Assembly: GCA_011391125.1 (NCBI GenBank)
Contig: JAABRE010000001.1
Coordinates: 1 to 64,000 of the forward strand
Length of the DNA: 64,000 nt
Direction: 5' to 3'
Origin: Synechococcales cyanobacterium S06
Lineage (GTDB): Bacteria; Cyanobacteriota; Cyanobacteriia; Cyanobacteriales; JAABRE01
Positions 1 through 64,000 of this stretch are shown here, piece after piece. The translations under genes were made by a program, and so were the position numbers. How positions within the stretch are numbered: position 1 is the first letter of the stretch; every line of letters starts with the position of its first letter. A model generated the notes under the pieces. The model was given only the letters and a program-made list of their open reading frames with translations, ran no database searches and had not been told where the DNA came from.

Positions 1-194
1 TTCAAGAAAAAGGCAGAAAAAAATTGAAAAAAAGAGTAAATCTTATTGTAATAAAGGCAATAGGAGTGTTTTTGCTGTCAAAAATTAGTAAATAATAGCG
101 GATGACAAATAATTAATAATGTTGATCGTTTAAGAATCAAAAAAAAGAGCTAATAAAGATAAAAGTTTTGCTCTTTCTTTCGTTTAAATTTTGA

Positions 195-210
195 GAATGA
201 AAACACCCTG
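195..210. repeat. Terminal inverted repeat (solitary end) of a 202-bp-type mobile element
   Basis: GAATGAAAACACCCTG here is identical to the right end of the nested element at 30512-30713. It is followed by a G-tract (about 219-233) resembling the G/C-rich core of the TATAGC repeat family, the same kind of target used by the 30.5-kb copy. The matching left end is not visible in the window, so it lies upstream or is lost. Confidence 0.5.
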
Positions 211-229
211 CTTTTCAAGGGGGGGTAGG

Positions 230-472
230 GGGGTACATCATTATTATGGACAATGCACCCATTCAGAGAAAAAATAAGATTAAACAATTAGTAGAAACTA
301 CAGAACATGAAGTTATATTAAAACCTTCTTATTCTCCTGATTTGAATGATATTGAACATGATTTTAGTGCTTTAAAAAGAGCAAGAATGTATGCTCCTGT
401 CGGTACTTCTTTAGATAAAATTATTTCTGATTATTGTATTTCTTAGTGTTCGGTTCTTACTTGGAATTAATA
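230..472 (+). pseudogene. IS630-family transposase, C-terminal remnant
   Basis: The remnant holds the last part of an IS630/Tc1-mariner DDE transposase. An open frame from about 246 to 446 starts MDNAPIQRK (second catalytic Asp) and contains YSPDLNDIEHDFSALKRA (third catalytic acidic residue, typical of IS630). The N-terminal half with the first Asp is missing: upstream of about 235 the sequence becomes a G-tract. The element's right end is readable as TTGGAATTAATA up to 472, followed by TA (473-474), the expected IS630 target. This end differs by one or two bases from the ends of the 124-bp MITEs at 25214 and 32152. The element sits against the truncated 5' part of a HigA-like gene, so it probably inserted into that gene. 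It is non-functional as it stands. Confidence 0.75.
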
Positions 473-853
473 TACTTTTTATCACAATACTTATGGTAAA
501 TTACTTGCTAAATACCAAACTAAAGTTATTTTAACTAAGGAAGAACACCGACAGGCGATCGCCTTAGCTGAAAATTTAGAAAAGAAGAAGACTTTTTGCT
601 GCAATTATTAATAACTTTAATCCAAAAATATGAGGAGAAAATTTATCAGATTCCTGACGGTAGTCCTCACCAATTCTTAACTCCTATTTTCACTGAAAAT
701 AATCTGAAACCAGAAGATTTAGATTATATTTTAGGTTCAAAAGAAGCAGTTTTTGCTATTCTTAATGGTGAGAATAATAATAAAAATATTACTCAAAATC
801 AGGCGGATTCTTTAGCTAATTTTTTTCATATTGATGTAAGTTTCGGGAACTAA
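471..853 (+). pseudogene. HigA-type antitoxin (HTH regulator), 5'-truncated and frameshifted
   Basis: Two overlapping frames together give one HigA-like protein. The first (471-about 580) reads TFYHNTYGKLLAKYQTK and continues to AIALAENLEK. The second (about 575-853) reads EEDFLLQLLITLIQKYEEKIY, then ends with a helix-turn-helix segment containing LGSKEAVFAILNG. The switch falls in the A-rich run AGAAAAGAAG near 578-590, consistent with a one-base indel. The 5' end abuts the right end of the IS630 remnant (472) with TA between them, and no start codon with a ribosome site remains, so transposition probably removed the beginning. HigA proteins repress their own operon and neutralise HigB RNases. 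No HigB gene is visible in the window. If the downstream piece is translated it must start at the TTG at 596. Confidence 0.6.
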
Positions 854-1049
854 TTTTACCCTTCTCAGTACCTTGATAATTTATAAAAATTTTAGAGCAG
901 ACAATTGTGAAAAGATAATCAGATTAAGCGAACTACTTAGAAAATTAATTCAAAAAGTTAAGAAATATAACAGATACGGGTCAAAATAGAACTAAATAAC
1001 GATTAAACATTGAGATTCATTAAGTTAACTACCAAAGTGGTAAGTTCGG

Positions 1050-1092
1050 ATCTTACAATATGTTGGCTAGGGTTCTAGCTAACAATAATCGG
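1050..1092. promoter_or_regulatory. Hairpin in the hemF leader region
   Basis: GTTGGCTAG at about 1061-1069 pairs with CTAGCTAAC at about 1074-1082 (one G-U pair, 4-nt loop), some 40 nt upstream of the hemF start. There is no U-tract, so it does not look like a terminator. A leader or operator role is only a suggestion. The rest of 854-1122 is AT-rich and shows nothing else I can support. Confidence 0.25.
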
Positions 1093-1122
1093 TTACAAAT
1101 TTAGATATTTTATTGAATCATT

Positions 1123-2160
1123 ATGACAAAAGTAGCAGACATTAATACCCCTTCTGAACAAGCTTTTATTCCTCCGGCTGATTCTCGCACCAGAATTAGT
1201 CAATTTATGAAACAAATACAGGATGAAATTTGCACCGGTTTGGAAGAATTGGACGGTGTCAGTAAGTTTCAGGAAGATAATTGGCAAAGAGAGGAAGGAG
1301 GAGGAGGCCGCACTCGTGTGATTCGCGATGGTGGTTATTTTGAACAAGGCGGGGTGAATTTTTCTGAAGTTTGGGGAAAACAGCTTCCTCCTACAATTTT
1401 AAAACAACGTCCAGAAGCGGAAGGCCATGAATTTTACGCCACGGGTACGAGTATGGTTTTACACCCCCGTAACCCTTATGCTCCAACGATTCACCTCAAT
1501 TATCGCTATTTTGAAGCAGGTCCTGTGTGGTGGTTTGGTGGAGGCATTGATCTAACTCCCTATTATCCTTTCGCTGAAGATGCAGCCTATTTTCACCGTA
1601 CTTTAAAGGAAACTTGTGATAAACATCATGCTGAATATTACCCCGCTTTTAAACTCTGGTGTGATGAATACTTCTATCTGAAACATCGCCAAGAAACCAG
1701 GGGAGTTGGTGGTATTTTCTTTGATTATCAAGATGGTCAAGGTCAATTATATCGTGGTCCAGACTTGAACTCAATTGCGGCGGAATATAGCCAAAAAGTC
1801 GGTGATTTACCCCGTCGTACTTGGGAGGAATTATTTAGTTTTATTGGTGACTGTGCTAGAAGTTTTCTGCCAGCTTATGTGCCGATCGCCCAAAAACGCC
1901 AAAACACGGAGTATGGCGATCGTGAGCGCAATTTCCAACTTTACCGTCGTGGTCGTTATGTTGAATTTAACCTCGTTTATGACCGGGGGACAATTTTTGG
2001 CTTACAAACCAATGGTCGGACAGAATCTATTTTAATGTCCTTACCTCCCTTGGTTCGTTGGGAATATTGCTATCAACCCGAACCAAATAGCCCTGAAGCA
2101 CAATTGTACAATACTTTCTTGAAACCCCAGGATTGGGTTAATTGGCAAGAAAATAATTAA
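1123..2160 (+). CDS. hemF: Oxygen-dependent coproporphyrinogen III oxidase
   Basis: HemF oxidatively decarboxylates coproporphyrinogen III to protoporphyrinogen IX in heme and chlorophyll synthesis, using O2, in the cytosol. The 345-residue protein has normal length and the family signature [18 protein letters not shown] (about residues 112-129), then [14 protein letters not shown], the EYSQKVG region and [20 protein letters not shown] near the C-terminus, which form the active site. The ATG at 1123 has no strong Shine-Dalgarno, which is common in cyanobacteria. It stands alone: the upstream region is a degraded IS/antitoxin locus, and downstream there are AATTAAC tandem repeats before a STAS gene. 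Oxygenic phototrophs rely on this enzyme under oxic conditions. Identification is secure. Confidence 0.96.
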
Positions 2161-2262
2161 CAATTAACAATTAACAATTAACAATTAAAGAATAATTTGT
2201 TAATTGTTATCAGCTAAAAGCTGTTAGTTATCATTAATAATTCATGATTAGGAACATAATCA

Positions 2263-2613
2263 ATGATTGAAATCGAAGAAAAAACCCAAATAAATAACGA
2301 CAATAATACTATTATTATTCTTAAACCAAGTGGACGTTTGGATATTACAACTGCTTGGCAATTTCGTTTAAAATTACAAGAATCTATCTCTAAAATTAGT
2401 CCTTATATTATTGTTAATTTATCTGAAGTTAATTTTATTGATAGTTCTGGTTTAACGGCTTTAGTGGCTGGAATGCGCGATGCTGATAAGTTTAAAGGTA
2501 AGTTTTCTATTTGTAGCATTCATCCCGAAGCGAGGTTAGTTTTTGAAGTAACTATGATGGATTCGGTTTTTTCTATTTTTGAAACCGAAGATGAGGCTTT
2601 CAAAAATAATTAA
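2263..2613 (+). CDS. STAS-domain anti-sigma factor antagonist
   Basis: A 116-residue single STAS domain of the SpoIIAA/RsbV type. These proteins bind anti-sigma factor kinases and are switched by phosphorylation of a conserved serine. The hallmark is visible as LSEVNFIDSSGLTALVAGM (about residues 53-71), where the first Ser of DSSG is the expected phosphorylation site. N-terminally it has ILKPSGRLDITTAWQFR, the usual first strand and helix. It lies about 100 bp after hemF on the same strand, separated by AATTAAC repeats. No anti-sigma kinase or phosphatase partner is encoded nearby, so the sigma factor it serves cannot be named. Confidence 0.85.
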   Translation: MIEIEEKTQINNDNNTIIILKPSGRLDITTAWQFRLKLQESISKISPYIIVNLSEVNFIDSSGLTALVAGMRDADKFKGKFSICSIHPEARLVFEVTMMDSVFSIFETEDEAFKNN

Positions 2614-2667
2614 TTTTATCGAGTTGATATTTATATTTCGCGATGGTATAAATTGAGCTTGTTAAGG

Positions 2668-2800
2668 TCATTTCAGTTATCAGTTAACAGTTATCAGTTA
2701 ACAATTGATAATTGATAATTGATAACTGAGGGAGGGGAGGAAACCTGAACAATGTTTTTCTACTCAATAATCAACTGTTAATTGTTAATTGTTAATTAAT
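2668..2800. repeat. Dispersed repeat: CAGTTATCAGTTAA / TGATAATTGATAA tandem tract plus conserved flank
   Basis: Starts GTCATTTCAGTTATCAG, continues as overlapping ATCAGTTAAC and AATTGATAATTGATAA units, then reads GAGGGAGGGGAGGAAACCTG and AATTGTTAATTGTTAATTAA. The same order (GTCATTTCAG start, tandem tract, GAGGGAAGGGGAGG, AACTATCAACT tract) recurs at 45801-45990, and the tandem part at 9184-9270. The rest of 2614-2967 holds a short TTACCTATTA repeat (about 2860-2890) and a terminator hairpin. Confidence 0.7.
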
Positions 2801-2916
2801 AGACATCTTGCGAAACTAGGAATAAAATCAATTTTCCTCTCATAAGCTTCAATTTCTTTACCTATTACCTATTAGCTATTACCTATTACTTATCCCCTTA
2901 TTCCATCTTCTTGAAA

Positions 2917-2955
2917 TAAAAATTGAGGCTGGATTATTATCCAACCTCAATTTTT
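2917..2955 (-). terminator. Rho-independent terminator of tRNA-Pro
   Basis: A near-perfect stem: AAATTGAGG-C-TGGAT (2920-2934) pairs with ATCCA-A-CCTCAATTT (2939-2953) around a TATT loop. On the minus strand it is followed by a T-rich stretch, so it would stop transcription leaving the tRNA-Pro gene. T-rich DNA on the plus-strand side also allows use in that direction. Confidence 0.75.
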
Positions 2956-2967
2956 ATTTTTTTTAAA

Positions 2968-3041
2968 TCGGAGCGGCGGGATTTGAACCCACGACCCCTA
3001 CTACCCCAAAGTAGTGCGCTACCAAGCTGCGCTACGCCCCG
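2968..3041 (-). tRNA. tRNA-Pro (anticodon GGG)
   Basis: A complete cloverleaf on the minus strand, 74 nt. Acceptor arm CGGGGCG pairs with CGCTCCG (one G-U) and is followed by discriminator A. The D-stem is GCGC/GCGC, the anticodon stem CTACT/AGTAG with loop TTGGGGT, and the T-arm GTGGG-TTCGAAT-CCCGC. Counting from T8 puts GGG at positions 34-36. Shifting the anticodon stem by one would give TGG but breaks the standard numbering. The CCA end is not encoded. Confidence 0.93.
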
Positions 3042-3097
3042 AATCGGTCACAGTTTATAATTATAAACATAAACCTGTTAATTTGACAAGGCCTTTT

Positions 3098-3469
3098 TCA
3101 AAAGTTTTTTAAATTTTGGGCTGCTTGTACTAATTCCTTGACGGCCGTCGGAGGCCAATTGCCCTCACAGCAACGGTTTTGCTGAATTATCAAACGCAAG
3201 GAATAGGATTGGGGATAACCTTGAGCTTCTAACCAAACTGCCTCGCTTTCTAATTCAAGGGCGATTTTTTCCTCTTCCATCAATTCTGCGGCAATATTGG
3301 CCATGGTTTCAGCTAACTGACATAACAGGCGACAAAAATCATCTAATTCTGCTTCGGTTAACTCGATCGCCCAAGCATCACTACCAACTAAACCTTGATA
3401 AATAGTAGCATCAGGATTCCAACCGATGCGCCAATTTTCACCCGATTTCAAAACACGATTCATAACCAT
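3098..3469 (-). CDS. DUF1818 family protein
   Basis: A 123-residue cyanobacterial protein of unknown function that I match to the DUF1818 family: N-terminal region with GENWRIGWNP and an acidic LTEAELDDFCRLLCQL helix, a long Glu-rich helix (about residues 50-80), then a basic C-terminus. No catalytic motif or membrane segment is visible. Translation may start at Met1 or Met3. It is downstream of rpoZ on the same strand (127-bp gap filled with AACTGTC tandem repeats) and just upstream of tRNA-Pro. No function is proposed. Confidence 0.7.
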   Translation of the reverse strand: MVMNRVLKSGENWRIGWNPDATIYQGLVGSDAWAIELTEAELDDFCRLLCQLAETMANIAAELMEEEKIALELESEAVWLEAQGYPQSYSLRLIIQQNRCCEGNWPPTAVKELVQAAQNLKNF

Positions 3470-3519
3470 TAATAATTAACAATTGATAGTTAATAATTAA
3501 TGGTTAATAGTTTTTATAA

Positions 3520-3598
3520 GAACTGTCAACTGTCAACCGTCAACTATCAACTGTCAACTATTAACTGTCAACTGTCAACTGTCAACTGTCAACTGTTT
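3520..3598. repeat. Tandem CAACTGT heptamer tract
   Basis: About ten imperfect head-to-tail copies of CAACTGT/CAACTAT sit between rpoZ and the DUF1818 gene, running up to the rpoZ stop codon. It is the complementary form of the ACAGTT-type tracts elsewhere in the window. Confidence 0.7.
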
Positions 3599-3824
3599 AG
3601 TCGCTGATGATTTCAGGTTGGGTTAATTCGTCAGACATTTCCACAATGGCTCTGAGAACAGGTTTCATCATGGAATCATCAAAACTGTCGAAATCTTCAT
3701 AACGACGACGTTTAGCGCGATTGGCGACTTGAATGGTAATTTTATAACGGTTAGAAGCAGCTTTCATTAACTGTTCTGAGCGGTTAACAATTTCATTAGA
3801 ATCAAAGGAATTTCTTTTGAGCAT
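3597..3824 (-). CDS. rpoZ: DNA-directed RNA polymerase omega subunit
   Basis: A 75-residue cyanobacterial-type omega subunit, which helps assembly of the beta' subunit into RNA polymerase and in cyanobacteria influences sigma factor use. Visible features are the N-terminal [20 protein letters not shown] and the core motif [20 protein letters not shown] (about residues 26-45), the conserved omega segment contacting beta'. The C-terminus is acidic. Length is normal for cyanobacteria. It is divergent from the M48 protease gene with only about 60 bp between the start codons, so the two promoters must overlap or be very compact. Confidence 0.9.
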
Positions 3825-3886
3825 TAGTTTAGAAACGAATGTTTGGGTTAGGATAGGTACAGATAATTTAATTTTACTACAAAAAT

Positions 3887-4861
3887 ATGCCTACCTATAC
3901 TGGAATTGCTAGTGAAGCCTTTAAACATCCTTTAGACCAACAAGCCGAACAAGCTTTACGCAGTGTGCCGGGTTTTGATTTGGTTGCCAAAGCTTTTATT
4001 GAATATCTCTACGAAAGACCCCAACAAGTCTATTTATTGGCTAATAATATGGAAGTTGGTCCGCGACAATATTCGACACTTTACGGTATTTTTCGCGAAT
4101 GTGTCAAGGATTTAGATATTTATCCTGAACCTGCTGTCTATGTTAATCAAAATCCTCAAGTTAATGGTTATTCTTTAGGGCAAGAACATCCTTATATTGT
4201 GATTAATAGCGGTTTATTAGACTTATTAGAAGAAGGGGAATTACGTTCAGTTATTGCCCATGAATTAGGACATATTAAATGTGAACATACGATCTTAATT
4301 CAAATGGCAATTTGGGCAATGGGAGCGGCTTCTTTATTGGGAGAATTGACATTAGGTTTAGGAAATGTGATTAGTAGTGGTTTAATTTATGCTTTTTATG
4401 AATGGAGACGTAAGGCCGAATTGTCCGCAGATCGGGCTTCTTTATTGGTTATGGATGACTTAAATCCGATTATGTCAGCGATGATGAAAATGGCCGGAGG
4501 TACTCATAAATATGCCCATGAAGCTAACTTAAAAGAGTTCATAAAACAAGCTGAAAAATATCAGGAATTAGATAAAGATGGCTTGAATCAATTTTATAAA
4601 TTCATGATTTATAACGGTGGTAATGGTAATTTTTTGACTCATCCTTTCCCTGTTGAAAGATTAACTTATCTGCAAGAATATGCTCATTCCTCTGAGTATA
4701 GTAAAATTCGTCAAGGCAATTATCAACGTGTAACGACAAAAGGATCGGTAGAAGTTAAAACTTCAACCAGCACTTCAGAAGTAGATGATTTGCAGAAGCA
4801 AATTGAAAAAATACAACAAGAAATTAATCGTTTAAAAAATAAAAAAAATTCTTCTAATTAA
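3887..4861 (+). CDS. M48 family metallopeptidase
   Basis: A zinc metalloprotease related to HtpX/Ste24/BepA. The catalytic motif HELGH is at residues 125-129, and the third zinc ligand lies in the downstream [11 protein letters not shown] segment (about residue 178). A hydrophobic stretch (about residues 137-165, rich in Ala, Leu and Gly) follows the active site as in HtpX, but there is no N-terminal signal peptide. The C-terminal 30 residues form a coiled coil ([17 protein letters not shown]). Members of this group degrade damaged membrane or periplasmic proteins, but the substrate here is unknown. It is divergent from rpoZ, with a hypothetical gene 60 bp downstream. Confidence 0.88.
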
Positions 4862-4920
4862 TGTTACCTCAATAGATTAAAATGTAAATCGAATAAATTA
4901 GTAATTATTTCATTTTAACG

Positions 4921-6135
4921 ATGGATATTAACCGTTTAGATCCAGAAACTACGAAAAAACAAGAAATAATTTATCGTTTTTTTGGTGAGATTGCTCATCA
5001 GTATTCAGCAAAGGAAGTGCTCAAAGAATTTAAAGGATTATTTTTTGATTATTATTCCTTTATTGAAAATAAAGAAGCAATCACGGCCCTTTATGATTTA
5101 ACTTTTGGTCGCTATGAGGATGCTTTTTCTAGCACACTCAAACAATGTTGTTATATTTTAATTAGAAATTGGGTCGAAAAACAGGACTATTTTTGTATTA
5201 ATGAGTTAATTAAAAGTTTTCAATCTTTCAAAAAGAAAACTGCGGTTGTTAATACGATGATGAATCGTCGCGATACTTGGCTAGAAAATTTTGTTAATGG
5301 TCAAAGTTATCAAGAACTTCAGAGTTTTATTTATAATGACAAAAATTATAGTAAAGTTTGGCTACCTGTTTATAATTATTATGCCTTAATTTCCCAGTCT
5401 TTAAATTCCGAAAATATTATTCAACAACAAGAAGCAGCTCAGATTTTAGCTACTAATATTAAAAATGATTTTAAGTTTCAATTAGGTCGTTATATTGGTG
5501 ATGTGGAAGCTAATTTGAATCCAGAAATGAGGGGAGAAAATCCGACTCATTTGGGTGAACAAGTGGTACTTCTTTTGAAAACCCTGGTTAGGAAAAGAGA
5601 TAAGTTAAATTATAGCAATTTAGCCTCTCTTTTTCTTCTCCAAACTATAGGTTTACCTTATGGTAAATTCAAGAATTCTTTTCATGCTTATTTGATGTAT
5701 TCCTTAGATAAAAATGACTTTATTAATGTGTTTAGACAAAAATCTTTTCTGATCATTAATTCTTTAGAACAAACAGAAAATAATGAGATTATTAATGAAG
5801 CATTATTAACTAAAACTTGTCAGAGTTTTATCGAGATTTTAACGACTGATAATAGGGATGAACCTTCTGAATTATTTAAGTTATTTGTTCCCAAAGTTAG
5901 TCCTTTAACCCTAGCAATTATTTTCCTGAAAATAATTTTGGTTAGTCCCAAATCAAGAGAAACTTTAGAGAAAAATATTGCTAAATTAATTACTTATTAT
6001 AAACTAAAGAAAGATCAAGATGTTAAATGGTTTATTAATTTTCTTGATGTTTACAATGTTACAGCTACAATTTATGCTGAAATGGATGTTAAAGTTTATC
6101 TCAAAGATAATGAACTTATTTATTTAACTGCTTAA
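4921..6135 (+). CDS. Conserved hypothetical protein, 404 aa
   Basis: I do not recognise a named family. The protein is soluble and mostly helical, with no signal peptide, no long hydrophobic segment and no nucleotide-binding motif. It is Asn-, Lys- and Tyr-rich, and the C-terminus ends in alternating polar/hydrophobic residues (VKVYLKDNELIYL) suggesting a final beta hairpin. It follows the M48 protease gene by 60 bp on the same strand, so co-transcription is plausible. Its 3' end overlaps the convergent gene at 6116-7027 by 20 bp, leaving no room for a terminator between them. An all-helical scaffold or repeat protein is possible. Confidence 0.7.
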   Translation: MDINRLDPETTKKQEIIYRFFGEIAHQYSAKEVLKEFKGLFFDYYSFIENKEAITALYDLTFGRYEDAFSSTLKQCCYILIRNWVEKQDYFCINELIKSFQSFKKKTAVVNTMMNRRDTWLENFVNGQSYQELQSFIYNDKNYSKVWLPVYNYYALISQSLNSENIIQQQEAAQILATNIKNDFKFQLGRYIGDVEANLNPEMRGENPTHLGEQVVLLLKTLVRKRDKLNYSNLASLFLLQTIGLPYGKFKNSFHAYLMYSLDKNDFINVFRQKSFLIINSLEQTENNEIINEALLTKTCQSFIEILTTDNRDEPSELFKLFVPKVSPLTLAIIFLKIILVSPKSRETLEKNIAKLITYYKLKKDQDVKWFINFLDVYNVTATIYAEMDVKVYLKDNELIYLTA

Positions 6136-7027
6136 TTTTGTTTCGATCTTTCCACCACGAAAATCCTGCCGTGATTAATTCGGCACTAATACTAATTACA
6201 CGAAATAAGGCGATCGCCACAACAATTTTACCCGATAAATTATCTTGTAAAACTGTCATAATCGTAACTTCAAAAACTCCTAAACCTCCCGGAGCACCGG
6301 GGACAATTAGACCTAATAACCAAGCAAAACTAAAGGCACTAAATAGGGGTAAAATTTGCTCTAAATTAAGGGGAATTATGGCTAATAAGGTTAAGATAAA
6401 ACCACTACCTCGACAGATTAAAAATATTATTTCTCCCATTAAAGATAACCAAGGATAAGTTGTAATTCCTACATTTTTAATTGGTTGTTCTTTAGTTTTT
6501 AAACGGGTTAAAAAGTTGATAATTTTATTAATAATTCGAGGGTGAATGATAATTAATACTAAAATTAAACCAGTAATTTGTAAGATAAAATAGTAATTGT
6601 TTGTCTTAATAATCCCACCAATTAAAGCAATTATAAAAGCAGCAATAGCCATTAAAATTGGTTCTAACATAACAGTAAAACTGGCGATTTCCAGACTTCC
6701 ACCAGCTTCTTTGATTGCCATAATTCTTCCGTAAAAATGCCACACATTTCCGGGCAAATATTTAGCTAAATTAGTTTGCAAATAAATAGAAATTGCGTCA
6801 ATATTATTAATTTTTACTTGAAAAGATTTAATTATCCATGTCCAAACAAAGGCTGACCAAACATGAGCTATGATGGTCATTAAGAGAGCAAATATTAATA
6901 ACAAAAAATCTGAGAAATCAATTTTTACCGTAACAATTTCTAACCAGTATTTGCGGAAAGTATTAATTACAAAAAACAGGGTAAAACCCCAAATAAACCA
7001 ACGAAAATAAGTCTTAAATTTACTCAT
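6116..7027 (-). CDS. Lysylphosphatidylglycerol synthase-like/UPF0104 membrane protein
   Basis: A 303-residue polytopic inner-membrane protein with about eight hydrophobic segments. It contains the family signatures LAKYLPGNVWHFYGR (about residues 88-102) and LIVPGAPGGLGVFEVTIM (about residues 239-256), as in UPF0104 and the flippase domain of MprF. In MprF this domain moves aminoacylated lipids, but here no synthase domain is attached, so the cargo is unknown. Glycosyltransferase-associated lipid or carotenoid-glycoside flipping is an alternative known for relatives. Its 3' end overlaps the convergent hypothetical gene by 20 bp. Upstream lies a GGTGGGCAATT hairpin repeat, then an ABC exporter gene on the same strand. 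Confidence 0.82.
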   Translation of the reverse strand: MSKFKTYFRWFIWGFTLFFVINTFRKYWLEIVTVKIDFSDFLLLIFALLMTIIAHVWSAFVWTWIIKSFQVKINNIDAISIYLQTNLAKYLPGNVWHFYGRIMAIKEAGGSLEIASFTVMLEPILMAIAAFIIALIGGIIKTNNYYFILQITGLILVLIIIHPRIINKIINFLTRLKTKEQPIKNVGITTYPWLSLMGEIIFLICRGSGFILTLLAIIPLNLEQILPLFSAFSFAWLLGLIVPGAPGGLGVFEVTIMTVLQDNLSGKIVVAIALFRVISISAELITAGFSWWKDRNKIKQLNK

Positions 7028-7050
7028 ATTTTTAATATTAGAAATTGTAA

Positions 7051-7108
7051 GGTGGGCAATTTCTTAAGATTAAATTACTTAATCATAAAAGTGGAAAAAT
7101 TGCCCACC
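7051..7108. repeat. Hairpin repeat, GGTGGGCAATT family
   Basis: GGTGGGCAATT (7051-7061) and AATTGCCCACC (7098-7108) form an 11-bp perfect inverted repeat between two minus-strand genes. Related copies are at 21709-21761, 26716-26778 (GGTGGGCAAAACGG type) and, degenerate, at 54314-54375. They may act as terminators or mRNA stabilisers, but no T-tract follows directly. Confidence 0.75.
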
Positions 7109-7120
7109 CTATGAAGTCAT

Positions 7121-8869
7121 TTAACGCAATATTTCCTCTAATTGATGTTGTTTCCAGAGGGTTTGATATAAACCAGATTCTTGCAAAAGTTCCTGATGAG
7201 TTCCAGTTTGAACTATTTTACCCTGATCCATTACTAAAATGCGATCGGCCGTTGCAGCGGCAGAAAGTTGATGAGAAATAAAGATAACAGTTTTTTGCTG
7301 TTTTCCCTCAGATAAATTGGCTAAAATTTGGGTTGCAGTCTGATTATCCACACTAGAAAGTGCATCATCTAATATTAAAATAGGAGCATCCATTACCAAA
7401 GCTCTAGCTAAAGATGTTCTCTGTCTTTGACCACCGGAAAGAGTAATGCCCCTTTCACCGACTAAAGTCTCATATTGCTGGGGAAAATTAATAATTTCTG
7501 GATGAATTTGTGCTTCTTTGGCTGCATATTCTACCTTTATGTCTTCTAATAATGGTTCTCCGTAACGAATGTTATTCTTGATAGTTGTACTGAATAAGAA
7601 ACTTTCTTGGGGAACTACGGCGATCGCCTTTCTCAAGTCTTTTAAATCCATTTCTGTTACATCATAACCTTCCAAAAATATCTGTCCTTTTTCAATATTT
7701 AAAAGTCGGGGAATTGTATTAGCTAAAGTGGATTTTCCTGAACCAATCGGACCAACAATTGCTACCCTTTCTCCGTGTTGAATCTTAAGAGTAACCCCGT
7801 TTAAAGCTGGTTTATTTGCCCCTGGATAGTTATAAATGAGGTTTTTGACCTCCAGAGCCACTTTAACGTTGTCTAAAGGTAAAGAGAGGGGATTGGGGTG
7901 GTTTTTAATCAGGGGTTGGGACATTATAATAGCCTCTACTCGGTCAATACTAACTTCACCCCTTTGATAAGTAGTAATAGCAAAACCTAATAAGGCAGTA
8001 GGAAATACTAAACGTTCGACTAAAATTAACAAGGCGATAAAATCACCAATGGTGATAATCTTCTCAGAAATCGTACTAGAACCAATCCACAATAACAATA
8101 ATAAACTTAAATAAGATAAGCCTTCTATCAAAGGAAAAAGTAGGTTTCTCGTGCGAGCTAAATCAAGATTAGCATTTAATAATAAGCGATTTCTTTTCTT
8201 AAATTCTTGGCGTTCATTTTCTTCTTGAGCATATATTTTAATTAAAGAAATACCACTCATATCTTCTTGAATTAATTCACTTATATCCGATAATTTTTCC
8301 TGTAAATTTAACTGTTGCTCTCTTAATTTATCACTAAATAATTGCACAATAATTAACATTAAAGGATAAACAGAAATAGCGATTAAGCTAAGTTTAACAT
8401 TAATCCCCAACATAGCCGGTAAAGTTAAAGCATAAGCAAAAATAGTATTAACTAAACTCAGAATTGCAAAACCCACTAAACGACGAATATTATCGACATC
8501 GCTCGTGGATTTATTCATTAAATCTCCAGAAGTATTAATCGCAAAATAACTAGGATCTAAAATTAATAAGCGTTCAAAAATTGCCTGTTTTAAATCAAAT
8601 TCAATCTGACGACCAATCCCAAAAATTAATGTCCGAGATAACATCCTAATTCCCCACATAATTGAGGCTAAAATTAGTAACCAAATTGCTGATAAAGATA
8701 GACTATTAAACGTTAAATCCGTTTCTAATTTATCCACGGTATCCCTGATTAATAAAGGAATATAAACAGCAACTGCGTTAACCACAAATAAGGAAAATAT
8801 CCCTAAACTTAGATTTTGCCAATAAGGAAATAAATAATGCCACAGTTTTTTTAATCTTGATGTATTCAT
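7121..8869 (-). CDS. ABC transporter, fused membrane/ATPase exporter (MsbA-like)
   Basis: A 582-residue half-transporter that would work as a homodimer in the inner membrane. Residues about 1-310 are the six-helix ABC transmembrane domain, with the coupling-helix region SGDLMNKSTSDVDNIRR. The ATPase follows: Walker A GPIGSGKST (about 376), ABC signature LSGGQRQRTSLARAL (about 479), Walker B ILILDDALSSVD and switch ISHQLS. The arrangement and sequence match the MsbA/LmrA/BmrA multidrug and lipid exporter group, and substrate cannot be told from sequence. Downstream on the same strand, about 90 bp away, lies the flippase-like membrane protein, so a joint envelope-lipid role is conceivable but unproven. 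Confidence 0.9.
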   Translation of the reverse strand: MNTSRLKKLWHYLFPYWQNLSLGIFSLFVVNAVAVYIPLLIRDTVDKLETDLTFNSLSLSAIWLLILASIMWGIRMLSRTLIFGIGRQIEFDLKQAIFERLLILDPSYFAINTSGDLMNKSTSDVDNIRRLVGFAILSLVNTIFAYALTLPAMLGINVKLSLIAISVYPLMLIIVQLFSDKLREQQLNLQEKLSDISELIQEDMSGISLIKIYAQEENERQEFKKRNRLLLNANLDLARTRNLLFPLIEGLSYLSLLLLLWIGSSTISEKIITIGDFIALLILVERLVFPTALLGFAITTYQRGEVSIDRVEAIIMSQPLIKNHPNPLSLPLDNVKVALEVKNLIYNYPGANKPALNGVTLKIQHGERVAIVGPIGSGKSTLANTIPRLLNIEKGQIFLEGYDVTEMDLKDLRKAIAVVPQESFLFSTTIKNNIRYGEPLLEDIKVEYAAKEAQIHPEIINFPQQYETLVGERGITLSGGQRQRTSLARALVMDAPILILDDALSSVDNQTATQILANLSEGKQQKTVIFISHQLSAAATADRILVMDQGKIVQTGTHQELLQESGLYQTLWKQHQLEEILR

Positions 8870-8957
8870 GTTTTAGTTATTAGTTATTAGTAAACATTAA
8901 CAAATTCGTGTTGTCGGGGAAGGAAGATAACATTTAAAATCTTTATCTACTGGTAAT

Positions 8958-9061
8958 TATATAGCGATCCTAAATAGGTTGTAAAAAATTGTTTTCACCA
9001 AACCCTTACTGTAGAGACGTTGCATGCAACGTCTCTACACCACTCATTTAGGACTGCTATA
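8958..9061. repeat. MITE-like element with TATAGC ends and a nested 30-bp palindrome
   Basis: The ends TATAGCGATCCTAAAT and ATTTAGGACTGCTATA form a 16-bp inverted repeat with two mismatches. Inside is the perfect 30-bp palindrome at 9010-9039 (TGTAGAGACGTTGCA and its complement). An imperfect copy of that palindrome is at 27285-27312. The ends resemble those of the 105-bp TATAGC family but the core differs. Confidence 0.7.
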
Positions 9062-9183
9062 CCCTTGGTTTAATCCTTTACTCACTATCTTTACCAATTA
9101 AGTCGTTTAACTAATTAACTGGTTACGGAAAAATTTGTAATTCATCAAAGGAGCAAAACAGGATTTTTATTTCTTTAAAAATA

Positions 9184-9305
9184 GTCATTTCAGTTAACAG
9201 TTATCAGTTAACAGTTAACAGTTATCAGTTAACAGTTATCAGTTAACAGTTAACAGTTATCAGTTAACTGTTAACTGTAGGGGTTAATGGCCGTTAACCC
9301 TTACA
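9184..9305. repeat. CAGTTATCAGTTAA tandem tract and adjoining palindrome
   Basis: From 9184 (GTCATTTCAGTTAACAG) to about 9275 the sequence is a run of GTTAACA/GTTATCA units. It ends in an imperfect palindrome at 9276-9305, TGTAGGGGTTAATGG against CCGTTAACCCTTACA. The rest of 8870-9428 holds the MITE at 8958 and a 16-nt direct repeat TTTTCGCAAAAAAAAG (about 9324 and 9354). No gene is visible. Confidence 0.65.
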
Positions 9306-9428
9306 CAGCCTAATAGGCAGATTTTTCGCAAAAAAAAGAAGGAACATTCATATTTTCGCAAAAAAAAGCATCAAGAATTATTAGTTCACTGATTAATCGT
9401 AAATTAAAAAATTTATTTAGTTGATCAA

Positions 9429-9509
9429 TGCGGACGGGGAGACTCGAACTCCCACGCCAAAGACACTAGAACCTAAATCTAGCGCGTCTACCAATTCCGC
9501 CACGTCCGC
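9429..9509 (-). tRNA. tRNA-Leu (anticodon TAG)
   Basis: A minus-strand class II tRNA of 81 nt. The acceptor is GCGGACG/CGTCCGC with discriminator A, and the anticodon stem CTAGA/TCTAG encloses TTTAGGT, giving anticodon TAG (reads CUN). It has the long variable arm expected for leucine (TGTCTTTGGCGT) and T-arm GGGAG-TTCGAGT-CTCCC. CCA is not encoded. Confidence 0.95.
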
Positions 9510-9587
9510 CGGCAACTGCCATAAATTACATTATAGCAGATTTCTCAAAAAAATTACACAAATTTTGGGCTAATTTTCTGAAATTTA

Positions 9588-11084
9588 TTATAACTTACAG
9601 AATTTGCGTTCTTTATCAAAGTCGCTTTCTTGCCAAGAAAAGGCAAAATGACTAATGGCCTTAATGTTCGGATTGGTGCGACGAATCGACTCCATTTGTG
9701 CTTCCAGAGAAGGACGATTTTCCAAGCTTTTTCCCCAAAGGCCAGCTAAAGCAGGTATGACTTTTGTTTCTTTGTTTGTATTCTTGGTCACTCGTTGCAC
9801 TTCATCAACAATGCAGCCAGGTTGACCACAAACTGCATAAGACATGGGATGTCTTTCTAAATAACTGGGAAATTGATGCCAAGGTTGAAGGCGAGAATCA
9901 AAACCACTCGTCCCGACTAATTGATTTCCCCCCGGAAAAAATACTGCACCCGTGGTAATACCAGCTTTTTGCGCTGGAGCAGAAGCAAAGGTTATAAAAT
10001 CAATAACGCCTTGAGCAGCATGGGCCACCGCTAAATGCCACAATTCTAATTGTAAGAGTTTTTGTAAATCGGCGATCGGTAAGTCAGCTTCACCAGGTGA
10101 AGGTGTCCTACCTTGCCAAAGAGGAGTTGTTTCCTCGGGGGCCATGGCTCGAACTTCTTCTATATCTTTGACGGTAATAAACCCTTTATTTACATAACGA
10201 TGAATTAGCCATTGACCTTGATTATTTGAAGCTCTTTGATACAAGGCCTGTTTAGAAGCAGGACTATAAATCCACAAATCCTTGACGTTACTTACTACAG
10301 ACTGAGTTCCACTTCCGCGAGGATAACGAATATAGTCAAATAAAATGCCATCAGGGTTACGTTCAATTACTTTCTGAACTAAATTATAGTATTCAATTTG
10401 GGCTTGACGGTTGTAAGGATCAATAAAGGCTTGGGATCTATCGTGTACAAATTCAATGCTGTCATCCCCTTTCCCATTACGGGCTAAAATCCCCTGTTTA
10501 TCGGGTTTTTGGGCATAACTATAACCAAAATTCATCGTAAACATCCAAGCGTAAACTTTTAAACCCCTTTCATGTCCTTTTTTGATGGTTTCCGCTAATA
10601 AATCTACCTTGTCTCCTCCCTCAACTCCATCTAAAACCGAAATCCAAGGGCCGGTATTGTCTTTTGGTGGTAATAATACCTGACTATCATAAAAGACTTC
10701 CAGATAAATTTTGTTATAACCTTTGTTGACAATGCGATCTAAAATCTCATCTAAAGCTCCTTCTTTGATGTCACAGGGATATAAACGTAACCAGATTGCT
10801 TGCTCTTTTAACCAGGATTCGCTTCTACATTTGCGTAATGTTTCTGCGTGTTTTTTGAGCACATTTTTATATTCATTTTTCTGATCCGCGCTACCTTTTA
10901 AGGATACTTGGCGCAGATTTTCTTTATTATTAACCGCACTTGAATCTAAGATACAATAGGGTTGGGAGTCGGCTTTGACGGCTAATGGACTAATTAAGCT
11001 GCCACCAGTAATTAATCCGGCCATGAAGCTATTAAGAAGCAATTTATTGACTTGTTTTTTTGCGGAAACTGTGTTTTTTTTCAT
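9588..11084 (-). CDS. Exported glycoside-hydrolase-like protein (GHL10/family 10-type TIM barrel)
   Basis: A 498-residue protein with an N-terminal signal peptide (KKQVNKLLLNSFMAGLITGG, cleavage likely after the Ala of VKADSQ). The body fits the glycosyl-hydrolase-like family 10 domain found in cyanobacteria: IWLRLYPCDI near the first strand, YNKIYLEVFYDSQVL, GLKVYAWMFTMNFGYSY, and ILFDYIRYPRGSG (about residues 246-258), the last being a barrel strand with a conserved Asp-Tyr-Arg-Tyr-Pro motif. It would act in the periplasm or at the envelope on an unknown polysaccharide or peptidoglycan-linked glycan. It is monocistronic, with tRNA-Leu downstream and a TATAGC-type repeat upstream. Confidence 0.75.
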   Translation of the reverse strand: MKKNTVSAKKQVNKLLLNSFMAGLITGGSLISPLAVKADSQPYCILDSSAVNNKENLRQVSLKGSADQKNEYKNVLKKHAETLRKCRSESWLKEQAIWLRLYPCDIKEGALDEILDRIVNKGYNKIYLEVFYDSQVLLPPKDNTGPWISVLDGVEGGDKVDLLAETIKKGHERGLKVYAWMFTMNFGYSYAQKPDKQGILARNGKGDDSIEFVHDRSQAFIDPYNRQAQIEYYNLVQKVIERNPDGILFDYIRYPRGSGTQSVVSNVKDLWIYSPASKQALYQRASNNQGQWLIHRYVNKGFITVKDIEEVRAMAPEETTPLWQGRTPSPGEADLPIADLQKLLQLELWHLAVAHAAQGVIDFITFASAPAQKAGITTGAVFFPGGNQLVGTSGFDSRLQPWHQFPSYLERHPMSYAVCGQPGCIVDEVQRVTKNTNKETKVIPALAGLWGKSLENRPSLEAQMESIRRTNPNIKAISHFAFSWQESDFDKERKFCKL

Positions 11085-11122
11085 TCTTGTTATTAAAATA
11101 GATCGCTGGTAGATCGCTGGAT

Positions 11123-11227
11123 TATAGCATTTTTAGTTGAAATTTTACCTCTCTTTCCCCCTCTCCCCTTGGGATGAGGGGGGTAGGGGGGTGAGGGGTA
11201 GATAACATTTAATCAGAAAATACTATA
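11123..11227. mobile_element. TATAGC-family MITE, copy A
   Basis: About 105 bp, beginning TATAGCATTTTTAGTTGA and ending AATCAGAAAATACTATA, with the C/G-rich core CTCTCCCCTTGGGATGAGG. It is in reverse orientation relative to the copies at 20646, 21569, 30462 and 30778, and similar to the copy at 52337. It lies in the 323-bp region 11085-11407, which also contains a putative promoter. Confidence 0.75.
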
Positions 11228-11332
11228 TTGAGAATTTAACTAAATATCAAAAATATTGTTAAGAAATATTATAACGTTTACTTACTTTTTTTCATGAATA
11301 CTCTGAAAAAACGACTTCTTTCTTGACCACTT

Positions 11333-11361
11333 TTGTGCTTCTTTTGTTCCTTTGATATAAT
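11333..11361 (+). promoter_or_regulatory. Putative sigma70-type promoter for the small exported protein
   Basis: A perfect -10 TATAAT (11356-11361) is preceded, at 17-bp spacing, by TTGTGC (11333-11338) as a weak -35. A strong Shine-Dalgarno GAGGAGG follows at about 11386-11392, so transcription and translation signals line up with the ATG at 11398. Confidence 0.45.
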
Positions 11362-11397
11362 GGGAACAGAAAAGCTTTTTTCATTGAGGAGGTTATC

Positions 11398-11767
11398 ATG
11401 AAACCTATTGATAAAAGTTACTATTTTCCCTAGTCGTCTTCAATCCTTTGATCTGAGAATTTTACTGGTAATCGTAACTTTGGTTGTACTTTACCCTACT
11501 CTAGTTCATTCTTTGCCTTCTCCATCCCCGAGTCAACAATCTCTTAATGGATTATATACCCCAACCAATGCTGATGGTTTTTTTGAACAGGGAAGACAAC
11601 AACTAGAACAAGAAATTAACCACCTAAACCATCCTAAAACCAACACAAATAACCTTTTAACTATCCAGGAAGATGTTAGTTCACACAAACAAATTTTAGA
11701 ACAACAACAATGGTTATGGGATTTACTGGATTCTCAAAATAATTTACCACCCCAAGAAAAAGATTGA
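11398..11767 (+). pseudogene. Small exported protein of unknown function, apparent +1 frameshift near its start
   Basis: The strong ribosome site GAGGAGG precedes ATG at 11398, but that frame reads only MKPIDKSYYFP before TAG at 11431. The +1 frame stays open from a TTG at 11408 to the stop at 11765-11767 (119 codons). Joining them at CCC-TAG gives a sensible exported protein: basic start, hydrophobic ILLVIVTLVVLYPTLV, then a Ser/Pro-rich and Gln-rich mature part with helices (EQGRQQLEQEINHL). A one-base deletion (real or an assembly error) is simplest. Translation from the TTG, or programmed slippage at CCCU, are alternatives. The stop codon lies against the end of the IS605 element, so the 3' end may also have been altered. 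Confidence 0.5.
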
Positions 11768-11795
11768 GTTCTCCACGGGTTGAAACTCGTGGATT

Positions 11796-12722
11796 CTAAG
11801 CGGATTTCAAAAAACGGGTTAAAACCACGTTTTTTGAAGCTTGCTTTTTATATGACTTCTTCAAATTATTGAAAATATCATACAGATGTGGAAGACTCAA
11901 AACTTCCCTACACACCTCGGACAAATCGAAACTTGTCTGTATGCTTACATTTTGATTAGCTTTTCTGATAATATTTGCGGCTCCGTTTAAATCTGCATTA
12001 ATCAAAAAGCCATTTTGGGTTTTATATAAACCTCTTTTAATTCTTTTACCAGAAAATTTATACTCCTGTACGGGTTTTTCACCATATTTAGGGAGTTCAT
12101 CATTATCTAAAAAGCTCGATTTTGAAGTATAGGATTCTTCGGTTTCTACAAACTCAATCCCATACTCAGCACATAACTGAGCAATTCTATCTTTTAGTTT
12201 AGCTGTAGGAATTTGAACAATTTTTTGGTTATTTTTAGCTCCAATATTTATCCCATTTTTCTGACCTTTATTCCAACCAAAAATTATAGTCCCCACCTTA
12301 TTTTTTAAACACCAATTTATCAGAAAGCGAGCAGTTTTATTGATGCTATCCCGCATTTGTCGGTTTCTTTTTTCCGTGATATTTGCTAATTCTTCACTCC
12401 AAAAACCTTGTGGTTTATTAGTTTTTAATTTACCAATTTGTTTGTCATACCACTGATTGTTCGACTTAACCTTTTTACCATCAATGATAAAGCTTTTACC
12501 AATATTAGAAACCCATGACAACCAATTATCTAAACCGTGGTCAATTCCTAATACTTTGGATTTATCCAAGTTAGTTTCAACATCAGGTTTTTGATACACA
12601 AATTCGGCATAAAAACAGCCATTTCTAGGCAGTATTCTTAACTCTTTAAGACTATTAAAAGTTAAATTTGTTGGCATTGGTATATAAAAACAATTTAGGC
12701 TAAAACCTTTAGTCCTGAGCAC
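11796..12722 (-). pseudogene. tnpB: TnpB (IS605 OrfB), C-terminal fragment
   Basis: 308 codons carrying the RuvC-like nuclease core of TnpB, the RNA-guided nuclease ancestor of Cas12. The catalytic acidic residues are visible in LGIDHGLDNWLS (Asp), ETEESYTSK (Glu) and NADLNGAANIIRK (Asp). The CxxC...CxxC zinc finger normally between the last two is absent and replaced by SFLDNDELPKYGEKPV and FSGKRIKRGLY. That is a known variant class, so it is not itself a defect. The fragment begins at a GTG with no ribosome site and overlaps the upstream fragment by 14 bp in another frame. The junction (LRGAQD against VLRTKGF) lies where intact relatives run directly from GKKVKVW to the CFYIPMPTNL segment, so a short insertion probably broke the frame. 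Confidence 0.85.
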
Positions 12723-13146
12723 CGCGAAGGATCACTTTAACTTTTTTCCCTAAAGGTATTCTAATTTGATTATCTTTAAGTTTCAAAGCTTGTTTCGGAT
12801 AAGTTATTAAAGCTAAACCGCCACTTTTTCTATAATTAGGTGGTTTTGGTTTTTGATCTAATTTTCCTTTATAAAAAAGCTTATTTAAAGCTTTAAAAGA
12901 AGCAAAACTTTCAGCTACACTTCTTAAAATTTGTTGAGCAGCTTGAGAATAAAGAAACTGAAAATGCAGATTCTGTTTTAGACTTTTTTCTAAATCGTAT
13001 TTCCCTACAATATATTTAGCTTTAAAGAATAATTGACGAGCTAGATAAAGACCACAATTAGTGAGATTATTGGCTTCAGAGCATAAATACTCAAGAAACG
13101 GGAGTATTTCTTGGTTAGAAATTAAATTTTGTTGGCAAGCGTACAT
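12709..13146 (-). pseudogene. tnpB: TnpB (IS605 OrfB), N-terminal fragment
   Basis: 145 codons with the helical REC-like and wedge beginnings of TnpB (LFFKAKYIVGKYDLEKSL, SFKALNKLFYKGKL, LITYPKQALKLKDNQIRIPL). The frame ends in VILRGAQD where the RuvC half should follow, and the second half continues in another frame from 12722. The break contains CTTCGCGGTGCTCAGGAC on the minus strand, which looks like an insertion of about 20 bp. It is divergent from tnpA, with about 70 bp between the start codons. Not expected to give active nuclease unless the break is a sequencing artefact. Confidence 0.8.
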
Positions 13147-13215
13147 TTTTTACCCTCCTTTGTTAATATTATATATTGAAACGACATATTATATAAACAA
13201 AAAAGTTAAGATTTT

Positions 13216-13617
13216 ATGACAAATTATCAAGAATACAGGAGAAATCCTCACTCTATTAGTTTATTAAACTATCATTTTGTTTTTTGTCCTAAAAGAAGAA
13301 AAGCTGTATTAATAGGAGCGATAGCTCACCGATTACAGCAGATTATCTTTGAATTGTGTTCCGAAAATAATTGGAAGTTAATTGCACTGGAAATAATGCC
13401 TGACCATGTCCATTTATTTCTCAACTTAGATCCCACTGACTCACCAGCTTCTACTATTAAGAAAATTAAAGGAAGAGCATCTCATCATTTAAGAAAAGAA
13501 TTTCCTGAGCTATTAAAACTACCTACTTTGTGGAGCCCTAGTTATTTTGTATCAACAGCGGGTAACGTCTCAAGTGAAACAATTAAAAAGTATATTGAAA
13601 ACCAAAGAAACAAATAA
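13216..13617 (+). CDS. tnpA: IS200/IS605 family Y1 transposase TnpA
   Basis: A 133-residue single-strand transposase of the HUH superfamily. The HUH motif is PDHVHLF (about residues 75-81) and the catalytic tyrosine is in SSETIKKYIENQ near the C-terminus. FVFCPKRRKAVL is the usual N-terminal strand. Length and motifs are intact, so this element could mobilise itself and related ends in trans even though its tnpB is broken. It is transcribed towards the right-end hairpins. Confidence 0.93.
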   Translation: MTNYQEYRRNPHSISLLNYHFVFCPKRRKAVLIGAIAHRLQQIIFELCSENNWKLIALEIMPDHVHLFLNLDPTDSPASTIKKIKGRASHHLRKEFPELLKLPTLWSPSYFVSTAGNVSSETIKKYIENQRNK

Positions 13618-13746
13618 AGATACGGTGGGTTAAAACCCACGTGAGCGAACCACACCTCGCTTTAAAAAACGAGGCTTTTCTCGCTCGCAGCTTTTCCTGT
13701 AAAAAATTGATAAAATGAAAAGCTACTTTTCTTTATTAATTTTCTA

Positions 13747-14691
13747 ATGCGTTCTTTTTCTCTGATTGCTCCCGCTAAAATTAATCTTTATCTGGAAATT
13801 ATTGGCGATCGCCCCGACGGTTATCACGAATTAGTCATGATTATGCAAACCGTCAATCTGTGCGATCGCCTTGACCTCCATGCCAATGGCACAGATCGCC
13901 TTCGTCTCCATTGTCAAAACCCCGAAGTTCCCCTTGACGAAACTAACTTGGCATACAAAGCGGCTAAATTGATGCAGCAGGAATTCCCCCAAATCGCCGC
14001 TAATTTTGGCGGGTTGGATATTACCATTGATAAATCTATTCCCGTAGCTGCTGGCTTGGCTGGAGGTTCAAGTAATGCAGCGGCCGTCTTAGTGGGAATT
14101 AACCAAATTTGGTCACTCGGTTTAACTGTGCCCGAATTACAAATTTTAGCCGCCAAATTAGGTTCAGATATACCCTTTTCTATTTCCGGGGGAACGGCGA
14201 TCGCCACTGGCCGAGGAGAACAACTTGATTCCATTCACGACTTAGATAATTTGTGGGTGATTTTAGCCAAACACCGTAACCTAGGCGTTTCCACACCTTG
14301 GGCTTACAATACCTATAAACAGAAATTTGCCCACGAATATCTTAGTGATCCCCACGATGTCAAAAAAGCCGTCTCCAAAGTACATTCCGGCCCCTTAGTT
14401 AAAGCTATTAGTCATAAAAATGGCGTGGAAATTGCCAAATTATTACACAATGACCTCGAAAAAGTGGTTTTACCCGCCTATCCCCAAGTGGCACAACTGC
14501 GATCGGAATTTAAAGAAGCAGGGGTTTTAGGTGCAATGATGTCTGGTTCAGGTCCCACAGTTTTCGCACTATGTGAATCAGAAAACCAAGCAACTAAAAT
14601 TAAGGAAAAAGTACAAGCCAAAATTGCCGATCCCGAATTAGATTTTTGGGTAACAAAATTATGCAGTCATGGCATTTTAGCTAATCAATAA
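13747..14691 (+). CDS. ispE: 4-diphosphocytidyl-2-C-methyl-D-erythritol kinase
   Basis: IspE phosphorylates CDP-methylerythritol with ATP in the MEP isoprenoid pathway, which supplies carotenoids, phytol and quinones. The 314-residue protein shows the GHMP kinase layout: APAKINLYLEI with the catalytic Lys at the N-terminus, RPDGYHELVMIMQ, the ATP-binding glycine-rich PVAAGLAGGSSNAAAVL (about residues 99-115), and the C-terminal motif GAMMSGSGPTVFAL (about residues 262-275). Length is normal. It is immediately downstream of the IS605 right end, which replaces whatever lay upstream, so its native promoter may be shortened. A long inverted repeat lies downstream. Confidence 0.96.
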   Translation: MRSFSLIAPAKINLYLEIIGDRPDGYHELVMIMQTVNLCDRLDLHANGTDRLRLHCQNPEVPLDETNLAYKAAKLMQQEFPQIAANFGGLDITIDKSIPVAAGLAGGSSNAAAVLVGINQIWSLGLTVPELQILAAKLGSDIPFSISGGTAIATGRGEQLDSIHDLDNLWVILAKHRNLGVSTPWAYNTYKQKFAHEYLSDPHDVKKAVSKVHSGPLVKAISHKNGVEIAKLLHNDLEKVVLPAYPQVAQLRSEFKEAGVLGAMMSGSGPTVFALCESENQATKIKEKVQAKIADPELDFWVTKLCSHGILANQ

Positions 14692-14843
14692 AATCTTTTT
14701 TCTGATCTGTTTTTCTTATGTTTTGAAAAAAAGGCAAAAATTTTTTTTTACTTTTTTCGAGAAAAAACTTTCGTTGCCAAGTCAATATTAACACACACAC
14801 CTTTCCTATTATGACTTAAGAATAACATCTTTTTGCCGATTTG

Positions 14844-14914
14844 TCAAGGTTTGTTACAATTCTTAACAATCAAATGTTAAGAATTGTAACAAAAGAGTAA
14901 AAACCTTGCATTTT
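14844..14914. terminator. Perfect 19-bp inverted repeat with an additional outer stem
   Basis: TTTGTTACAATTCTTAACA (14850-14868) is exactly complementary to 14875-14893 around a 6-nt ATCAAA spacer. An outer pair CAAGGT (14845-14850) and ACCTTG extends the structure with an asymmetric bulge. It lies between the convergent ispE and proC genes. It lacks a clear T-tract, so it could be a bidirectional terminator, a protein-binding palindrome or part of an RNA. The rest of 14692-15097 contains A/T homopolymers and the hairpin listed next. Confidence 0.55.
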
Positions 14915-14985
14915 ATGTTATTATTTATGTATGTTGGGGAAGGCGCGCGCTAAAATTTAGACCCTGAGAAAGTAAAAAAAAAATC

Positions 14986-15043
14986 AGAAGTGAAAAAAAA
15001 AATTGGTCCCCTTTTTGAAAAACCAAATTTTTTTTTGCAGAAA
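14986..15043. terminator. A-tract/T-tract hairpin upstream of the proC 3' end
   Basis: An A-tract followed by ATTGGT, then about 15 nt, then ACCAAAT followed by nine T. The stem with flanking A and T runs is symmetric, so it can terminate transcripts from ispE on the plus strand and from proC on the minus strand. Confidence 0.5.
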
Positions 15044-15097
15044 TCACCTTTTTTCCGATTAAAAAATAAATCTAAAAATTAACTAAATAATTGTTAA

Positions 15098-15904
15098 TTA
15101 ATTGCCTAATTCTTGGGAGCGTTGGTAAGCAGATTTTACCGCTTCAATTACTGCGGAGCGAAAACCATTTTTTTCTAAACTGGCAACTCCTGCGATGGTG
15201 GTGCCCCCCGGACTGGTAACTTGGTCTTTAAGTTGGCCAGGGTGTAAGTTGGTCTCTTTGATTAGTTGCGCCGTTCCTAAAACTGTTTGAATCGCCAATT
15301 TGGTGGCGATCGCCCTTGGTAGGCCAGAGGCTACACCACCATCGCTTAACGCCTCAACCATGAGCGCAACAAAAGCAGGACCACTTCCGGAAAGGCCAGT
15401 AACGGCATCCATCATATATTCCGGTACTTCTACCACTTCGCCAACTGCACTGAAAATATCGTTAGCGAGGTCAACATGGGTTGAATTTGCAAGTTGACCA
15501 GAGGCGATCGCCGTCATTCCAGCACCTACCGTTGCTGGGGTATTCGGCATAACGCGGATGACAGGGAAATGGGGAAAAGCTTTTTCGAGACGGGATAAAG
15601 TGACACCGGCTAAAATTGAGATCACCAAAGCTTGACTATTTGACTTTAAAATATTCAAATTTGAGACCACTGAATCTAAAATTTGGGGTTTAATCGCTAG
15701 TAAAATTACCTCAGAAGCGCAGTTTGTTGCCTTATTTTCCGAAGTGACGTTAATCTGATAGGTGGTGGCGAGAAAATCCCTTCTGTCGCTGTTTGGCTCG
15801 CTGACCAAGACCTCGACCGGGGCGTAAACCCCTTGACTTAAAAGACGGGACAGGATTGCTTCTCCCATCACTCCACCACCTATCATCGCTAATTTGATCG
15901 ACAT
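15098..15904 (-). CDS. proC: Pyrroline-5-carboxylate reductase
   Basis: ProC reduces 1-pyrroline-5-carboxylate to proline with NAD(P)H, the last step of proline synthesis. The 268-residue protein has an N-terminal Rossmann motif MIGGGVMGEAIL, the LVISILAGVTLSRLEK segment, VIRVMPNTPATVGAG (about residues 115-129), and the C-terminal signature LKDQVTSPGGTTIAGVASLE (about residues 226-245) that forms the substrate site. Length is typical. It is the last gene of a minus-strand run after flavin reductase, M20 peptidase and DUF1611. The 88-bp gap to DUF1611 contains a 30-bp direct repeat, so co-transcription is possible but not certain. Confidence 0.96.
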   Translation of the reverse strand: MSIKLAMIGGGVMGEAILSRLLSQGVYAPVEVLVSEPNSDRRDFLATTYQINVTSENKATNCASEVILLAIKPQILDSVVSNLNILKSNSQALVISILAGVTLSRLEKAFPHFPVIRVMPNTPATVGAGMTAIASGQLANSTHVDLANDIFSAVGEVVEVPEYMMDAVTGLSGSGPAFVALMVEALSDGGVASGLPRAIATKLAIQTVLGTAQLIKETNLHPGQLKDQVTSPGGTTIAGVASLEKNGFRSAVIEAVKSAYQRSQELGN

Positions 15905-15915
15905 TTTTCGACTCC

Positions 15916-16009
15916 TTTTCTGTTGTTATCATAATTCTGGGTTTTTGTCTCACGCAAAGTCGCCAAGGCGCAAAGGGGGTTTTCTGTTGTTATCATAATT
16001 CTGGGTTTT
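15916..16009. repeat. 30-bp direct repeat spanning the 3' end of the DUF1611 gene
   Basis: A 30-nt sequence whose first 20 bases are TTTTCTGTTGTTATCATAAT occurs at 15916-15945 and 15980-16009. The 34 bp between contain CACGCAAAGTCGCCAAGGCG. The second copy overlaps the stop codon and last codons of the DUF1611 gene, so the first copy is a duplicated gene tail. Confidence 0.85.
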
Positions 16010-17015
16010 GGATGTTTAGTTTTCGGTTTAATAGTTCTATTAGTTCGGGGATTGAGTTGGAATCTGCTAGGGTTAGGGTTTTTATTTTGGTCATTTGTTC
16101 CACTAGCTGCACTCCCGCTGTTGTGTCTGTTACTATTCCACTGATTAGGTCGGGTGTTAAACCGAAGCTTTTTATTACTCCTAAGACTGCGTAAGGATCT
16201 GATGCACACATTACTGTACAACAAATTTGCTCTTTGATTTCTTCTAAGACTATGGCTCCGTTATATGGTTCAAATGGAGATGCTCCTGCTTCTGCTACTA
16301 CTACGTCGGGTTTTTCGGCCGCTATCATTGATAGTAATTTTCGTAAATTTACTCGATATTCTTCGGGGTGACATATAGATGATGGCATTCCCGCGTTTAC
16401 AAAGTCGAAAATAGCGTCGGCTCCTGCATCCTCCATTGATAATATATCATGATATTGACCCGCTCCCGCAAGTTTTGCGCCGACTATTTTCAATCCTTGT
16501 TTCTTCAATTCGTGGATGATTACTCTCGCTGTTGTGGTTTTCCCCGATGACATGGATGTCCCAATCATCATAATGGTTGGGCAATTATATTTTACCAAAG
16601 GGCGATCGCCTACAAAGTCTTTCATGCACACTTTTGTGTCGTTACGCAAAATATGGCCGTAATATTCCATTGCTGGTAGGTTCTCTACTATGAATGACAC
16701 TGAGGTTGCTTTACCAAATAATCCTCCTTCGGTTAATGCTTCCATGGAGCCATCTTCGGGAATATCTTGCCAACTTCCCACTACTTCGAGGGTTGCTTGA
16801 CGAATTCCGAAAGCGCCGATGACTAGGTCTCCTTCCATTACTTCCATCATTCGACCATTTGGTAGTTCAATTACTGGGTGTTTTCCGGTTGGTGATGTTA
16901 TTTTTCCCACTACATAATCGCCGGTTTGCCATTTTCCTCTAGGAAGCGATCGCACTTCAAAGGGTTGACTTTCCAAATCGGAAATACGGGTCATTGATGT
17001 ATAAAAGTATCTCAT
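15993..17015 (-). CDS. DUF1611 domain protein (P-loop; DgcN-like)
   Basis: A 340-residue DUF1611 protein. The N-terminal half is a small beta domain and the C-terminal half a P-loop fold with Walker A MIGTSMSSGKTTTARVI (about residues 150-166), VVVAEAGASPFEPYNGAI and CASDPYAVLGVIKSFGL. Characterised relatives include DgcN of D-glutamate catabolism, which works with the dehydrogenase DgcA. No dehydrogenase is next door here. It lies in a minus-strand run after a flavin reductase and an M20 peptidase, 63 bp downstream of the latter, with TTGATAG repeats in the gap. An amino-acid or peptide salvage role is inference from family and neighbours. Confidence 0.75.
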   Translation of the reverse strand: MRYFYTSMTRISDLESQPFEVRSLPRGKWQTGDYVVGKITSPTGKHPVIELPNGRMMEVMEGDLVIGAFGIRQATLEVVGSWQDIPEDGSMEALTEGGLFGKATSVSFIVENLPAMEYYGHILRNDTKVCMKDFVGDRPLVKYNCPTIMMIGTSMSSGKTTTARVIIHELKKQGLKIVGAKLAGAGQYHDILSMEDAGADAIFDFVNAGMPSSICHPEEYRVNLRKLLSMIAAEKPDVVVAEAGASPFEPYNGAIVLEEIKEQICCTVMCASDPYAVLGVIKSFGLTPDLISGIVTDTTAGVQLVEQMTKIKTLTLADSNSIPELIELLNRKLNIQNPEL

Positions 17016-17025
17016 AATAATTGAT

Positions 17026-17098
17026 AGTTGATAGTTGATAGTTGATAGTTGATAGTTGATAGTTATTCTTTTTACTTTTTACTTTTTACTTTTTACTT
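17026..17098. repeat. TTGATAG and CTTTTTA tandem tracts
   Basis: About six copies of TTGATAG (17026-17060), then four copies of a TTTTTAC heptamer (17066-17098), fill the gap between the M20 peptidase and DUF1611 genes. Similar TTTTTAC repeats sit at about 18940-18985. Confidence 0.7.
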
Positions 17099-18263
17099 CT
17101 TCCATATTTGGTGTTAACAATAAATTTGCTAATAGGGCTGCTCGTTCAACTAATCTGTCTATATAGACAAATTCGCCAGGTGCGTGGGCCTCATCGCCAA
17201 CTGCTCCTAATCCGTCTAGGGTGGGTGTGTAAAGATTGGTCAAATTGCCGTCTGAACCACCCCCCGCGGTGGCCTCCTCTAGTTGAATACCCAATTTTAG
17301 GGCAGTTTCTCGCGCATATTGCCACAATTGCTCGTTTTTAGGTGTTTTTTCCATGGGAGGTCTCTCTAAACCACCTTCGACGATGATTTCTATGCCGGGG
17401 GTGGTTGGTTGAATATTCCTGATGGCGGTTTCCACTTTTTCAGCATCTTCTAAATGCAAGATTCGCACATCCACAACAGCCTTGCTTTCGGGGGCAACGA
17501 CATTAGGGCGGATTCCACCGTCAATTGTCCCGACGTTAACGGTGATTCCTCTGTCTGGATTATTCAGTGCAAATAATTTCTGCACGACGAAGGAAAGTTC
17601 TAAAATTGCGCTCAAACCCTTTTCGGGAGCTAATCCTGCGTGGGAAGCTTTACCAATTATTCTAATAATAAATTCGCCAACTCCTTTACGTCTAGTTTTT
17701 AGTTTACCATCTGGTCCTAAAGATGGTTCTAAAACGAAGGCTCTCTCAGCTATTTTTGCTAATCTAATCAGGTGATTTCTTGAGTCATAACTCCCAATTT
17801 CTTCGTCGGAATTGATGAATATTACTGGGGAAATTTCTGGCTCAATTTCGTTAGTTTGTAAAGCTTCAATCGCAAATATCATAAACATTAAACCAGCTTT
17901 CATGTCATAACTTCCTGGTCCATAGAGCTTATTTTTGCTGGTATAAAGGGGCATTTTTTCTAAAGTTCCTAATGGCCAAACTGTATCGGAATGGCCGATT
18001 AATAATTGGTTTTTTTGTTGGAATTTACGCTTTTTTGGTATTGCTAATAAGTTACCTCCAGTATTACGAGTGGGAATAATTTTTACTTGATAATCTCTTT
18101 TGATTAATTCTTTTTTCAGGAGCTTAAATACTGGTTTTTGTGTTTGGGCTAAATTAGAAGGAGATTCCATTCTTACTAAAGTTTCTAATAAGTCGATCAT
18201 TTCTCCTTTTTTATAATGTAAATAATCTAATATTTTTAGTGCTTTACAATTAGTCATAATCAT
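17079..18263 (-). CDS. M20 family metallopeptidase (glutamate carboxypeptidase/deacylase type)
   Basis: A 394-residue cytosolic zinc hydrolase of the M20 family (carboxypeptidase G2, ArgE, DapE, aminoacylases). Metal ligands and neighbours are visible: LLIGHSDTVWP (His, about residue 91), YGPGSYDMKAGLMFMIFA (bridging Asp), NSDEEIGSYDSR (Glu base and Glu ligand), AFVLEPSLG, and a C-terminal HAPGEFVYIDRL (last His). The dimerisation domain begins at about GVGEFIIRIIGKASHAGLAPEKG. It starts 23 bp after the flavin reductase gene and precedes DUF1611, suggesting one transcript. The substrate is unknown; N-acylated amino acids or [13 protein letters not shown] the usual range. Confidence 0.88.
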   Translation of the reverse strand: MIMTNCKALKILDYLHYKKGEMIDLLETLVRMESPSNLAQTQKPVFKLLKKELIKRDYQVKIIPTRNTGGNLLAIPKKRKFQQKNQLLIGHSDTVWPLGTLEKMPLYTSKNKLYGPGSYDMKAGLMFMIFAIEALQTNEIEPEISPVIFINSDEEIGSYDSRNHLIRLAKIAERAFVLEPSLGPDGKLKTRRKGVGEFIIRIIGKASHAGLAPEKGLSAILELSFVVQKLFALNNPDRGITVNVGTIDGGIRPNVVAPESKAVVDVRILHLEDAEKVETAIRNIQPTTPGIEIIVEGGLERPPMEKTPKNEQLWQYARETALKLGIQLEEATAGGGSDGNLTNLYTPTLDGLGAVGDEAHAPGEFVYIDRLVERAALLANLLLTPNMEEVKSKK

Positions 18264-18286
18264 AATTATTAGTTGTCAATTGTTAA

Positions 18287-18886
18287 TTATTGACAAAATC
18301 CGCTATGAAAAGGAAATGAGTTGCTATGAGCAATTTTGGCATAACGTCCGGGGGACAGGTATGCTAAAAGGGGGGCTTTCAAGAGTAAATCTTGATCATC
18401 GAATCCTGAGAGACGTAAAGCTTTGTTTTGTACAGCAGCAGCGACGATTTTCCCCGTAATTAAGCTATTTTCCCCAAAATTGTCAATAATTCGGTCTAAT
18501 TGACATTCTAAATATAAATAAGCGTCTTTGAGTAAAACTCCATCAACCATCGTAGCCGAAAAAGTCGGTAATACCGCTAAACTCGGTTTGGAATGATCAT
18601 CACATCGAGGCGCTGCTGATAAACTTGTCAATATAATTTGTTCAGGGTGGGGAAAGCTGACTGTGAAAACTTTTTCCCGCTTAATATTATGATAGGTGTT
18701 ATGGTGCGGCGTACAAACGAAACCAAAATAATTGCTTTTTCCCAATGGAGTACATTGACTTTTAGCCGCTAAATCATAATTGCCATCTTCTTCTTTTGTC
18801 CCCACTAAGATTAAAGGGGCAACAGTGAAAAAATGCTCCCACAAGGGTTGATTTACGTCTAAATTAACCAATTCTGCATCAGACAT
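18287..18886 (-). CDS. Flavin reductase family protein
   Basis: A 199-residue FMN-binding split-barrel protein of the flavin reductase-like/DIM6-NTAB family. It has GTKEEDGNYDLAAKSQCTPLG (about residues 29-49), FGFVCTPHHNTYHNIKREKV and a Cys-rich ECQLDRIID segment, which surround FMN in relatives. Such proteins supply reduced flavin to monooxygenases or bind FMN without a known partner. No oxygenase is encoded nearby. It is the first gene of the minus-strand run with M20 peptidase (23-bp gap) and DUF1611. Confidence 0.8.
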   Translation of the reverse strand: MSDAELVNLDVNQPLWEHFFTVAPLILVGTKEEDGNYDLAAKSQCTPLGKSNYFGFVCTPHHNTYHNIKREKVFTVSFPHPEQIILTSLSAAPRCDDHSKPSLAVLPTFSATMVDGVLLKDAYLYLECQLDRIIDNFGENSLITGKIVAAAVQNKALRLSGFDDQDLLLKAPLLAYLSPGRYAKIAHSNSFPFHSGFCQ

Positions 18887-18987
18887 AATTTTTTGATCTC
18901 CCTAAATTTACTAATTTTCTACTACTTTTTCCTTTTTATTTCTTACCTCCTACTTTTTACTTTTTACTTGTTACTTTTTACTTCTCT

Positions 18988-19209
18988 CTAATCTTCATCC
19001 CAAGATTCCCGGGGCAATAAATCAATAATATGATCTCTGAGTAAATAGCCATTTCTTTCTAATTCTTGTTCAACCATGGGCCATTCTCTGGGGGGAATAT
19101 ATTGACAAAGGGTGTAAATTGGTTGTTTACGGTCAATTTTACCTTGAAAGAGAAGTTGTTGAGCTTCATGTTTGATTATTTCAAGCGAATATTCAAGGGT
19201 TGATAACAT
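18988..19209 (-). CDS. DUF4327 family protein
   Basis: A 73-residue cyanobacterial protein that I match to DUF4327. It has an N-terminal helix YSLEIIKHEAQQLLFQGKID, then PIYTLCQYIPPREWPMVEQE, and ends LLRDHIIDLLPRESWDED. No catalytic motif, signal peptide or membrane segment. The ribosome site AAGGAGG lies just before the ATG. Function unknown. It is separated from the flavin reductase gene by about 100 bp of TTTTTAC repeats. Confidence 0.8.
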   Translation of the reverse strand: MLSTLEYSLEIIKHEAQQLLFQGKIDRKQPIYTLCQYIPPREWPMVEQELERNGYLLRDHIIDLLPRESWDED

Positions 19210-19504
19210 GGTTTTGGCCTCCTTTTTTAAGTCTGGTTTTTGTAATTAAACTTAATGAAACTTAGTAAAAGTTAATAAATTAGTGGGATGAAAGTGAACG
19301 AAACTGAGTAACTTAAATTGTCGAGAACCCTTAATAATTAAGACTTAATTCGGGGTATGAGCTAACGACTCCCTAATCAGGTTTCTGACACTTCAATTAT
19401 CTATCAATAAGGATAATTATCCGACTTAACTTTGCTATTTGTTACAATTGAGCCAAAAATTACCAGATGCACTACAATAAATGTTAAGTTTCGTAAGATT
19501 TTCG

Positions 19505-19533
19505 GTGGTATGTCACCTCAAAATTATTATAAT
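19505..19533 (+). promoter_or_regulatory. Putative promoter of the DAHP synthase gene
   Basis: A perfect TATAAT box at 19528-19533 lies 55 bp before the start codon. The -35 position falls in GGTGGTATGTCACC, a short imperfect palindrome that could be an operator. The rest of 19210-19588 is AT-rich with no gene or repeat I can support. Confidence 0.4.
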
Positions 19534-19588
19534 AGAAACTTAAATTTAGATTAATGTTCGATAGATTGTAGGAAAACAGGAAAAATAA

Positions 19589-20650
19589 ATGTTAGCTACT
19601 CCCATGAAAATTAGATTACTCTCAGATACTAGAATTGAATCTTCAAAAGTGTTATTAACTCCGCAAGAAATACAAGAAAGGTTACCCATAAATGATCGGG
19701 AAGCTGAAACAGTATTTCAAGGAAGAAGAGATATTGAAAATATTATTGATGGTAATGATAAAAGAAAGTTTATTGTAGTTGGTCCTTGTTCTATTCATGA
19801 TGTTAATTTGGCTTTGGAATATGCCAAAAAACTAAAGAAACTTTCTGATCTGGTGCGAGATAAATTATTATTAGTAATGCGGGTTTATTTTGAAAAACCA
19901 AGAACAACTGTCGGTTGGAAAGGATTAATTAATGATCCAGATATCGATGGATCATTTCAGATTGAAAAAGGTCTCTTAACTGCGCGTCAATTATTACTAA
20001 ATATAGCACAAATAGGATTACCTACTGCCACAGAAGCTTTAGATCCAATTACTCCTCAATATTTGTCTGATTTAATTTCTTGGTCAGCTATTGGCGCAAG
20101 AACCATTGAATCACAAACTCACCGAGAAATGGCCAGTGGATTATCTACTCCATTAGGTTTTAAAAACGGTACTGATGGTAATATTGAAGTAGCTTTAAAT
20201 GCCATGGAAGCGGCGAGAAGTTCTCATTGTTTTTTAGGGATGAATGAAAAGGGAGAAGCAAGTATTTTAACCACCAAAGGTAACGAATATGGTCAGATTA
20301 TTTTAAGAGGTGGTGGTGGTAAAACTAATTATGATTTTGAAACCGTTAAACAGGTGGAACTACAATTAAAAGAAAGGGGTTTACCACAGGAAATTGTCAT
20401 TGATTGTAGTCATGGTAATTCTAGCAAAGATCACCGCAAACAAAAAGAGGTATTTGCTAATGTAATTGACCAAATTGTAGCGGGAGATTCGGCAATTGTG
20501 GGCTTAATGTTAGAGTCGAATATTAATGAAGGAAACCAACCAATTCCGGATGATATTAGAGACTTAAAATATGGGATTTCTATTACTGATAAATGTATTA
20601 ATTGGTCAGAAACCGAAGAGATTATTTTGCAAGCTTATGACAAATTATAG
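19589..20650 (+). CDS. 3-deoxy-7-phosphoheptulonate synthase, class I (AroG-type)
   Basis: Condenses phosphoenolpyruvate with erythrose 4-phosphate in the first step of the shikimate pathway. The 353-residue protein aligns with the E. coli AroF/AroG/AroH type: KFIVVGPCSIHDVNLALEYA (about residues 60-79), MRVYFEKPRTTVGWKGLIND, ARTIESQTHREMASGLSTPL, GGGKTNYDFETV and the metal site region IVIDCSHGNSSKDHRKQ. The N-terminal 50 residues correspond to the feedback-regulatory extension of this class. Its stop codon TAG (20648-20650) lies inside the left end of a TATAGC repeat, so the repeat has set the C-terminus (ending YDKL). Confidence 0.93.
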   Translation: MLATPMKIRLLSDTRIESSKVLLTPQEIQERLPINDREAETVFQGRRDIENIIDGNDKRKFIVVGPCSIHDVNLALEYAKKLKKLSDLVRDKLLLVMRVYFEKPRTTVGWKGLINDPDIDGSFQIEKGLLTARQLLLNIAQIGLPTATEALDPITPQYLSDLISWSAIGARTIESQTHREMASGLSTPLGFKNGTDGNIEVALNAMEAARSSHCFLGMNEKGEASILTTKGNEYGQIILRGGGGKTNYDFETVKQVELQLKERGLPQEIVIDCSHGNSSKDHRKQKEVFANVIDQIVAGDSAIVGLMLESNINEGNQPIPDDIRDLKYGISITDKCINWSETEEIILQAYDKL

Positions 20651-20748
20651 CACTTTCCGATTAAATGTTATATATCCCTCACCCCCTACCCCCTCATCCC
20701 AAGGGGAGAGGGGAAGAGAGAGGTAAAATGTCAAATTAAAATGCTATA
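20646..20748. mobile_element. TATAGC-family MITE, copy B
   Basis: About 103 bp, left end TATAGCACTTTCCGATTAAA, core CCCTCATCCCAAGGGGAGAG, right end TTAAAATGCTATA. The left end supplies the stop codon of the DAHP synthase gene. The right end continues into TATAAT (20747-20752), a possible -10 for the gene starting at 20769. Confidence 0.8.
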
Positions 20749-20768
20749 TAATGTTAGGATAACCTAAA

Positions 20769-21557
20769 ATGTCGGACAGTAATCAAAATTTGGAACTGTT
20801 ACAAAATACCCTCAAACAATTATCTCTAATTCTCAGGGATTTAGAGGAAAATGTAACAGAGAATCCCCAAGTATTAACGGAGGTGAAAACCTTGGTTAAT
20901 ACCACAGAGAAATTAGTAGCTGATTTACAAAAAAATGAAGCTACTAAACAGTTAGAAACAAGGGAAGAAGAATACTTTTTTACCTCGGAAAAAGAGTCAG
21001 ACTTATTAACAGAAAAACCCCAAAAATTATCAGCTAAAAAGGGTAAATTTTCTGGTTTTCTTATCCCAGGAATCGTAGCATTAATTGCGGTAATTGTGGT
21101 GATGGTGTGGTATTTTGTCTTACCTAAACTAGAGGTTAAAATAGCACAAGAAACAGGCACAAAAACCGAGCAAATCGAGCCTATTTCCGAGATACCTCCG
21201 GAGTTAACGACTCCAGAATTACCGCAAAAAGTGGAGACAATTACACCGGAATTAGAATTAACACCCGAACAAGGATTAATTGCTGCGATAAAAAATCAAA
21301 TCACCGCAATTAAAAACCGTTATGTGGAAGGTTTAGTTATTGCAATTGAACCCAATTTTTCGGACAGTCGTTTAACAATAAAAGTTAGTAATAATTGGGA
21401 TAAATTGGAGCAATCTAATCAGGTATCTATCGCTGATGATATTTTCAAAGAAGCACAAAAATTGGACTTTAAAAAGTTAGAAATAACTAATATTCAAGGA
21501 CAAATTTTAGCAAGAAGTCCAGTGGTAGGAAATAACATAATTATCCTTAATAATTGA
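20769..21557 (+). CDS. Single-pass membrane protein of unknown function
   Basis: 262 residues, not recognised as a named family. The N-terminal part (1-90) is charged and helical (LKQLSLILRDLEENVTENPQ, heptad-like), followed by one transmembrane helix at about residues 95-117 (FLIPGIVALIAVIVVMVWYF), a Pro/Glu/Thr-rich linker (about 125-170), and a C-terminal globular segment with alternating strands (LVIAIEPNFSDSRLTIKVSN, KLEITNIQGQILAR). The layout suggests a cytoplasmic coiled coil and a periplasmic or lumenal domain. It is flanked on both sides by TATAGC repeats (20646-20748 and 21569-21672), with the upstream copy ending 20 bp before its start codon. Confidence 0.65.
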   Translation: MSDSNQNLELLQNTLKQLSLILRDLEENVTENPQVLTEVKTLVNTTEKLVADLQKNEATKQLETREEEYFFTSEKESDLLTEKPQKLSAKKGKFSGFLIPGIVALIAVIVVMVWYFVLPKLEVKIAQETGTKTEQIEPISEIPPELTTPELPQKVETITPELELTPEQGLIAAIKNQITAIKNRYVEGLVIAIEPNFSDSRLTIKVSNNWDKLEQSNQVSIADDIFKEAQKLDFKKLEITNIQGQILARSPVVGNNIIILNN

Positions 21558-21568
21558 TAATTAACAAT

Positions 21569-21672
21569 TATAGCATTTTCTGATTAAGTGTTATATACCC
21601 TCACCCCCAACCCCTCATCCCAAAGGGAGAGGGGGGTAAAAAAGAGGCCAAATATCAAAGAAAAAGGCTCTA
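21569..21672. mobile_element. TATAGC-family MITE, copy C
   Basis: Left end TATAGCATTTTCTGATTAAG, core CATCCCAAAGGGAGAGGGG, and a decayed right end (AAAAAGGCTCTA). It is the least well preserved copy at its right side. Confidence 0.7.
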
Positions 21673-21708
21673 ACAATTGACACTTAATAATTGACAATTA
21701 GGTTAAAA

Positions 21709-21761
21709 GGTGGGCAATTAAAATACTAAATTAATTATAATTGCTCTTTCAATTGCCCACC
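21709..21761. repeat. Hairpin repeat, GGTGGGCAATT family
   Basis: GGTGGGCAATT (21709-21719) and AATTGCCCACC (21751-21761) are perfect 11-bp inverted arms, the same as at 7051-7108. It lies in the 303-bp gap before the phosphohexomutase gene, which also contains the C-rich, G-rich palindrome around CCCCCCTTAATAAGGGGGG (about 21797-21819). Confidence 0.75.
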
Positions 21762-21860
21762 CTACTCTAACTTTCTCTAACTTTGTGATCCCCCCCAACC
21801 CCCCTTAATAAGGGGGGATTCAGGAGGGATCAAAATCACAAAAATATACAAAAAAATACT

Positions 21861-23378
21861 ATGGAAACTAACTGGAAGAAACTACAAAATGGTTCGGATA
21901 TTCGCGGAGTTGCGTTAGAAGGAATTGTGGGTGAAACGGTTAATTTAACGCCGGAAATTGCCAAAAAAATCGGTAAAGCTTTTGTGATTTGGTTAATCAC
22001 AAAAACGGGGAAAATGACCTCAGAATTAACTATTGGTGTCGGGAGAGATAGTCGTTTATCTGGACCGGTTTTAATGGAATCTGTCATGTTAGGAATGACT
22101 GAATTAGGAACTCAGGTATTTGATTTTGAAATCGCATCCACCCCCGCTATGTTTATGAGCACAGTTACCCCAGAATTAAGCTGTGATGGGGCGATAATGT
22201 TAACTGCTAGTCATTTGCCATTTAACCGTAATGGCCTCAAATTTTTCACGAATCAAGGGGGTTTGGATAAGCAGGATATTACGGAAATTTTAAATTTAGC
22301 TGAAGCCAATAATTTTCCTGAAATTAGCGATTTGGGTAGCATACAAACATTTGATTTTATGTCAGTTTATTCTGAAATATTGGTTAGTAAAGTTAGGCAA
22401 AGTGTTAATCATCCGACTAATTTTGAGCAACCTTTACAGGGGTTAAAAATAATAGTTGATGCTGGCAATGGTGCAGGTGGTTTTTATGCTACAAAAGTGC
22501 TACAACCTTTAGGTGCTGATATTTCTGGGAGTCAATTCCTTGATCCTGATGGTACTTTTCCTAACCATATTCCTAATCCAGAAAATGCGGAGGCCATGGC
22601 CTCAATTTGTGATGCTGTTATTAGTAATAAGGCCGATTTTGGCATTATTTTTGATACTGATGTCGATCGCAGTGCAGGAGTCGATCATTTAGGAAATGAG
22701 TTAAATCGTAATCGTTTAATTGCGTTAATTTCGGCCATTGTGTTAAGAGAACATCCTGGTTCAACTATTGTTACTGATTCCATTACTTCGGACGGTTTAA
22801 CTACTTTTATTAATGAGGATTTACAGGGTAAACATCATCGTTTTAAACGGGGTTATAAAAATGTTATTAATGAGGCCATTCGTTTAAATCAATTAGGTGA
22901 AGAATCTTGGTTGGCGATCGAAACATCTGGTCATGGAGCAATGAGGGAAAATTACTTTTTGGATGATGGAGCTTATTTAATTACAAAATTGTTAATTGAA
23001 TTGGCCAAATTAAGACAAGAAGGCAAATTTTTAGGTGATTTAATTAGTAGTTTAAAAGAACCTGCTGAAAGTCAAGAATTTCGCCTAAAAATTGGGGTTG
23101 AAGATTTTAAAGACTACGGTATTCAAGTAATCGAAAAACTGACGGAATTTGCGGAAAGTCAATCTGATTGGCAAATTGTACCAAATAATTATGAAGGTAT
23201 CAGAGTTTCCTGTCAATCTGAAGCAGAAAATGGTTGGTTTCTGTTACGTTTATCTTTACATGATCCAGTTATTCCCCTTAATATTGAGTCGAATATTACG
23301 GGGGGTGTGGATAAAATTGCTAAACGTTTATTAGAGTTTTTAACACCTTTTGAATCCCTTGATTTATCGGTGTTTTAA
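21861..23378 (+). CDS. Phosphohexomutase (phosphomannomutase/phosphoglucomutase family)
   Basis: A 505-residue alpha-D-phosphohexomutase that interconverts hexose 1- and 6-phosphates. The four domains are recognisable: the active-site phosphoserine loop MLTASHLPFNRNGLKFF (Ser about residue 117; TASHLP instead of the commoner TASHNP), metal loop GIIFDTDVDRSAG (about residues 260-272), sugar-binding loop ETSGHGAMRENYFLDDGAYL (about residues 354-373), and the phosphate loop YEGIRVSCQSEAENGWFLLR (about 443-462). The combination, and 505 residues, fits the cyanobacterial/plastid group of PMM-like mutases; sugar specificity cannot be decided from sequence. Monocistronic, with repeats upstream. Confidence 0.87.
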   Translation: METNWKKLQNGSDIRGVALEGIVGETVNLTPEIAKKIGKAFVIWLITKTGKMTSELTIGVGRDSRLSGPVLMESVMLGMTELGTQVFDFEIASTPAMFMSTVTPELSCDGAIMLTASHLPFNRNGLKFFTNQGGLDKQDITEILNLAEANNFPEISDLGSIQTFDFMSVYSEILVSKVRQSVNHPTNFEQPLQGLKIIVDAGNGAGGFYATKVLQPLGADISGSQFLDPDGTFPNHIPNPENAEAMASICDAVISNKADFGIIFDTDVDRSAGVDHLGNELNRNRLIALISAIVLREHPGSTIVTDSITSDGLTTFINEDLQGKHHRFKRGYKNVINEAIRLNQLGEESWLAIETSGHGAMRENYFLDDGAYLITKLLIELAKLRQEGKFLGDLISSLKEPAESQEFRLKIGVEDFKDYGIQVIEKLTEFAESQSDWQIVPNNYEGIRVSCQSEAENGWFLLRLSLHDPVIPLNIESNITGGVDKIAKRLLEFLTPFESLDLSVF

Positions 23379-23425
23379 TTAGTTGAAAATTCGATTTTTG
23401 TCAATTTACTTAGGAGTTGTTATGT

Positions 23426-23674
23426 ATGAACCGTCAAGAATTACTTAATCGTATTACAATTAATCCAAATATTTGTTTCGGTAAACCTTGTATTAATGGT
23501 CATCGCATTTGGGTTTCCTTAATTTTGGATTTTTTAGCCAGTGGAATGACCATGACTGAACTTTTAGACGAATACCCCCAGTTAGAATTTGAGGACATTT
23601 TAGCCTGTATTGCCTACGGAGCCCAAATGTCTCGCGAACGTTTTGTAGAAATTTCACTCGAATCTGTGGCATGA
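23426..23674 (+). CDS. DUF433 family protein (VapB-like antitoxin)
   Basis: An 82-residue DUF433 protein: RITINPNICFGKPCINGHRI followed by VSLILDFLASGMTMTELLDEYPQL and EDILACIAYGAQ, a winged/HTH-like fold used by antitoxins paired with DUF5615 proteins. I choose the ATG at 23426 because GGAG lies 10-13 bases before it; an in-frame TTG at 23417 lies on the ribosome site itself. Its stop overlaps the start of the DUF5615 gene by 4 bp (ATGA), so the two are translationally coupled. Confidence 0.85.
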   Translation: MNRQELLNRITINPNICFGKPCINGHRIWVSLILDFLASGMTMTELLDEYPQLEFEDILACIAYGAQMSRERFVEISLESVA

Positions 23675-23901
23675 AATTCAAACTTGATGAAAATATCGGA
23701 GAAAGGGGCAAAAATTTACTGATTGAAGCGGGATATGATGTCAAAACCGTAGTTGAACAAAATTTAACTAGCACTCCCGACCCAGAAATTATTAAAGTTT
23801 GTCAAAAAGAACAAAGATGTTTAGTAACACTTGATTTAGACTTTAGTAATCCCCTACGTTTTCAACCTTCTCAATATTCCGGTATTGCGGTTTTATTGTA
23901 G
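23671..23901 (+). CDS. DUF5615 family protein (PIN-like toxin), C-terminally truncated
   Basis: A 76-residue PIN-like protein: MKFKLDENI with the first acidic residue, then DVKTVVEQNLTSTPDPEI, and TLDLDFSNPLRFQPSQYSGIAVLL. Relatives are usually about 110 residues and continue after GIAVLRL. Here the frame stops at GIAVLL, followed by an exact 11-nt duplication (TTTTATTGTAG twice) and the hairpin repeat at 23909. Loss of the C-terminal helix is therefore probably due to insertion of that repeat. The core acidic residues (DEN, DLDF) remain. Paired with the upstream DUF433 antitoxin by a 4-bp overlap. Whether it is still toxic cannot be told. Confidence 0.75.
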   Translation: MKFKLDENIGERGKNLLIEAGYDVKTVVEQNLTSTPDPEIIKVCQKEQRCLVTLDLDFSNPLRFQPSQYSGIAVLL

Positions 23902-23908
23902 TTTTATT

Positions 23909-23973
23909 GTAGGGTGCGTCACATTTTTCAATTAATTATTAAACCCATAATTTATCGGTGTGACGCACCCTAC
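23909..23973. repeat. Hairpin repeat, GTAGGGTGCGTCACA family
   Basis: Perfect 15-bp inverted arms GTAGGGTGCGTCACA (23909-23923) and TGTGACGCACCCTAC (23959-23973). Copies are at 26037-26101, 27919-27983 and, partial, 50557-50615. Here it separates the truncated DUF5615 gene from the convergent adhesin gene fragment. Confidence 0.85.
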
Positions 23974-23979
23974 TTACCA

Positions 23980-25213
23980 TTAAATAATCACGAAATTACT
24001 ATTAGAAAGTGAAGGAGAATTATTAAAGATTGCAATCTGGATTTGAGCAGCGCTACCATTACCATCCGCATCGAAATATAACGCACCATCGCTATGATAA
24101 ATAAATCGGTGAGATGCACTACTAGCAACTGTTCCAACCCCACCACTTACAAATTGATTTTTTAACAATTTACCCGCTTTTAAACCACCTTGAAAACCAT
24201 TAGCTTTTATAGCAATTTTATCTTGATTAGCGTTAAAATCGGTGATTCTATCTATTCCTTGAGCTTTCGATTCAAACATAAATTGATCTGCTCCTGTTCC
24301 TCCTGTTAAGGTATCTTTTCCTAAACCACCGATTAAGGTATCGTTACCTTTTCCACCTAATAATTTATCGTTTCCTCCTTCACCTCTGAGGATATTATTA
24401 CCATTATTTCCTGTGATAATATTATTAAGAATATTACCAGTTCCTGTTAAGTCTTTTGTCCCAATTAATGTTAGTTTTTCGATGTTTGGATCGAGGGTAT
24501 AATTAAGGGAAGATTTAACTAAATCAGTGCCACTTTTTGCTCTTTCAATGATAATATCTTCCAATGAATCGATGCTATAAACATCGTTGCCCATACCACC
24601 GATCATGACATCTTTACCGAAACCACCATCCATGGTGTCATTGCCCATACCACCAATTAAAACGTCATCACCTGTACCACCTTTAAGTAGGTCGTTTCCG
24701 CCAGCACCAATGAGGTTATCATCCCCGTCTCCCCCGTTAAGGGTGTCCTTTTTGTCAGTACCCACGAGATTTTCATCAAGTGAACTGGGGCCTTCTGAAA
24801 CATCATTCAAGTTAACTGTGACTATACTTTCATCGAATAATCCCTCAGCATCAGTGGCTTTTATTGTTAAATCAAATTTGGGTGCGTTTTCAAAGTCGAG
24901 ATCATCTTGGTCATTAACGACAACTTGCCAAGCTCCGTTGCTGAATTGAACTTTGAAAGCGCTATTACCGTCACCGTCAACGTCAATATTTCCACCGATT
25001 AATTGAATATTAAGGGTATCGATCGCCTTATCATCGGTTATATTAACATTGCCAAGAAATGTACCGTTTGCTGAATTTTCGTCAATACTAACGATGCTAT
25101 CTGCAATAACAGGAGCAGTGTTAACAGGTTGCTCATTAACATCATTCAAGTTAACGGTGACTGTACTTTGAGAAGATTCGCCAATGGGATCAGTTACTGT
25201 CAGATTGAAGTTA
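23980..25213 (-). pseudogene. RTX/cadherin-domain adhesin, C-terminal part (gene split by MITE)
   Basis: The 3' part of a large secreted calcium-binding protein. It has a cadherin-like repeat (NTAPVIADSIVSIDENSANG, then VQFSNGAWQVVVNDQDDLDF), then a block of RTX nonapeptides (GGDGDDNLIGAGGNDLLKGG and GGMGNDTMDGGFGKDVMIGG), a second RTX block and a C-terminal type I secretion-like end (LYFDADGNGSAAQIQIAIF). Such proteins leave through a TolC-type exporter and bind Ca2+ outside. An open frame runs on upstream of the TTG at 25149 to the edge of the 124-bp MITE at 25214 (FNLTVTDPIGESSQSTVTVN), showing it was continuous with the fragment at 25300-26016. No promoter or ribosome site is visible for it alone. 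Confidence 0.8.
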
Positions 25214-25337
25214 TAGTAATTCCAAATAAAAATTAAACAAAAGTTTTTAGTTTGTTGTTGGACTTTAGTCCTAAGAAGCGCTAAAGCGCAACTACGAACC
25301 TATTTTTCAACTGTTTTAATCTTAATTGGAATCACTA
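25214..25337. mobile_element. 124-bp MITE, copy 1 (inside the adhesin gene)
   Basis: Ends TAGTAATTCCAA and TTGGAATCACTA form imperfect terminal repeats of about 25 bp. The element is flanked by TA (25212-25213 and 25338-25339), the IS630/Tc1-type target duplication. The core holds GGACTTTAGTCC and AGCGCTAAAGCGC. It is nearly identical to the copy at 32152-32275, and its ends match the surviving IS630 end at 461-472. It encodes nothing. Removing 124 bp plus one TA (126 bp) rejoins the adhesin frame. Confidence 0.9.
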
Positions 25338-26016
25338 TAAATTGGAGAGTAGTTTCAAAATCTAGTAAGTTGCCATTTGCAACCACTAAAGTCCATTGAT
25401 TGTTAATTAATTGAACGTCAAAAGTGTCACTCGTGTCTGTTACCCTCAAGGAGGCGATCGTATCGTCAGCGTCAGAAATGTTCAAAGTACCAACTACCGT
25501 ACCATTAGCAGTATTTTCATCAAGTGTGAAAATTTGATTTGCAAGCACAGGAATCTGATTAACCTCAGAAATTACCACATTTGTAGGAATATCAAGGGTA
25601 AATCCGTTTGCGCCATTACCAGTAAAATTAATTACGGTATTCAAATTATTCAGATCAACCCCATTTTGCACTTGAAATTTGATAGTGTATAAATCGACAT
25701 TAGTTGTACCAGGCCATGTTTGCCAAGAATCAGACCAAGCTGTGATAAATAGCTTATCTGTATTAGGATTTTGATCAAAATTGCTTTGATCATATCTGCT
25801 CAGATAGTCAATGTCATTAAGAGAATTAGGAAATGTCAAACTTCTATAATAAATGTCGGGAAGTTCCACCAATTTTAAAACAGTGGAATCAAAATAAAGA
25901 CCAACGCTTAAAGAGCCTACTGTAGAATCATCACTTTCATAGCTGACAGTAAACTGTAAAGTACCATCAGAGCTAACTTTCAGGGTTTCAGGGATAATGA
26001 TTTTTTGAATGGGCAT
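25300..26016 (-). pseudogene. RTX/cadherin-domain adhesin, N-terminal part (gene split by MITE)
   Basis: The first part of the same protein: a cohesin-like or big beta-sandwich start (IPETLKVSSDGTLQFTVSYE, GSLSVGLYFDSTVLKLVELP), no signal peptide (as expected for type I secretion), then a cadherin-like repeat beginning NQIPVLANQIFTLDENTANG and ending DFETTLQF. From there the frame enters the MITE and adds only IVIPIKIKTVEK before a stop. With the MITE and one TA removed, QF joins to NFNLTVTDPIG and the whole gene (26016 to 23980) would encode about 636 residues. The start ATG has an adequate ribosome site (AGGAGT), so a truncated, unsecretable product may still be made. Confidence 0.8.
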
Positions 26017-26036
26017 TTTTTTACTCCTAAAATTGT

Positions 26037-26101
26037 GTAGGGTGCGTCACATTTTTAAGCTAAATATTCAAGCGATAATTTATTTGTGTGACGCACCCTA
26101 C
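26037..26101. repeat. Hairpin repeat, GTAGGGTGCGTCACA family
   Basis: Perfect 15-bp arms at 26037-26051 and 26087-26101, just upstream of the adhesin start. The flanks TCCTAAAATTGT and ACTTTAGGATTATAAAACAATT match those of the 27919 copy, so the mobile unit is longer than the hairpin. Confidence 0.85.
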
Positions 26102-26204
26102 TTTAGGATTATAAAACAATTTTGTTTTATTTTTCAAGGTGCAACGGAAAATTTGGTTAAATTTTGTGAAGGGAATTGAGAGTGAATACTCATGGGTAAA
26201 TATG

Positions 26205-26300
26205 GTTTTTTTGTTTATCAGAAATCCGAAAAATAGATAAACTTAAAGGTAATGTTTGCAACATTACCTAAAACCAAAATAATCATAGGAGGATCATACC
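26205..26300 (+). promoter_or_regulatory. Conserved leader with two stems, upstream of coiled-coil paralog 1
   Basis: GTTTATC (26213-26219) pairs with GATAAAC (26236-26242) around AGAAATCCGAAAAATA. A second stem AGGTAATGTT (26247-26256) pairs with AACATTACCT (26260-26269). A matching leader precedes the second paralog at about 26783-26877, where stem 2 reads GGTAGTG/CACTACC, a compensated A-T to G-C change. The gene-proximal AGGAGG ribosome site follows at 26288-26293. Confidence 0.5.
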
Positions 26301-26600
26301 ATGTCCACAATCACAGAAAGCGATTTACAAGAGCTTAAAGAGTTGATCAAAGATTTAAAAACTGAACTTAAATCTGAAATATTAGCAATGAAAAATGATT
26401 TGGAGAAAAATCAAATTAAATTGGAAGGCAAAATAGATACTATTAATACCCGTTTAGATACCTACAAACCAGCACTTGATAAAATACCCGAATTAGCGGA
26501 AAAAGTTGGCGAATTGAAGGGTTGGCGAGCAGTTTCTTTAGTGATTTTCTCTGGGTTTATTACCAGTTTATATTGGTTATTGAGAATGGGTAAACTTTAA
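26301..26600 (+). CDS. Coiled-coil tail-anchored membrane protein, paralog 1
   Basis: 99 residues with no named family that I can assign. Residues about 5-70 are a charged coiled coil (DLQELKELIKDLKTELKSEI, KLEGKIDTINTRLDTYKPAL). A short amphipathic segment KVGELKGWRAVS follows, then one C-terminal transmembrane helix (VIFSGFITSLYWLLRMGKL), giving an N-in tail-anchored layout. The last 45 residues are almost identical to those of the neighbour at 26878-27228, while the coiled coils differ in length, so this is a tandem duplication with divergence in the coil. It has the strong AGGAGG ribosome site that the second copy lacks. Confidence 0.7.
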   Translation: MSTITESDLQELKELIKDLKTELKSEILAMKNDLEKNQIKLEGKIDTINTRLDTYKPALDKIPELAEKVGELKGWRAVSLVIFSGFITSLYWLLRMGKL

Positions 26601-26782
26601 TCTGAGATTGTCGGGTGTGTGAGGTGGACCGTGATTTAACTAACCATTACCAAGACTTAACAATCCACCTCGCCCACCACCTAGCACATAATCGAATATT
26701 TGTCAAGTGTTTGAAGGTGGGCAAAACGGACAATAAATCAAGGTGTTTTCGAGATAATTTTTCCCCGTTTTACCCACCCTAC
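26601..26782. repeat. Hairpin repeats between the coiled-coil paralogs
   Basis: GAGGTGGACCGTG with its partner near CAATCCACCTCGCCCACC (26630-26680), and GGTGGGCAAAACGG (26716-26729) with CCGTTTTACCCACC (26765-26778). Apparent short reading frames here are by-products of these palindromes. Confidence 0.6.
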
Positions 26783-26877
26783 TTTTTTGTTTGTCAGAAA
26801 TCCGAAAAATAGATAAACTTAAAGGTAGTGCTAGAAACACTACCCAAAAAAACAAACATTAATAGGAAAATGATACC
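26783..26877 (+). promoter_or_regulatory. Conserved leader with two stems, upstream of coiled-coil paralog 2
   Basis: GTTTGTC (26789-26795, one G-U) pairs with GATAAAC (26812-26818), and GGTAGTG (26824-26830) pairs with CACTACC (26838-26844). Spacing and sequence between the stems (AGAAATCCGAAAAATA, then TTAAAGGTA) equal those of the leader at 26205. The ribosome-site region reads ATAGGAAAATG instead of ATAGGAGGATC, so translation initiation should be weaker. Confidence 0.5.
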
Positions 26878-27228
26878 ATGTCCACAATCACAGAAAACGA
26901 TTTAAAAGAGATTAAAGATTTAATCATTGCTCAAAATCAAAAAATTGATCAATTATCCAGAGATAATACGGAAATCAAAAATAACTTAACTCAGTTAACC
27001 ATTAATCAGACAAGATTAGAAGGTAAAATCGAAAACCTTGAAGAAAAAATGCAGGGAAGCTTTAATACACTTAATACCCGTTTTGACTCCTATAAACCAG
27101 CACTTGACAAAATCTCCGAATTGGCGGAAAAAGTTGGCGAATTGAAGGGTTGGCGAGCAGTTTCTCTGGTGATTTTCTCAGGGTTTATTACCAGTATTTA
27201 TTGGTTATTGAGAATGGGGAAACTTTAA
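26878..27228 (+). CDS. Coiled-coil tail-anchored membrane protein, paralog 2
   Basis: 116 residues, same plan as the gene at 26301: N-terminal MSTITENDLKEIKDLI, a longer coiled coil (IDQLSRDNTEIKNNLTQLTI, LEGKIENLEEKMQGSFNTL), then the shared block FDSYKPALDK, KVGELKGWRAVSLVIFSGF and the terminal YWLLRMGKL transmembrane end. The coil has about 17 extra residues. Hetero-oligomers with paralog 1 through the coils are plausible. Function unknown. The AT-rich ribosome site is weaker than that of paralog 1. Confidence 0.7.
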   Translation: MSTITENDLKEIKDLIIAQNQKIDQLSRDNTEIKNNLTQLTINQTRLEGKIENLEEKMQGSFNTLNTRFDSYKPALDKISELAEKVGELKGWRAVSLVIFSGFITSIYWLLRMGKL

Positions 27229-27284
27229 TCTGAGGAAGAAACCTGGTTTTTCTTAGGATTAACGACTGTCATTAGTTTTTTACT

Positions 27285-27312
27285 GTAGAGAGGTTGTATG
27301 CAACGTTTCTAC
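27285..27312. repeat. Imperfect palindrome related to 9010-9039
   Basis: GTAGAGAGGTTGTA against TGCAACGTTTCTAC, 28 bp with three mismatches; the perfect version lies at 9010-9039. It sits about 60 bp upstream of the antitoxin gene. Confidence 0.65.
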
Positions 27313-27374
27313 CACAAATGGTGATAGATTGTTATATAATAATTAATTATCCATGGAGAAAAAATTGAGAAATT

Positions 27375-27587
27375 ATGGAAAATTTACTTCCTGATAATAT
27401 TTTAAAATTAAGTATTTCAGAAAGAATTGAGTTAGTTCAAGATATTTGGGATAGTATTTTAATTAATTCTGAAGAAGTGACCGTTTCTGAGAGTCAAAAA
27501 AAGGAGTTAGCTCGTCGTTTAAAATTATATGAACAAAATTACGAGCAACTTGCCAAATGGGATGATTTTAAACAAAAATTTAATTAA
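27375..27587 (+). CDS. Addiction-module antitoxin (TIGR02574-type)
   Basis: A 70-residue protein of the putative addiction module component family: ILKLSISERIELVQDIWDSI, a helical start shared by the family, then a Lys/Glu-rich C-terminal tail (KKELARRLKLYEQNY) that would wrap the toxin. Six bases separate its stop from the start of the RelE/ParE-like toxin gene, so the two are co-translated. These antitoxins neutralise the toxin and repress the operon. Confidence 0.85.
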   Translation: MENLLPDNILKLSISERIELVQDIWDSILINSEEVTVSESQKKELARRLKLYEQNYEQLAKWDDFKQKFN

Positions 27588-27593
27588 TGTCTA

Positions 27594-27896
27594 ATGAGTT
27601 ATCAAGTTTTTATTACACCGGAAGCTGAATTAGATTTAGAAGAAGCTTATAATTGGTATGAATCACAAAATATTGGTTTAGGTTCAGAATTTATTCGAGT
27701 TATTGATGCTAGTCTTTCTAATATTCAAAGAAACCCCTTAAGTTATCCTACAATTTATCAGAAAATTAGACGAAAATTAATTCGTAAATTTCCTTATGGT
27801 TTATTCTATTTAGTGGAAAATGAAATGATAATTATACTCGCTTGTTTTCATATAAAACGCAATCCTAAACAATGGAAAAGACGTTTTTCAAAATAG
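27594..27896 (+). CDS. RelE/ParE family toxin
   Basis: A 100-residue type II toxin: YQVFITPEAELDLEEAYNWY, GSEFIRVIDASLSNIQRNP, then IRRKLIRKFPYGLFYLVEN and a C-terminal IIILACFHIKRNPKQWKRR, the conserved strand-helix pattern. The RRKLIRKFPYGLFY and H-x-x-R-x-P segments identify the family. Whether it is a ribosome-dependent RNase (RelE) or gyrase poison (ParE) cannot be settled. Length is complete. Partner antitoxin lies 6 bp upstream. A GTAGGGTGCGTCACA hairpin follows 22 bp after the stop. Confidence 0.88.
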   Translation: MSYQVFITPEAELDLEEAYNWYESQNIGLGSEFIRVIDASLSNIQRNPLSYPTIYQKIRRKLIRKFPYGLFYLVENEMIIILACFHIKRNPKQWKRRFSK

Positions 27897-27918
27897 AATA
27901 AATTTTTCCTAAAATTGT

Positions 27919-27983
27919 GTAAGGTGCGTCACATTTTTAAGTTAATTATATGAGTAATAAGTTATCTGTGTGAAGCACCCTAC
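27919..27983. repeat. Hairpin repeat, GTAGGGTGCGTCACA family
   Basis: GTAAGGTGCGTCACA and TGTGAAGCACCCTAC, 15-bp arms with two mismatches. The outer flanks are the same as for the copy at 26037-26101. Confidence 0.8.
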
Positions 27984-28021
27984 TTTAGGATTATAAAACA
28001 ATTATGATTGATTTACTAGGG

Positions 28022-28579
28022 TTAAAAACGACAATTTTTGTCAGGAAAAAAGTTAAATTTAAAGGGTAAAGTTAAGGTTAAAAAATGTAATTCAAACACT
28101 TTTGGCCAGATAAATTTAAAGCCAAATAAAGGAGTAGAAAATTGGATAACTTGACCCAATTTTTGCCATCCAATTAAACCTAAATAATCTTTACCAATTC
28201 CCCAAGGAGATAAAAAATAATTGGTTTCAGCTTGGTTTAAAATGGACTGAATATAGGTATTACTATTAGGACCTGGCCAATATAAATAATAATGATTATC
28301 GGGGTAATTTTTTGGACTATTTTCGATAATTTCGGCCAGTAATTCTGCGCACTTGCCTGCCCATTCATGCTCCAACCAACTAGGACCATTACCAACACCA
28401 CTATCATAAAACATTAGGTTTTTATGTAAATGTCCCCAACTAATTTTACCAACATTTTTCCTTTGCCAAATTTCCCATCTATCACAGTGAGAATCTTTAA
28501 TTATGACAAACCAATAATGAACGGCCATAAAACCAATTACGGGTATTTTAGCAGCTCTTAATTGTACAATTACACCCAT
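28022..28579 (-). CDS. DUF3750-like protein
   Basis: A 185-residue protein that best fits DUF3750: VIVQLRAAKIPVIGFMAVHY, followed by WFVIIKDSHCDRWEIWQRKN, ENSPKNYPDNHYYLYWPGPN and the sequence SNTYIQSILNQAETNYFLSP. The His/Asp/Asn/Tyr-rich middle (DNHYYLYWPGPNSNTYI) resembles a papain-like or NlpC/P60-like Cys/His/Asn site layout, but no clear catalytic triad can be assigned. No signal peptide. Flanked by accessory genes and repeats. Function unknown. Confidence 0.6.
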   Translation of the reverse strand: MGVIVQLRAAKIPVIGFMAVHYWFVIIKDSHCDRWEIWQRKNVGKISWGHLHKNLMFYDSGVGNGPSWLEHEWAGKCAELLAEIIENSPKNYPDNHYYLYWPGPNSNTYIQSILNQAETNYFLSPWGIGKDYLGLIGWQKLGQVIQFSTPLFGFKFIWPKVFELHFLTLTLPFKFNFFPDKNCRF

Positions 28580-28650
28580 AAAATTAATGCTTAATATTCA
28601 GGTTATATCAAGCATTAATTATAGGTCTTTTTCGTTTATTTTGCTACTAC

Positions 28651-29289
28651 TTAAAATAGTTCAATATTCGTAGCAATATCAAAAGAACCATCGGTATTTA
28701 TAACTAAAAATTCCGTACCTTTATAAGATAAAGAACCAGTATTTTCATCAAAATTGAAATCAGTTAAAGAATTATCAGAAATATCAAATCCTTCTGCATT
28801 AATGGAAATTTTATCTATTATTTCGTCAAAATCTTTAATGATATCTAATCCTTCATTAACGGAATTAAAAACAAAAATATCAGCACCTCCACCTCCCGTT
28901 AAAATATCATTACCTGAATCTCCTCTCAAAATGTCATTACCCTCACCACCTATCAAGTTATCTTTACCGTCACCACCATTTAAAACGTCATTACCTTGAC
29001 CGCCTTGCAACTTGTCGTTACCATCATCGCCAAAGAGTAAATCGTCACCCAATCCACCGTTGAGTAGATCGTTTCCTAAACCTCCATACAAAGAGTCTTT
29101 GCCTGCATCGCCAAATAGTCGATCATTTCCTTCAAAACCATTGAGTAAATCGTTACCCTGTTTACCTTTGAGAATATCTTTACCAAGGCTTCCATTTAAA
29201 GTATCATCATTGATAGTACCTTGTGGTTTTTTAATTTTTTCGTCTAATGGAGGAACAATTTTGTTTGCGTTTTTAAAAGAATTAGCCAT
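28651..29289 (-). CDS. RTX calcium-binding protein (short)
   Basis: 212 residues made mostly of about eleven RTX nonapeptides (GNDLLNGFEGNDRLFGDAG, then GNDVLNGGDGKDNLIGGEG and similar, about residues 28-140). A non-repeat C-terminus follows (FVFNSVNEGLDIIKDFDE, then ISINAEGFDISDNSLTDF), typical of type I secretion substrates. The repeats fold into a Ca2+-bound beta roll outside the cell. There is no signal peptide. It is much shorter than most relatives, so it could be a free calcium-binding exoprotein. It is close to the split RTX adhesin but differs in repeat sequence. Confidence 0.85.
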   Translation of the reverse strand: MANSFKNANKIVPPLDEKIKKPQGTINDDTLNGSLGKDILKGKQGNDLLNGFEGNDRLFGDAGKDSLYGGLGNDLLNGGLGDDLLFGDDGNDKLQGGQGNDVLNGGDGKDNLIGGEGNDILRGDSGNDILTGGGGADIFVFNSVNEGLDIIKDFDEIIDKISINAEGFDISDNSLTDFNFDENTGSLSYKGTEFLVINTDGSFDIATNIELF

Positions 29290-29395
29290 GATTTTTTAGT
29301 TTTTCACTAATAGAATTACTTTTTTATTTTAACAAAATTAAATATTAATTTTTAATTAAATTATGTCCCCTTTTTTTCCCCTCATCAAAACAAAT

Positions 29396-30406
29396 ATGAA
29401 AGTCGTTTTTTTCGGTACACCTCAATTTGCTGTTCCCACTTTAGAAGCTTTATTGCAACATCCCGAGTTTGAAGTTGTCGCCGTTGTCTCACAACCTGAC
29501 AAAAAGAGGGGGAGGGGCAATCAAATGATCCCCTCAGAGGTTAAAAAATTGGCTTTACTGCATGATTTACCCGTATTTACCCCAAAAAGTGTCAAAAAGA
29601 ATCGAGAGACCCTTGATTTTTTGCATAGAACACAAGCTGAAGTTTTTGTCGTAGTTGCCTATGGACAAATTCTCTCCCCAGAAATCCTAAAAATGCCGAA
29701 ATTTGGCTGTATTAATGTGCATGGTTCGATTTTACCACGTTATCGGGGTGCTGCTCCGATTCAGTGGTGTTTATATCACGGGGAGAGGGAAACTGGTATT
29801 ACGACGATGTTAATGGATGAAGGTTTAGACACTGGAGCAATGTTGCTGAAATCAGTTATTAAAGTTAATTTACTGGATAATGCGGATAATTTAGCAGTAA
29901 ATTTATCGCAAAAAGGGGCGGAGTTACTGATAGAAACTTTGGAAAAAATTGAGAAAATTAATCCCATTCCCCAAGATAATAATCAGGCTAATTATGCACC
30001 TTTAATTAATAAGTCAAACTTTGAAATTAATTGGCAAAATTCAGGGTTACAAATTCATAATCAAGTGAGAGCATTTTATCCGAATTGTGTGACAAAATTT
30101 CGAGGTGAAGATGTGAAAATATTAGCGACTATACCTTTAGGTGAAGAATATTTTGCGGAATTACCGGCTGAATTTCAGATTTTACAGCAAAGATGGCCAG
30201 AATTAGCGCTACTTTCAGGAAACTCCGGTGAAGTAGTATTTAATTTGAAAAAATTTGGTCCAGTGATTCAAACTGGTGAAGGATTATTGTTATTATTACA
30301 AGTACAATTATCAGGGAAAAAACCGCAATCTGGTTGGGATTTTGTCAATGGTAAAAGGTTAAATATTGGGGAAATTTTTGATCTCAGAAATCCGATTTTT
30401 AACTAA
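29396..30406 (+). CDS. fmt: Methionyl-tRNA formyltransferase
   Basis: Transfers a formyl group from 10-formyl-THF to Met-tRNA(fMet) for initiation. Start chosen at the ATG at 29396 because the family begins [14 protein letters not shown]; an upstream in-frame ATG (29363) adds 11 unconserved residues. Recognised motifs: [15 protein letters not shown], the active-site [16 protein letters not shown] (about residues 108-123), and [11 protein letters not shown]. The C-terminal OB-like domain is complete, and the last residues (LRNPIFN) are encoded by the left arm of an AGAAATCCGATTTTT hairpin repeat, which has replaced the native tail. Confidence 0.94.
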
Positions 30407-30451
30407 AAATTACTTGATCACAACCCACAAATTTGTAAAAATCGGATTTCT
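30386..30451 (+). terminator. AGAAATCCGATTTTT hairpin repeat at the 3' end of fmt
   Basis: AGAAATCCGATTTTT (30386-30400) and AAAAATCGGATTTCT (30437-30451) are perfect 15-bp arms overlapping the fmt stop codon. A tight version is at 53095-53120, and a half (AGAAATCCGAAAAAT) occurs in both coiled-coil leaders. It may terminate transcription. Confidence 0.55.
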
Positions 30452-30461
30452 CAGGCCATAT

Positions 30462-30781
30462 TATCGCATTTTCTGATTAAGTGTTATATACTCCCTCACC
30501 CCCCAACCCCCCAGGGCGTTTTCATTCTCGGAGGTGAAAACGGTGGGAATTAGGGTATTGGGGGATTGGGGGGATTTTTCACTCTCGGATTTTCAATCAT
30601 AATTAAAAGTCAGAAAATTCTCAATTTGTGGCTATAAATTATCAAAAAAGATTGATTATTCACTGTTTATTGTTCCTTGTTCAAAATAAAAAATTTAGAA
30701 TGAAAACACCCTGCCCAACCCCCCTCATCCCAAAGGGAGAGGGGGGGAAAAAAGGGCAAAATATCAACTAAAAATGCTATA
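30462..30781. mobile_element. TATAGC-family MITE, copy D, interrupted by a nested element
   Basis: Left part 30462-30511 (TATCGCATTTTCTGATTAAG) and right part 30714-30781 (CTCATCCCAAAGGGAGAGG, ending AAAAATGCTATA) form one about 108-bp copy once the 202-bp element and one 10-bp duplication are removed. Its last four bases TATA are shared with copy E. Confidence 0.8.
30512..30713. mobile_element. 202-bp nested element with 16-bp inverted ends and 10-bp target duplication
   Basis: Ends CAGGGCGTTTTCATTC (30512-30527) and GAATGAAAACACCCTG (30698-30713) are inverted repeats with one mismatch. CCCAACCCCC is present immediately on both sides (30502-30511 and 30714-30723). No reading frame is inside, so it is non-autonomous. 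The same right end stands alone at 195-210. A 10-bp duplication differs from the TA target of IS630-type elements, so a different transposase family moved it. Confidence 0.75.
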
Positions 30782-30884
30782 GGATTTTCTGATTAAGTGT
30801 TATATACCCCCTCACCCCCCAACCCCCCTCATCCCAAAGGGAGAGGGGGGAAAAAAGGGCAAAATATCAACTAAAAATGCTATA
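30778..30884. mobile_element. TATAGC-family MITE, copy E
   Basis: Directly abuts copy D. Left end TATAGGATTTTCTGATTAAG, right end CAACTAAAAATGCTATA. The final TGCTATATT resembles an extended -10 box, 23 bp before the CPBP gene start. Together 30407-30906 consists of the fmt hairpin, copy D with its nested element, and copy E; no gene is present. Confidence 0.8.
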
Positions 30885-30906
30885 TTTTGTATTTAAAAAT
30901 AAAAAA

Positions 30907-31716
30907 ATGTTAGATATTAACTTTTTTCTTAGTAATGGAATCAGAGAAATTGGGTTTTTTCTTGTTATTTGGTTAACCCTGTGGTTGCCGATCGCCTTTC
31001 CCCTTGCTAAGATAGTAAAATGGTATCCTTGGCAACCTTTTTCGGTGCAGCAAAAATTAGTGCTGGTTAGTTCATTGTATTTAATAGCTCCGCTAATAAT
31101 CTGGTTTTTAGCTAATAAAAAAGGGTTATCTTTAGGAGCTTATGGATTAAATTGGAGTTTAGATTCACTAACAAGTTTAAGTAAGGGTTTTCTGTTAGGA
31201 ATTAGCGGATTATTAGCGGTTTTTTTGCTAGAATTTGCTTTAAAATTGATGGAATTTAAGTGGGAAAAACTTACTAAATTTTGGTCAGTTGGAATACCAG
31301 TTTTATTCTTAGGATTATTTATTAGTGTCGTAGAGGAATTAATATTTCGAGGCTTTTTCTTGACGGAATTAAACCAAAATATAAATATTTGGATAAGTGC
31401 AGTAATTTCCAGTGTAATTTTTGCCATCTTACATTTAATTTGGGAGCAAAAACAAACTTTACCACAAATTCCGGGACTATTTTTCATGGGAATAGTGTTA
31501 GTAATTGCAAGATTATTTAATGACGGAAATTTAAGTTTGGCGATCGGATTACATAGTAGTTGGATTTTCGGTTTAACCTGTTTAGATAGTTTAGGTTTAA
31601 TTGTTTATAAAGATAACGCTCCTGATTGGTTTATCGGGATAAATAAACAACCATTGGCGGGAGTTTCTGGGTTAATTTGTTTATTAATAACTGGTTTAAT
31701 TGTTGTTAGTATTTAA
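30907..31716 (+). CDS. CPBP family intramembrane glutamic endopeptidase
   Basis: A 269-residue polytopic membrane protein of the CAAX/CPBP (Rce1-like) family. The catalytic motif EELIFRGFF is at about residues 143-151; further conserved segments are SAVISSVIFAILHLIWEQ (His, second motif) and LAIGLHSSWIFGL (third motif). Eight hydrophobic segments are visible. The start is set at 30907 (MLDINFF), since the ten codons upstream lie in MITE DNA. Prokaryotic members process peptides or membrane proteins; the substrate is unknown. Copy E of the TATAGC repeat ends 22 bp before the start. Confidence 0.85.
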   Translation: MLDINFFLSNGIREIGFFLVIWLTLWLPIAFPLAKIVKWYPWQPFSVQQKLVLVSSLYLIAPLIIWFLANKKGLSLGAYGLNWSLDSLTSLSKGFLLGISGLLAVFLLEFALKLMEFKWEKLTKFWSVGIPVLFLGLFISVVEELIFRGFFLTELNQNINIWISAVISSVIFAILHLIWEQKQTLPQIPGLFFMGIVLVIARLFNDGNLSLAIGLHSSWIFGLTCLDSLGLIVYKDNAPDWFIGINKQPLAGVSGLICLLITGLIVVSI

Positions 31717-31732
31717 AGATAATTTTTTTAGC

Positions 31733-32125
31733 TTAATTTGATTCAAGAAATTGTTGAATTTGTAGAATAAAGAATGGATATTCATTTAAAGCTTTATTGA
31801 TGCAAATAAAAACAATATGTTGATCTATTTCTAAATATTGATGTACTAAAATATTTCTCATACTTGCTGATTTTGATAATTCAATCGCAAGATTCTTTTC
31901 AATAACACCAAATTCACCCATTTTTAAAAAAGATTCTTTATTTGTTTTAGCTTCAAAATTAAAACCTTTTGTTAAAATATGTTCATTAATATCAAGACTA
32001 CTTTGAATGATTAATTCTAATAATCTTTCGGTAATTAACTGTATTTGATAATATTGTAAATAACTCTCAAAATTTAATGATTCAAACTCTCGCAAATTTG
32101 TTAGTTTTTCAGTCATAAAATTCAA
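31733..32125 (-). pseudogene. HepT-type HEPN toxin, 5' end removed by MITE
   Basis: 130 codons of a DUF86/HepT HEPN RNase. The catalytic motif R-x4-H-x-Y is intact as RNILVHQY near the C-terminal third, and EKLTNLREFESLNFESYLQY is the usual first helix. The present frame begins only at an internal TTG (32125) or ATG (32116). Upstream codons DKLSILSRLNF run back to the edge of the 124-bp MITE (32152-32275). Without the MITE and one TA the frame starts ATG AAA TTA GAT, overlapping the preceding nucleotidyltransferase stop by ATGA. The toxin has therefore lost its start codon and translational coupling, although a truncated form may be made. Confidence 0.75.
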
Positions 32126-32151
32126 TCGACTTAAAATTGAAAGTTTATCTA

Positions 32152-32275
32152 TAGTAATTCCAAATAAAAATTAAACAAAAGTTTTTAGTTTGTTGTTGGA
32201 CTTTAGTCCTAAGAAGCGCTAAAGCGCAACTACGAACCTATTTTTCAACTGTTTTAATCTTAATTGGAATCAATA
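32152..32275. mobile_element. 124-bp MITE, copy 2 (inside the HepT start)
   Basis: Ends TAGTAATTCCAA and TTGGAATCAATA, flanked by TA at 32150-32151 and 32276-32277. The length is identical to copy 1 (25214-25337), with only a few base differences visible. It separates the start codon and second codon of the HepT gene from the rest. Confidence 0.9.
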
Positions 32276-32280
32276 TAATT

Positions 32281-32694
32281 TCATATAATTCCCCACTCAA
32301 TTAAAAAATTATTAATTTTGTCTTTAAATTGGTTTTCAATTATGGTTAGTTTTTGTTCACTCAAAATAGATTTTTGTTTAAAATTAGTAAACATTTCTTG
32401 TTCAGTTTCTAAAATGAGTTTACCATCTTTAGCAATATTATGAGCAAGTAAAAGAGAACAATTATTAAGAATAATGACATCAATATTGTCACTATTAATC
32501 TTTAATAAATCTCCTAAAATATTAGCTATTTCGATTTTGATAAAAATATTATTTTTGCTTAATTCTTGATCTAAGAAAACGGCAAAATCCCAATCACTTT
32601 GATTATGTACTTTATTTATTGCTCTTGAACCAAATAAAATCAGCATTTTTAAATAAGGCATTTTTTCTGATATTTTATCGCTTTCAAATTCCAT
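32281..32694 (-). CDS. MNT-type nucleotidyltransferase (MntA-like), gene 2
   Basis: A 137-residue minimal nucleotidyltransferase. The GSx10DxD site is seen as FGSRAINKVHNQSDWDFAVF (about residues 21-40). In HepT-MntA systems the MntA enzyme AMPylates the HEPN toxin's tyrosine and so acts as antitoxin. The stop (TGA at 32281-32283) lies 5 bp from the MITE, and the lost HepT start overlapped this stop. It begins 11 bp before the end of the upstream nucleotidyltransferase gene (32684), so the two are translationally coupled. The C-terminal Lys/Gln-rich helix (FKQKSILSEQKLTIIENQFK) is unlike typical MntA. Confidence 0.82.
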   Translation of the reverse strand: MEFESDKISEKMPYLKMLILFGSRAINKVHNQSDWDFAVFLDQELSKNNIFIKIEIANILGDLLKINSDNIDVIILNNCSLLLAHNIAKDGKLILETEQEMFTNFKQKSILSEQKLTIIENQFKDKINNFLIEWGII

Positions 32695-33043
32695 AAATCA
32701 CCTCTATTGTCTTTAAAATCTGACGTTTTCTAATCCAATTATGACTCGTTTCTACACTACTTTTAAAAACTAGATCAATATCTCTTTTTACTATTGTTTT
32801 TAACTCATCTTCTAACTTAAATAATTCAAACATTCCTATTTTTTTGTCAGGAGCAAAAGTTACTAAAAAATCTATGTCACTTTCAGAGTTAAAATCATCC
32901 CGTAAAATTGACCCAAATAAAGCTAATTCTGTGATGCTCCATTTTTGACAAAATTCATAAATTGTGCTTAAAGAAACTCCTAAACGATGTTCAATTTGTG
33001 TCAGATTTTTTGCCGGTTTTAAACTGAATAAATTTGGCTTCAT
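32684..33043 (-). CDS. MNT-type nucleotidyltransferase, gene 1
   Basis: A 119-residue minimal nucleotidyltransferase: LFGSILRDDFNSESDIDFLV (GSx10DxD, about residues 41-60) with a third acidic residue likely in VKRDIDLVF. The N-terminal 35 residues (NLTQIEHRLGVSLSTIYEFC) look like a small helix-turn-helix, suggesting a DNA-binding or regulatory start. It overlaps the second nucleotidyltransferase by 11 bp. Two MNT genes before one HepT gene is unusual; this one may be a regulator or a second AMPylase. It follows the ABC fusion gene by 67 bp on the same strand. Confidence 0.82.
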   Translation of the reverse strand: MKPNLFSLKPAKNLTQIEHRLGVSLSTIYEFCQKWSITELALFGSILRDDFNSESDIDFLVTFAPDKKIGMFELFKLEDELKTIVKRDIDLVFKSSVETSHNWIRKRQILKTIEVIYGI

Positions 33044-33110
33044 AATGTTAGTAAATCTTATTTTTTAACTTAATAAATAGGGATAATTAATAAATTATCC
33101 CCGAATTTAA

Positions 33111-34535
33111 CTACCGATAAATTTCCTCTCTTTTATAAGCCCAAATTGCCACAAAATTAAAGAATAAACCAAACCCAATTAACCAAATAATATGTAATGA
33201 GAGATAAGAATCATATTCTAGGTTAGCACTCCATAAAACCAATTGACCATAGTGATAAAAAGGAGAAAAAGTGATTAAATCTTGAATCCATTTTATCTCA
33301 GAAATGGGTAAACCACAGGTTAATAATGCTAATGGAACTGATAAACCAATAATTGAATCCACACTTTTAGGATTAAATAAATAACCCATTGCTAAACCAA
33401 AAATAGCAAAAGGAATAACTCCTATAAGTAAACAAGAAAACATTATTAACCAATCTCTTAAACTCTCATCAATTCCTAATCTTAAAGCGCCAAAAGTGAA
33501 GATTAATGATAAACTAATGGAGGCAATTATTAAGGAAATAATAATTTTAGCCCTAAAAAATATACTAGGAGGAAGGGGAGTAACTTGTAATAATTTCAGC
33601 CATCCTTCTACTCTTTCAGTGGCGACTCTTTTCCCTAATCTTTCGATGGCAAAAATTATTAAACTAATCCCACTAAAAAATAATAACATTATTTTAGCTG
33701 AGTCCTCCGTAACTTGAAAAAAAGCAATTAAAGAAGAAAATAAGAAAATACCTAATAAATATAAAGGTGTTCTAATTAATTGCAGTAATTCGGTGGAAGT
33801 CTGTTTAAATAAAACTGACAAGTAATTAATTTTATTACTTTTCTTTTCTGATTTATTTTCCTCAGTAACGGAAACAGTTTTTAACAATTTTTCTTCTAAT
33901 TTGCCATCTTTTAACTCCACTTTTTTAGTCGCTAAATCAGCTAAATATTGCCAATCTGACTGATTATTTGTCACCATTAAAATAGTGATATTTTTCTCTC
34001 GACATATTTTAATTTGCTGCCAAAATTCGGCAAATCCTTCATTGTCTAAATTTCTGGTGGGTTCATCTAAGATTAATAATTCAGGATTGCCTGCTAAAGC
34101 TAAAGCGAATAAGAGTCTTTGTTCTTCTCCTCCAGATAATTTTGAAGCCCAATTTTTTTCCTTTTCTTTGAGGTTAACTGTCTTTAAAATTTCCTCAGTT
34201 GATAAAGAATTTGGGTAATAACTTCTTAATAAATCCACTAATTCAATTACTTTTAAATTAGTAGGAATTGCTACTTTTTGTAACACTACTCCTAATCTAG
34301 TTTTTGCTTGAAAACTCTGAGGATTTTCGCCTAATAATTTTACTTCTCCTTTAGTCGGTTTACTTAATCCTAAAATAATACTAATTAAGGTTGTTTTACC
34401 CGAACCATTTGCACCTTTTAAAACGATAAAATCACCCGTTTCTACTGTGAAATTAATTTTTTTCAGGATTTCTTTTTTCCGAAATAAAGACTGACTAAAA
34501 GTTTTAGAAACGTTATTTAATTCTACTAATTTCAT
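33111..34535 (-). CDS. ABC transporter, ATPase-permease fusion (ABC-2 type)
   Basis: 474 residues. The N-terminal ABC ATPase (about residues 1-215) has Walker A GANGSGKTTLI (about 40-50), signature LSGGEEQRL, Walker B LLILDEPTRNLD and switch region LMVTNNQSDW. A charged linker (about 216-240) joins it to a C-terminal half with six hydrophobic helices like ABC-2 or CcmB-type permeases. The order ATPase then permease in one chain is uncommon for ABC-2 exporters, where separate genes are the rule. Export of a lipid, polysaccharide or peptide are all possible. It ends a minus-strand run that starts with two terD genes; its 11-bp gap to the upstream membrane protein gene favours co-translation. 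Confidence 0.82.
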   Translation of the reverse strand: MKLVELNNVSKTFSQSLFRKKEILKKINFTVETGDFIVLKGANGSGKTTLISIILGLSKPTKGEVKLLGENPQSFQAKTRLGVVLQKVAIPTNLKVIELVDLLRSYYPNSLSTEEILKTVNLKEKEKNWASKLSGGEEQRLLFALALAGNPELLILDEPTRNLDNEGFAEFWQQIKICREKNITILMVTNNQSDWQYLADLATKKVELKDGKLEEKLLKTVSVTEENKSEKKSNKINYLSVLFKQTSTELLQLIRTPLYLLGIFLFSSLIAFFQVTEDSAKIMLLFFSGISLIIFAIERLGKRVATERVEGWLKLLQVTPLPPSIFFRAKIIISLIIASISLSLIFTFGALRLGIDESLRDWLIMFSCLLIGVIPFAIFGLAMGYLFNPKSVDSIIGLSVPLALLTCGLPISEIKWIQDLITFSPFYHYGQLVLWSANLEYDSYLSLHIIWLIGFGLFFNFVAIWAYKREEIYR

Positions 34536-34546
34536 TTTTGAACACC

Positions 34547-34885
34547 TTAATTACAAAAGAATTGACTAATAAAAGGAATTTTGAGGATTAATCCTGCTAC
34601 TAATCCTGCTAAAATACCTATAAATGGATTTCCTAATAATAAAACTAGGGCTGCTGATGTAATTGCTCCTGCTAAAATAGGCATATTTGATGAGACGACA
34701 CAAGCTGCTCCTTTGGGGATAAACCATAGGAGCAAAACTGGTATTCCTACTACCAATACTAAGATTAAACTTTGTCCTAAAAAGTTAAAAATACCCTCTA
34801 ATTTGAGGAACATTCCCGTTTTAAAAGAGGTTAATAACTGATTATTTTCTTGTTCTAAATTATGGTTTTCTGATTGCATTTTCAT
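34547..34885 (-). CDS. Small membrane protein of unknown function
   Basis: 112 residues. After a polar N-terminus (SENHNLEQENNQLLTSFKTG) come two long hydrophobic segments, about residues 35-55 (LGQSLILVLVVGIPVLLLWF) and 68-100 (Gly/Ala/Leu-rich: ILAGAITSAALVLLLG and GILAGLVAGLIL). One Cys (AACVVSS) lies between them. No family recognised. The 11-bp gap to the ABC fusion gene suggests it serves that transporter. Confidence 0.65.
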   Translation of the reverse strand: MKMQSENHNLEQENNQLLTSFKTGMFLKLEGIFNFLGQSLILVLVVGIPVLLLWFIPKGAACVVSSNMPILAGAITSAALVLLLGNPFIGILAGLVAGLILKIPFISQFFCN

Positions 34886-34959
34886 TTTGGATATCCTTAG
34901 ATTTAGGGTTTATTTTAGAGCGTTAAAGCGCAACAACCAACACAAAAAACTTTTACAAT

Positions 34960-35265
34960 TTATTGTTGCCAAAATTTTAGTTTTTGCCATAATCCTGATT
35001 TAGCATTGGGTAAGTTAATTAAGGGAGCTTGACAACATTTGCTTTTTATTTTGGCAGAACTATTAATACAATTACTAGGAGGAGGACAACCGATCATTGG
35101 ATTAGCTGATTGTTGTATTTCCCACGTTTTTAATCCTAACAAAATTGTCCCTAATCCAAATAAAACAAATAAAAGAATACTCAACCAATTTACAATCAAC
35201 CAATTCACAACGGCTCTTAATACTACAATCAACCAATTCACAACGGATTTTAATACTGGTGACAT
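34960..35265 (-). CDS. Small Cys-rich membrane protein of unknown function
   Basis: 101 residues: an N-terminal duplicated motif (VVNWLIVVLRAVVNWLIVNW) running into a transmembrane helix SILLFVLFGLGTILLGL (about residues 29-45), then a polar tail with five Cys (GCPPPSNCINSS, KSKCCQAP). The duplication is also visible at DNA level (AACCAATTCACAACGG twice, 35201-35245). No family recognised. It lies between the TerD genes and the ABC-associated genes. Confidence 0.6.
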   Translation of the reverse strand: MSPVLKSVVNWLIVVLRAVVNWLIVNWLSILLFVLFGLGTILLGLKTWEIQQSANPMIGCPPPSNCINSSAKIKSKCCQAPLINLPNAKSGLWQKLKFWQQ

Positions 35266-35326
35266 AATTGCTCCACTATTTTAACTTAATAAATAGGTAC
35301 AATTTAGAAATTGTACCTACCGAAAT

Positions 35327-35938
35327 TTAGAGGTAAGATTTAACGATATCTCCTAAACTTTCCACCTTAAAACCATTACCAACAGCGGCCATTTTCCACT
35401 CATTTTGATGGCGATAAATTTCGGCCATTATCATCGCGGTTTTCCCTGAATATTCCCCTCCAGAAAGTTGATAACGGGCAATTTCTTGGTTATTTCCCAT
35501 ATTAACCAACCTGACAAAAGCATTTTGTACTTGACCAAAATCCTGTTTGCGTTGATTCGCTTGGTAGATATTGACAACAAACACCAATTTGTGAATATTC
35601 GCCGGCACATTGGGCAAGTCAACAACAAGCTGCTCGTCGTCTCCTTCCCCTTCCCCTGTGAGGTTATCCCCTAAATGAGAAATCGCCCCTGATTTATGAC
35701 GCAAATTGCCAAAATACACCAAATTAGCTTGATCAGTAAACTTATCTTGAGCATTTAAGCACAAAATTGAAGCATCCAAATCAAAATCCTGATTACCACC
35801 TAACCAACTTTTTGGTTTTTCCACCACATCCCAACCCAAACCACACATAATTCTTGTTAAATTAGGAGCTTCTTTTGCTAACGAAATCCGTTGTCCTTTT
35901 TGCAAATTAATTGCCATAAAATCCTCTTTTGAAAACAT
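35327..35938 (-). CDS. TerD family protein, copy 2
   Basis: 203 residues of TerD/CABP type, a Ca2+-binding beta-sandwich family linked to tellurite resistance and envelope or phage stress. Key acidic loops are visible: DFDLDASILCLNAQD (about residues 46-60), HLGDNLTGEGEGDDEQLVVD and AEIYRHQNEWKMAAVGNGF. The first 7 residues (MFSKEDF) before MAINLQKGQRISL are probably not native; the second ATG at 35917 gives the usual start. A second terD gene lies 101 bp upstream. Confidence 0.88.
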   Translation of the reverse strand: MFSKEDFMAINLQKGQRISLAKEAPNLTRIMCGLGWDVVEKPKSWLGGNQDFDLDASILCLNAQDKFTDQANLVYFGNLRHKSGAISHLGDNLTGEGEGDDEQLVVDLPNVPANIHKLVFVVNIYQANQRKQDFGQVQNAFVRLVNMGNNQEIARYQLSGGEYSGKTAMIMAEIYRHQNEWKMAAVGNGFKVESLGDIVKSYL

Positions 35939-35999
35939 TAATAATTAATAGTTAATAACTAAAGTAATTTGCTATTAACTATTAGTTAGTCGGATAAAA

Positions 36000-36030
36000 A
36001 ACAATTAAAAATTAACGATTTTTAATTGTT
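36000..36030 (-). terminator. Hairpin between the two terD genes
   Basis: AACAATTAAAAAT (36000-36012) and ATTTTTAATTGTT (36018-36030) are perfect 13-bp arms with a TAACG loop, about 10 bp after the upstream terD stop. It may end part of the transcripts, giving more of copy 1 than of the downstream genes, or protect mRNA ends. Confidence 0.6.
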
Positions 36031-36039
36031 AATTCTTAC

Positions 36040-36624
36040 TTATTGGTAACGGTTTAATAATGATTGCAACCCACCTTGATAACCTGCACCTACAGCATTC
36101 ATGCGCCATTCGCCATCTTTGCGGTATAATTCCGCCATAATTAAAGCGGTTTCAACGGAAAAATCTTCCTCCAAATCGTAACGTAATACTTCATTTTTGG
36201 TCTGTACATCCACTAAACGCACATACGCATTTCTTACCTGACCAAAATTTTGCCCTCGTTTATCTGCATCATGGATGGTGACGGTGACAGAAATACGCTG
36301 CACATTAGCGGGAACTTTGCGGAAATCAACTAAAATAACCTCGTCATCTCCGTCTCCTTCTCCAGTCAAGTTGTCGCCCATGTGTTTGACGGATTGGTCA
36401 GGATCAGGGCTGGCCAGATTATTGTAGAAGATAAAATGTTCATCAGAAATCAACTTTTCATTGCCATCTAAGAGGAAGATTGAAGCATCTAAGTCAAAGT
36501 CATACCCCGTATCGGTTTTATTTGTATCCCACCCTAGGCCGATAAAACCAGCTAACAAACCAGGAGCGATTTTATCTAGGGAGACGCGTTGACCTTTGTG
36601 CAGGGAAATTGCCATGTTGTTCAC
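36040..36624 (-). CDS. TerD family protein, copy 1
   Basis: 194 residues, first gene of the minus-strand cluster. Motifs: ISLHKGQRVSLDKIAPGL at the N-terminus, the Ca2+ loop DFDLDASIFLLDGNEKL (about residues 45-61), MGDNLTGEGDGDDEVILVDF and AELYRKDGEWRMNAVGAGYQ. Sequence is clearly paralogous to copy 2 but diverged. The start is likely the second ATG (Met4, MAISLHKG), with GAGGTGAACAAC upstream. The divergent 36625-36885 region is AT-rich. Confidence 0.9.
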   Translation of the reverse strand: MNNMAISLHKGQRVSLDKIAPGLLAGFIGLGWDTNKTDTGYDFDLDASIFLLDGNEKLISDEHFIFYNNLASPDPDQSVKHMGDNLTGEGDGDDEVILVDFRKVPANVQRISVTVTIHDADKRGQNFGQVRNAYVRLVDVQTKNEVLRYDLEEDFSVETALIMAELYRKDGEWRMNAVGAGYQGGLQSLLNRYQ

Positions 36625-36885
36625 CTCAAATTATGTTTCTATATCTATATCCTGACGCTTTTTTGACTTTATGCAGTTTTTTGAAAAAGATTTTTTTTAC
36701 TTTCGTTGTCGATGCTATCGTCCATGTTTAGTGGTTTTTATTGATAATTAAACAACCTCTAAGCTTAAAATAAGATATAATCTTGGTTAAACTTTGAAAT
36801 TAAGTTAAAAAATTTGCTCCTTTAAATTTTTAATGACTGAAACCATGTCCCATTTTTAAAAACGTAAATAAAGGTAATCTTTTAT

Positions 36886-37221
36886 ATGGTTAATAGTAAT
36901 ATAATAACTCCAATAACAGATATTTTAGAGGAGTTTAAACAGCAGGTTAAAAACATTTATCGAGACGAATTGAGCCAATTAATATTATTTGGTTCTCAAG
37001 CAAGGGGAGAAGCTAAATCAGATTCTGATATTGATATTTTAATTGTGTTAAAAACAGGAAATAATCCTCAAGATAAATACCAACAAGTGATCAAAGTAAT
37101 ATCAGATTTATGTTTAGAATCTGAATTATTAATTAGTTGTGTTTATGTTAATCAATCTGAATTTGAGCGGGAAAAAAGTCCTTTATTATTAAATATCCAT
37201 CAAGAAGGAATAATTTTATGA
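36886..37221 (+). CDS. MNT-type nucleotidyltransferase
   Basis: A 111-residue minimal nucleotidyltransferase with site GSx10DxD (FGSQARGEAKSDSDIDILIV, about residues 34-53). It is the canonical domain with a short N-terminal helix (ITDILEEFKQQVKNIY). Its stop overlaps the start of the HEPN gene by 4 bp (ATGA), the standard arrangement of HEPN-MNT modules in which the MNT protein is the antitoxin. It has no close sequence similarity to the 32.3-33.0 kb pair beyond the motif. Confidence 0.88.
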   Translation: MVNSNIITPITDILEEFKQQVKNIYRDELSQLILFGSQARGEAKSDSDIDILIVLKTGNNPQDKYQQVIKVISDLCLESELLISCVYVNQSEFEREKSPLLLNIHQEGIIL

Positions 37222-37598
37222 ACGATGAACAAAAACAATTATTAGAAAAAGCAAGAGAAAGTCTTAAAGCAGCCAAAATTTTATTAGAGAATGAGTTACC
37301 AGATTTTGCGACCGCAAGAGCTTATTATACTATGTTTTATATTGCTCAAGCATTTTTATTAACAGAAAAGTTAACATTTTCTAGTCATGCTGCTGTTATT
37401 TCCGCTTTTGGTAGAGAATTTGTTAAAACTAAACGTATTCCTCAAGAATATCATCGTTATCTTATTGAAGCACAACAAAAACGCACCGAAGCTGACTACA
37501 AATTGATTCCGAATATTAGTTTTGAAGCGGCTCAAGCTATTATAAATAAAGCAGAAAATATGCTTATTTTTGCTGAGAATAATCTCGATAAATTCTAA
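37218..37598 (+). CDS. HEPN domain protein (MNT partner)
   Basis: A 126-residue all-helical HEPN protein: LLEKARESLKAAKILLENEL, then DFATARAYYTMFYIAQAFLL (the R-A-Y-Y segment of this subfamily), and SFEAAQAIINKAENMLIFAE. No R-x4-6-H-x-Y catalytic motif of HepT is visible, so it belongs to the other HEPN group often paired with MNT proteins, of uncertain catalytic activity. 4-bp overlap with the upstream gene. The trmJ-like gene follows about 60 bp later. Confidence 0.85.
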   Translation: MNDEQKQLLEKARESLKAAKILLENELPDFATARAYYTMFYIAQAFLLTEKLTFSSHAAVISAFGREFVKTKRIPQEYHRYLIEAQQKRTEADYKLIPNISFEAAQAIINKAENMLIFAENNLDKF

Positions 37599-37660
37599 AT
37601 AATATTAGTTTATCTTTGATAAATTCCCCTGGGAAAAAAATATTAATAAGGATGTTTTTA

Positions 37661-38383
37661 ATGACCGAAAATAAAGTAAAAATAATTTTAGTTGAACCTG
37701 CTGGCCCTTTAAATATTGGCTCAGTGGCCCGAATTATGAAAAATATGTGTTTAGAAGAATTAATCTTAGTTAAACCACATTGTGATCATTTAGGCGATGA
37801 AGCGAGACAAATGGCGGTTCATGCTCAAGAAGTATTAGACAATGCACAAGTTGTAACCAGTTTGCCGGAAGCTTTACGAGGTATTCAAAGGGCGATCGCC
37901 ACGACTTCCCGTAATTGTAGTGTCCCAATTAACTCAGAAACGCCCGAAAATGCGCTTCCTTGGCTATTAGAAAAAAACGTAACCAGTGCCCTAATTTTTG
38001 GACCAGAAGACCGAGGATTAAATAATATTGAGCTTAATTACGCCAATAGATTTGTGGGTATTCCTTCTAATCCTGAATATTCCTCCTTAAATTTAGCGCA
38101 AGCCGTGGCAATTTGTGCTTATGAATTATATTCCCGAGGTCAACTTTCACAACTGGAGAAAAAATCTGATCAAAATACCCTTGCATCTTTGGATAATCTG
38201 GAGAGATACTATCAGCATTTAGAAAATTTATTGCTCAAAATAGGGTATCTTTATCCCCATACAAGAAATGCGCGAATGGAAAAATTCCGTCGTTTATTCA
38301 ATCGTGCTAATCTTACACAAGAAGAAGTCAGAATGTTACGGGGTATTATTAGTCAAGTAGAATGGAGTTTAAAACAAAAATAA
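37661..38383 (+). CDS. tRNA (cytidine/uridine-2'-O-)-methyltransferase TrmJ-like
   Basis: A SPOUT-fold RNA 2'-O-methyltransferase, 240 residues from the chosen ATG at 37661 (MTENKVK; AAGG at 37647-37650). Family motifs: VEPAGPLNIGSVARIMKNM near the N-terminus (substrate and SAM site), TTSRN with RCSVP-like, SALIFGPEDRGLNNIEL (motif 2) and FVGIPSNPEYSSLNLAQAVA (motif 3, knot). TrmJ modifies position 32 of tRNAs; other TrmH-group targets cannot be excluded. The N-terminal 15 codons upstream in frame are unconserved. The serine hydrolase gene starts 3 bp after the stop, so it is probably co-transcribed. Confidence 0.87.
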   Translation: MTENKVKIILVEPAGPLNIGSVARIMKNMCLEELILVKPHCDHLGDEARQMAVHAQEVLDNAQVVTSLPEALRGIQRAIATTSRNCSVPINSETPENALPWLLEKNVTSALIFGPEDRGLNNIELNYANRFVGIPSNPEYSSLNLAQAVAICAYELYSRGQLSQLEKKSDQNTLASLDNLERYYQHLENLLLKIGYLYPHTRNARMEKFRRLFNRANLTQEEVRMLRGIISQVEWSLKQK

Positions 38384-38386
38384 GTT

Positions 38387-39691
38387 ATGGTTAAGTCATT
38401 AAATAATCAAAAAACCGCTTCTCGTCGGTCGAAAAGAAATAACAATCCGTCAGTAATTAATCTAAATTCTTATCGCAATAATTCCGCTAAATCTGGTCAA
38501 GTTTCTAGTTCTAAAACCAGAAATAAATCTCAGACTTCTCGTCCTAATTATCCTGCTAAAAAAGCTTCTGGTTTAAATATTTTTTTCCTCTATTTATTAC
38601 GTTTTATAATTGCCGGAGTCGGTCTAGGAACGATCGCCGGAACTGCTTTACATTATGTAACTCAAAAACAGGTTTTAGCAAGTTCACAAATAAAAACAAC
38701 ACCTGAAAAAACTAAAGAAAATCCTCTGGAAAATGAATTTAAAAATCCCTTAGCTTTAACGGAAGAACTTACCACAGTTAAAGCACAAGTTCAGCAATTA
38801 GCGGCTAAAACTCCCCAATTACAACCCCAATTATTCTTTTTTGATTTAGATACTGGCAATTATTTAGATCTTAATGGTTCTGTGGCGATTCCCGCTGCAA
38901 GTACCATTAAAATACCCCTGTTAGTGGCCTTTTTTCAAGACGTTGACGCAGGCAAAATTCGTCTTGATGAAAAAATAACTATGTCTGAAAAAGTTAAAGT
39001 TGGTGAAGCAGGCACTATGCAATATCAGCCTGTTGGTTCTGTGTTCACAGTCTTAGAAACCGTGACAAACATGATAGTTATTAGTGATAATACTGCTACT
39101 AATATGATTTTAGAACGTCTTGGGGGTAAAGATGTTGTTAATCAACGTTTTAAAGAATGGGGTTTAGAACATACAGTAATTAACAATATTTTACCCGATT
39201 TAGAAGGTACGAATATGACCAGTGCTAAAGATTTAGCTCGTGTTTTAGCATTAGTTAATGACGGTCAATTAGTATCATTAAAAAATCGAGATCGTCTCCT
39301 AGGAATTATGGAGAAAACTAAGACTAGAACCCTCTTACCCCAAGGTTTAGAACAAGATGCTATTATTGCTCATAAAACCGGTACTTTAGCTACAATTTTA
39401 GGAGATGCTGGTATTATTGACACCACTAATGGTAAGCGTTATATTGGCGTTGCAATTGTTCAACGTCCCAAAGATGATCCCGCAGCTAGAACTTTTATTC
39501 AGGAGATTTCTCGCACCGTTTACCATCATTTTAATCAAACTCCGGTCACAAATTCTACTCCGACAAACACTCCTTCAACCATCGAAAATACTCCCCCTTC
39601 TACCACTCCTAATTCTAGTTTTACCACCCCTACAAATAATCCGACTCCTAACAATAATTCAGAAGAAGATGTCAACTCTATGGGAGGATAA
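38387..39691 (+). CDS. Class A beta-lactamase-like serine hydrolase, membrane-anchored
   Basis: 434 residues. A basic, Asn/Ser-rich cytoplasmic N-terminus (about 1-60) is followed by one transmembrane helix (IFFLYLLRFIIAGVGLGTIA) and a periplasmic class A fold: Ser172 in PAASTIKIPLL (S-x-x-K), SDN at 233-235 (MIVISDNTATNM), and KTG at 330-332 (AHKTGTLATIL). The Pro/Thr/Asn-rich tail (about 380-434) is disordered. The three active-site boxes are intact, so a penicillin-recognising hydrolase; whether it degrades beta-lactams or trims peptidoglycan is open, since PBP-like relatives share the motifs. Starts 3 bp after trmJ. Confidence 0.88.
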   Translation: MVKSLNNQKTASRRSKRNNNPSVINLNSYRNNSAKSGQVSSSKTRNKSQTSRPNYPAKKASGLNIFFLYLLRFIIAGVGLGTIAGTALHYVTQKQVLASSQIKTTPEKTKENPLENEFKNPLALTEELTTVKAQVQQLAAKTPQLQPQLFFFDLDTGNYLDLNGSVAIPAASTIKIPLLVAFFQDVDAGKIRLDEKITMSEKVKVGEAGTMQYQPVGSVFTVLETVTNMIVISDNTATNMILERLGGKDVVNQRFKEWGLEHTVINNILPDLEGTNMTSAKDLARVLALVNDGQLVSLKNRDRLLGIMEKTKTRTLLPQGLEQDAIIAHKTGTLATILGDAGIIDTTNGKRYIGVAIVQRPKDDPAARTFIQEISRTVYHHFNQTPVTNSTPTNTPSTIENTPPSTTPNSSFTTPTNNPTPNNNSEEDVNSMGG

Positions 39692-39765
39692 TTATAGGTA
39701 ATAGGTAATAGGTAATAGGTAATAGGTAATAGGTTTTTAGGTAATAGGTAATAGGTAAAGTGGGT
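39692..39765. repeat. TAGGTAA tandem heptamer tract
   Basis: Ten or so head-to-tail TAGGTAA units (about 39694-39757) directly follow the serine hydrolase stop. Downstream, two direct copies of AAATCGGATTT (39768 and about 39817) resemble arms of the CCGATTTTT hairpin family but in the same orientation. No gene is between 39692 and 39845. Confidence 0.65.
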
Positions 39766-39845
39766 TAGAAATCGGATTTTTTACTAAATAACAATTACTA
39801 CAACCGATACCACCAGTAAAAATCGGATTTCTGATCGCAACCTAC

Positions 39846-41603
39846 TTAATTATCAATTATCCATTCTACCAGACCATTTGCGATCGCCTTCGCCAATTTT
39901 TCCTGTTCATTTCTATTAGTAATCCATTCAAATTCATCGGGATTAATCATAAAACCTAACTCCATTAAAACTGAAGGAGTGGAATGAGGCCGAGTTAAAG
40001 CTAAATTATTCCAAAACACTCCATAAGACGGTCGTTTTAAATTTTCTACTAAATAATTATGCAGAAAAACTGATAAATTGTGTGCTTGAGGATTAAACCA
40101 AAACATTCCCATTCCCTTAGTATTGACGGCATCCCCATTATCAGGTAAAGCATTATAATGGACGGAAAGAGCAAGGGTAGGTTTCAGTGTATTAATCATT
40201 TCCACCCTCTCTCCTAAAGAGACATCTTTGTCAATTTCTCTGGTCATAAAAACCTTAATTCCCTTAGTTTCTAACTCCTTTTTTAACAGTAAAGAAACGG
40301 CCAAATTGACCTCTTTTTCGGGATAACCCGACGGACCAACTGACCCTGATTCATTACCACCATGACCGGGATCAATTAAAATAGAAATACCCTGAAAATT
40401 ATTATTATTGCTTAATTTGGGTGGATGACGGAGGGCTAAAATTAAACTTGTACCCTCATATCTTAAATCATATCCCCACAATTGTTCCGATTTTAATAAA
40501 AAAGTATATTCAATTACATTGTCCTCTTTTTGTTCCCAATCTAAACGCTTAATTATAGGGTCATCATCTAACTTAATCGTATCAGTTTGAGCCGTGGTAT
40601 TATATAACCTTAAAGTTAAACTTTTTTCCCCCTGATTAATAGTAACTGGAACAGGTATTTCCAAGGGAAAAATAATCTCAGTTTCATTATTAATTTTGCG
40701 AGAAGTCACACTTCTAATAATAGATTGAGGAGGATTATTTAACGGAATAAATTTGGTTTCTTCAAGTTTAATCCACCCTCCATAATCTAATCTTAACCAA
40801 TCTCCTTCCTTACCTGTTACTGCGGCAATTGTACCTTTCGGCAATGGGGTTAAACGGGAATAATTGGTACTTGGACCAGTACGGGCTACACCTTTATTGC
40901 TAATTACTTCGATAATTTCAGATTTATTCTGATTAATAATGGCTAAACTTCCCTGACTTTCCTGTTTAATAGTCTTACCATTTAAGGTTAAATTATAAAT
41001 TGCTTTACCTAAATTTCCAGCATTATTAAACCGAGTACAACCCGAATAATTAAGCTCATTTTGATTAGTAATTTCCTGATTTTTTCCAGTTAAAATTGCC
41101 GAATTTTCTGGTAAATTTACACTATAAGTATTCGGTAACAAACTAATATTTTGATTCCCAATATTCACGGTAACTTGGGCATTTTTAGAGGCGATCGCCT
41201 GAAAACAAACTAACTCATTCTGTAATCGACTAATATTAGTTACAGGTGTTAAAGAATTAAGATCAAAACCTGCTCCTTGGGGAATATTTGCAGTTACTTG
41301 ATTTCTTGTTACCTTAATAGTAATTACCTGATTATTCTGGGTAACTTTAAAGAAATTGTCGCCTATTTTCAAAGGAAAACTCGGAGCAAAATTTCCCTGT
41401 GGACTTCTATTAATGGGCTGATTATTAATAGAAACTTGGCCAGTTATTGGCGCTGAACCAATAATAAATATTTGCTCGGACGTAGTTTGATGATTATTAG
41501 GAGGATAGGCTATAAATAACTTAGATTGTTGTGCTTGAACTGGTGCAATTACTGTTAGAATACTACTTAAAATCAAGGGAAAATGTAAATAATTTTTGTG
41601 CAT
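39846..41603 (-). CDS. N-acetylmuramoyl-L-alanine amidase (AmiC-like)
   Basis: 585 residues. N-terminal signal peptide (LHFPLILSSILTVIAPVQAQ), then beta-rich AMIN-like and SH3-like modules (about residues 25-300; IEVISNKGVARTGPSTNYSR is a bacterial SH3 start), and a C-terminal Amidase_3 domain (about 400-585): SILIDPGHGGNESGSVG (Zn His), YPEKEVNLAVSL (Zn Glu), TLALSVHYNALPD (Zn His) and PSVLMELGFMINPDEF (catalytic Glu). It cleaves the amide bond between muramic acid and stem peptide in daughter-cell separation or cell-cell channel formation. Zinc-site residues are intact. No operon partner; a PIN toxin-antitoxin pair follows upstream on the same strand. Confidence 0.9.
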   Translation of the reverse strand: MHKNYLHFPLILSSILTVIAPVQAQQSKLFIAYPPNNHQTTSEQIFIIGSAPITGQVSINNQPINRSPQGNFAPSFPLKIGDNFFKVTQNNQVITIKVTRNQVTANIPQGAGFDLNSLTPVTNISRLQNELVCFQAIASKNAQVTVNIGNQNISLLPNTYSVNLPENSAILTGKNQEITNQNELNYSGCTRFNNAGNLGKAIYNLTLNGKTIKQESQGSLAIINQNKSEIIEVISNKGVARTGPSTNYSRLTPLPKGTIAAVTGKEGDWLRLDYGGWIKLEETKFIPLNNPPQSIIRSVTSRKINNETEIIFPLEIPVPVTINQGEKSLTLRLYNTTAQTDTIKLDDDPIIKRLDWEQKEDNVIEYTFLLKSEQLWGYDLRYEGTSLILALRHPPKLSNNNNFQGISILIDPGHGGNESGSVGPSGYPEKEVNLAVSLLLKKELETKGIKVFMTREIDKDVSLGERVEMINTLKPTLALSVHYNALPDNGDAVNTKGMGMFWFNPQAHNLSVFLHNYLVENLKRPSYGVFWNNLALTRPHSTPSVLMELGFMINPDEFEWITNRNEQEKLAKAIANGLVEWIIDN

Positions 41604-41617
41604 AATTTGTGTATTTT

Positions 41618-41947
41618 TTAAATAGATTTCATTTGTTTAATTTTGGCTACTAACTTATTTTTAATTTCTGATGTTAAGTCATCTTCATTAGTAACTATTT
41701 CCCTTTGATTTAAAATAGTTTCAATTTCCTGATCTTCCTTTTCTCCTAACTCTTGAATTAAATTCTGAAAAGATTTTGTTTGATTTTTTATATCTGCTTC
41801 AGAAAGTTTTTTTATTTGATAACTATTATTAATTTCATTGTTTAAAGTATTTAAAATGTATTGATCTAAAGATAAGTTTTCTTGTTTAGCAAGATCAATT
41901 AATTTTTGATGTAATATTTCTGGTAATTTTAAAATTAAATCAGTCAT
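41618..41947 (-). CDS. Putative antitoxin, ribbon-helix-helix-like start
   Basis: 109 residues. The N-terminal 45 residues (LILKLPEILHQKLIDLAKQE, NLSLDQYILNTLNNEI) resemble Arc/HicB-type ribbon-helix-helix antitoxins; the rest is Glu/Lys-rich and probably disordered, ready to bind a toxin. It follows the PIN gene by 9 bp on the same strand, so the order is toxin then antitoxin. Named family uncertain. Confidence 0.65.
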   Translation of the reverse strand: MTDLILKLPEILHQKLIDLAKQENLSLDQYILNTLNNEINNSYQIKKLSEADIKNQTKSFQNLIQELGEKEDQEIETILNQREIVTNEDDLTSEIKNKLVAKIKQMKSI

Positions 41948-41956
41948 AACTTTCTC

Positions 41957-42382
41957 CTAATTATCAGCTAATTTAATCACTAATTCCGTGGGTGTCATTA
42001 CTTTTAAACCTAATACTTTTTTTGCTCTTTGAAAATCACGAATATTAGAAGTAATTACGATGGAATTAGCATTCATTGCACAATCAATAACTAAATCATC
42101 TCCGGGATCTGGTGATGTCGGCCTCCAAGAATAATAAATAATCGTAAAATGAACCTTGGTTAAAAGTTTTGCCAATACTTTTTTCAAATTTAACCAACGT
42201 TCAGGAGAAAGTTTACGGGACAATACATCTACATATTCATAAGCTAAACTATTAGAAACATGAACTTGTATCAATCCCGCTAACCAAGCATCAATAATAA
42301 ATCCTTCTGATCCTTCTTTTTTGGTTAATCCTGTCAAAAGCACATTGGTATCTATGACAACTCGAATTAAATTAGACATCAA
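41957..42382 (-). CDS. PIN-domain toxin (COG1569-type)
   Basis: 141 residues: RVVIDTNVLLTGLTKKEGSE with the first Asp (about residue 11), SLAYEYVDVLSRKL (Glu), DPGDDLVIDCAMNANSIVIT (Asp pair, about residues 98-117) and IRDFQRAKKVLGLKVMTP. The four acidic residues of a Mg2+-dependent PIN RNase are present. The family is usually annotated as putative toxin of a type II toxin-antitoxin system. Starts after an AT-rich gap downstream of the radical SAM gene; the antitoxin gene follows 9 bp later. Confidence 0.85.
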   Translation of the reverse strand: MMSNLIRVVIDTNVLLTGLTKKEGSEGFIIDAWLAGLIQVHVSNSLAYEYVDVLSRKLSPERWLNLKKVLAKLLTKVHFTIIYYSWRPTSPDPGDDLVIDCAMNANSIVITSNIRDFQRAKKVLGLKVMTPTELVIKLADN

Positions 42383-42436
42383 AAAATTATAGCATCATTT
42401 AGTTACCTTAAAATTTTAATCCCTTTCTCGTTTTTT

Positions 42437-43234
42437 CTAACGATAAGTAACAGGAATTGCGGTCATTTCTTGGATTTTTTGAGCCATATTTCTTAAGACA
42501 TCTGAGCTAACACATTTTAACACTTTAACGGGATAATCCCTTATACTGGTTGGTGAATGATTGCCCCTCGCGTCCAATTCATGTTTTAAAGGTTTAGGCC
42601 GACTGGGTGTATTTAATTGTATTTCATCAGGTTGAATAGCTTTAATAATCTCGATATATTCCCGAATATGTTCTTCATTCCAAGGGACTAAAATCATGGT
42701 TTGAATACTTATTTTACCGTGATATTCCTGTCTGAACTTAATACTATTGTCCCGAATTTCTGTGGCCGATATTTCTCTAACTGGTCGATTAACTTTCCTA
42801 ATTTTTTCCCCATTAATACCATCTAATTTAATTGATACTTGATCCGCTAATTTTAGCTCTTTTCTTACTTGGGTATCCCCTAAAGTTGTCCCATTTGTTA
42901 ATACTAAAGTAGGAGTTTTAGTAATTAGTTTAAGATAGGCCAATATTTCCCCTAAATTTAAGGCTAAAGTCGGTTCACCACTGCCACTAAATGTAATAAT
43001 ATCCGTATCATTAAATGGTCGATAACTGTTTAAATCTTGAAGAATTTTTGCGGTTTCTAAATAAATTTTTCTCTCTTCGGTTTTATGTTCAATTTCACCC
43101 AATTGACAATAAACGCAATTAAAAGAACAGGTGGAAACCTCACCGATTAAATCAATTCCCAGGGAGCGACCATAACGCCAAGAATCCACTGGACCATAAA
43201 CTGAATTAAATTTTTCTGTGATTAAAGTTGACAT
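42437..43234 (-). CDS. Radical SAM protein
   Basis: 265 residues from the ATG at 43234, chosen because GGAGG lies 7 bp upstream; an earlier in-frame ATG adds five residues. The Fe-S motif C-x3-C-x2-C is CSFNCVYC (about residues 36-43), followed by IITFSGSGEPTLAL (GGE-type SAM site), LVLTNGTTLGD, and a C-terminal IQLNTPSRPKPLKHEL. The group (COG0731-like) has unclear chemistry; some members modify tRNA, others peptides. No precursor peptide gene or partner is visible nearby. Upstream is divergent from the protease-TPR gene. Confidence 0.85.
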   Translation of the reverse strand: MSTLITEKFNSVYGPVDSWRYGRSLGIDLIGEVSTCSFNCVYCQLGEIEHKTEERKIYLETAKILQDLNSYRPFNDTDIITFSGSGEPTLALNLGEILAYLKLITKTPTLVLTNGTTLGDTQVRKELKLADQVSIKLDGINGEKIRKVNRPVREISATEIRDNSIKFRQEYHGKISIQTMILVPWNEEHIREYIEIIKAIQPDEIQLNTPSRPKPLKHELDARGNHSPTSIRDYPVKVLKCVSSDVLRNMAQKIQEMTAIPVTYR

Positions 43235-43469
43235 TCTTGTTACCTCCAAGGCATAATCAAATATGTCCTTATCTATTGTAAATCTAATTATTGTTTTTGA
43301 ACAATTTTGTTATTAATTTTTAATAATTATCAAGATTACTCATTGAGTAAAAATGTTATAGTTAATAATAATTAATAGGTAAAGTTTTAAGAATTTGTTG
43401 GCAAGTTTAAACACCGCTTCTGGTAATTATATCTAAAATAAAAAGATAAGACTATCTAAAATTAAAACC

Positions 43470-44801
43470 ATGAAATATGATAAAATCCCCACAATAATAG
43501 GGGGAATAATTACTACGATTATTGTACAAACAAAGATAAGTTATGCTCAATTACCCAAGGACAAAATAGGAGAAATAGCTGAAAAAATTACTGTTTTAAT
43601 CCAAGGTCCGGGTAGTCCTGGTTCGGGAATTATAATTAATAAAAATGGCAATACCTACACCGTTTTAACCGCTGGTCATGTCGTCAATTTCATTAATGAG
43701 GGGGAAGAAGCAGACGTGACGACCTTTGATAATGAAATTTACAGCATTAATACTAAAAACATCAAAACTTTCCAAGACAATTTAGGTAAAACCATTGATT
43801 TAGCTACCATGGAATTTACGAGCGACAAAAATTATACCCTCGCTAATTTGGGAGATTCTTCTCTACTAAAACGCGGAACTAGTGTTTATGTGGCTGGTTT
43901 TCCCATTGCAACTTCCGCCATTACCAGCTCGTTATTGACCTTTACATCAGGCGATCTCACGGCAGTTGCAAGTAAACCACTAGCTGACGGTTACGGCCTT
44001 GTTTATAGTAATAATACTTTACCTGGTATGAGTGGCGGTCCGGTCTTAAATGATCAAGGTGAATTAATTGGTGTTCATGGCAAAGCTGATGCTGAAAATA
44101 CAAAAGCAACCGATGATCCTACCATCAGAGTCAAAACCGGTTTTAATTTGGCTATTCCCCTTAATGTATACCTTGATTTAAGTCAACCAAGTGTTTCTAC
44201 TTCTGCTGCTCCTTATCACTTTTCCACCGCGGATGACTATTTTCTCAGGGGTAGTGAAAAATACAACAATGGCGATTATCTAGGTGCGATCACTGATTAT
44301 AACATGGCTTTAATGATTAATCCTGATTATGCTTATGCCTACAATAATCGCGGCACTATTTTTGACACATTAGGAGAGCAGGAACAAGCACTAGCTGATT
44401 ATAACAACGCTTTGAGACTTAATCCCAATGATGAGCGCGCCTACTACAACAGGGGAACAATTTACCTTGAAATAGGAAACTATGATCAAGCACTAGCTGA
44501 TTATAACAATGCTTTGAGACTAAACCCTGAGCATATTTCAGCTTACAACAATCGTGGTTTAGCCTACTATGATTTAGGATATTATGATCAAGCGATCAAA
44601 GATTATGATTTCGCTTTAGCACTAAACCCCAATGATCCTGATGTTTACAACAATCGTGGTTTAGCCTACTATGATTTAGGGAATTATGAGCAAGCAAGCC
44701 GGGACTTGCAACAATCCGCCAACTTGTTTCAACAACAAGGGAGACAAAATGACTATCAAAGAGTAATAAATATACTCAATAAAATCCCAATTACTAATTA
44801 A
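43470..44801 (+). CDS. Exported trypsin-like serine protease with C-terminal TPR repeats
   Basis: 443 residues. N-terminal signal peptide (IIGGIITTIIVQTKISYAQL). The protease domain (about 30-235) has His in YTVLTAGHVVNF, Asp in KTIDLATMEF and Ser in LPGMSGGPVLNDQG, the full catalytic triad. Four tetratricopeptide repeats follow (about 265-425; ALMINPDYAYAYNNRGTIFD, ALRLNPNDERAYYNRGTIYL). It would work in the periplasm or lumen, with the TPRs recruiting partners or substrates. Three of the four repeats are nearly identical at DNA level (GCACTAGCTGATTATAACAA), which favours recombination. The HAD phosphatase gene starts 7 bp after the stop. Confidence 0.88.
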   Translation: MKYDKIPTIIGGIITTIIVQTKISYAQLPKDKIGEIAEKITVLIQGPGSPGSGIIINKNGNTYTVLTAGHVVNFINEGEEADVTTFDNEIYSINTKNIKTFQDNLGKTIDLATMEFTSDKNYTLANLGDSSLLKRGTSVYVAGFPIATSAITSSLLTFTSGDLTAVASKPLADGYGLVYSNNTLPGMSGGPVLNDQGELIGVHGKADAENTKATDDPTIRVKTGFNLAIPLNVYLDLSQPSVSTSAAPYHFSTADDYFLRGSEKYNNGDYLGAITDYNMALMINPDYAYAYNNRGTIFDTLGEQEQALADYNNALRLNPNDERAYYNRGTIYLEIGNYDQALADYNNALRLNPEHISAYNNRGLAYYDLGYYDQAIKDYDFALALNPNDPDVYNNRGLAYYDLGNYEQASRDLQQSANLFQQQGRQNDYQRVINILNKIPITN

Positions 44802-44808
44802 TTAATCT

Positions 44809-45561
44809 ATGTCTTTTGATACTAAATTGTTTAAAAATGTCCGTTTAATTGCCACAGATTTTGATGGTACACTGACTAAAGATGGGAAAATTACTGCTAA
44901 TTTACTAACAACTTTAAGCAAATTAACTGACAGTAATATTTCGGTTTTAATCGTAACAGGAAGGTCAGCAGGTTGGGTAAATTCTTTGATTAATTATTTG
45001 CCAGTTCAAGGGGCGATCGCCGAAAATGGAGGCATTTTTTACCCGAATCCTGACACTTTTGACTTGATTAATCCTTTGGAGAATATTAAGGTTCATCGGG
45101 AAAAATTACGGTCAACCTTCTCCTTTTTACAGACAAAATTTCCCCAAATAAAAGAATCATCAGATAACATTTTTCGCTTAACAGATTGGACATTTGATGT
45201 TAGAGGCTTAAAAGACCATGACTTAAGAAAAATGGCACAATTATGTTTAGAAAAAAATTGGAGTTTCACCTATAGTACAGTTCAATGTCATATTAAACCA
45301 TTAAAACAGGACAAAGCAAATGGTTTATTAACGGTATTAAAGCAATATTTTCCCGAAATTGCACCCCAAGAAATCGTGACAATTGGTGATAGTCCCAATG
45401 ACGAAACTTTATTTAATCAAGAGATATTTCCCTTATCTGTTGGTGTCGCCAATCTGAAAGATTATCTTAATGTGTTACAATATTCACCAGCTTATTTGAC
45501 TAACTTGCCAGAAAATTTAGGTTTTTGTGAGTTAGTGGAACTAATTTTAAGCTACAATTAA
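44809..45561 (+). CDS. HAD-superfamily (Cof-type) phosphatase
   Basis: 250 residues. HAD motif [11 protein letters not shown] (nucleophile Asp about residue 18), motif [13 protein letters not shown], Lys motif near [14 protein letters not shown], and motif [17 protein letters not shown]. The insertion between motifs II and III is a C2 cap of the Cof/sucrose-phosphatase subgroup; substrates of such proteins are sugar phosphates. It lies 7 bp after the protease-TPR gene and 28 bp before ndhS, so the three may form one transcript. Confidence 0.87.
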
Positions 45562-45589
45562 AGACAAATTTATTAAAAGTGAGAATACC

Positions 45590-45778
45590 ATGATTTTACC
45601 CGGAGCAATTGTTAAAGTAACGAACACTGAGGATATTTATTACTCCTTTCAAGGAATCGTTCAAAAAATAAGTGATGGCAAAGTCGCTGTATTATTCGAG
45701 GGCGGAAATTGGGATAAATTAATTACCTTCAAAATGTCAGAATTAGAAGAAATTAAATTAAAAATAGCGAAAAAATAA
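45590..45778 (+). CDS. ndhS: NDH-1 subunit NdhS (DUF3252)
   Basis: 62 residues matching the small SH3-like ferredoxin-binding subunit of the cyanobacterial and plastid NDH-1 complex: [20 protein letters not shown], then [20 protein letters not shown], and [14 protein letters not shown]. In NDH-1, NdhS sits at the ferredoxin-docking site and raises cyclic electron flow. Length is similar to Synechocystis Ssl0352 (about 69 residues). Its distance from other ndh genes is normal. I rely on recalled family sequence, so some risk of misnaming remains. Confidence 0.78.
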
Positions 45779-45800
45779 TAACAGAATAAAACTGATAAAG

Positions 45801-45990
45801 TGTCATTTCAGTTATCAGTTAACAGTTATCAGTTAACAGTTATCAGTTATCAGTTATCAGTTAACAGTTATCAGTTAACAATTGATAACTGAGGGAAGGG
45901 GAGGACACCTGAAACCTTTTTTTCTGGTTAACTATCAACTATCAACTATCAACTATCAACTATCAACTATCAACTATCAACTATCAACTG
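45801..45990. repeat. Dispersed repeat: CAGTTATCAGTTAA and AACTATC tandem tracts
   Basis: GTCATTTCAGTTATCAG start, about ten 7-nt TTAACAG/TTATCAG units (45807-45890), GAGGGAAGGGGAGG, then ten AACTATC units (about 45929-45990). Same composite order as 2668-2800. It fills the entire gap between ndhS and the HAS-barrel gene. Confidence 0.75.
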
Positions 45991-45994
45991 ATTT

Positions 45995-46666
45995 ATGCGT
46001 TCTCCTTTACCACAATTTACCACAGAAAATGGTCGTCATCCCGACCATTTTTCAGAAGTAATTCAAACATCTACTTCCGAATTTTTAGCTCAATGTTTAG
46101 AACCAGAAAATTTATCTTTTCCGATTATGCCACCTTTTGGTAGTTGGGTTAAAGCTGCGGATTCTGTGGCTGGAAATACAATTTTCGCCATCGTAACCTA
46201 TGTTACCACATCGCCCATCGATTCAGTACATCGAGCTACCGCTTTAGGTCTATCTTTAGAGGAATTAAAGGAACAACAACCGCAAATATTTTCCATGTTA
46301 AAAACGGAATTTTCAGCCACCATTGTCGGTTTTGAAACACCAATAAATTCCTTAAATGGTAATAGTAATACCCTCGGTAAAGTATATCAATATTTACCTC
46401 CTCGGCCTCCTCAAATTCATGAATCAGTTTATTTTTGTACCCCAGAAGAAATTGTCCATTTTACGAATAAAGTGGATTTTTTGAGAACATTATTACAGGT
46501 AAAAAATGCACCCATTGAGTCATTAATTGCTGCAACTATTCGCGAAACTTATCGTCACAGAAATGCAGAAAGACAATGGTTAGTTAATGTGGGGAAAAAT
46601 TTAACAATTTTATTTCAAGATAATTATGATTGTTTAAAACATATTTTAAACCAAATTCACTATTAA
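45995..46666 (+). CDS. HAS-barrel domain-like protein
   Basis: 223 residues, soluble. N-terminal region FGSWVKAADSVAGNTIFAIV followed by TTSPIDSVHRATALGLSLEE resembles the HAS-barrel found at the start of HerA/ATP synthase-like proteins, with a later beta segment TIVGFETPINSLNG and a helical C-terminus (IESLIAATIRETYRHRNAER). No ATPase is attached or nearby. Cyanobacterial homologs exist with no known function. Its promoter must lie inside the AACTATC repeat tract that runs up to the start codon. Confidence 0.55.
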   Translation: MRSPLPQFTTENGRHPDHFSEVIQTSTSEFLAQCLEPENLSFPIMPPFGSWVKAADSVAGNTIFAIVTYVTTSPIDSVHRATALGLSLEELKEQQPQIFSMLKTEFSATIVGFETPINSLNGNSNTLGKVYQYLPPRPPQIHESVYFCTPEEIVHFTNKVDFLRTLLQVKNAPIESLIAATIRETYRHRNAERQWLVNVGKNLTILFQDNYDCLKHILNQIHY

Positions 46667-46686
46667 TAGTTGATAGTTGTCAATTA

Positions 46687-47127
46687 TTAAAGTTCCTTTA
46701 ATTTAATTTCTAATTTTTCTTGTTCTCTTTTCAAACTTTTTTCTAATTCCTGTAATTCTTCGCGACGAGTTTCTAATTCCAAGTTACGACGGGTTAAATC
46801 CTGACTTTCTTGAGCTATTTCTTGCCTCCATTTTTCTATTTTTGCTTCTTCTTCGAGAACAAATTCAGGATTTATCGACAAATTAGTTAGATATTTGTGC
46901 ATTAAATTTAATACCCAATTAGTCGCATTTTCAATATTAACAATTGTCCCGTTATCCGTGTATTCAAGTAACACTAAAACTCCGACGGTAAACTCTTTTA
47001 AGTCTAAGGGTATATATTCAGGATCAATCATTTGCCAAATTTGATGATCACTTTCCTGATAAGCTAATAATTCTAATTCTAACTTACCAGAAACTAGATT
47101 TTTTTTGACTTGAGCTAAATATAACAT
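46687..47127 (-). CDS. Coiled-coil protein of unknown function
   Basis: 146 residues. The first 90 form a small beta-rich domain (LYLAQVKKNLVSGKLELELL, YTDNGTIVNIENATNWVLNL), the last 50 a charged coiled coil (DLTRRNLELETRREELQELE). No membrane segment. The gene follows valS by 70 bp on the same strand, separated by repeats. No family recognised; a scaffolding or oligomeric role is inference from the coil. Confidence 0.65.
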   Translation of the reverse strand: MLYLAQVKKNLVSGKLELELLAYQESDHQIWQMIDPEYIPLDLKEFTVGVLVLLEYTDNGTIVNIENATNWVLNLMHKYLTNLSINPEFVLEEEAKIEKWRQEIAQESQDLTRRNLELETRREELQELEKSLKREQEKLEIKLKEL

Positions 47128-47197
47128 TAGTTAATAGTTAATAATTAATAGTTGACAGTTGACAGCTAACTATTAACTGATAACTGTCAACCATCAC

Positions 47198-50100
47198 TTA
47201 TTGTAAACGTTCGAGACGTTCGCGGAGAATTTCAGCTTGTTTTTCTGCTTCAGCTAAGGCCTCTTTGGCTTTTTGTACGACATCTGCCGCAGCTTTATTC
47301 ACAAAATTTGGGTTGTTTAAACGGCCATTCACCGACTGAATTTCCTTGTCAATTTTACCCAAATTTTTCTCTAGTTTAGCACGTAAAGCCTCAATATCCA
47401 CCACACCTGTTAAGGGAATCAAGGCTTGAATTGTTCCAGCAACGCCAGCAATAACTTTACCGGGATCTTCGGTTAAACTTGGTACAATAATTAAGTCGGA
47501 AACTTTAGCTAAATCTTGGATATATTTAACACCAGATTGTAAAATTTCCCTTTCGATCGCACTATCTGATTGTAAAATGACCGATACTTTTACACCTGGT
47601 TTAATATCAGCTTCCGCGCGCAAATTCCTAATTGTTCTAATAATATTAATTAGTAACTCAAAATGGCTTTCTAAATCAGGATTAATTAGGGTTTTTATGC
47701 CTTGTTCTTTTGCCGCAATTTCTGATTTTAATTCCTTTTCCAAAGATGGTAAAACTGAATTTACTTCATCAAAAGTTAAGGTTTTTTCTCGTTTAAATTG
47801 TTTAGTAAAATCGCCAATTTCTTCTAATAAAACTTTGCGTTGATCTGACCAGATAATATTACGATAGATGAACCAAAGGCTATAAAATAAACCAATTAAT
47901 TGGAAAGTAGGACTCACCAAAGGAAGACTGTGTAATGCTCCTAAAACAGTGGTTAATATTTTAAAAGCGATAACCACACCAATTAAACTTACACCTACTG
48001 TAAATCCTTGACCATATTTTTGGAAAAAATAGTTAAATTGCTCCGGTAATTCTGCAAATATGGCAACAATTTGTTTCCAAAGCGATAACTTTTCTGGTTC
48101 ACGATTTTGATACATGGCCTCCAGAAAATCTAACTCAATTTCGTCCTCTTTTTCTGATTCATTGTCGTCAGAAAGCACAATTAACTCATCTACTTCTGGA
48201 TAAGATTGTTTACCTAATACTCCGTCAGAATTTTGGGTTAAAGTATGCCAAATTTCTTCCGTAATATGTGGCATAAATGGATGTAATAAAGTTAGGATTC
48301 CCTCCAAAACATAGGCTAAGGTTTTTTGTGCAATTAAACGAGATGATTTATTTTCCTTGTCATATAATCTGGTTTTAACTAACTCAATATACCAGTCACA
48401 AAAATCCCCCCAAATAAACTCGTAAAGTCCTTTGGCAGCTTCACCAATTTCGTATTTGTCTAAATTATCTCTTGTTTGTTTAACAACTTGGTTAAAACGC
48501 GAAAGAATCCATTTATCGGCTAATTCTAACTTGTTTAAGTTCGGTTTCCCTAACTGTTGCGGTGTTTTTCCTTCCAAATTCATTAACACAAATCGAGAAG
48601 CATTCCATAGTTTATTGGCAAAATTACGGGAAGCTTCCACTGATTGGGACTCCTGTTTTTGGCGATCGTATTGTAAACTAATATCTTGGCCTGCTCCTGC
48701 AACCTCCTTAATCAGAGTAAAACGTAAAGCATCTGTACCGTATTTATCACATAATAATAAGGGATCAATGCCATTTCCGGCTGATTTCGACATTTTCTTG
48801 CCATTTTCATCCCTGACCAAACCATGAATATAAACATCTTTGAAAGGCATTTTTTCCGTAAAATGACCTGACATCATCGTCATCCTGGCCACCCAGAAGA
48901 AAATAATATCAAACCCCGTCACCATGGTGGTATTCGGGAAGTAAGTTTCAAAATCCGCCGTTTTTTCTGGCCAACCCAAGGTCGAAAAAGGCCATAAACC
49001 CGAAGAAAACCAAGTATCTAAAACGTCAGGGTCCTGCTCTAGTTGACAGTCTGCGCCATGTTTTCCTTGAGCTTGGGCGATCGCCTCCGCCTCATTATGA
49101 GCGATAATAAAAGGAGTATGGTCCGTAATTGCGCCGTTGGTTTCGCTGACCACATACCAAGCCGGAATTTGATGACCCCACCATAATTGACGAGAAACAC
49201 ACCAGTCGGTTAATTTTACTAACCAATCACGATAAACTTTTCGCCAACGTTCAGGGACAAAATAGGGAGACTCATTTTGATCCAATTCCGTCAAAGCATT
49301 TTGTGCTAAAGGTTCAATTTTGACAAACCATTGGGTTGAAAGTAACGGTTCTACAGGAACTTTACCACGATCGCTGTAGGGAACAGTATGGCGATAATCC
49401 TCAATTTTCACCAAAACGCCGTCATCTTCTAACCGTTGTAGCAGATTTTTCCGCGCTTGAAAACGGTCTTGACCAGCAAAAGGACCAGCATTTTCATTCA
49501 AACTACCGTCCTTATTCATAATATTAATGAACGGTAAATCGTGACGTTTACCCATTTGAAAGTCGTTGGGGTCATGGGCCGGTGTAACTTTTACGCAACC
49601 AGTGCCAAATTCAATTTCGACTAATTCATCGCCAATAATGGGAATTTCACGGTTTAAAATCGGCAATGTGACGGTTTTGCCGATTAAATCCCTATACCGT
49701 GGATCATTGGGGTTGACTGCCACAGCCGTATCCCCCAACATGGTTTCTGGTCTCGTGGTGGCCACTTCAACATAACCGCTGCCGTCAGTTAAAGGATAAC
49801 GTAAATGCCACAATTTGCCCTCTATTTCCTTATTTTCGACTTCCAAGTCAGAAACTGCGGATTGCGACTGTGGACACCAATTTACCAGGTAATTACCGCG
49901 ATAAATTAACCCTTGTTGGTATAGCTGAATAAAGGCGGTTTTTACCGAATTAGAAACGGTTTGATCTAAAGTAAATTTTTCCCTCGACCAGTCGGCAGAT
50001 AAACCAAGTCGTTTCAATTGATTAACAATTGTTTCACCTGATTCTTTTTTCCACTCCCATGCTCGTGCTAAAAACTGCTCTCTACCTAAATCATAGCGAG

Positions 50101-50419
50101 TTTTGCCTTCTGCTTTTAGTTGCTTTTCAATAATGGTTTGTACAGCAATACTGGCGTGATCGGTGCCGGGTAAACAGAGGGTGTTATCGCCAATCAGACG
50201 ATGATAACGCACAATGGTATCAATTAAAGCCGTATTAAAAGCGTGCCCCATGTGGAGACTTCCGGTGACATTCGGGGGAGGGATGACGATGCAGAAAGGC
50301 TTGCCTGTATGTTCAGTGTCCCCTTGGAATACTTGATTTTCCACCCAGAATTGTTGCCATTTTGACTCAGTAATCTTAGGATCGTATTGGGTTGAAAGAT
50401 TCGATATAGTTGTAGTCAT
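47198..50419 (-). CDS. valS: Valyl-tRNA synthetase with inserted CAAD membrane domain
   Basis: Charges tRNA-Val. 1073 residues, about 130-180 longer than most ValRS. Class I motifs: HMGH in [16 protein letters not shown] (about residue 60) and KMSKS in [14 protein letters not shown] (about 543). Editing domain between. The anticodon-binding domain is interrupted by an extra block (about residues 750-895): acidic [14 protein letters not shown], then two hydrophobic helices ([20 protein letters not shown] and [20 protein letters not shown]) with flanking charged helices, matching the CAAD domain found in some cyanobacterial aminoacyl-tRNA synthetases, which anchors them to thylakoids. The C-terminal coiled coil ([20 protein letters not shown]) is normal ValRS. 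Confidence 0.96.
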
Positions 50420-50556
50420 ATCCGTTAGTAGTTAGCAGTTTTAATACACATTAAAAATTTACACTGATTAAATTTTGCCATAGTGTAACGGTTTATGAGC
50501 AAATTTTTTTCTCTAAGATGAAGATAAATAGCAACAACAAACCTTCGTAGTAAATT

Positions 50557-50615
50557 GTAGGGTGTGTCACATAGATAACTTATGGTAATTATTATAGGGT
50601 TAAAATGTGACGCAC
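50557..50615. repeat. Hairpin repeat, GTAGGGTGCGTCACA family (partial)
   Basis: GTAGGGTGTGTCACA (50557-50571) pairs with TGTGACGCAC (50606-50615); the outer CCCTAC of the right arm is lost. It lies in the 283-bp gap between valS and the DUF29 gene. Confidence 0.7.
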
Positions 50616-50702
50616 AAAAACAGGGCGATAAATCGCAACTACAACGGACACTTAAAAATAGTTTAAACTGAAAAAATATTGGTAACTAGAGAGGTAAAAA
50701 AA

Positions 50703-51164
50703 ATGGTTGCACAATTAAAACAGACAAGTAAAAGTTTATATGATACTGATTATAATCTTTGGGTAATTGACACGGTTAAAAAGTTAGAAAATAAGGACTT
50801 TATTTCCCTTGATTTAGAGAATTTAATCGAGGAGGTATTAGATTTGAGCAAAAGAGAAAAGAAAAGGTTAGAAAGTTTGTTAATCCGACTTTTTGAACAC
50901 TTATTGAAACTAAAATATTGGGAGTCTGAACTTGAATATAACAAAGGTCATTGGAAAGGAGAAATTCGCAATTTTCGGAAACAAATTAATAAGGAATTAA
51001 AAGTTAGTCCTAGTCTGAAAAATTACTTTCGGGATATATTTGACGAATGTTATCAAGATAGTCGAGAAATTGTCAGTGATAAATCTCAACTTCCCCTTAA
51101 TATTTTCCCTGAAAAGGCGATCGCCGACCTTGAACAAATATTAGACGAGCATTGGTTGCCCTAA
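50703..51164 (+). CDS. DUF29 family protein
   Basis: 153 residues, matching DUF29: SLYDTDYNLWVIDTVKKLEN, DLENLIEEVLDLSKREKKRL (family hallmark), LLIRLFEHLLKLKYWESELE and WKGEIRNFRKQINKELKVSP. All helical, soluble, no catalytic motif. I use the ATG at 50703 because GAGG lies 8-11 bases before it and homologs begin near this Met. These genes are numerous in cyanobacterial genomes, often among toxin-antitoxin and mobile genes; the function is unknown. The 303 bp that follow (51165-51467) hold no gene or repeat I can support. Confidence 0.85.
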   Translation: MVAQLKQTSKSLYDTDYNLWVIDTVKKLENKDFISLDLENLIEEVLDLSKREKKRLESLLIRLFEHLLKLKYWESELEYNKGHWKGEIRNFRKQINKELKVSPSLKNYFRDIFDECYQDSREIVSDKSQLPLNIFPEKAIADLEQILDEHWLP

Positions 51165-51467
51165 TTTATCCGAAGAGTTCGTGTACGCAGGTCAAATATG
51201 AGGTAAAAACGGTTTTAGTGGCATTCATGGCGATTCTAGACGGTTTTTTAAGGGTTTTTTAGGAGGATACCAGCCCTTAGAGAATGCTAAAACGCAACAA
51301 CGAACCTTGGGAGTAATTTGTAGCAAAACTGACAATAATTTAAAGGTTTTTTGCTGAGATTTGGCTTCGTTTTTCCCACTCTACCAGGGAAATCCCCACT
51401 AGACAGGAACGATCGCCATTATATTCTAAAATAAAATAATAATCAGATATTAAGGGGTTAATTAAAT

Positions 51468-51743
51468 ATGAATGTAACAACGCCAACTAGACAAGAAATA
51501 GCTCAATTTATTAATGAAATCCAAGATGATTTGCTTCCTGAATTAGCTAATTTTCTGGAATATTTACGGTTTAAAAATGAGCAATTAACTAGGGATAAAC
51601 CAGCGACTGAAAATAATTTTTTGATAATGATTGCCGGGTTAGGAGAAAGTGAAGAAACGGATTTATCGGAACGAGATGAAGAAATCTTAGCTCAAGAAAA
51701 CGATCCCATTTATGGTTTTTATCAGGGAGAAAAGCAAGCATAA
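51468..51743 (+). CDS. Putative antitoxin (DUF2281-like) of a PIN toxin
   Basis: 91 residues. Helical start PTRQEIAQFINEIQDDLLPE and LANFLEYLRFKNEQL resembles DUF2281/VapB-like antitoxins; the acidic tail (DLSERDEEILAQENDP) fits toxin neutralisation. Stop and start of the PIN gene overlap by one base (TAATG), meaning coupled translation. Confidence 0.7.
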   Translation: MNVTTPTRQEIAQFINEIQDDLLPELANFLEYLRFKNEQLTRDKPATENNFLIMIAGLGESEETDLSERDEEILAQENDPIYGFYQGEKQA

Positions 51744-52156
51744 TGGCTGCTATTTTAGATACCAGTTTTTTACTAGCAACAGTAAATAGTAAAGACAAAA
51801 ATCATCAGCGTGTGATTAATGTTAGTCGTAATTTTACCGAAGAATTGATTTTACCAATTACGGTATTACCAGAAGTAAGTTATTTAATTACTTCTCGTTT
51901 AGGACACCATAAAATGAGACAATTTTTAGCACAATTAGCTTCGAGTAATGTGAGGGAAGTTGCTATTAATAAAAACGATTTAAAACGAGTAACAGAAATT
52001 TTAAATCAATATTCAGATAGTCAATTAGATTTTGTTGATGCTACTATTGTTACTATTGCAGAAAAAATGAAAATAACTAAAATTTTCACCTTAGATAGAC
52101 GAGATTTTAGTATCATTAAACCTAACCATTGTCCTTTTTTTGAAATTTTACCTTAA
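51743..52156 (+). CDS. PIN-domain toxin (VapC-like)
   Basis: 137 residues: AAILDTSFLLATVNSKDKNH with the first Asp (about residue 5), ITVLPEVSYLITSRLG (Glu), QLDFVDATIVTIAEKMKITK with Asp, and FTLDRRDFSIIKP (last Asp). A complete VapC-type Mg2+ RNase; targets of VapCs are usually tRNA or rRNA. One-base overlap with the antitoxin gene upstream. A TATAGC repeat follows 180 bp later. Confidence 0.87.
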   Translation: MAAILDTSFLLATVNSKDKNHQRVINVSRNFTEELILPITVLPEVSYLITSRLGHHKMRQFLAQLASSNVREVAINKNDLKRVTEILNQYSDSQLDFVDATIVTIAEKMKITKIFTLDRRDFSIIKPNHCPFFEILP

Positions 52157-52336
52157 CTTTTCTGGTACTTGCTGTAATGGGCAAGAAAAGCCGATCCCCA
52201 GGGTAATGGCGATCGCCCTTAAAATGAGTTTTTTTGCTTAAAACATATTTTAAGAGCATTAATGAGCCTGTTTAAGCGCTTTGGTCCGATGTTTAGGGGT
52301 GGGATGCATCTATCTTCTTGCCAATCTAATTTGTTA

Positions 52337-52444
52337 TATAGCATTTTTAGTTGATAATTTTTAGTTGATATTTTGCCTCTTTTTCCCCTCTCCCTTTGGT
52401 TGGAGGGGGTGAGGGTAGATAACACTTAATCAGAAAATGTTATA
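52337..52444. mobile_element. TATAGC-family MITE, copy F
   Basis: Left end TATAGCATTTTTAGTTGA, core CCCCTCTCCCTTTGGTTGGA, right end AATCAGAAAATGTTATA; same orientation as copy A. In the 324-bp gap 52157-52480 it is the only recognisable element. It ends 37 bp before the Uma2 start codon. Confidence 0.75.
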
Positions 52445-52480
52445 ATTAAAATTACACATATATTAAAAATAGTAAAAACC

Positions 52481-53092
52481 ATGATTATTGCTATTGAAAA
52501 ACCTAGGGAAACATTAACATTTGAAAAATTTATTACTCAACTTCCCGATGAAGGTCGTTATGAATTGGTTAATGGAGAAATTATGCGTATTTTACCCACG
52601 AGAAGACATGAAACTTTGGCCGAATTAGTTACCGATATTTTTAAAGATGAAGTTAAACGTTTAAAATTAAATTATTTTGTTTCTGGCCGAATTATGATTA
52701 GAACAGAGAATAAAAATAAACAGGAACAAGGTCGTCATCCCGATGTTACACTGGTAGATAAAACGTTATGGGAATCGAATCCTAGTTCTTATTCGGCCTT
52801 GGTTTCACCTCCCCAATTAGTGATAGAAATTGTCTCGACAAATTGGGAGGATGATTATGTGGATAAATTAGAAGAATATCAAGGTTTAGGTATTACTGAA
52901 TATTGGATTATTGATTATTTAGCGATCGCCTCCAGGAGTTATTTAGGAAACCCGAAAAAACCGACTATTTTTATCTATAAACTTCAGGAAGATCAAAGGT
53001 ATGAAATGACATCTTTTCAGGAAAATCAAAGTATTATTTCTAGCATTTTTCCCGAATTAAAATTAACACCAGAACAACTTTGGCAATTATAG
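52481..53092 (+). CDS. Uma2 family endonuclease-like protein
   Basis: 203 residues of the Uma2/DUF820 family, a PD-(D/E)xK nuclease-like fold abundant in cyanobacteria. RYELVNGEIMRILPT is the start, QGRHPDVTLVDK carries the Asp, PPQLVIEIVSTNWEDDY the E-x-V part of the site, and DKLEEYQGLGITEYWIIDY the downstream Lys/Tyr helix. The nuclease residues appear complete; biological role unknown. Convergent with the CO2-hydration gene, separated by a shared terminator hairpin. Confidence 0.87.
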   Translation: MIIAIEKPRETLTFEKFITQLPDEGRYELVNGEIMRILPTRRHETLAELVTDIFKDEVKRLKLNYFVSGRIMIRTENKNKQEQGRHPDVTLVDKTLWESNPSSYSALVSPPQLVIEIVSTNWEDDYVDKLEEYQGLGITEYWIIDYLAIASRSYLGNPKKPTIFIYKLQEDQRYEMTSFQENQSIISSIFPELKLTPEQLWQL

Positions 53093-53094
53093 AA

Positions 53095-53120
53095 ATCCGA
53101 TTTTTGCTTAAAAATCGGAT
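53095..53120. terminator. Bidirectional terminator between Uma2 and CO2-hydration genes
   Basis: ATCCGATTTTT (53095-53105) and AAAAATCGGAT (53110-53120) are perfect 11-bp arms with a 4-nt loop, 2 bp after the Uma2 stop and 8 bp before the convergent stop. The A and T at the inner arms match the AGAAATCCGATTTTT repeat family. Confidence 0.65.
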
Positions 53121-53128
53121 GGTAAAAT

Positions 53129-54259
53129 TTAATGATTAACGTCCAAAATCCGACTAGAAAGAAAACGATTCATCCACTTTTCTAAATATTTCCGATTCGC
53201 TAATTTTTCCTCCATATTAATAGTATCTAAAGGAAAAGGTGCTAAACCTTTAATTGCAGCAGTAGTTACACAAAACATGGACTTCTGGAATGTAGTGCAT
53301 ATTTGCACACGCAAATCATCCTCTTTTCTTAAAGTTTGCTGATAGAAATCATGCAAATAATCAGGGAGAAAATGACGCATATCCTGCATTAATAAAGTGG
53401 GTGGAATTCCGGCGCTACCAATGGGTAAAGGATCAGCATATAAAGCACCAAATGCAAAAGAACCTTGATCAAAGGGGATTTGATAAGCTTGAGCATTATA
53501 GGAAATTGTCCCCGGAAAAGGAGTTCCTCTGAAGAATACTGCTTCCACATAGGGTACTGCTGTATCCATCAAAAATGTTAAATTAGCAGATTTGGGTAAA
53601 ATATCATAAACCTGATCCTTAATTTTCACTTGATAAGTAATCGGTGTATTTGCATCGGCAACCAATGCATCTAAAATGTATTGAACTACGTCGGGAATCG
53701 TTTTAATTTTGCCTTGATCATACAAATCAGAAAGTGAGAGAAACATATCGGCCATAATCCGCCAAAATTGTCCCAAACCGCTATAATAAGCCATCTGTCT
53801 GATTTGTTCAAAGAGAAAATCAGGGAAAATTTTATGCAAAGTTAAGATGACAAAATTACCTTTTAATTTAGCCTCGATCGCCTTTTGTGCTAATTGTGTA
53901 AATTCGCTGGTATCAAGAAATGAGTCTAAACCACCACCTCCGTGCCAAAACATGGCTTTCATACAATATTCAGCATATTCAAAATTAATGCGATCATGGC
54001 ATAAATACTGAGCTAATTTGTTAAAAGTAACTTCGCCATTAAAGTATTTAAAAAAGGGAAATAACTCAAGAAACTGATGTTCAGCAATATAATTTAAGTT
54101 ATTAGAATAAGCATCTAAAACGACACCATAACTCTTAAGAATTCCCACCACTTCCATGACATTTTCTGGGGAATCTTTTAATAAAGCTTCACCCCTTTCC
54201 AAACGATAAATATATTCAGCTAAAGGATGTTTTGAAGGTTGAAAAGTTGCTGTTACCAT
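53129..54259 (-). CDS. CO2 hydration protein (ChpX/CupB type)
   Basis: 376 residues. These proteins bind a specialised NDH-1 complex and drive conversion of CO2 to bicarbonate, thus taking up CO2 at the thylakoid membrane. Recognisable segments: HPLAEYIYRLERGEALLKDS, FEYAEYCMKAMFWHGGGGLD (His/Cys of the proposed Zn region, about residues 95-114), FYQQTLRKEDDLRVQ and LAPFPLDTINMEEKLA. Length nearer to CupB than to the longer CupA. It is downstream of ndhD and ndhF and no cupS-like gene follows, which also favours the constitutive ndhF4-ndhD4-chpX set. The A/B assignment is inference; family identity is firm. Confidence 0.88.
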   Translation of the reverse strand: MVTATFQPSKHPLAEYIYRLERGEALLKDSPENVMEVVGILKSYGVVLDAYSNNLNYIAEHQFLELFPFFKYFNGEVTFNKLAQYLCHDRINFEYAEYCMKAMFWHGGGGLDSFLDTSEFTQLAQKAIEAKLKGNFVILTLHKIFPDFLFEQIRQMAYYSGLGQFWRIMADMFLSLSDLYDQGKIKTIPDVVQYILDALVADANTPITYQVKIKDQVYDILPKSANLTFLMDTAVPYVEAVFFRGTPFPGTISYNAQAYQIPFDQGSFAFGALYADPLPIGSAGIPPTLLMQDMRHFLPDYLHDFYQQTLRKEDDLRVQICTTFQKSMFCVTTAAIKGLAPFPLDTINMEEKLANRKYLEKWMNRFLSSRILDVNH

Positions 54260-54313
54260 AGTTTTAAAAGGTTTGTAGTTGCGCTTTAGCGCTATATTAT
54301 TCTTGTTAAAGGT

Positions 54314-54375
54314 GGTGGGTTACGGCTGCTTATTATCTTAGTAAAAATAATTGAATTTTCGCTGCCTAACCCACC
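54314..54375. repeat. Degenerate GGTGGG hairpin between ndhD and the CO2-hydration gene
   Basis: GGTGGGTTACGGC against GCTGCCTAACCCACC. It is flanked by AGTTGCGCTTTAGCGC, which is similar to the core of the 124-bp MITE. It may reduce readthrough or stabilise the upstream mRNA. Confidence 0.5.
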
Positions 54376-54383
54376 CTACAATG

Positions 54384-55886
54384 TTAATTTTTCATGGTTA
54401 ACTGCACCTGATTAACTGTTAATTGATTACTAATGGCGGCGGTATCAACTTCACTCCAATTTAATAACCAATTCGGTTGTAATCCTAAGATAATAATAAA
54501 CACAGCTAACACCAAACCCGGCAATCTTTCCGAAAATTGCACCGGAGGTAAATTTGCTAATTCTGGAGTTAAACGGCCGAAAAATACCTTATTTACCATT
54601 AACAAAAAGTAAACCGCAGTTAAACCCGTACCAATTAAGCAAAATAGAGTTTGGACAGGAAAAATGGGGAAACTACTGCGAAAAATGAGAAATTCCGCGA
54701 TAAAACCCACCATTCCGGGGATTCCGGAACTTGCCATAACTCCCAAGATCATTAAACTGCCAACCACCGGTAAACCTTTTTCTGGATTCAGCAACCCCCT
54801 AAGATAATCAACATCGCGACTGCCGGTTTTCCGGTAAACTACGCCAACTAAGACAAATAAGAGGGCAGAAATCAAACCATGACTGACCATTTGCGCAACA
54901 GCCGCTACTAAAGCCAAAGGTGTGCCAGCTGCAGCAGCGAGTAAAATAAAAGCCATGTGTGCAATGGAAGAATAGGCCACCACCTTTTTCATGTCTTTTT
55001 GGGCAATGGCGCAAGAAGCTCCGTATAAAGCACTAATCGCAGCCCAAGTCGCCAAAAATGGCGCTAATTCCTGCCAAGCTTGGGGGAATAAAGCTACACC
55101 GAAACGCAATAAACCATAGGTTCCCAACTTGAGCAATACCCCAGCTAATAGCACGGATATCGGGGTAGAAGCTTCAACGTGGGCATCGGGAAGCCAAGTA
55201 TGGAAAGGGAAAAAAGGGATTTTGATGCCAAAACCGATTAAAATTCCACTTAATAAAAGTAACTGGGTTGCTAATGGTAAAGTTTGGGATAATAGCGGTC
55301 CATAAGCGAAACTTTTAGCACCGGTAAGCCATACTAAACCCAAAAATGAGGCCAGCAGTAAAATTCCAGAAACAGCAGTATAAATGAGGAATTTTGTCGC
55401 AGCATAGCCCCTTTTTTGACCTCCCCAAATGGCAATGAGGAGATATAAAGGAATAAGTTCCACTTCATAAAAGAGGAAAAACAAGAGTAAATCTTGTGCT
55501 AAAAATGCGCCGACAACTCCCACATTTAATAACAACAAAAGGGCATAATAAAAGCGGGACCTTTCGATGGTTTCTGAACTAATCCAAATAGCCACCACAG
55601 TGAGTAAACTATTGAGAACAATTAAAGGTAAAGAAAGACCATCTAACCCTATTTGATAGTTTAAACCGAGCCATTCAATCCAAGTTAAATTCTCAGAAAA
55701 TTGCATTCCTCCCTGATTGGGGTCAAACTGGAATACTAAGAAAATGGTCCAAAATAATATGACTAAAGAACATAAAAGAGCTAAGTTTTTGTGTAGAGGC
55801 GAACTGTCGTTTTCCCCTATTTTTTGAGGCCAAAAACTGATTATCACTGCTCCTATTAACGGTAATAAAATTAAAACACTGAGCAT
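54384..55886 (-). CDS. ndhD: NAD(P)H-quinone oxidoreductase subunit D (NdhD4/D3-type, CO2 uptake)
   Basis: 500 residues, antiporter-like proton channel subunit of NDH-1, about 14 membrane helices. Conserved residues: Glu in FFLFYEVELIPLYLLIAIWG (about 134-153), Lys in KFLIYTAVSG, and LPDAHVEASTPISVLLAGVL (about 230-249) with KLGTYGL; His in YSSIAHMAFILLAA. Together with ndhF and the CO2-hydration protein this belongs to the NDH-1MS/MS' CO2-uptake complex. The gene starts 53 bp after ndhF on the same strand. Paralogous NdhD1/D2 of respiratory NDH-1 are not in such clusters, which supports the subtype. Confidence 0.93.
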   Translation of the reverse strand: MLSVLILLPLIGAVIISFWPQKIGENDSSPLHKNLALLCSLVILFWTIFLVFQFDPNQGGMQFSENLTWIEWLGLNYQIGLDGLSLPLIVLNSLLTVVAIWISSETIERSRFYYALLLLLNVGVVGAFLAQDLLLFFLFYEVELIPLYLLIAIWGGQKRGYAATKFLIYTAVSGILLLASFLGLVWLTGAKSFAYGPLLSQTLPLATQLLLLSGILIGFGIKIPFFPFHTWLPDAHVEASTPISVLLAGVLLKLGTYGLLRFGVALFPQAWQELAPFLATWAAISALYGASCAIAQKDMKKVVAYSSIAHMAFILLAAAAGTPLALVAAVAQMVSHGLISALLFVLVGVVYRKTGSRDVDYLRGLLNPEKGLPVVGSLMILGVMASSGIPGMVGFIAEFLIFRSSFPIFPVQTLFCLIGTGLTAVYFLLMVNKVFFGRLTPELANLPPVQFSERLPGLVLAVFIIILGLQPNWLLNWSEVDTAAISNQLTVNQVQLTMKN

Positions 55887-55939
55887 TTTTTTTGTTCGTT
55901 ATTGGGCTAAGGCCCCTAAAAAAAGTTAATTATTAATTG

Positions 55940-57841
55940 TTAATTAAAAAAAGAAGACCAATAATCAAAAACCATTGACCATTGACCAGTATAAACTAAC
56001 CAAACTAACAGTAACCCTACCCCAAAAATGATTGTAAAAACGTAAAATTGGGATTGACCACTGACGTTATATCTCAGTGCACTACCACTGAAAATTGTCG
56101 CTAAACCGGTTAAATTAACTAAACCATCCACTACATAACGGTCAAACCATGAAGTTAACTTCGCTAAATTCGCTACCAACCAGACTACTGTTACACCGTA
56201 GATTTTGTCGATATAAAAATCATAAGCTAATAAATCTTGGAAAAAACGGCGATAAAATTGGGTTGGTCGGGACAACTCCCTCGTTAATTCCATGGTTAGG
56301 GCCAGCATTACTCCCAGAAAACCACTAATGACTAACAAAGGTACAGCAACTTTTTCCCAAATTGGCGCATTTTCTGACCATTGTCCTGACGAGGTTAATA
56401 ATAGTTGCCAATTTTCTAAGAAGAAGGGGAGTAACAGGGTGACAATAATCAAGGATACCATGGGCACTGCCATGGGCCAGGGTGATTCAGCTACTCGTCT
56501 GGTTTTTGCTTGAGTTTCTCCTAAAAATACGAGACGAAAAACACGAGTTAAATTAATCGCACTGAGGAAATTGACTAATAGGATCAAGATTAAGAGCCAC
56601 AAAGGAGTATCCCAGAAACCATTGACCCAACGTTTCATGGTCCAAAAACTACCCAATGGTAGCAGGGAAATTAGGCCAGCAGAACCAACTAGAAAACTTG
56701 TGGTTGTAGCCGGCATTTTTGACCATAAACCCCCCATTTGGGTGATATTTTGGCTGCTGGTATTCAGGATAATTGAACCAATACTCATGAATAACAAGGC
56801 TTTGGCGATCGCATGGGTAACTAGCAGTAATAAAGCAATGTCAACTTGTTGTAATCCTACCGTAATAAAGACTAAACCCAGATAAGCACTGGTGGAATGG
56901 GATAGAGTGCGTTTGATGTCGGTTTGGGCGATCGCCACCAATGAAGAACCGATCGCCGTCATCGCACCAATGATAATTAAGGCATCGGAAGCAACAGGGG
57001 AGATGGTAAAAACAGGTTGAAGTTTGATTAAAACCAAAGCACCGGCCGAAACCACAATGGAATTCCGCATAATTCCCGCTGGATTCGGACCTTCCATCGC
57101 TTCATCGAGCCATAAATTGAGGGGAAATTGAGCACATTTACCCACCGGACCGGCGATTAAAGCCAACCCTAACAAAGTAGCACTGACAGGAGGTAAAGGG
57201 TTAGTTGCGACCCAACTTTCCAACTCACTGAAAGTTAAATCTGTCCCAAAACTGGATAAAGCAACAATCCCCATTAATAAGAGAATATCGCCAACTCTTT
57301 TGGTTAAGAAAGCATCTCTAGCGGCCGTAACAACCAAAGGTTGAGCATACCAAAAACCCACCAATAAATAGGTACTAAGAGTCAGCATTTCTAACAACCC
57401 GTAACTGAGCAGTAAAGAATCAGAAATGGCAATTCCGCTCAAAGCCGCTTCAAAGAAGCCCATTAAGCCATAAAAACGGGCCATGGACCAATCTTTTTCC
57501 ATGTACCCCAAAGCAAAGACTTGAGCTAATAAGCTAATTCCCGTGACTAACTCCATCGCTCCGAGACTCAGGGAAGAAATTTCCAGCACCAAAGACAAGT
57601 CTAAATCAGCAACTTGCACCCAATGGAAGACCAATTGGCGGGGTATTTCATCCCAAAATAATCTAAAGGCGAAAGTACCATGGATAAAAGCCAGCAAAGT
57701 CATCAATATATTGATGTAAGCAGCCGGTCGAGGTCCAGTTTTGGTAATCAGACCAAAAGACCAAGGAAGGGTTAAAACAGCACCAATCAACCCATAGAAA
57801 GGAATAAACCAAACATTTTCCAGCAAAAAGTCAGTCATCAA
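55940..57841 (-). CDS. ndhF: NAD(P)H-quinone oxidoreductase subunit F (NdhF4/F3-type, CO2 uptake)
   Basis: 633 residues, the distal proton-pumping subunit of NDH-1, with about 15 or 16 helices. Conserved: GFFEAALSGIAISDSLLLSY, LLMGIVALSSFG, CAQFPLNLWLDEAMEGPNPA (about 236-255), SHSTSAYLGLVFITVG and THAIAKALLFMSIGSIIL (Lys about 353). The lateral amphipathic helix and C-terminal anchor helix (FTIIFGVGLLLVWLVYTGQW) are visible. Start ATG at 57841 or the next codon. It opens the minus-strand ndhF-ndhD-chpX operon, divergent from ccmK across 652 bp. Confidence 0.93.
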   Translation of the reverse strand: MMTDFLLENVWFIPFYGLIGAVLTLPWSFGLITKTGPRPAAYINILMTLLAFIHGTFAFRLFWDEIPRQLVFHWVQVADLDLSLVLEISSLSLGAMELVTGISLLAQVFALGYMEKDWSMARFYGLMGFFEAALSGIAISDSLLLSYGLLEMLTLSTYLLVGFWYAQPLVVTAARDAFLTKRVGDILLLMGIVALSSFGTDLTFSELESWVATNPLPPVSATLLGLALIAGPVGKCAQFPLNLWLDEAMEGPNPAGIMRNSIVVSAGALVLIKLQPVFTISPVASDALIIIGAMTAIGSSLVAIAQTDIKRTLSHSTSAYLGLVFITVGLQQVDIALLLLVTHAIAKALLFMSIGSIILNTSSQNITQMGGLWSKMPATTTSFLVGSAGLISLLPLGSFWTMKRWVNGFWDTPLWLLILILLVNFLSAINLTRVFRLVFLGETQAKTRRVAESPWPMAVPMVSLIIVTLLLPFFLENWQLLLTSSGQWSENAPIWEKVAVPLLVISGFLGVMLALTMELTRELSRPTQFYRRFFQDLLAYDFYIDKIYGVTVVWLVANLAKLTSWFDRYVVDGLVNLTGLATIFSGSALRYNVSGQSQFYVFTIIFGVGLLLVWLVYTGQWSMVFDYWSSFFN

Positions 57842-58117
57842 AACTGCCCTAATAAATACAACATAAGTTAAACCTTATATTATCAATGTTTCTGTTATTT
57901 TTGTCAGGTGATTCTCCTGAGCAATTAGCAAATCTCATTGCTGATCATCAAAAATATTAATAAGTTTAGAAATTTGCCTCATCGAATCATTAATTAGGCA
58001 TAAATTTTTGTAAATAAATCTTGACTATCACCCTAAAATGTGCATCAAAAAAAACGTAAAAGCCTTAAGTATTTATGCTGAGTAAATAACAGAAATAAAA
58101 AAAAGATCAAATAGTAA

Positions 58118-58232
58118 GGAAGTAATTTCCTGACCATCATGAAGGTGGTTTTCCGGTCTCGTCAGGAGGGTGTGCTTCTCGTGTGCGCCTTAATCCATAA
58201 GGGTTTTCACCTTAACGAGTAGTACCGAGCAA
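58118..58232 (+). ncRNA. Candidate structured RNA or regulatory region between ndhF and ccmK
   Basis: A GC-richer island in AT-rich DNA, 260-380 bp upstream of ccmK. CGGT-CTCGT (58154-58162) pairs with ACGAG-TAGT-ACCG (58215-58227), enclosing GGTGTGC/GTGCGCC (58169-58175 / 58182-58188) and CTTA/TAAG hairpins. AAGGTG (58142-58147) can pair with CACCTT (58208-58213), crossing the outer stem, so a pseudoknot or an alternative fold is possible. No T-tract follows on either strand. Not recognised as a known riboswitch. The strand is assumed. Confidence 0.35.
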
Positions 58233-58493
58233 AAAAGTATTAAAATTAATAAACAAAGAGATTACAAATTATCATAAATATTTATATTGTCAATGGTCTC
58301 ACAGTTCCCTATTATTTTGATAGCTCACAAAAAATTGGCCAACCTCAGAAAAAATTGTAAAAATTATCAAAGCAAAGAAATAAAAGTCAAAACTTTGACA
58401 AGAGTACACATTCTTGGGAAGATCAAAAAGTAGAAGTCAATTAAATTAATTAGAAACCTTAATTTAAAAAAGTAAAGAAGGAGGAAATAGATA

Positions 58494-58805
58494 ATGTCCA
58501 TCGCCGTAGGAATGATCGAAACCCAAGGTTTTCCCGCCATCGTTGAAGCCGCTGACGCTATGGTTAAAGCAGCCCGCGTTACCTTAGTTGGTTACGAAAA
58601 AATTGGTAGTGGTCGCGTCACCGTAATCGTACGGGGTGACGTATCAGAAGTACAAGCTTCCGTATCCGCTGGAATCGAAGCAGCCAACCGCGTTAATGGC
58701 GGCGAAGTGCTATCTACCCATATCATCGCACGTCCCCACGAAAACTTGGAATATGTCCTACCCATTCGTTACACCGAAGAAGTAGAACAATTCCGCGCCT
58801 ATTAA
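58494..58805 (+). CDS. ccmK2: Carboxysome shell protein CcmK2
   Basis: 103 residues, a single BMC domain forming hexamers that tile carboxysome facets. Sequence [20 protein letters not shown], the central-pore loop [17 protein letters not shown] (about residues 35-51), and C-terminal [17 protein letters not shown]. Length 103 and position first in the operon match CcmK2 of Synechocystis. AAGGAGG ribosome site lies 9 bp before the ATG. The second ccmK follows 94 bp later, and ccmL, ccmM, ccmN after that. Confidence 0.95.
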
Positions 58806-58899
58806 GTAGCAAGTATCTCAGTAGCTTGCAATAAAATGCAACTACTCAAAACTACTTAACAAAACAGCAAGTAAAAATTTTTTAAGGAGCATAAATTAA

Positions 58900-59238
58900 A
58901 TGTCCATCGCAGTAGGAATGATTGAAACCCTAGGGTTTCCCGCAGTAGTCGAAGCCGCTGACTCCATGGTCAAAGCAGCCCGGGTTACCTTAGTTGGTTA
59001 CGAAAAAATCGGCACAGGAAGAGTAACAGTAATTGTGCGCGGTGATGTTTCTGAAGTACAAGCCTCCGTCGGCGCCGGAATTGAATCAGTAAAAAGAGTC
59101 AATGGTGGCCGAGTGCTGTCGACTCATATTATTGCTCGTCCCCACGAAAACTTGGAGTATGTTTTACCCATTCGCTATACAGAAGCCGTAGAACAATTCC
59201 GCGAGAGCATCAATCCTAGACGACCTCTTACTCGTTAA
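58900..59238 (+). CDS. ccmK1: Carboxysome shell protein CcmK1
   Basis: 112 residues, near-identical in the BMC domain to ccmK2 (pore loop [17 protein letters not shown]), with a longer C-terminal tail [11 protein letters not shown] that marks the CcmK1 type (about 111 residues in Synechocystis). The basic tail changes the concave face of the hexamer. AAGGAGC ribosome site. Sequence identity to the adjacent gene indicates tandem duplication with continued selection. Confidence 0.95.
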
Positions 59239-59292
59239 TTATTAACCAGAAATAGCACCTTTTTTTTTAAGATAAAAAAACCAACCTAAATA

Positions 59293-59601
59293 ATGCAAAT
59301 TGCTAGAGTAAAAGGTACAGTCGTTAGCACCCATAAAGTGCGTAGTCTCACCGGGATGAAATTAGTCCTCGTGCAGTTCATAGACGATCAGGGCAATCCC
59401 CTCGATAAATATGAAGTCGCCGGCGATACCGTAGGCGCTGGAATCAATGAGTGGGTGCTAGTCAGCAGAGGTGGTGCCGCTCGTGTTGAGGATAGTAGCG
59501 CAAATCGCCCTCTGGATGCGCTCGTCGTGGGAATAATTGATACTGTCACCGTCGAAAATCGATCACTCTATAGCAAAAAAGAAGCCGAGAGAGTTTATTA
59601 A
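59293..59601 (+). CDS. ccmL: Carboxysome vertex protein CcmL
   Basis: 102 residues, the pentameric EutN/CcmL protein capping shell vertices. Features: MQIARVKGTVVSTHKVRSLT, KLVLVQFIDDQGNPLDKYEV, DTVGAGINEWVLVSRGGAAR and VVGIIDTVTVENRSLY. Small and complete. It lies 54 bp after ccmK1 and 27 bp before ccmM. Pentamers are needed in only about a dozen per shell; the ribosome site here is poor (AACCTAAATA), in keeping with low demand. Confidence 0.96.
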   Translation: MQIARVKGTVVSTHKVRSLTGMKLVLVQFIDDQGNPLDKYEVAGDTVGAGINEWVLVSRGGAARVEDSSANRPLDALVVGIIDTVTVENRSLYSKKEAERVY

Positions 59602-59628
59602 AAAGCAAATAAGGAGGGAAAAAAAACC

Positions 59629-61614
59629 ATGGTAGTCCGCAAAAGAGCGGCTCCCCCGACACCTTGGTCAAAAAACTTAGCTGAACCAACCATAGATGAG
59701 AGTGCCTTTGTACATTCCTTTTCTAACCTAATTGGGGATGTACAGGTGGGAGCAAACGTCTTGATTGCTCCAGGAACATCCATTCGGGCCGACGAAGGTA
59801 CACCTTTTTATATTGGAGCAAGTACCAATATCCAAGACGGGGTAGTCATTCACGGTTTAGAACAAGGAAGAGTCCTCGGAGACGACCAACGCGATTATTC
59901 AGTGTGGATCGGGAAAAATACCTGTATTACCCACTTAGCTTTAATCCATGGTCCAGCTTATATCGGTGATAACTGTTTTATCGGGTTTCGCTCCACGGTA
60001 TTTAATGCCAGATTGGGTCATGGTTGTATCGTCATGATGCATGCCCTCATCCAAGATGTGGAAATTCCCCCCGGTAAATATGTCCCTTCTGGGGCCGTGA
60101 TTACCAATCAACAACAGGCCGATCGCCTGGCGGATGTTCAAGCCGAAGACAAACACTTTGCCCATCATGTCGTGCAGATTAATGAAGCATTACGGGTGGG
60201 TTATCACTGTGCGGAAAATGCGGCTTGTATTAATCCAATCAAGGAAGAGTTAAATCTTTCGACCAATGACACCAAGAATGTCAATATTAATCCTAACTAT
60301 GAAGAATCGGTGGGAGAAATGAGTTTAAACCCTGAAGTAAGAGAGCAAGTTAAGTCACTCCTGTTACAAGGTTGTGCAATTTCCACAGAATATGCAGATG
60401 CGCGCCGTTTCAAGAGTAAATCTTGGTTAAGTGGTGGACTGATTGACGCAAAACGCGAAGACCAAGTTTTAAGACAGTTACAAGCAGCTTTAGCTGAACA
60501 CACCGGCGAATATGTCCGTTTAATTGGTGTTGACACCAACGCGAGAAAACGGGTATCCGAAACCATTATTCAACGCCCCGGCGACAAAGCTACTGTAACC
60601 ACTACCAGCGCTCCTAGCTACTCTAGTAGTAATGGTAATGGTAAAGTGGCGATCTCCTCTAATGCAGGTGGTTTAACTGCCGATGTCGTACAATCCGTAA
60701 AATCTTTGTTGTCTCAAGGCTACAAAATTGGCACGGAATACGCCGACGCGCGCCGTTTCAAAAGCAAATCTTGGCAAAGTGGCGCTTCCATTGATAGCCA
60801 AAACCCCCAGCAAGTTATTCAGCATCTGGAAGCTTGTTTAGCAGAACATTCCGGCGAATATGTCCGTTTAATCGGTGTTGATACCGCAGCCCGACGCCGA
60901 GTATCCGAAACCATTATTCAACGCCCCGGAGACAAAGCTCCCACCACCGCCAACACTAAAGCAACTTCTAACTATACCCCTTATAGCAGTGGTTCGGCCG
61001 TTGCAACGGGTGGTTTAAGTGCCGAAGTAGTGCAGCAAGTGCGCTCTTTGTTGGCTCAAGGTTGCAAGATTGCCACGGAACACGCCGATGTACGTCGTTT
61101 TAAAACTAAGTCTTGGCAAAGCTGTTCCCCCGTTGAAAGTACCCGTGAAGCGGAAGTAATCGCCGCTTTAGAAGGTTGTATCGCCGAGCACGTAGGGGAG
61201 TACGTTCGTTTAATTGGTATTGATAGCGTCGCCAGAAGACGAGTTTCCGAAACCATTATTCAACGCCCTGGCCAAAAAACCGCCGCTCCTAGCGCTGTAA
61301 AATCCGCCGCTACTAGCGCTGCTCCTGTTAGCAACAGAAGTGCGGTTTCTTCTAGTTTAGATGCTGCGGTTTTAAGCCAAGTTCGCTCCTTACTTGCCCA
61401 AGGTTGCAAAATTGGTACTGAACACGCCGACAAACGTCGTTTCAAAAGCAAATCTTGGCTTAGTTGCAGCCCCATTGACAGCAGCCGCGAAGCTGATGTT
61501 GTAGCAGCTTTAACAGCTTGCCTTGCTGATCACGCTGGCGAATACGTCCGTTTAATCGGTGTTGACCCCAACGCCCGTCGTCGTGTCGCTGAATCCATCA
61601 TTCAACGCCCTTAA
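59629..61614 (+). CDS. ccmM: Carboxysome scaffold protein CcmM, four SSU-like repeats
   Basis: 661 residues. Residues 1-205 are a gamma-carbonic anhydrase beta-helix ([38 protein letters not shown]), with Cys194 and Cys200 ([10 protein letters not shown]) in the positions of the redox disulphide of active CcmM. Four RbcS-like modules follow, beginning near 234, 346, 460 and 577 (each with [14 protein letters not shown]- or TEHAD-RRF-like cores), joined by Ser/Thr/Ala-rich linkers. They bind Rubisco to nucleate carboxysomes. An in-frame ATG at 60319 (residue 231, after GGGAG) may start the short M35-like form. The repeats share near-identical DNA. Confidence 0.96.
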
Positions 61615-61616
61615 TT

Positions 61617-61786
61617 TATTGGGGTATTGGGGTGTTAGGGTGTTGGGGTGATGGGGTGTTAGGGTGATGGGGTGTTGGGATTAAGCTACCTCCCTAATCC
61701 CCTACCTCCCTAATCCCCTATCTCCCTAATCCCCTACCTCCCTAATCCCCCACTCCTCCCTTACCTATTGCTTACCTACCTAAGAC
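61617..61786. repeat. G-rich then C-rich tandem repeats between ccmM and ccmN
   Basis: 61620-61679 has eight G-tracts of three or four G separated by TGTT, TGAT, TGTTA or TATT. 61686-61752 holds four 16-bp units of TACCTCCCTAATCCCC. The halves can pair imperfectly, and the G-rich half alone can form quadruplexes. It spans most of the 173-bp gap before ccmN. Confidence 0.8.
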
Positions 61787-61787
61787 A

Positions 61788-62531
61788 ATGTACCTCCCCC
61801 CTTTACAACCTGTGATTAATTCAGATTCCTATCTTCATGGTGATGTAACCATCCATCCCCAAGCGGCGATCGCCTCAGGGGTGATTTTACAAGCTTCCCC
61901 TGACTGTCGCATCGTCATTGAGGAGCAAGTCTGTATTGGGATGGGGGTCATTATTCATGCTTATCAAGGGGTTGTCAGGATTAAACGGGGTGCTATTTTG
62001 GGTGCAGGTGTATTAATCATGGGTGCGGCCACCATTGGTGCTAATTGTTGTATTGGTGCTAGTAGCACTTTGATTAATACTAATGTTGAATCCCAAGCTG
62101 CAATTGCTCCGGGTACCCTTCTTGGTGATAGTTCACGTCAGATTGAAGTATCCGGTGAGGCTTTTGAGGTTGAATCTCAAGGCGAAACGCCAGGGAAGGT
62201 AACAGAAAATTCTCAGGTTACACCTCAACCAGAAACCAAAGTTCAGGAAACCGAAATTCCTTCGGTGGAGTTACCAGAAGAGTTTGTCGTTCCCGAAGAA
62301 AGCACTAAGGGGCAACAATCCAGTCCAAAACCGGATCGTGATCAATCACAGCAACTCGATAGCGAGAAGTCGCAACAAGCAGCAACTCCCGAATTGGATT
62401 TTGAGTTTGCAAACGACATACTTGAGGAAATTGCTAAAAGTCCAGTGGTTGGTAAAATGTATGTTAATCAACTTTTAGTGACTCTTTTTCCCCAAAATCA
62501 AAATTTTAAAAAACAGAAATTAAATGATTAG
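61788..62531 (+). CDS. ccmN: Carboxysome assembly protein CcmN
   Basis: 247 residues. N-terminal left-handed beta-helix of hexapeptide repeats (VTIHPQAAIASGVILQA, IGMGVIIHAYQGVVRI, AATIGANCCIGASSTL), which binds CcmM. A long Pro/Glu/Gln-rich linker (about 125-205) follows, then a C-terminal amphipathic helix (PVVGKMYVNQLLVTLFPQ, about 223-240), the encapsulation peptide that binds CcmK2. No strong ribosome site is present (CTAAGACA before ATG). Linker length is within the usual variation. Confidence 0.93.
   Translation: MYLPPLQPVINSDSYLHGDVTIHPQAAIASGVILQASPDCRIVIEEQVCIGMGVIIHAYQGVVRIKRGAILGAGVLIMGAATIGANCCIGASSTLINTNVESQAAIAPGTLLGDSSRQIEVSGEAFEVESQGETPGKVTENSQVTPQPETKVQETEIPSVELPEEFVVPEESTKGQQSSPKPDRDQSQQLDSEKSQQAATPELDFEFANDILEEIAKSPVVGKMYVNQLLVTLFPQNQNFKKQKLND

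Positions 62532-64000
<1,469 letters not shown>

What the first reader, a model, noticed from the sequence alone, without database searches (positions are those of the whole stretch)
32116..32294. MITE insertion removed the start codon of a HepT toxin and broke an ATGA overlap with its antitoxin
Restoring the site (element and one TA removed) gives ATG AAA TTA GAT AAA CTT, which overlaps the upstream MNT stop by ATGA and continues in frame into DKLSILSRLNFMTEK. In the present sequence that ATG runs into a stop after four codons inside the MITE. The catalytic RNILVHQY motif is intact, so a MITE appears to have disarmed (or uncoupled) a HEPN toxin while leaving both nucleotidyltransferases. It shows how toxin-antitoxin operons can decay toxin-first.
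Basis: partly seen in the sequence, partly recalled or inferred. Interest (0 to 1): 0.7.

Follow-up and report, generated by a model that had tools for sequence, protein, structure and literature searches.

The report
Mobile element silences bacterial toxin gene
A short mobile DNA element sits between the start signal and the body of a bacterial self-poisoning gene, probably silencing it while its antidote gene stays intact, and copies of the same element have cut at least six other such poison genes in the genome.

Summary
On the minus strand a 128-bp MITE (TA copies included) lies at 32277-32150, between the ATGA that overlaps the MntA stop and the HepT body. Its core occurs 159 times in this genome, and an IS630 element has the same ends. 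The old ATG now reads four codons to a stop. Of 43 cyanobacterial HepT loci, 38 start with an ATGA overlap 3-4 codons before the residue that follows the MITE, so the internal Met is not the ancestral start. The ATG keeps a Shine-Dalgarno (-6.8 kcal/mol); TTG 32125 and ATG 32116 have none. Starting at 32116 removes half of helix 1. Silencing is inferred; no empty site was found.

Wider result: of 87 MITE copies with usable flanks, 7 cut a toxin gene whose antitoxin is open (HepT x3, HepT-like_2, YafQ, YoeB/RelE-like, TacT-like). Four lie in or at the end of antitoxin-side genes (two assigned by position only), all beside a toxin judged broken or absent. HepT: 3 of 11 hit, 0.15 expected; MNT 0 of 25. 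This supports toxin-first decay, though relaxed constraint explains part of it.

The parts
31733..32149 (-). HepT toxin body (HEPN RNase, DKLSILSRLNFM... to stop), open from the MITE edge; R-x4-H-x-Y intact
   Evidence: PF01934 81.1 bits; NF047751 95.6 bits
32114..32116 (-). internal ATG (M12), possible fallback start without Shine-Dalgarno
32123..32125 (-). TTG (L9, nearly invariant leucine in relatives), possible fallback start without Shine-Dalgarno
32150..32277 (-). MITE including both TA copies; 127 of 128 bases equal to the consensus of 95 copies
32282..32284 (-). original HepT start ATG, overlapping the MntA stop as ATGA; now reads M-K-L-Y-stop
32281..32694 (-). MntA antitoxin (minimal nucleotidyltransferase), open, GSx10DxD present
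   Evidence: NF047752 79.7 bits
32684..33043 (-). second MNT-like nucleotidyltransferase, overlapping the MntA start by 11 nt, open

Best explanation
A recently amplified IS630-type MITE inserted at a TA dinucleotide three codons into a HepT gene. Shown from sequence: the ATG and its Shine-Dalgarno stayed with the antitoxin side, the HepT body went to the other side, and the frame between them is closed by stops inside the MITE. Inferred: ribosomes ending MntA start at the old ATG, stop after four codons, and make little or no full-length HepT; any HepT made from TTG 32125 or ATG 32116 lacks about half of helix 1 and is poorly translated. The antitoxin and a second nucleotidyltransferase remain open. 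Among the copies examined, the same element has cut seven toxins beside open antitoxins, and antitoxin-side genes only where the toxin looks broken or absent, as expected if antitoxin loss before toxin loss is lethal.
For: Anatomy. MITE family and near-consensus copy. IS630 element with the same 12-bp ends (HTH_Tnp_IS630 136.9 bits, DDE_3 105.9 bits, in two frames). Ancestral layout: 39 of 43 cyanobacterial loci with ATGA overlap, 26-relative alignment, PDB hits 7ae2/7ae6/7ae8/7ae9. Helix 1 spans residues 2-22 of the 138-residue open frame, so a start at M12 drops about half of it. Shine-Dalgarno energies -6.8 at 32284 (and -5.3 at the MntA start) versus +0.1 at 32125 and 32116. Six more toxins cut: L146, L149, L207, L199 and L152, L198, with antitoxins over Pfam cut-offs. 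HepT 3 of 11 against 0.15 expected, Poisson P 0.0005; without the window copy 2 of 10, P 0.009. MNT 0 of 25; PIN domains 0 of 49.
Against: No expression or activity data. No empty site at DNA level. The second nucleotidyltransferase of this operon also lacks a Shine-Dalgarno (-0.4), so a start without one may be used here. The HepT body has no further lesion, but the insertion looks recent, so this says little. An intact R-x4-H motif is no proof of activity: in Legionella HEPN R98A and H103A had negligible effect on RNase activity (PMC11586414, passages). HepT against MNT alone is modest (Fisher P 0.023). In L149 the toxin frame stays open through the MITE; L146 has a second stop outside the MITE, and in L207 the His of the motif reads Ser by eye, so those toxins may have died first by other means. 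Two of the four antitoxin-side genes (L156, L175) matched no Pfam family; the BrnT piece in L156 is below cut-off. A TA share of the genome had to be assumed for the overall enrichment.
Confidence: 0.74

Rival explanations
1. Uncoupled, not silenced: HepT is still made from TTG 32125 or ATG 32116 as a protein lacking its first residues, at a level no longer tied to MntA translation.
For: The frame from 32149 to the stop is open and the catalytic motif intact. An ATG stands at the same place in 11 of 43 relatives, ungapped. The start of the second nucleotidyltransferase also has no Shine-Dalgarno (-0.4), and such starts are used in cyanobacteria (recalled).
Against: No Shine-Dalgarno at either start; about half of helix 1 lost with a start at 32116. 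In Legionella HEPN the dimer interface is mainly helices 1 and 2 and a loop, helix 2 giving the larger part (PMC11586414, passages). The MITE RNA folds into a long hairpin upstream (z -2.07).
Confidence: 0.17
2. The toxin hits reflect only relaxed constraint: TA genes are dispensable, so MITE copies persist there without any rule of order.
For: Other genes that look dispensable are hit too: DUF2887 in L209 (Pfam) and, by eye, a transposase in L182, an IscB-like gene in L013 and a Uma2-like gene in L171. Antitoxin-side genes are also hit (4 of 87).
Against: Where one partner is open and the other cut, the cut gene is the toxin in 7 of 7; with equal odds P is 0.008 and with toxins taking 60% of the length 0.028. 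The four antitoxin-side hits lie beside a broken or missing toxin, judged partly by eye. PIN toxins should be as dispensable, yet 0 of 49 PIN domains hold the MITE.
Confidence: 0.4
3. Assembly artefact: two unrelated contig ends were wrongly joined at a MITE repeat.
For: The genome is a 168-contig draft and several contigs end in or next to MITE copies.
Against: The two flanks are natural neighbours (MntA and HepT, same strand, same phase) as in 39 of 43 relatives, and this copy carries a base difference seen in no other of 95.
Confidence: 0.02

Closest known systems
Type VII HepT/MntA (HEPN/MNT) toxin-antitoxin: PDB 7ae2, 7ae6, 7ae8, 7ae9 (organism, Aphanizomenon flos-aquae, recalled) and Shewanella oneidensis 5yep, 6m6u
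   Same: HepT fold (TM-score by query 0.91-0.96 to 7ae entries), R-x4-H-x-Y, MntA family hit, antitoxin-first gene order with ATGA overlap
   Different: here the toxin start is cut off by a MITE and a second nucleotidyltransferase precedes MntA
IS630-derived MITEs with TA target (target recalled); cyanobacterial MITEs such as Nezha and the MITE insertions in mcy genes of Anabaena (PMC10969869, passages)
   Same: short element, terminal inverted repeats shared with an IS630 element, high copy number, insertional inactivation of a gene
   Different: this family and its repeated hits on TA toxin genes were not described in the passages seen
Rickettsia palindromic elements (PMC10969869, passages)
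   Same: in-frame insertion within reading frames, as in L149 (42 codons, open)
   Different: the consensus MITE has a stop in each of its six frames; L149 is the only TA case found that reads through

Membership tests
Type VII HepT toxin | HepT family profile over its cut-off | tested here: met
   NF047751 95.6 bits (cut-off 60), PF01934 81.1 bits (cut-off 23.5)
Type VII HepT toxin | R-x4-6-H-x-Y motif | tested here: met
   RNILVHQY; R98, N99, L101, H103, Y105 invariant
Type VII HepT toxin | full-length reading frame from its start codon | tested here: not met
   stop after four codons: a broken member, not shown to be an active one
Type VII HepT toxin | RNase activity and growth arrest, neutralised by AMPylation of the Tyr | not testable with these tools
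   -
MntA antitoxin | MntA profile and GSx10DxD | tested here: met
   NF047752 79.7 bits (cut-off 60); motif. The second nucleotidyltransferase is below this cut-off (43.5 bits)
IS630-derived MITE | terminal inverted repeats shared with an IS630 transposase element | tested here: met
   TATAGTRATTCC ends on both sides of the element in L139 with HTH_Tnp_IS630 and DDE_3
IS630-derived MITE | TA target duplication | tested here: inconclusive
   TATA at both ends in 31 of 31 rows, and the MntA/HepT phase fits one TA; no empty site seen
IS630-derived MITE | high copy number, short fixed length, no transposase | tested here: met
   159 core matches; 95 of 95 complete copies with an exact core are 128 bp

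The most novel reading that the evidence does not exclude
In this genome a MITE burst acts as a natural transposon mutagenesis that has been selected to disarm toxin-antitoxin modules: repeated, independent toxin knock-outs freed the lineage from addiction, antitoxin loss follows only afterwards, and in one case (L149) the element is kept in frame inside the HepT catalytic motif as an inert partner for its antitoxin.
Probability: 0.22. Interest if true: 0.8.

Novelty: new variant of a known kind. Interest (0 to 1): 0.6.

Why it matters
Whether chromosomal toxin-antitoxin modules are truly addictive, and in what order they die, is usually argued from single loci (my view of the field, recalled). 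Here one MITE family gives ten or eleven lesions in TA modules of one genome, and none that I found pairs an intact toxin with a cut antitoxin. The same count can be made in any MITE-rich genome, which turns toxin-first decay into a testable rule.

Tried and rejected
Empty site: not found. In 387 other genomes of the order the best listed MITE match covers 61 of 128 bases at 83%, but only two candidates per genome were scored there, so longer matches may have been missed. Rfam: no match. PADLOC: no HepT hit. Promoter scan: no excess over shuffles (11 found, 10.0 expected), so a MITE promoter is not supported. Selection on the opened MITE frame in L149 was considered and not taken as evidence: the A39C change is shared by 3 of 95 copies. 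The 18-of-87 open-frame test misses hits near gene ends or with further stops (ours, L146, L152, L198, L189); these came from family searches, so the TA count is a minimum and was not made blind. Pfam named neither piece of the cut genes in L156 and L175, and neither Pfam nor NCBIfam named the acetyltransferase pieces of L198 that were scanned; that one rests on phmmer to solved acetyltransferases (6g96 at 6.5e-21, KacT 5zgn at 3e-12; the name TacT is recalled) and on its TacA1 neighbour.

Rows dropped: L060, L076 and L108 were left out of alignment A2 because their HepT frames hold stops, and L033 because it repeats L063. The 37 non-cyanobacterial loci are not in the count of 43; in them the overlap varies. 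L037, the sixth relative, was not read. C111:38012 was left out of the MNT count of 25 as a weak match (23.3 bits) beside a RelE-type frame (by eye). Of 102 exact cores seen in fetched loci, 7 were incomplete or at an edge and 8 of the 95 complete ones had under 300 nt on one side; about 57 of the 159 places were not examined.

Full report
What is there. On the minus strand the order is a nucleotidyltransferase (33043-32684), MntA (32694-32281), a 128-bp repeat (32277-32150) and a HepT body (32149-31733). Pfam and NCBIfam place the three coding parts as MNT-like, MntA (79.7 bits, cut-off 60) and HepT (95.6 bits, cut-off 60). The ATG at 32284 overlaps the MntA stop as ATGA and today reads M-K-L-Y-stop; the HepT frame upstream of 32149 is closed by TGA, TAG and TAA inside the repeat. 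The distance from 32284 to 32149 is 135 nt, that is three codons plus a net insertion of 126 nt, which keeps phase.

The repeat is a MITE. A search of the own genome scored 40 candidates and returned 43 matches, 40 of them over the full 128 bases at 99-100%; a 41-nt core search found 159 places, with 0 for the reversed control. In the first 30 loci, 31 of 31 aligned rows show TATA at both ends with unrelated flanks. From 95 complete copies with an exact core a consensus was made: all are 128 bp, 39 are identical to it, and ours differs at one base found in no other copy. The 12-bp end occurs 297 times. Two such ends flank a 950-bp element (in L139) whose two frames match HTH_Tnp_IS630 and DDE_3: a likely IS630 parent; whether it is active is unknown. 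In 387 other genomes of the order only parts of the element were listed, with two candidates scored per genome.

The ancestral start. Among 59 other genomes, six have a HepT match; five were read, and four overlap the upstream MNT by ATGA; the fifth overlaps by 13 nt from its GTG, or by ATGA from its ATG. A genome scan gave 80 loci. Of the 43 cyanobacterial ones, 39 have ATGA with an upstream frame of at least 80 codons; the ATG is four codons before the position of D1 in 36, three in 2 (the two best matches, L050 and L051), and 2 codons after it in 1; 4 of 43 did not pass (L072, L102, L105, L114). In the other 37 loci overlaps vary. The alignment with 26 relatives keeps the N-terminal pattern, and L9, the TTG codon at 32125, is nearly invariant. 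A model of the open frame has mean pLDDT 93.6 and helix 1 at residues 2-22; it matches the 7ae HEPN toxins at TM-score 0.91-0.96 over 133-137 columns.

What it does. Shown: start and Shine-Dalgarno are separated from the body, with duplex energy -6.8 kcal/mol at 32284 against +0.1 at 32125 and 32116; MntA's own start gives -5.3, but the second nucleotidyltransferase only -0.4, so a weak site does not exclude translation (the anti-Shine-Dalgarno is recalled). By folding, the MITE RNA pairs end to end (-38.6 kcal/mol, z -2.07). Inferred: HepT is silenced or made weakly as a protein without about half of helix 1. In Legionella HEPN the dimer interface is mainly helices 1 and 2 and a loop, helix 2 giving the larger part (PMC11586414, passages), so such a protein is likely impaired. 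This is not proven. The same paper found little effect of R98A and H103A on RNase activity there, so the intact R-x4-H motif does not by itself show an active enzyme.

The wider pattern. The own genome holds 11 HepT genes (12 hits, one gene split), each with an MNT hit directly upstream. Three carry the MITE: ours; L146, where it splits the middle of HepT, which also has a stop outside the MITE; and L149, where it splits the catalytic motif but the frame stays open over 42 extra codons. A fourth HEPN toxin, HepT-like_2 in L207, is cut as well (86.9 bits for the right-hand piece); by eye the His of its motif reads Ser. The size of that family in the genome was not searched. I then collected MITE copies from the site list: 95 complete, 87 with at least 300 nt on both sides. 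Three more toxins are cut: YafQ in L199, a YoeB/RelE-like toxin in L152 that loses only its last residues, and a TacT-like acetyltransferase in L198, named by phmmer alone. The antitoxins of all seven are open and above Pfam cut-offs: MNT in four loci, RelB, PhdYefM (31.5 against 29.8) and TacA1; in NCBIfam the partners in L152, L198 and L207 stay below cut-off.

Antitoxin-side hits and controls. Four of the 87 lie in or at the end of antitoxin-side genes: YefM-like in L010 with no toxin-like frame of 45 aa or more beside it, by eye; a gene beside a BrnT-like toxin in two pieces in L156; a gene beside a VapC broken by another repeat in L175; and in L189 the end, or just past the end, of a YefM-like gene that has a stop, beside a YoeB-like toxin with two stops. 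L156 and L175 are assigned by position only. So 10 or 11 of 87 copies lie in TA genes, 7 in toxins, and no case found pairs a cut antitoxin with an intact toxin. Controls: MNT genes 0 of 25, all scanned. PIN domains over the cut-off 0 of 49, all scanned with their surroundings; some have a MITE within a few hundred bases.

Numbers. HepT: 0.15 hits expected, 3 seen, P 0.0005; leaving out the window copy that started this, 2 of 10, P 0.009. HepT against MNT: Fisher P 0.023; against PIN 0.0048, or 0.026 without the window copy. For all TA genes an assumed 100-200 pairs per genome gives 1.1-2.3 expected of 87 against 11 counted; the TA number is an assumption, and the classification was not blind. 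Seven toxins of seven, at equal odds, has P 0.008.

Reading. The simplest account has two parts: TA genes tolerate insertions, and lineages with an antitoxin cut before its toxin do not survive. Positive selection for disarming toxins is possible but not shown. In the literature searched (nine searches) I saw listings and abstracts, and in passages MITE inactivation of genes and in-frame elements (PMC10969869) and general TA genomics (PMC2701414), but no report of MITE hits ordered by toxin and antitoxin; most subscription papers are not held.

Noticed in passing
window 25212-25339: A second full MITE copy, identical to the consensus, lies inside a long cadherin/RTX-like frame (by eye) open on both flanks (235 and 409 codons).
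   Followed up: partly
window 36886-37598: An intact MNT-HEPN (PF05168) pair with a 4-nt overlap (37218-37221), 4 kb from the broken module.
   Followed up: partly
L149:754-1248 (G000:C117): HepT with the MITE translated in frame within the catalytic motif; the MITE stop TAG is TCG here, a change shared by 3 of 95 copies.
   Followed up: partly
L152:81-236 (G000:C10): A RelE/HigB-like toxin fragment (TIGR02683 29 bits, below cut-off) runs into another MITE-type end near the contig edge; its partner was not seen.
   Followed up: no
L153, L177 (G000:C10, C92): The MITE also lies within long frames resembling an Hsp70 and a nitric oxide synthase oxygenase domain (judged by eye).
   Followed up: no
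L060, L076, L108: HepT frames with internal stops in other genomes, while the upstream frame ends normally as ATGA at the HepT start in all three.
   Followed up: no
G000: C10, C97, C2, C124 (two), C83, and window 32684-33043: Seven of 25 MNT genes without an evident HEPN neighbour of their own (by eye from ORFs of 75 aa or more), while all 11 HepT genes have an MNT.
   Followed up: partly
window 30628-30771 and L175:1221-1332: Another repeat, translating as PLIPKGEG or PPSSQRERGKR, interrupts (by eye) the VapC next to the MITE-cut gene in L175.
   Followed up: no
L228, L255 (G000:C100, C99): MITE copies lie about 300 nt upstream of two PIN domains, before the place expected for their antitoxin genes.
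   Followed up: no
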